From assembly GCA_001799195.1 (NCBI GenBank), contig MGSU01000073.1, positions 1,119-14,596 of the forward strand: DNA of 13,478 bases, read 5' to 3'. The notes under the pieces were generated by a model. It did not search any database. It was not told where the DNA came from and saw only the letters and a list, made by a program, of their open reading frames with translations. The translations under genes and the position numbers were made by a program. This document shows, in pieces, positions 1 to 13,478 of the stretch (its first letter is position 1; each line of letters starts with the position of its first letter). This DNA is from Deltaproteobacteria bacterium RIFOXYA12_FULL_61_11 (GTDB lineage Bacteria > Bdellovibrionota_F > JAHFAK01 > YA12-FULL-61-11).

Positions 1-395
1 TGTTTGACGATCTCCAGGACCGCAACCATCATGGAGCGGAGGTCCGCTTCCCCACAGTCCCGCCGGAACTCCCATCCCCCGAACTCGAGATCCCCGCACA
101 GAATGCTCAGGAACTCGGAGGCCTGGTAGGTATCACGATCGATACGGATCAAGGTGTCGTCGAGGAAAAAGGTCCTAGTGGTCACCCGCAAGCGGAACCT
201 GTCGGCCTCGAGTGTGCCATGAAGGGCGTGTACCGTCGCTCCGAGTCGTTGCAAGGGCTGGAGAAGGGCCTGATTGTTCTGTAAGTGCATGTATCCGCAA
301 CGCAAGAGTACGAACAACTCGCCGACCAGGCGCCGGGCTAGGGTCTGGAGGGGCGTATTGGTGCTTTCGCGAGTAGTGAGCGACGTTACGTCCAT
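1..395 (-). CDS. Conserved hypothetical protein, N-terminal 131 residues (runs off the window)
   Basis: An open frame starts at ATG 395-393 and stays open to the left edge, giving 131 residues. The ATG is 1 bp past the stop of the HEAT-repeat gene, so the two are probably co-transcribed and translationally coupled. The visible part has a helical stretch (about residues 15-55, Leu-rich, with GYMHLQNNQALLQPLQRL) and then a strand-rich segment near residues 63-90 (TRTFFLDDTLIRID). From memory, this pattern resembles the region before the HD/HD-GYP domain in proteins that sit beside HEAT-repeat genes in delta-proteobacteria-like genomes. The diagnostic HD part, if present, lies outside the window. 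There is no signal peptide or membrane segment in what is visible. That it is a real gene is fairly sure; its function is open. Confidence 0.7.
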   Translation of the reverse strand, partial: MDVTSLTTRESTNTPLQTLARRLVGELFVLLRCGYMHLQNNQALLQPLQRLGATVHALHGTLEADRFRLRVTTRTFFLDDTLIRIDRDTYQASEFLSILCGDLEFGGWEFRRDCGEADLRSMMVAVLEIVK

Positions 396-396
396 G

Positions 397-2118
397 TCAG
401 CGCTCCTCCGGGATCGACGCATCCCTTCCTTCGCGGATCTTGTGCGCGGCTCCCTTGGCCGCTTCTTTTATCTCAGCGGGTTGGAATAAGGAGCGGCCAA
501 GTTTCTCGAGGTTTGCCAATGAAGGCTCGTCGCGACACTCGCCGAGATGCTTGAGCGCGAGCAAGCGCAACTCCTTCCCGACCTTCTCCCCCTCGCCGAA
601 GGCCATGCTCCGCAGTATGGTCATGCCCTTTGGGGAGACCACTCGAGTGTAGAGCTTGATCACCTCGGTTTGTTCTTCCAGGTCCCACTCGAGGAAGTCT
701 CTGGATTGCAGAGAGAGTTGTAAGGGAAACTCCATGCGAGCATGGGGTTGTTTCTTCCACCGCTGCAGCACCGCCATCCGGATGGTCCGTTCTGGATCCC
801 GCAGGAGTAAGGTGAGTTCTTTCCAGAGGCTCTCGCCCTGGCAGTCTCGGAGGAGAGCCAGGACGCGATAGCGAACCTGTGGATTAGGATGGCGTAATCC
901 CTCGAGCAGAAGGTCAGGGTTGTCGCCAATACCGATCCTCTGCAAGGTCCGCAAGGCCAGGATCGCCGGAGCCTCTTCGAAACCGAACGCAACTTTGAGC
1001 AGATAACCCCGCTGCTTACCCGCGTGCTCTTGGACCTGGTTGAGGACATAGCCCTTGAGCTGTTCATGTTTTAATAAAACCAGTTGTTTGAAAAGAGCGC
1101 TGAAACCTTGTTCCGCGACGATTTTCAGCAAGGCAAGGTGCTCCTTGCTCCCGGGGTCGGCCAGCAAAGAGGCGAGGAGTTTCCGTATGACCTCGGTATT
1201 GGACAGGGTGATGCGCATGGTATGGTGCAGCATCATCTCGTTACTGGACTGGGGTTGATGCCCGCCCAGGGAGAGCAATTCCTGGATCGCGACAAGATCA
1301 TTCCTTTCCAAGGCCGCGATGACAAAAGTGGTAATGGCCACGGCAGAGACGCTCAACGCGGGTTCACCGCACAGTTCGATCATACCCCGTAACAAGGCCA
1401 AGAGTTTCTTGCCCTCGGCAGCGGAAGGCTCGGCCCGCCCTCGATCAGGGGTCTCCCCGGCCAGGTTGGAGAGTGCCTCGCGGGGCAACAAGATACCCTG
1501 GGAAGCGGGATCAGGGGTATTGGTCGCGGCCATGATGAAGGGGGAAGTTGGTTGTGGAGAGCGCGCACTGCGATACGCCGTCCGGGTTTGCACGAGGAGT
1601 TGATCCTCGGAGGGAGTGGCCGCGGAGGTCGAGAAGAGCTCGAGATGCCCCTGGGTGAAGCGCTCGATCACCTTGACCTTGATATGGGCAGGGTTGTGGT
1701 TCCAGAGCAAGGTCACGATATCGTCTTCCTCACTGGTCCCCCGTAGCGACTCCAACAACAGGGTCACCAGGAGGTCGAGTTCCGTCGTGCTGATCCCTTC
1801 GAGGAACAGGAGCCGACGAACTCCATCCTGGTAGAGCCGGAACAGGAAATTCTCTTTCGCGTGCTCGTGATGCAGTACTTCTTGTTCTTCGAGGAGGAGC
1901 GATTCGGGCAACACGGTCAGTTCCATTGCCCCATGGCTCGCATGAAAACCCTCCAATTCCTTGGCGATGAGAGTAAGATCTTGTAGCCGTTGGGGATGCT
2001 GAGCAGGCAGCAGCTTCATCCTGTTCCAACCCCGCTCGAACACGGTGAGCACCTGTCGAGCCTTTTCCACCCGTTCGGAGGTTTCGCCGCTCAGGAGACG
2101 TTGGCTGCGCAGCTTCAT
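397..2118 (-). CDS. HEAT-repeat domain protein
   Basis: The product is 573 residues. I chose ATG 2118-2116 over an upstream in-frame start at 2184 because GGGAGGACC lies 8 nt before it and the conserved-looking sequence begins there (MKLRSQRLLS). Residues about 20-170 form an N-terminal domain with the segment ENFLFRLYQDGVRRLLFLEGI and a later DDIVTLLWNHN. The middle (about 180-240) is low-complexity, Pro/Ser/Thr-rich and linker-like. Residues about 260-560 are helical HEAT-type repeats; the clearest unit includes LLLEGLRHPNPQVRYRVLALL, followed by another around ELTLLLRDPERTIRMAVL. Such proteins are usually cytoplasmic interaction scaffolds. The same N-terminal domain is common in multi-copy HEAT proteins of delta-proteobacteria-like genomes. 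The coupled downstream gene may be its partner. No enzymatic residues are evident. Confidence 0.85.
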   Translation of the reverse strand: MKLRSQRLLSGETSERVEKARQVLTVFERGWNRMKLLPAQHPQRLQDLTLIAKELEGFHASHGAMELTVLPESLLLEEQEVLHHEHAKENFLFRLYQDGVRRLLFLEGISTTELDLLVTLLLESLRGTSEEDDIVTLLWNHNPAHIKVKVIERFTQGHLELFSTSAATPSEDQLLVQTRTAYRSARSPQPTSPFIMAATNTPDPASQGILLPREALSNLAGETPDRGRAEPSAAEGKKLLALLRGMIELCGEPALSVSAVAITTFVIAALERNDLVAIQELLSLGGHQPQSSNEMMLHHTMRITLSNTEVIRKLLASLLADPGSKEHLALLKIVAEQGFSALFKQLVLLKHEQLKGYVLNQVQEHAGKQRGYLLKVAFGFEEAPAILALRTLQRIGIGDNPDLLLEGLRHPNPQVRYRVLALLRDCQGESLWKELTLLLRDPERTIRMAVLQRWKKQPHARMEFPLQLSLQSRDFLEWDLEEQTEVIKLYTRVVSPKGMTILRSMAFGEGEKVGKELRLLALKHLGECRDEPSLANLEKLGRSLFQPAEIKEAAKGAAHKIREGRDASIPEER

Positions 2119-2222
2119 TGCAGGTCCTCCCTCGGTCAAGGTACCCGCCAGGTAGGGTGCGGCGTACCAGGTTGATCCGGGCAACGGTGAGGAATGACCA
2201 CAGGGGTTTTACTCTTGGCCCT

Positions 2223-2251
2223 AGCCTACCGATACGATCGGATGGGGTCAA
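2223..2251 (-). promoter_or_regulatory. Weak sigma70-like promoter candidate for the HEAT-repeat gene
   Basis: On the minus strand TTGACC (2246-2251) is followed after exactly 17 nt by TAGGCT (2223-2228), about 105 nt before the HEAT-protein ATG. The -35 box matches consensus at 5 of 6 positions and the -10 box at only 3. The spacer starts with the short palindrome CCGATACGATCGG (2229-2241), which could be an operator or chance. This is inference from spacing only. Confidence 0.22.
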
Positions 2252-2269
2252 ATCGAGGCCGGACAGTAT

Positions 2270-2288
2270 GCCTCAGTTTGACTTAGGC
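2270..2288 (-). terminator. Possible hairpin after the NUDIX gene (no U tract)
   Basis: Eight bases beyond the NUDIX stop codon a 7-bp stem with one mismatch (GCCTAAG / CTGAGGC on the minus strand) closes a 5-nt loop. No run of T follows in the direction of transcription, so this is at best a weak or Rho-assisted end. It is the only hairpin I noticed in the 177-bp gap. Confidence 0.25.
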
Positions 2289-2295
2289 AGAGGTG

Positions 2296-2862
2296 TCAGG
2301 CTCGGGCTTGCAGCAGCAACCATTGCACGCCGAGGATGGTCTTGCCGTCCTGGAACTCACCCGCGGCGAGCATGGTTTCGAGTTGGGACCGGGTGAACTC
2401 GCGCACGGCGAGGTCCTCGTCCTCGACTCCGGCGTAGGTGAGTCCTTGGCCCCGCACCTCGACGTGGAAGAGGTGCAGGCGTTCGGAGCAGGCTCCGGGG
2501 GAAGGGTAGAAGCAGGAGAGCGGAGTCACGGTGAGCGGCTCGAAGCCGGTCTCTTCGACCACTTCCCGCCGCAGGGCCTGTTCCGGGGTTTCCCCGGTCT
2601 CGAGCTTGCCGGCCATGAGTTCGAGCAGCCAGCCCGGCCCCTTCCCGAGGGTAGGTAGCCTGAATTGCTCGACCAGGACGTAGGTGTCGCGTTCGCTATG
2701 CCGGATCAGGGCCGTGACCGCGTCGCCGCGCTCGAAGACCAGACCGCGACGGGGCGGACTCATCGCGCCGTCGTAGCGCTGATGGCGGTGCCGGATTTCT
2801 TCCACCCGGAAGATGTCCGAAAAGAGGGTCTTCGTGCTGAGCACCTCGACCTCGCGCTTCAT
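2296..2862 (-). CDS. NUDIX hydrolase, ADP-ribose pyrophosphatase type
   Basis: The product is 188 residues, normal for the ADP-ribose pyrophosphatase (NudF-like) branch. A full Nudix box G-x5-E-x7-R-E-x2-E-E-x-G-F spans residues 85-107 (GKLETGE ... REVVEETGF). Upstream are the family-typical VEQFRLP and WLLELMAGKL; downstream the FYPSPGACSERLHLF segment is typical of ADP-ribose/GDP-mannose type members. The family hydrolyses ADP-ribose or other nucleotide sugars to NMP plus sugar phosphate, with Mg2+ held by the Glu residues of the box. The start at ATG 2862-2860 overlaps the ddl stop as ATGA, so it is translated with ddl. An in-frame start at 2889 is rejected because it would lie deep inside ddl and add an unconserved stretch. 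The exact substrate is not certain; a nucleotide-sugar role would suit the neuB neighbour. Confidence 0.92.
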   Translation of the reverse strand: MKREVEVLSTKTLFSDIFRVEEIRHRHQRYDGAMSPPRRGLVFERGDAVTALIRHSERDTYVLVEQFRLPTLGKGPGWLLELMAGKLETGETPEQALRREVVEETGFEPLTVTPLSCFYPSPGACSERLHLFHVEVRGQGLTYAGVEDEDLAVREFTRSQLETMLAAGEFQDGKTILGVQWLLLQARA

Positions 2863-3965
2863 CGTGCTCCCGTCTCGAGCCGGAAGCACCGGTCGAGACC
2901 GTGCTCGGCGGCGTGCCGCTCCAGGGCCAGCTCGATCAGACGGCTGACCAGTGCGGTCATGCTCAGACCGCCGAGGGTCCAGAGCTTGGGATACATGCTG
3001 ATCCGGGTGAAGCCGGGAAGGGTGTTGGCCTCATTGATGAAGAGACGCCCCTCGCGGGAGAGGAAGAAATCGACCCTGGCCATACCCTCGATCCCGAGCG
3101 CCTTGACCGCTGCCACGGCCAACTCGCGCACCTTCGCGGCGACCGTCGGTTCCAAGTCGGCGGGCATGGCAAGGTCGGTGGCCTCGTCGTCGAGGTATTT
3201 GGCGGTGTAGGAATAGAAGTCGTGATGACAGAGAATCTCGCCGACCGCCGAGGCTTCCGGGCGTTCGTTGCCCAAGACCGAACACTCGAGTTCGCGGCCC
3301 GGACAGGCGGCCTCGATAAGGACCTTACGGTCGAAACGGAACGCCTCGCGGACCGCGGCTCCGAAGGTCGCCGCATCGGTGACCCGGCTCACCCCGACCG
3401 AGGAGCCGAGGCAGGCCGGCTTGACGAAGAGGACCTCGCCGAGCCGGGCCGAGAGCGCGCCGTAGTCGGCCTCCTCCGTGCCGTGCAAGGTCGCGAACTC
3501 CACCACCGGTAGACCGGCCGCGGCGAGCAAGCATTTGGAAATTTCTTTGTCCATACCTACGGCCGAGCCGAGCACGTCGGCGCCGACGAAGGGCAGGTCG
3601 AGCAGGCGCAGCGCTCCCTGCAAGCAGCCGTCTTCGCCGAAGGTGCCGTGGATCACCGGGAAGACGACGTCGATAACTCCCGGACCGACCCCCCGGTCCA
3701 GGACGACGAGCTTGCCGGTCTCTCCTCCCGGCACGAGGGCGAGCTTTTGCCCGCGTACCGCAGAGTTCGAGCCGACGGGCAAGGCGGCCAGCCGCGCGAG
3801 TTCTCCGGGTTCTATCCAGAACCAGCTCCCGGTATGGTCGACGCAGATCAGGAGGGGCTGGAACCGGGCTCGGTCCAGGGCCTCGAGCACGTTGAGCGCC
3901 GAGCGCAGGGAGACTTCGTGTTCGGTCGAACGGCCGCCGAACACCACGGCCACGGTCAGGGTCAT
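2859..3965 (-). CDS. ddl: D-alanine--D-alanine ligase
   Basis: The product is 368 residues and makes D-Ala-D-Ala for peptidoglycan, using ATP in the cytoplasm. It is a complete ATP-grasp ligase: GGRSTEHEVSL at 10-20, HGTFGEDG at 106-113, MDK with the conserved Lys at 140, the phosphate-binding loop VKPACLGSSVGVS at 181-193, RELECSV at 224-230, ARVDFF at 296-301 and the metal/substrate loop NEANTLPGFT at 311-320. The omega-loop reads FYSYTAKY (250-257). Its tyrosines match ordinary D-Ala-D-Ala enzymes rather than VanA-type D-lactate ligases. ATG 3965 overlaps the neuB stop as ATGA, and its own stop overlaps the NUDIX start the same way. It is unlinked to the usual mur/fts cell-division cluster, so it may be a second copy; the window cannot show that. 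Confidence 0.95.
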   Translation of the reverse strand: MTLTVAVVFGGRSTEHEVSLRSALNVLEALDRARFQPLLICVDHTGSWFWIEPGELARLAALPVGSNSAVRGQKLALVPGGETGKLVVLDRGVGPGVIDVVFPVIHGTFGEDGCLQGALRLLDLPFVGADVLGSAVGMDKEISKCLLAAAGLPVVEFATLHGTEEADYGALSARLGEVLFVKPACLGSSVGVSRVTDAATFGAAVREAFRFDRKVLIEAACPGRELECSVLGNERPEASAVGEILCHHDFYSYTAKYLDDEATDLAMPADLEPTVAAKVRELAVAAVKALGIEGMARVDFFLSREGRLFINEANTLPGFTRISMYPKLWTLGGLSMTALVSRLIELALERHAAEHGLDRCFRLETGAR

Positions 3966-5017
3966 GTCGTTTCCTCCGGGAACTGCAGGTCGAGGATATC
4001 CCCTCGGCGGTACTCGCGGGCGGCGATGAGGCCGAGGACTTTGTCCCAGTGCCGGGCGCTGGTGCCGGTGGCCGGGCGCAGGGTGGTCAGGTTCGAGGCG
4101 TCGAAGACTTCGCCGGCGGCGATGTCCCTGGCCGCCACGATGCTCCGTCGGGCGATCGTGCGATTGGACCTTTCGCAGGCCGCGGGCCGTTTCTCTCCAT
4201 CGCCGAGCGCGGCCTCGACCGTGCGCAGGGCTTTCACCATGGCCTTGAGTTCGCGGGGTTCGAGCGCTGCCTGGTGATCGGGGCCGGGGAGGGAACGGTC
4301 GAGGGTGAAGTGTTTTTCAATCACGGTCGCGCCCAGGGCCACCGCGGCCGTGGTGACGTCCCAGCCGAGGGTGTGGTCCGAGAAACCGACCGGCGTGCCG
4401 AAACGCTCGCCCAGGGTCAGCATCGCCAACAGGTTGACCTGCTCGGGCGGGGTCGGGTACTCGGTGACGCAGTGGAGCACGGTGAGGTCGGTCTTTTCGG
4501 ACCCCGCCTCGGTCAGGACCTGGACGGCGAAGGCGACCTCCTCGAGGTCGGCCATCCCCGTGGAGAGGATCACCGGCAAGCGGCAGGCGCCCATCTTGCG
4601 GAGGAGGGGGACGTTGGTCAGCTCGCCGGAAGGAACCTTGATCCGCCGCACCCCGAGGCGTAGCAGGAGTTCGAGGCTGTCCTCGTCGAAGGCGGTAGAG
4701 AGGAACTCGATTCCGCGCCGTTGACAGGCCAGGACGAGCTCGCGGTGGGTCTCGGGCGAGAGTTCGAGCTTGCGCACCATCTCGAGCTGGGATTCTTCCG
4801 CCCCGGTGCTGCGGACCTGGTAGGCTGCCTTGGGGGCCAAGACCCCGACCACCTTCTCGGCTTTGAAGGTCTGGAACTTGATCACGTCGGCCCCGGCCTC
4901 GGCCGCGACCTCGACCATGTCCAGGGCGCGCTGGGGGTCGCCGCAGTGGTTGACTCCTGCCTCGGCGATGACGAGGAGCCGGGTGGCTCCCGACGATACC
5001 GGCGTACAGGTACTCAT
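3962..5017 (-). CDS. neuB: N-acetylneuraminate (nonulosonate) synthase, NeuB family, with SAF domain
   Basis: The product is 351 residues, standard for the family, which condenses phosphoenolpyruvate with an N-acetylated hexosamine to give a nonulosonic (sialic-type) acid. The TIM barrel carries IAEAGVNHCGD at 17-27, ADVIKFQTFKAE at 43-54, KVPSGELTNVPLL at 127-139, STGMADLEEV at 152-161, GFSDHTLG at 211-218, EKHFTLD at 234-240 and PGPDH at 244-248. The C-terminal SAF (antifreeze-like) domain is about 290-351 (RRSIVAARDIAAGE ... LGLIAAREYRRGD). The usual NHNGD motif here reads NHCGD. ATG 5017 is chosen over an in-frame upstream start at 5071 because GAGG lies 5 nt before it, a promoter lies just upstream, and the family starts there. 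NeuB, LegI and PseI are hard to separate by eye; PSGELTN favours NeuB/LegI. NeuA and NeuC are not in the window. Confidence 0.9.
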   Translation of the reverse strand: MSTCTPVSSGATRLLVIAEAGVNHCGDPQRALDMVEVAAEAGADVIKFQTFKAEKVVGVLAPKAAYQVRSTGAEESQLEMVRKLELSPETHRELVLACQRRGIEFLSTAFDEDSLELLLRLGVRRIKVPSGELTNVPLLRKMGACRLPVILSTGMADLEEVAFAVQVLTEAGSEKTDLTVLHCVTEYPTPPEQVNLLAMLTLGERFGTPVGFSDHTLGWDVTTAAVALGATVIEKHFTLDRSLPGPDHQAALEPRELKAMVKALRTVEAALGDGEKRPAACERSNRTIARRSIVAARDIAAGEVFDASNLTTLRPATGTSARHWDKVLGLIAAREYRRGDILDLQFPEETT

Positions 5018-5083
5018 GGCGACCTCGAGCTGCGACGAAGTCGGTATAGCGCCGCTGCGATAGGCTGTCAAAGGCGGGGGAAC
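5018..5083. repeat. Direct repeat copy A, directly upstream of neuB
   Basis: This 66-bp stretch matches 5774-5836 in the same orientation at about 54 of 66 aligned positions, with one 2-nt gap. The conserved blocks hold a promoter and a ribosome binding site; most mismatches are in the promoter spacer. Weaker similarity continues to about 5099. On the minus strand that extension reads as a degraded copy of the end of the radical SAM gene: codons P R T S L F P R L stop, against P R R F T R L stop in copy B. With copy B it flanks the DUF4160/DUF2442 module. Confidence 0.85.
5043..5071 (-). promoter_or_regulatory. Sigma70-type promoter for neuB-ddl-NUDIX
   Basis: On the minus strand a perfect -35 box TTGACA (5066-5071) is followed by a 17-nt spacer and TATACC (-10, 5043-5048). 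Transcription would start near 5036, about 20 nt before the neuB ATG at 5017, with GAGG at 5023-5026 as ribosome binding site. It is the best promoter match in the window and lets neuB be expressed without the radical SAM genes. Confidence 0.7.
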
Positions 5084-5184
5084 AGAGAAGTTCGTGGAGG
5101 GGAATTTGCCTCGACCGAGCGGGATTTCTGCGATATACCTTGGAATACAGTGGTTGTTTTGCTTTCGCTCGAGGGTTGAGTAGG

Positions 5185-5442
5185 ATGCCTGAGCTCAGCC
5201 GTTTCCTAGGGATTATTATTCGCATGCGCTATCGCGAACATGCCCCGGCCCACTTCCACGCCGAATACGGTGACTACGAAATCACGGTAGCGATCGATAC
5301 CGGGGTAGTGACCGGGACCTTCCCTCGGAGGGCCCTGAGTGCGGTGCTTGAATGGTTCCAGTTGCACCAAGCAGAGCTGAAAGCCAATTGGGAAGCAGCG
5401 ATGCAACGGAAACCCCTCACGAAGATCGAACCCTTGGAGTAA
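5185..5442 (+). CDS. DUF4160 domain-containing protein
   Basis: The 85-residue product is full length for DUF4160. It begins MPELSRFLGIIIRMRY, has the signature EHAPAHFHAEYGDY (about 18-31), and ends with a helix of the form LEWFQLHQAELKANWEAA. ATG 5185 is preferred over an in-frame TTG at 5140 because family members begin at this point. It is followed after 4 bp by a DUF2442 gene, the usual partner. Such pairs are often listed as toxin-antitoxin-like modules, but I know of no established activity. The module runs opposite to its neighbours and sits between two direct repeats, which suggests it was acquired. No strong promoter is evident; the A/T-richer stretch 5128-5165 is the likeliest place. 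Confidence 0.88.
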   Translation: MPELSRFLGIIIRMRYREHAPAHFHAEYGDYEITVAIDTGVVTGTFPRRALSAVLEWFQLHQAELKANWEAAMQRKPLTKIEPLE

Positions 5443-5446
5443 CCCT

Positions 5447-5737
5447 ATGTTCCTGCGCATTCAGCAAGCTGACTATATAGAAGACTACCAGATCCGTCTC
5501 GTCTTCAATGACGGAAGAGTGGGAGTGGTAGACCTTGCCGCCGAGCTGTATGGTGAGGTTTTCGAGCCCTTGCGCGACCGCGATTATTTCCGCGCCTTTA
5601 CCCTGGATGGTCACACTCTGACCTGGCCGCATGGAGCCGATTTCGCTCCGGAGTTCCTGAGTGAACTGCTGGACCAGGAGAAATTGCCTGGGTCCGCCTC
5701 CGAGGGGCCTGAGACCCAAACAGCACCTATCCGATAA
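5447..5737 (+). CDS. DUF2442 domain-containing protein
   Basis: The 96-residue product fits DUF2442: residues 1-80 carry the pattern YQIRLVFNDGRVGVVDLAAEL, FEPLRDRDYFRAFTLDG and HTLTWPHGADFAPEFL. About 15 C-terminal residues (PGSASEGPETQTAPIR) look unstructured. GGAG lies about 8 nt before the ATG, inside the end of the DUF4160 gene, and only 4 bp separate the two genes. The domain is small and cytoplasmic and is commonly paired with DUF4160; in such pairs it is a candidate antitoxin or regulator. No catalytic motif is seen. Confidence 0.88.
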   Translation: MFLRIQQADYIEDYQIRLVFNDGRVGVVDLAAELYGEVFEPLRDRDYFRAFTLDGHTLTWPHGADFAPEFLSELLDQEKLPGSASEGPETQTAPIR

Positions 5738-5773
5738 GGGTCGACCTCAATTCCTGGGTTTCCCTGTACCCTA

Positions 5774-5836
5774 GGCGACCTCGTGTTGCCGAGGTCGGTA
5801 TAGCGCCGCGGTGGCTGCCTGTCAAAGGCGGGTGAA
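5774..5836. repeat. Direct repeat copy B, overlapping the end of the radical SAM gene
   Basis: This 63-bp stretch is the partner of 5018-5083. It contains the last codons and the TGA of the radical SAM gene, a TTGACA/TATACC promoter and GAGGTCGCC. Where copy A continues with the neuB ATG, copy B continues with TAG (5773-5771 on the minus strand), so its ribosome binding site no longer leads into a gene. Confidence 0.85.
5797..5825 (-). promoter_or_regulatory. Orphan sigma70-type promoter reading into the DUF module
   Basis: On the minus strand TTGACA (5820-5825) is followed by a 17-nt spacer and TATACC (5797-5802). The -35 box overlaps the TGA of the radical SAM gene. Boxes and spacing are identical to the neuB promoter, but 6 of 9 bases differ in part of the spacer. 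Transcripts would run antisense across DUF2442 and DUF4160 towards neuB. Confidence 0.5.
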
Positions 5837-7216
5837 CCTTCGTGGGACGAACCTGAACAATCTCTCCACACGTTCGGCGGCGGCCAGGTATTCCTCGGCC
5901 ACGAGGGTCGCGCGCCGCTCCGCCCGATGTCGGAACCAGGGTCTCAACGGAACCCTGGCCTGCAGCCAGGTCAAGGCCGGGATGAGGCGCCGCAACGTGA
6001 GGACCTCCTCTGCCGTCATGGTCGGCGTGGCCAAGAGCTCATAGGGAGGTTCCGGATTGTGAATGAGGCCCAACGCCGCTGCCCGCCGGCGCAAACCCGA
6101 TCCGGGCAGGACCAGGAGCCGGTTCAGGATGAGTCCGTCCGGTTCGATGGCGAGCGCCCGTTCGAGGGTTTCCAGGAAGGAAGCGCCCCGCTCGCCGGGT
6201 AGACCGTAGACCATCTCTATCTGCACGCGGCAGCCCGGGCACCTGCCGCGCAATTCGCGGAGCATTGAAACCGCTCTCTCACCCACCGAGGCGCGGTTGC
6301 AGCTCGCCTCGACGGCCGGATCGGCATGGGGGAAGGAACAATCAAAATGGAGCCCTCGCCGCACCGTGGCCAACAGCCGGAGGTAGTCCTCGTCGAGGTG
6401 ATCGGGGTTGATCTCGAAATAGCACGTCGTCCGTTCCGGGAGAACCCGGGCGACCAGTTCGAAGATTGCGCCCGCTCGCGCCCTGTCTTCCAGGATATCG
6501 GGATCGGCGAAATAGATGACCTTGACCTCCGGATGCGCGAACAGAACCTCGAGGCTGCGGAGTACAGTCGGGACCGGCACCTTCCTGGGGGGTTGACCGT
6601 TCTTCCAGGAACAGTAGGCGCAGGCCCGGGGACATCCTCTCGTGGTCTCGAGGATCTGCCACGGGGATAAACGCCGGTGGGGGGTCACTTCGACCTGGGA
6701 ACACGCGAACCGTCGCACGTACTCGCCCGTGCCGGGGTTGCTCCGTATGGTGCTCTCCCGGCGCAGGACCAGGTCGGGCACCTCGTCGGGAGGAGGGGAC
6801 GCCAGACCGCAGCGCCAACGCAGGAAGCTGTGGAAGGGCAACTCGCCCTCATCGCGCACTATCAGATCCAGGTAAGGATTGCGCAGGAGCAGCTCTTCGG
6901 CGCGGGCCGAGGCCTCGGGGCCGCCGAGCACGATGGTCGTCGAGGGGGAGCGTTGCTTCACCGCAACAGCCAGCTCCAAGACCGAGCCGATGGTCCAGAG
7001 GGTCGTGCTCAAGCCCAGTACGTCGGGAGTGCCCACGGAACGGAGCATCCGTTGCAATGTTCCCCGATCCGGCCTCGCCGGGAAATCGAAGATCCGGAGG
7101 TCGAGGCGAGCCATGAGCTCGCGGTCCGAGCGGAGCTGCCGCAGCAGGGCATAGGGCGCCAGGGCAGTGAAGCCCCGCTGGTTGAACCCGGCGAGCACGA
7201 GGTCGAGCTTGCTCAT
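5822..7216 (-). CDS. B12-binding-domain radical SAM protein (first)
   Basis: The product is 464 residues. Residues 1-180 look like a cobalamin-binding Rossmann domain, with DVLGLSTTLWTIG and the strand-loop IVLGGPEAS at 95-103. There is no classic DxHxxG, as is common for radical SAM members of this type. The radical SAM core follows, with cluster ligands C195, C199 and C202 in TTRGCPRACAYCSW, and further core segments KVIYFADPDILED and EMVYGLPGE. The C-terminal ~90 residues are helical and Arg/Leu-rich. The family (class B) includes methyltransferases and other B12-dependent enzymes acting on unactivated carbons. ATG 7216 overlaps the stop of the next radical SAM gene as ATGA, so the two form one unit. 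The gene ends inside repeat B. The substrate is unknown; the nearby peptide gene makes a RiPP substrate plausible. Confidence 0.88.
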   Translation of the reverse strand: MSKLDLVLAGFNQRGFTALAPYALLRQLRSDRELMARLDLRIFDFPARPDRGTLQRMLRSVGTPDVLGLSTTLWTIGSVLELAVAVKQRSPSTTIVLGGPEASARAEELLLRNPYLDLIVRDEGELPFHSFLRWRCGLASPPPDEVPDLVLRRESTIRSNPGTGEYVRRFACSQVEVTPHRRLSPWQILETTRGCPRACAYCSWKNGQPPRKVPVPTVLRSLEVLFAHPEVKVIYFADPDILEDRARAGAIFELVARVLPERTTCYFEINPDHLDEDYLRLLATVRRGLHFDCSFPHADPAVEASCNRASVGERAVSMLRELRGRCPGCRVQIEMVYGLPGERGASFLETLERALAIEPDGLILNRLLVLPGSGLRRRAAALGLIHNPEPPYELLATPTMTAEEVLTLRRLIPALTWLQARVPLRPWFRHRAERRATLVAEEYLAAAERVERLFRFVPRRFTRL

Positions 7217-8709
7217 GGTTCGGCCTCCGGGGTGCGCAGGCCCTTCCGGTGCAACCCGGCCAAGGAAAAGGGTAGCCTCCTGCCGAGGAGGTCGCTGAAG
7301 CCCTGTCGGGGCGCAACGAGGGCTTCCAAACCGCGCAAGGCCATGAAACGCGGGTTACCCAGCCGACGGAACAACGTTCTCGCCGAGCGCCTGGCGCTTT
7401 CGCGGTGCAACCAGGTTTGTACGGCGAGGTAGTGCCGGTGCCGGTCGAGGGGCAGGATCGAGGGAGGCCTCGAGCCATCGAGCCCCTCCCCGGGCAGGAC
7501 CTCGACCCCGAGCCGCTCGGTCAACGGCAGTCCGAAATGTTCCTTGAAGAAAGAAAAACCGAGGCCGTCGGGATCAAGGTCGTTCAGGAGGCGCAAGGTC
7601 GCCTCGAGGCCAGCTTCCGTCTCCCCGGGTAAGCCCAGGATGAACCAGCAAAAAACCTCGAGACCGTGCCGCTGCAACAAGCGGATCTGCGAGCGAATGG
7701 TCTCGAGCGACAATCCCTTGGCCACCGAATCGAGCAAGCCCTGGTCGCCGCTTTCGACGCCGACGCGAACCCGGTACAGCCCCGCACGTTTGCAGCGGAG
7801 CAGCAGGCGCTCGTCGAAGCGATCGAGCCGCAGCTTGCAGGACCAGTATACCGGGCCGCAGTCGCGTCGGATCGCCTCCGCCAAGTGGGCCAACCGGTCG
7901 GGGTCGGCATTGAGGGTGTCGTCCAGGAAGGCGAAGCCGCGGGTCCCGAAGGTCTGTTGAACCTCCTGCATCTCGGCGACGACCGAGAGGACCGAACGAT
8001 AGCGAATCGTCCCGCCCCAGAACACGCGGGAGCTGCAGAAGGCGCAGTGGAAGGGACAGCCGCGCGAGGTGACCATCGCCCCGAATTTCCAGGGCGGCAA
8101 GTCGCGCCAGCCGACCAAAGCGGTGCGGTCGAGGATGGGCAACCGATCGAGGTCGGCGAGGAGGGGTCTGTCGGCGTGGTGGACTATACGCCCACCTACC
8201 CTCCGGGAGAGCCCGAGTATTCCCTCGAGAGAACGGCCATCCCTCGTGGCGAGGGCGAGTTCGGTGAGGGTTTCATCTCCCTCACCGCGCACCGCGACAT
8301 CCACTGCCGGATTGGCCAGCACCTGCTCGGGCCGGAGGGTGGGATGGTACCCACCCACGACGGTGACCAAGGAGGGACAGAGCTGCTTGGCCCGGGCGAG
8401 TATGTCCAAGACGACCTGGTACTGGCTCGAGGTCATGGATACCCCCAGGATCCTCGGAGCGAGGGTCTTCAACGTGTTGGTGAACTGGCGGAGGAAGGAG
8501 GTCTCCCAATCCTCCCTTCCACGCCGATCGACAGCCGAAGTCGGGATGTGATAATCTGCGTCGAGTACCGCGGTCGGCACTCCTGCCCGCCGGAGTGCCC
8601 CCGCGAGGGTCAACAGGTTGACCGGCAGGGTCTGGTGTGGTTGCTGCCGAGCCCGGAAATGCGGCGGCTGGAGCAAGAGGACGTAGGGACGATCGCTTGA
8701 CCTGTTCAT
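7213..8709 (-). CDS. B12-binding-domain radical SAM protein (second)
   Basis: The product is 498 residues. The N-terminal domain (about 1-200) shows the B12-binding-type pattern PVNLLTLAGALRRAG, ILGVSMTSSQY and VVGGYHPTLRPE (117-128). The radical SAM core has C218, C222 and C225 in SRGCPFHCAFCSS, then FAFLDDTLN, RVGVESGDQGLLD and WFILGLPGETE, all typical Elp3-like landmarks. A C-terminal part of about 110 residues is basic and helical. On the minus strand ACGGAGCTCC gives GGAG 5-8 nt before ATG 8709, supporting that start. The gene is divergent from the peptidase gene with only 31 bp between starts. It is the first gene of a leftward unit with the 464-residue enzyme. Function beyond family level is not visible; C-methylation or another carbon-centred modification of a peptide is an inference. 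Confidence 0.9.
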   Translation of the reverse strand: MNRSSDRPYVLLLQPPHFRARQQPHQTLPVNLLTLAGALRRAGVPTAVLDADYHIPTSAVDRRGREDWETSFLRQFTNTLKTLAPRILGVSMTSSQYQVVLDILARAKQLCPSLVTVVGGYHPTLRPEQVLANPAVDVAVRGEGDETLTELALATRDGRSLEGILGLSRRVGGRIVHHADRPLLADLDRLPILDRTALVGWRDLPPWKFGAMVTSRGCPFHCAFCSSRVFWGGTIRYRSVLSVVAEMQEVQQTFGTRGFAFLDDTLNADPDRLAHLAEAIRRDCGPVYWSCKLRLDRFDERLLLRCKRAGLYRVRVGVESGDQGLLDSVAKGLSLETIRSQIRLLQRHGLEVFCWFILGLPGETEAGLEATLRLLNDLDPDGLGFSFFKEHFGLPLTERLGVEVLPGEGLDGSRPPSILPLDRHRHYLAVQTWLHRESARRSARTLFRRLGNPRFMALRGLEALVAPRQGFSDLLGRRLPFSLAGLHRKGLRTPEAEP

Positions 8710-8737
8710 GGAGCTCCGTCACCGGTCGAGACCAGCG

Positions 8738-8766
8738 AGTATGAACCAAGTGCCGAATTCCGACAA
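8738..8766 (-). promoter_or_regulatory. Possible promoter for the leftward radical SAM pair
   Basis: On the minus strand TTGTCG (8761-8766), a 17-nt spacer and CATACT (8738-8743) match sigma70 boxes at 4 of 6 positions each, placing a start site about 22 nt before ATG 8709. It overlaps the first codons of the divergent peptidase gene, which would couple expression of the two directions. Confidence 0.3.
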
Positions 8767-9256
8767 CCCCCCGCGCTTCGTCCTCTTCACCGGCTCGTGC
8801 ATGCTCCCGACCCTCCTGCCGGGTTGCCTCTTGCGCCTGGAACCGATTGCGCCCGCTCACGTACGTGCCGGTGCGATCGTCGTGCTGGACCACGGGGGGG
8901 ACCTCCTCTGTCATCGCGTGACCCACCGGTTCGCGTTCGGTCGACACCTCTTTTTCTTGCACAAGGGGGACGCCGAGCGCCTCGCACGGTGGGGCCTTGG
9001 CTCCCACCTCGTCGGCGAGGTCGCCGAAGTCCTTCCGGGAGAGCCCACGAGCGAGCGGCTCACCGATGGGCCGATGCCGGCAGGACCTCTCCCGGTATCC
9101 TGGCTGGCCACCGTGCTCTGCTGGGGACCGGGCCGGAAATTCCTGCTCCCCTTGCTGCGACGCTTTTCTTCGCACCTAAGTTACGGCTCTTCCACGATCT
9201 GGGCCCTCGAACGACCCCGGAAACAACGGCTCCGGCGACAGCGGACCCGTCGGTGA
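8741..9256 (+). CDS. S24/S26-type serine peptidase (signal-peptidase-like)
   Basis: The product is 171 residues from ATG 8741. The motif GSCMLPTL at residues 18-25 places the nucleophile at Ser19, as in the SxMxPTL box of signal peptidase I relatives. It is followed by VRAGAIVVLDHGGDLLCHRVTHR, where His58 occupies the place of the general base in His-type (archaeal/SipW-like) members. FLHKGDAERLARWGLGSHLVGEV matches the late KGD...D and GKV-like boxes. There is no N-terminal membrane anchor, so it is probably cytoplasmic; one weak hydrophobic stretch lies near 120-140. An in-frame ATG at 8708 overlaps the divergent start and also lacks a ribosome binding site; neither start has a strong one. 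Similar soluble S24/S26 proteins occur in RiPP loci, suggesting leader removal. The stop overlaps the next gene's GTG. Confidence 0.8.
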   Translation: MNQVPNSDNPPRFVLFTGSCMLPTLLPGCLLRLEPIAPAHVRAGAIVVLDHGGDLLCHRVTHRFAFGRHLFFLHKGDAERLARWGLGSHLVGEVAEVLPGEPTSERLTDGPMPAGPLPVSWLATVLCWGPGRKFLLPLLRRFSSHLSYGSSTIWALERPRKQRLRRQRTRR

Positions 9257-10689
9257 GGACGAGCCCCTTCCGCGTAGTCCTGGTGGCCCTTGGCAACGAC
9301 CATGCCCTCGGCGTGCGCCACTTGCACGCCTCTCTTGCAGCCCGGGGGGTGGCCGCCTCGATGCTCTTCGTGGAACCGGATTACCGGCAACTCAGTCACG
9401 GGCCCTGGTTCTCGGCCGACATCGACTCCCTGCTCGCGTTTCTCGGGCCCGGCGATCGCACCCTGGTCGGCCTCTCGCTCGTCACCTTGACCTTCCCCCA
9501 GGCCGTGGCACTGAGTTCGGCGCTCAGGGCGCGCACCTCGGCGAAGATCCTCTGGGGAGGGGTTCATCCCACCCTGTGCCCCGAGGCTTGTCTCCCTCAT
9601 GCCGATGCGCTCTGCCTCGGGGATGGGGAAGAAGTCCTCGCCGTCTATCTCGACCATCTGGCAGGCAAGCCTCTCGAGAAGCCGGTGCCGGGCCTGCTCT
9701 TGGCAGGTTCACCGGTTCCTCGACAACCGATGAGGGCTTGGAGGGCAGAACTCACCAGCCTGCCCGCGCCGTCCTACGAGGCTGCCGACGCCTGGCACAT
9801 ACGTCGGGGTAGGTTCTACCGAGGGGACCCCTTGCGCGGAGAGACCCGGCACCACCTCATCGCCTCGCGGGGGTGTCCCCTGGCCTGCAGTTTCTGCTGC
9901 AACGAGCGGCTCCAGGGCGCCCTCGGGCCCGACCGCCGCTACCGGACCCTGGCTCCACGGAGGGTCCTCGACGACCTCCACGCCGTGCTCCGCGAACGCC
10001 CGGGTATTTCCCGCGTCATGTTCTGGGATGACATCTTCTATCCCTCGCAAGCTCAGTTCCTGGAATTCTGCGAGCTCTACGAGCAAGAACTCGGGCTGCC
10101 CTTCTTCTGCCACGTCCATCCCCAGTGGTACGATCGGGCCCGGCTCGAACGCTTGCGCCGGTGTGGGTGCGAGGCTGTCGGTATCGGCCTGCAATGCGGT
10201 TCGGAACTTCTGCGACGCGAGGTGTACCGGCGGCCCGAGAGCAACCTCGAGCTGGCAGCGCTCTGCGCGGAGGCCGCCGACCTTGGTCTCGACCTCCAGT
10301 ACGATCTTATCGTCGACAGTCCCTTCGAGAACGACGCGGACAGGATGACCACCGTGGACTTCCTGTTCCGCCTCCCGAGGCCCGCCCGTTTGTTTCTCTA
10401 TCCTTATACGGAGTTCCCGGGCACGGTCCTCGGAGAGGGTTCATGGACCGGCTCAGCCGTGGTTCGATCCTCGACGCACGCCGAGGACCGGGTCGGACGC
10501 GAGTTCCAGGTTGCCCTCTCGGGTATGGCCTGTTGGGGAAAACGTACCCGCGCTCTCGCCCGTTGGGTTCGCCACCGGCGTCGTCCACTGGCGCGGCGTT
10601 CGGTCATAGCCCTGGCGCGCATCCTGCGCGTGGTCCACCTCGGACTCAATCCTGGGAGAAGGTTGTCGTGGCGGGCTTGGCCGAGTTGA
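9253..10689 (+). CDS. B12-binding-domain radical SAM protein (third)
   Basis: The product is 478 residues. I start it at GTG 9253, which overlaps the peptidase stop as GTGA and opens directly into the fold (RTSPFRVVLVALGND). The same frame is open back to 8797, but that part is Arg/Pro-rich and is just the other frame of the peptidase gene. Residues 1-190 are B12-binding-like, with LVGLSLVTLTF and LWGGVHPTLCPE (100-111). The radical SAM core has C208, C212 and C215 in SRGCPLACSFCCN, with an extra adjacent Cys at 216, then VMFWDDIFYP, AVGIGLQCGSE and DLIVDSPFEND. The tail is strongly basic. This third B12-type enzyme is distinct in sequence from the two leftward ones. It ends exactly where the convergent SPASM gene ends. 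Confidence 0.88.
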   Translation: MRTSPFRVVLVALGNDHALGVRHLHASLAARGVAASMLFVEPDYRQLSHGPWFSADIDSLLAFLGPGDRTLVGLSLVTLTFPQAVALSSALRARTSAKILWGGVHPTLCPEACLPHADALCLGDGEEVLAVYLDHLAGKPLEKPVPGLLLAGSPVPRQPMRAWRAELTSLPAPSYEAADAWHIRRGRFYRGDPLRGETRHHLIASRGCPLACSFCCNERLQGALGPDRRYRTLAPRRVLDDLHAVLRERPGISRVMFWDDIFYPSQAQFLEFCELYEQELGLPFFCHVHPQWYDRARLERLRRCGCEAVGIGLQCGSELLRREVYRRPESNLELAALCAEAADLGLDLQYDLIVDSPFENDADRMTTVDFLFRLPRPARLFLYPYTEFPGTVLGEGSWTGSAVVRSSTHAEDRVGREFQVALSGMACWGKRTRALARWVRHRRRPLARRSVIALARILRVVHLGLNPGRRLSWRAWPS

Positions 10690-12021
10690 TCAGACCCCGG
10701 GCACTCCCAGGGTCGTGTCGACCCACTTCCGGACATGGCCGAAGAACTTCCTGAGCCCCTCGCAGTACCAGGTCTTCCCTTCCCAGCGCTCGTCCTTGCC
10801 AAGGGTCACGTGGTAACTGCAGCTCCCCCAACAGAGGGGGAACACCTCGCACGTGGCCCGACAGTCCTCCAAGAGCGCATGCCTGCGGTCCAGGAATTCG
10901 AGCCTTCTCCGAGAGTTGACGATTTCCGAGAGCTCCTGCTCCACGAGGTTGCCGAAACGATACTCCTCCCGGGTGAACGGCGTGCTGCATAACCAGGCAT
11001 CGCCATTGGTCTCGAAGCACAGGAGGCGATCCCCGCAGTTGGTGTAGCACTCCTCGATCGGTAGCCCCAGGAGGCCGCGCAGGGGATCGTGGAAGTTCGT
11101 GATCCTCAGGCTGCCGGGGGTGTAGGTGCTCACCCAGCGGTCGAACAGCTCGATCAAGTAGTCGGCATAGTGCAAAGGAGGACAGCGCATCGCCTCGTCG
11201 ACGTGGTACGAGGGCAGGATCTTCACGCCCAGGGCGGAGCGCAAGCCCTGCTCCTCCCAGAAGTCGAGGAGGGCTCGCGGTGAGGGCCGGTCCCCAGGAG
11301 CGAAGACGCTGATCACGGCATAGGGGATACTCTGCTCTTGGAGCAAGTGGAGGACCTGGACGAGGTTCTGGTAGGGAGAAGCGTGTTCCCCGCGATAGCG
11401 GCGGTGTTGGTCGAAGGTCTCGCGAGGGCCGTCGAGGGCGAGGTTGACGATGAAGCCGTGGGCCTTGAAGAAGGCACACCACTCGGCGTCGATCAGGGTC
11501 GCGTTGGTCTGCAGGATGTGGCTCACGCGCACCGAGGAGGGAAGCCAACGGGCGAACAGGTCGAGGGCCCTGCGGTAGAAGTCCAACCCGGCCAGCATCG
11601 GTTCGCCGCCGTGCCAGTTCACCACGAAGTGCTCGCGGTCCTCGAGGTGGGGTCCGATCTGCCGGCAGATCCGTTCCACGAGGTCGAGAGTCATGACCGG
11701 CTGGGAGGCGAGGTGGGCGTACCGGAGGGTTCGCTCGGTATTGGTGGTGATGTTCAGTTGATAACAATAATCACACCGGAGATTGCAACGCGGCCCGACG
11801 GGTTTGAGGATGATCATGCCGAAGGGGAACTCGCGATGCCGCGCCACGGTTGACCGACCTTCGACGTGGCGTATGGCCCGGGCATAGTAGTCGGCCTCGT
11901 CTCCGACCAATCGGTCGAGGAGCGCGCGGAGGTGCCTCCGGGACTCAGAGGCGAGGGCCGAGACCGGCGTCGTCCTCAAGCCCCGAACGGCCTTCATGCG
12001 GCCCTGCAGTCTGGGATCCAT
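10690..12021 (-). CDS. Radical SAM/SPASM peptide maturase-like protein
   Basis: The product is 443 residues. The radical SAM cluster ligands are C79, C83 and C86 in RCNLRCDYCYQ, with NWHGGEPML at 135-143, a sulfatase-maturase-type landmark, and VNLALDGPRETFDQHRRY near 192-209. The C-terminal SPASM region has C325, C329, C335, C345, C387, C391, C397, C401 and C420, enough for two auxiliary 4Fe-4S clusters. Relatives (anSME, and many RiPP maturases) oxidise side chains or form C-C, C-S or C-O links in peptides. ATG 12021 follows GGAGGAGGT at 9 nt and lies 2 bp past the HprK-like stop; an in-frame start at 12105 would lie inside that gene. In this operon the likely substrate is the 55-residue peptide at 12981-13148. 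Confidence 0.93.
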   Translation of the reverse strand: MDPRLQGRMKAVRGLRTTPVSALASESRRHLRALLDRLVGDEADYYARAIRHVEGRSTVARHREFPFGMIILKPVGPRCNLRCDYCYQLNITTNTERTLRYAHLASQPVMTLDLVERICRQIGPHLEDREHFVVNWHGGEPMLAGLDFYRRALDLFARWLPSSVRVSHILQTNATLIDAEWCAFFKAHGFIVNLALDGPRETFDQHRRYRGEHASPYQNLVQVLHLLQEQSIPYAVISVFAPGDRPSPRALLDFWEEQGLRSALGVKILPSYHVDEAMRCPPLHYADYLIELFDRWVSTYTPGSLRITNFHDPLRGLLGLPIEECYTNCGDRLLCFETNGDAWLCSTPFTREEYRFGNLVEQELSEIVNSRRRLEFLDRRHALLEDCRATCEVFPLCWGSCSYHVTLGKDERWEGKTWYCEGLRKFFGHVRKWVDTTLGVPGV

Positions 12022-12023
12022 GG

Positions 12024-12968
12024 TCACGGGACCTCCTCCCGGTGGAATAGTTGATCGACGAGTTCCCGGCGCTCCAATACCGAACCGCCCTTGAGCAGCC
12101 GGCACCGTGCGGTGCCCTTGAGCCGCGCCAGACCGGGGAGCAGCGCACCGAGGCCCTCCAGAAAACCTTTTTTCGACGTGAAGTAGGAGGTCTCGAGAAG
12201 GTGGTCCCAGGCCTCGGCCGCGCCAAGCTCCCGGAAAACCGCGGGTAGGCCGGTGGTGGCCGGAGCGAGGAAGACCACCTCGGTGAGGGGCGTCGGTTCT
12301 CCCCAGTGCCAGGTCGGAAAGAGCTGTTCGGGGGGGCAGTACTGTTTCTTCCCAGGTCGGGGTTCTCCCCGGTCGGGAGCTCGACCCTTCGGTTTCTCAG
12401 TAGGGATAAGTCCCAAGGCCGTGGGTACCGGTAGGCACCGGAGACTCGGCAGTTCCAGAACCGCGAGATCGTCGGCGAGGAGGCTCCAATCCCGCTCGAG
12501 CAAGGCCATGGCCAAGGTGGTCTTGCCGGCTCCGGAAGGACCGGTGAGGATCGCCGCTCGCCCGGCCTTTGCCACGACGGACCCGTGCAGCACCAGGTGT
12601 CCCTTGCCACGCAATTTGGAGGCCAGGGTACCGGTCAACAGCCGACCCAGGTTCTCCTCGAAATGACCGTCCACCTCGAGGGCGAAGCCGGCGGTGCCCT
12701 GGCCTACCCGACAACTCGTTCCGACAAGGTGCAGCGAGAGGTCGGCCTGGCCGTGGTTCGGGCCTCGGTGCGGCACGACCAGGTAACGGCGCAGGATCGC
12801 GGCGACGACCTCGGCCCCGAGGTTGGTGGCTACACGGAGTTCGGTATCGGCGATGACGCACGAGTAGCACTCATCCTCGAGAGGAGCTCTGGAGGCTTGG
12901 ATTGGAGAAGGTGTGCCCGCGAGGGGGACGTTGTTGTCCCTCGCCCTCGACCCTGAGCAACGCTGCAC
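12024..12968 (-). CDS. HPr-kinase-like P-loop ATPase (HprK-related)
   Basis: The product is 314 residues from GTG 12968. The HprK core is clear: VLHGSVVAKAGRAAILTG leads into the P-loop GPSGAGKT at 143-150, with His128 at the place of the conserved HprK histidine, and SLLADDLAVLE at 162-172 matches the acidic ADD motif. The N-terminal 120 residues resemble the extra domain of HprK-related proteins in peptide clusters, not true HPr kinase. The C-terminal half is divergent (KKQYCPPEQLFP, YFTSKKGF). Such proteins accompany PqqD and precursor peptides; the paeninodin-type lasso kinase phosphorylates its peptide, so kinase action here is possible. The start is 12 bp after the peptide gene, with only a weak GGA upstream. 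No HPr partner is present. Confidence 0.85.
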   Translation of the reverse strand: MQRCSGSRARDNNVPLAGTPSPIQASRAPLEDECYSCVIADTELRVATNLGAEVVAAILRRYLVVPHRGPNHGQADLSLHLVGTSCRVGQGTAGFALEVDGHFEENLGRLLTGTLASKLRGKGHLVLHGSVVAKAGRAAILTGPSGAGKTTLAMALLERDWSLLADDLAVLELPSLRCLPVPTALGLIPTEKPKGRAPDRGEPRPGKKQYCPPEQLFPTWHWGEPTPLTEVVFLAPATTGLPAVFRELGAAEAWDHLLETSYFTSKKGFLEGLGALLPGLARLKGTARCRLLKGGSVLERRELVDQLFHREEVP

Positions 12969-12980
12969 GAGTCCGGCCGG

Positions 12981-13148
12981 TCAGTAGCAGTCGGACTCGA
13001 GGTGAGCACCGCCGTGGACGAGAACCCCCATGGACTTCAGATTCTGGTCCTGCAGCTCTCGAAGCTCTTCCTGGGTGTAGGTACGCAGGATGGCGGGGGG
13101 GGTATAGAGGGGTTTGTCTTCCGGGCGATCGCGGTCGGTGAGCGTCAT
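12981..13148 (-). CDS. Candidate RiPP precursor peptide, 55 residues
   Basis: This small gene begins at ATG 13148-13146, inside the pqqD stop (ATGA overlap), and has a strong GGAGGT 7 nt upstream. The product is acidic in its first half. Residues 13-20 read PLYTPPAI, followed by LRTYTQEELRELQDQNLKSM, an amphipathic helix-prone stretch. The Tyr-x-x-Pro element at 15-18 recalls leader motifs bound by PqqD-like domains. The tail from Gly41 carries VLVHGG at 42-47, then AHLESDCY at 48-55. The GG pair at 46-47 could mark a cleavage site. Cys54, Tyr55, Ser52, Asp53 and His49 are reactive candidates in a short core. There is no signal peptide. Size, place between pqqD and the HprK-like gene, and composition support a precursor. 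The core boundary and chemistry are inference. Confidence 0.78.
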   Translation of the reverse strand: MTLTDRDRPEDKPLYTPPAILRTYTQEELRELQDQNLKSMGVLVHGGAHLESDCY

Positions 13149-13360
13149 GGTAGCACCTCCAAGAATGTGGCGTTCACGAGTTCGGCGACGAAGGAACCGA
13201 CCTCGGTGCGGACGGTTGCCTCCAAGGGTGGCTGCGAGAAGGCCTGCCCGAGTTCAGCCGCGATGGCGGAGAGACTGCGCGTGCCGTCGCACAGCTCCCA
13301 CACGCGGGCAGCGGTACCGTTGATGACGTGGAGCCGTCCCGTCGGCAGGTGGTACAACAA
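13145..13360 (-). CDS. PqqD-like peptide-binding protein (RRE), 5' end disrupted or mis-started
   Basis: Seventy-one residues are readable from TTG 13360. The PqqD fold is plain: LLYHLPTGRLHVINGTAARVWELCDGTRSLSAIAAELGQAF, then an acidic helix and VAELVNATFLEVLP. PqqD-like proteins bind leader peptides and deliver them to radical SAM enzymes. Usual length is about 90; here the first strand is missing. The same frame continues upstream as TFRTHTLTQAVSSDEV, which looks like the missing part, but it has no ATG or GTG before a TGA at 13417-13415. A different frame opens at GTG 13425 (LPENPLLGR). One base added in the A4 run (13403-13406) or the T4 run (13412-13415) would join the two into a full PqqD. 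So a frameshift, a sequencing error, or a true TTG start (GAGGT is close) are the options. It overlaps the peptide gene by ATGA. Confidence 0.78.
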   Translation of the reverse strand: MLYHLPTGRLHVINGTAARVWELCDGTRSLSAIAAELGQAFSQPPLEATVRTEVGSFVAELVNATFLEVLP

Positions 13361-13414
13361 GACCTCGTCCGAACTGACCGCTTGGGTGAGGGTGTGCGTC
13401 CTAAAAGTGGGTTT

Positions 13415-13477
13415 TCAGGCAGCACAGCGAGATTCCCAGAAGTCCTCGAAGCGGGCAGAGAGGGAGACACAACGCAA
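13415..13477 (-). CDS. Possible 3' end of an upstream gene (partial)
   Basis: Twenty codons are open from the right edge to a TGA at 13417-13415, ending SARFEDFWESRCAA. The GTG at 13425 that could start pqqD overlaps this end by 11 nt, the coupling style used elsewhere in the window. The piece is too short to recognise. It could instead be in-frame N-terminal pqqD sequence cut by a nonsense or frameshift change. Confidence 0.35.
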   Translation of the reverse strand: MRCVSLSARFEDFWESRCAA

Positions 13478-13478
13478 G

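Follow-up and report, generated by a model that had tools for sequence, protein, structure and literature searches.

The window analysed here, a 13,478-nucleotide stretch of the Deltaproteobacteria bacterium RIFOXYA12_FULL_61_11 genome, carries a tightly packed cluster in which we found every gene listed in a preliminary description of this DNA: one SPASM and three B12-type radical SAM enzymes, an HprK-like kinase, PqqD, an S26 peptidase, and one peptide gene. A single coupled operon encodes PqqD, the 55-aa peptide, the HPr-kinase-like kinase, and an SPASM enzyme of anSME/cyclophane type. Adjacent to this operon, the gene for the S26 peptidase is coupled to that of one B12-type enzyme (rSAM3), and there are two further B12-radical-SAM genes (rSAM1 and rSAM2). 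ATGA overlaps mark the PqqD/peptide and rSAM2/rSAM1 junctions, a GTGA overlap joins the S26 stop to the rSAM3 GTG start, and rSAM2 starts ~30 bp from S26. The rSAM3 and SPASM genes are convergent, with abutting stops. Judged from sequence, the locus is well supported as a genuine and unusual RiPP cluster that varies on a known type and whose chemistry and activity we infer, because the PqqD, SPASM, HprK, and S26 core recurs elsewhere, usually with a motif-bearing small peptide.

The peptide and its core enzymes

The precursor peptide (12981-13148, minus strand) has the leader KPLYTPPAILRTYTQEELREL (YxxPxI) and a core region ending in VHGGAHLESDCY; the leader segment KPLYTPPAILRTYTQEEL contains the RRE-binding YxxPx[LI] motif. 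As expected of a RiPP, a short precursor is thus encoded with modifying enzymes, as indicated by its coupling to PqqD, a coding base pattern (codon-position G+C of 0.68/0.39/0.77, the pattern of the neighboring genes), and related leaders. Precursors in other cassettes of this kind have the leader motif too, and its K, Y, and P are the same in all of them. Of all the small ORFs in the loci retrieved, those that best matched the precursor apart from itself (E 0.018) were two peptides of genome G310, which match it at 14 leader and core positions. Small ORFs with YxxPx[LIVM] were 4.8 times denser inside cassettes (19 in 126 kb) than outside (7 in 221 kb), an enrichment to be read with the caveat that the motif is short and the loci were partly picked for these very genes.

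The SPASM enzyme (10690-12021, minus strand; CNLRCDYC) belongs to the anSME/cyclophane-synthase group. Its C-terminal cysteines match the anSME auxiliary clusters, and in the PDB it matches both anSME, its best solved relative, and the cyclophane synthase ChlB. Curated maturase models fell below their cut-offs (DynA 163/450, AmcB 135/425, GrrM 122/310). We considered whether it could be an anaerobic sulfatase maturase, with the peptide ORF spurious, since anSME is the top solved relative, an Asp aligns near the anSME catalytic Asp, and the top NCBIfam model is TIGR03942. This reading is scarcely credible: the TIGR03942 score (223.6 bits) is under the curated cut-off of 349.45, the window has no sulfatase gene, and the peptide lacks a CxPxR-type site, grounds on which we rejected sulfatase maturation. 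Nor does the ORF look spurious, given that its first codon overlaps the stop of PqqD, that it has the codon pattern of coding sequence, and that its leader matches those of other cassettes.

Next to the peptide gene lies the putative peptide kinase (12024-12968, minus strand; start codon uncertain). It carries the H...GxxGxGK[ST]...DD motif of the BsfK/ThcoK type (H128-G143-G146-G148-K149-T150-D166-D167), with spacing identical to that of the lasso-peptide kinase BsfK. BsfK is proven to phosphorylate a RiPP precursor and is more active with its PqqD-like RRE (PMC10368454). Single-sequence structure predictions were unusable for this protein (pLDDT 31) and for the S26 protein (pLDDT 35).

The S26 protein (8741-9256, plus strand; an upstream ATG at 8708 is possible) resembles signal peptidases of the SipW/archaeal type. 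It had no Pfam match and only a weak NCBIfam match (TIGR02228, 24.9 bits against a cut-off of 51.85), and it aligns over its length with the S26 peptidases of related cassettes. In place of the serine nucleophile of GxSMxP, the GSCMLPT sequence puts a cysteine at the nucleophile position. Cysteine is also found in the S26 relatives of three other loci (L158, L163, and L164), with serine in most others. The remaining signature, CHRV and KGD, is intact, and H58, R59, K75, G76, and D77 are invariant in the alignment.

An insertion sequence in PqqD and the second flank

The PqqD gene, encoding the predicted leader recognition domain (RRE), is split. The part downstream of the insertion (13145-13389, minus strand) scores 49.9 bits with the Pfam model, against a cut-off of 23.4, and the first ~18 codons are on another contig, C316. 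At 13381-13389 there is a 9-bp target-site duplication, CTTGGGTGA, followed at 13390-13478 by the left end (GGGTGTGCGTCCTAAAA...) of a multi-copy insertion sequence within which the contig ends. We located the second flank by the matching 9-bp duplication, whose reverse complement, TCACCCAAG, stands at the end of C316. The preliminary description had run the gene set to 13425; the genes are real, and the host sequence stops at 13389. The transposon inside PqqD, the second flank, and the Ser-to-Cys change in the peptidase are absent from that account.

Since the contig ends at the right edge of the window, the cluster is cut off there. The preliminary description had suggested extending to the right for more maturases or an exporter, and C316 does add maturases: two B12-radical-SAM genes, one of them directly on the far side of PqqD, a second non-B12 radical SAM gene, and a methyltransferase gene. 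No exporter was seen. Contig ends can conceal a transposon plus half a cluster.

With PqqD split in the assembled genome, the sequenced strain may yield hardly any product or none at all, except if translation can restart within PqqD or some of the population is free of the element. There is about an even chance that the insertion inactivated the pathway in this lineage and that nothing is made. The element interrupts the gene after about codon 18, the duplication is exact, five other copies of the element show the same, and no in-frame ATG or GTG start lies between the insertion and the PqqD domain. Against decay, all of the other reading frames are open, and a truncated frame from the TTG at 13360 still matches positions 4-65 of the PqqD model (49.2 bits). 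The element may also be recent, polymorphic, or promoter-supplying, and decay is compatible with the RiPP explanation as regards ancestral function. The split PqqD serves as a caution that gene content alone is no proof of a working system in the sequenced strain.

Recurrence of the core cassette and comparison with known systems

PqqD, SPASM, HprK, and S26 genes co-occur in 18 loci, from 15 of the 386 genomes searched and 12 families. The co-occurrence proposed in the preliminary description therefore held for the core, and for the B12 enzymes in a single other genome, G367 (locus L163). Core cassettes such as L155, L157, L158, and L163 resemble the studied cluster in having the four protein kinds adjacent and a small peptide with a K..[YF]xxPx[LIV] leader, and the L158 peptides also share the leader TY[ST]xEELxE with the studied peptide. 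The other cassettes differ in that their non-B12 radical SAM genes number one to three and that most have Cys-rich cores and a Ser-type S26, whereas the studied cluster has five B12-radical-SAM genes, three in the window and two past the insertion. We used L068 (HprK-PqqD-rSAM) and L073 (lasso with kinase) as comparators only.

In some cassettes HprK and S26 are separated by a PorU-like C25 peptidase (identified in L069, and assigned by position and sequence in L070 and L145), which raises the idea that the four proteins serve a cell-surface pathway or act on a large secreted protein, and not on a small peptide. We regard this as very unlikely, as the PorU-like protein is missing from the studied cluster and most cassettes have a motif-bearing small peptide adjoining PqqD or SPASM. 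The leader motif, the gene coupling, and the recurrence of the core all agree instead with a RiPP system that has a leader-binding PqqD, a SPASM maturase, a kinase, and a peptidase, as first proposed.

We did not find a close relative of the whole cluster in pattern scans or homologue searches. Degenerate-pattern scans of 84,980 species gave no close relative of SPASM or of the precursor alignment. HprK, SPASM, and rSAM1 searches over 145-386 genomes gave distant homologues only. Phylum-level searches covered two genomes of the source phylum and three of the phylum of G310. A plasmid search with SPASM gave matches at the level of sulfatase maturases only. The openly accessible literature yielded nothing on SynChlorMet, on HprK with radical SAM and a precursor, or on S26 with radical SAM and a RiPP.

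Several known systems share parts of this gene set. Phosphorylated lasso clusters (bsf; BsfA/BsfB1/BsfK, PMC10368454) likewise have a PqqD-like RRE, an HPr-kinase-like kinase, and a YxxPxL-type leader. Unlike them, the studied cluster has radical SAM enzymes and lacks the B2 protease and asparagine-synthetase-like cyclase expected of a lasso peptide cluster, neither of which we found in the window or in 12.5 kb past the insertion. SPASM cyclophane (triceptide) and dynobactin-type clusters (ChlB, DynA, GrrM, XyeB) have a SPASM enzyme of the same anSME-related group; here, however, all of their models score below cut-off, PqqD stands alone, and there are an extra kinase, an S26 protein, and B12 enzymes. 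SynChlorMet and HPr-rel-A cassettes also combine PqqD-like and HprK-like proteins, with SynChlorMet having radical SAM/SPASM proteins as well, yet the relevant NCBIfam models tested were all under cut-off. The resemblance to SynChlorMet noted earlier did not survive this comparison: ScmC (TIGR04249) reached 20.3 of 125 bits, ScmD (TIGR04248) 20.3 of 100, and ScmE 12.9 of 400 on the window SPASM, for which ScmF was outside the best 25 models, and the non-B12 radical SAM protein of C316 reached 42.8 with ScmF and 20.1 of 400 with ScmE. We rejected SynChlorMet membership on these scores, far below cut-off. Those for HPr-rel-A were 50.1 of 200 bits for HprK_rel_A and 28.0 of 35 for PqqD_rel_X (TIGR04352/TIGR04353).

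The B12-radical-SAM enzymes and a possible pathway

All three B12 enzymes of the window are class B radical SAM proteins, with B12-binding and Radical_SAM domains over the Pfam cut-offs and a Cx3Cx2C motif. For rSAM1 (5822-7216, minus strand; CPRACAYC) the nearest solved relatives are the C-methyltransferases TokK and CysS. For rSAM2 (7213-8709, minus strand; CPFHCAFC) the nearest models are BchE/HpnJ/ApyD and the nearest solved relative is AprD4. The third, rSAM3 (9253-10689, plus strand; CPLACSFC), has a GTG start. A different spacing, CxxxxCxxC, is found in rSAM5 on C316. Several B12-radical-SAM methylases in one RiPP cluster are already known from bottromycin and polytheonamide, where two or three such enzymes act on one precursor (PMC5682303). 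These systems differ from the studied cluster in their Cx7Cx2C motif (here Cx3Cx2C, or Cx4Cx2C in rSAM5), in their precursor and leader system, and in lacking HprK.

We tentatively suggest that the B12 enzymes may act on the peptide, because of the translational coupling to S26, the compactness of the cluster, and one independent locus: in G367, a B12-radical-SAM gene accompanies a Cys-type S26, PqqD, a peptide, SPASM, and HprK, and its product best matches rSAM5 (125 bits), with CxxxxCxxC in both. Since no close relative of the whole cluster was found, conserved synteny does not tie these genes to the peptide. They could instead be an unrelated neighbor, a separate B12-radical-SAM set for another small molecule or lipid lying beside a PqqD/peptide/HprK/SPASM/S26 RiPP cassette. 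Relatives of rSAM1 and rSAM2 elsewhere are surrounded by unrelated genes, the rSAM1 neighborhoods (L104-L112) showing neither RiPP genes nor any other pathway consistently; only one of the 18 core cassettes has a B12-radical-SAM gene; and such proteins are common in the source genome. We nevertheless think two unrelated neighbors unlikely, as translational coupling links rSAM3 to S26, which belongs to the core cassette, the rSAM3 and SPASM stops abut, rSAM2 begins close to S26, and the B12 enzyme directly across PqqD best matches the one next to the Cys-type S26 in L163.

A RiPP biosynthetic gene cluster working as follows is, in our view, probably the best explanation of the locus; all of the reactions, the substrates of the individual B12 enzymes, and the site of cleavage are predictions. 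The 55-aa product of 12981-13148 would be the precursor. PqqD, as a stand-alone RRE, would bind the leader via K-x-x-Y-x-x-P-x-I and offer the core to the modifying enzymes. SPASM would most likely introduce a cross-link into the core, carbon-carbon or of a similar type, for which the HGGAH/ESDCY region is the best candidate, and the HprK-like kinase would phosphorylate a core serine (S39 or S52). The B12 enzymes, on both sides of the insertion, could methylate unactivated carbons or alter them in other ways, with methylation the likeliest role of rSAM1. Leader removal would fall to the S26 protein, whose center is probably Cys-His. One peptide would then undergo phosphorylation, SPASM cross-linking, and several radical reactions that depend on B12.

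It is possible, though we lean against it, that this is a new RiPP class, in which one short precursor is handled by an RRE that stands alone, a kinase of the HPr type, a cross-linker similar to anSME, up to five B12-radical-SAM enzymes, and one more non-B12 radical SAM enzyme, and is released by a cysteine protease of signal-peptidase fold, and that the four-gene core is a widespread, undescribed cassette of poorly sampled phyla. If the RiPP explanation is right, the recurrent PqqD/SPASM/HprK/S26 cassette and the precursor motif could be mined in bacterial lineages that have never been cultured. The signal peptidases with a Ser-to-Cys change that are tied to such cassettes also make it possible to test directly whether an S26 enzyme can work with cysteine.

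The two halves of the cluster

The window covers 1119-14596 of contig C73, so that its right edge is a contig end. Its final 89 bases (13390-13478) recur unchanged at the ends of five further contigs (C325, C43, C271, C57 and C148), with the break always at the same base, and a pattern search placed the opposite terminus, GGGTGTGCGTCAGCAAA, at eight contig ends (C55, C72, C160, C186, C220, C261, C313 and C316). These are the ends, GGGTGTGCGTCCTAAAA and GGGTGTGCGTCAGCAAA, of an insertion sequence with 9-bp target duplications. When left ends were matched with right ends, six insertions emerged, every one bearing an exact 9-bp duplication; the element has at least six paired copies, which break the assembly of this genome. 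One copy lies within a CRISPR array (C148/C72). The target duplication at the window, CTTGGGTGA, is matched only by the end of C316, TCACCCAAG, and this pairing is strongly and independently backed by the PqqD frame, which continues from a Met across the empty site (MFDGTTLLRRSQDVVTQAVSSDEVLLYHL...). The insertion sequence therefore lies about 18 codons into PqqD. PqqD is broken in the assembled genome; the remainder in the window (13145-13389, minus strand) may have residual function, because from a TTG codon it matches PqqD model positions 4-65.

The preliminary description proposed looking rightward for more maturases, and further radical SAM genes do lie next to PqqD on C316 (read over 7500-27198). 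Adjoining it is rSAM5 (17865-19670, minus), a B12-type radical SAM gene whose B12-binding match of 30.1 bits is slightly under the Pfam cut-off of 32.1. Then come a second non-B12 radical SAM gene (16820-17908, plus), a weakly matched class I methyltransferase (16045-16974, minus) and the B12-radical-SAM gene rSAM6 (14654-16129, minus). Together with those in the window, the radical SAM genes of the full cluster thus comprise five of B12 type and two others. The B12 proteins show 24-33% homology to one another (rSAM2 and rSAM6 are closest), so most are not recent duplicates. The genome is generally rich in radical SAM genes, as one radical SAM/SPASM model matches it 58 times.

In the window, Pfam and NCBIfam bear out the claimed three B12-binding radical SAM enzymes, SPASM enzyme, HprK-like P-loop protein and PqqD, while the S26-type peptidase and peptide gene were recognised via alignment and context. 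The genes are coupled: the PqqD stop is overlapped by the peptide ATG, the S26 stop by the rSAM3 GTG and the rSAM2 stop by the rSAM1 ATG; 2 bp separate the HprK stop from the SPASM start, and the convergent rSAM3 (plus) and SPASM (minus) stops directly adjoin. The peptide ORF (12981-13148, minus) has a codon-position base composition like that of other genes. Beside the cluster, two adjoining small ORFs (5140-5737, plus) have a codon pattern unlike their neighbours and presumably resemble a DUF4160/DUF2442-type pair.

A recurrent core cassette and its peptides

The suggested co-occurrence search, made with HprK and S26 over 145-386 genomes and by reading 10-20 kb around matches, found 18 loci (15 genomes, 12 families) that combine PqqD, radical SAM/SPASM, HprK-like and S26 genes; this is a count of recurrence and not of frequency, as the loci were located via HprK or S26. 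Small ORFs beside these cassettes start like MxxKKxYxKPxIxxVxL. ORFs of 30-110 aa on the cassette strand with a Met start and K or R followed by [YF]xxPx[LIVM] numbered 19 in 126 kb inside cassettes (a few clearly by chance) versus 7 in 221 kb outside. The RRE-binding motif of lasso leaders is YxxPxL (PMC10368454). In our peptide, K12, Y15 and P18 are invariant in an alignment with three cassette peptides; its nearest relatives are two peptides of one genome (G310), with YAAPRVLATYSKEELEE and YVKPMVLATYSKEELEE where ours has YTPPAILRTYTQEELRE. At that locus (L158, C238:12097-12570), the two precursors, with leaders like ours and GCGCGC-rich tails, lie beside a PqqD/SPASM/HprK/Cys-S26 cassette. 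In three other cassettes (L069, 1148-4384; L070, 10289-14155; L145, 5097-8360), HprK and S26 are separated by a large secreted protein, which in L069 is a PorU-like C25 peptidase.

Predicted activities of the enzymes

The HprK-like protein (12024-12968, minus) has the motif H128-G143-G146-G148-K149-T150-D166-D167, spaced as reported for BsfK, a lasso precursor kinase that its PqqD-like partner stimulates (PMC10368454). The best solved relatives of SPASM (10690-12021, minus) are anSME (8e-34) and the cyclophane synthase ChlB (5e-25), and its best models (TIGR03942, DynA, AmcB, GrrM) each score under cut-off; a cross-link is the favoured reaction, the exact bond being a guess. Aligned with cassette peptidases, S26 (8741-9256, plus) keeps M, P, HR and KGD, with the nucleophile changed from Ser to Cys (GSCMLPT). 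It is possible that the protein is a dead enzyme used for binding; Cys also occupies this position in L158, L163 and L164, with Ser in most of the set. The simplest reading of the alignment is that S26 would be a Cys-His peptidase.

Among the B12 enzymes, rSAM1 (5822-7216, minus) is probably a C-methylase, since it matches solved TokK (1e-17) and CysS; rSAM2 (7213-8709, minus) and rSAM3 (9253-10689, plus) are AprD4-like and BchE/HpnJ/ApyD-like. These genes might not belong to the peptide cluster, as only 1 of the 18 core loci has a B12-radical-SAM gene, and close relatives for a synteny comparison were not found; the host phylum is rare. However, the B12 genes here are coupled to and tightly packed with the core and flank it on either side. 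Moreover, in the one such locus (L163, in genome G367), the B12-radical-SAM gene overlaps a Cys-type S26 gene within a PqqD/peptide/SPASM/HprK locus, and the best match of its product is rSAM5 (125 bits), with CxxxxCxxC in both. We consider it likely that at least some of the B12 enzymes act on the peptide.

Known systems and other loci

The proposed resemblance to SynChlorMet did not hold, as curated model scores fall short; the HPr-rel-A system was rejected on the same ground. The cluster can be likened to a phosphorylating RRE system (BsfK) joined to a SPASM cross-linker (ChlB/DynA) and a multi-B12 tailoring set (bottromycin, polytheonamide). Each of these functions is already known separately, and no described system combining the three was found in the literature searched.

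Other RiPP-like loci were also seen. In the same genome, L143 (C40:467-1453) has a Ser-type homologue of our S26 (E 6e-14) that faces a peptide with repeated CTxG/CxxG units (MSKEKPPYEPPRAVVFASPASSSASKKCTTGGSADQSCTAG...), with a metallophosphatase next. Two more PqqD matches lie at C338:15094-17330 and C7:11024-11221; the former shares an open frame with a radical SAM domain, has a second radical SAM gene alongside, and is perhaps another RiPP locus. In a different genome, L073 (G098:C164, 6016-9896) is a lasso-type cluster with PqqD-like, likely B2 and cyclase, and HprK-like kinase genes and the precursor KKPYHSPQLTVYGTVEQITRL.
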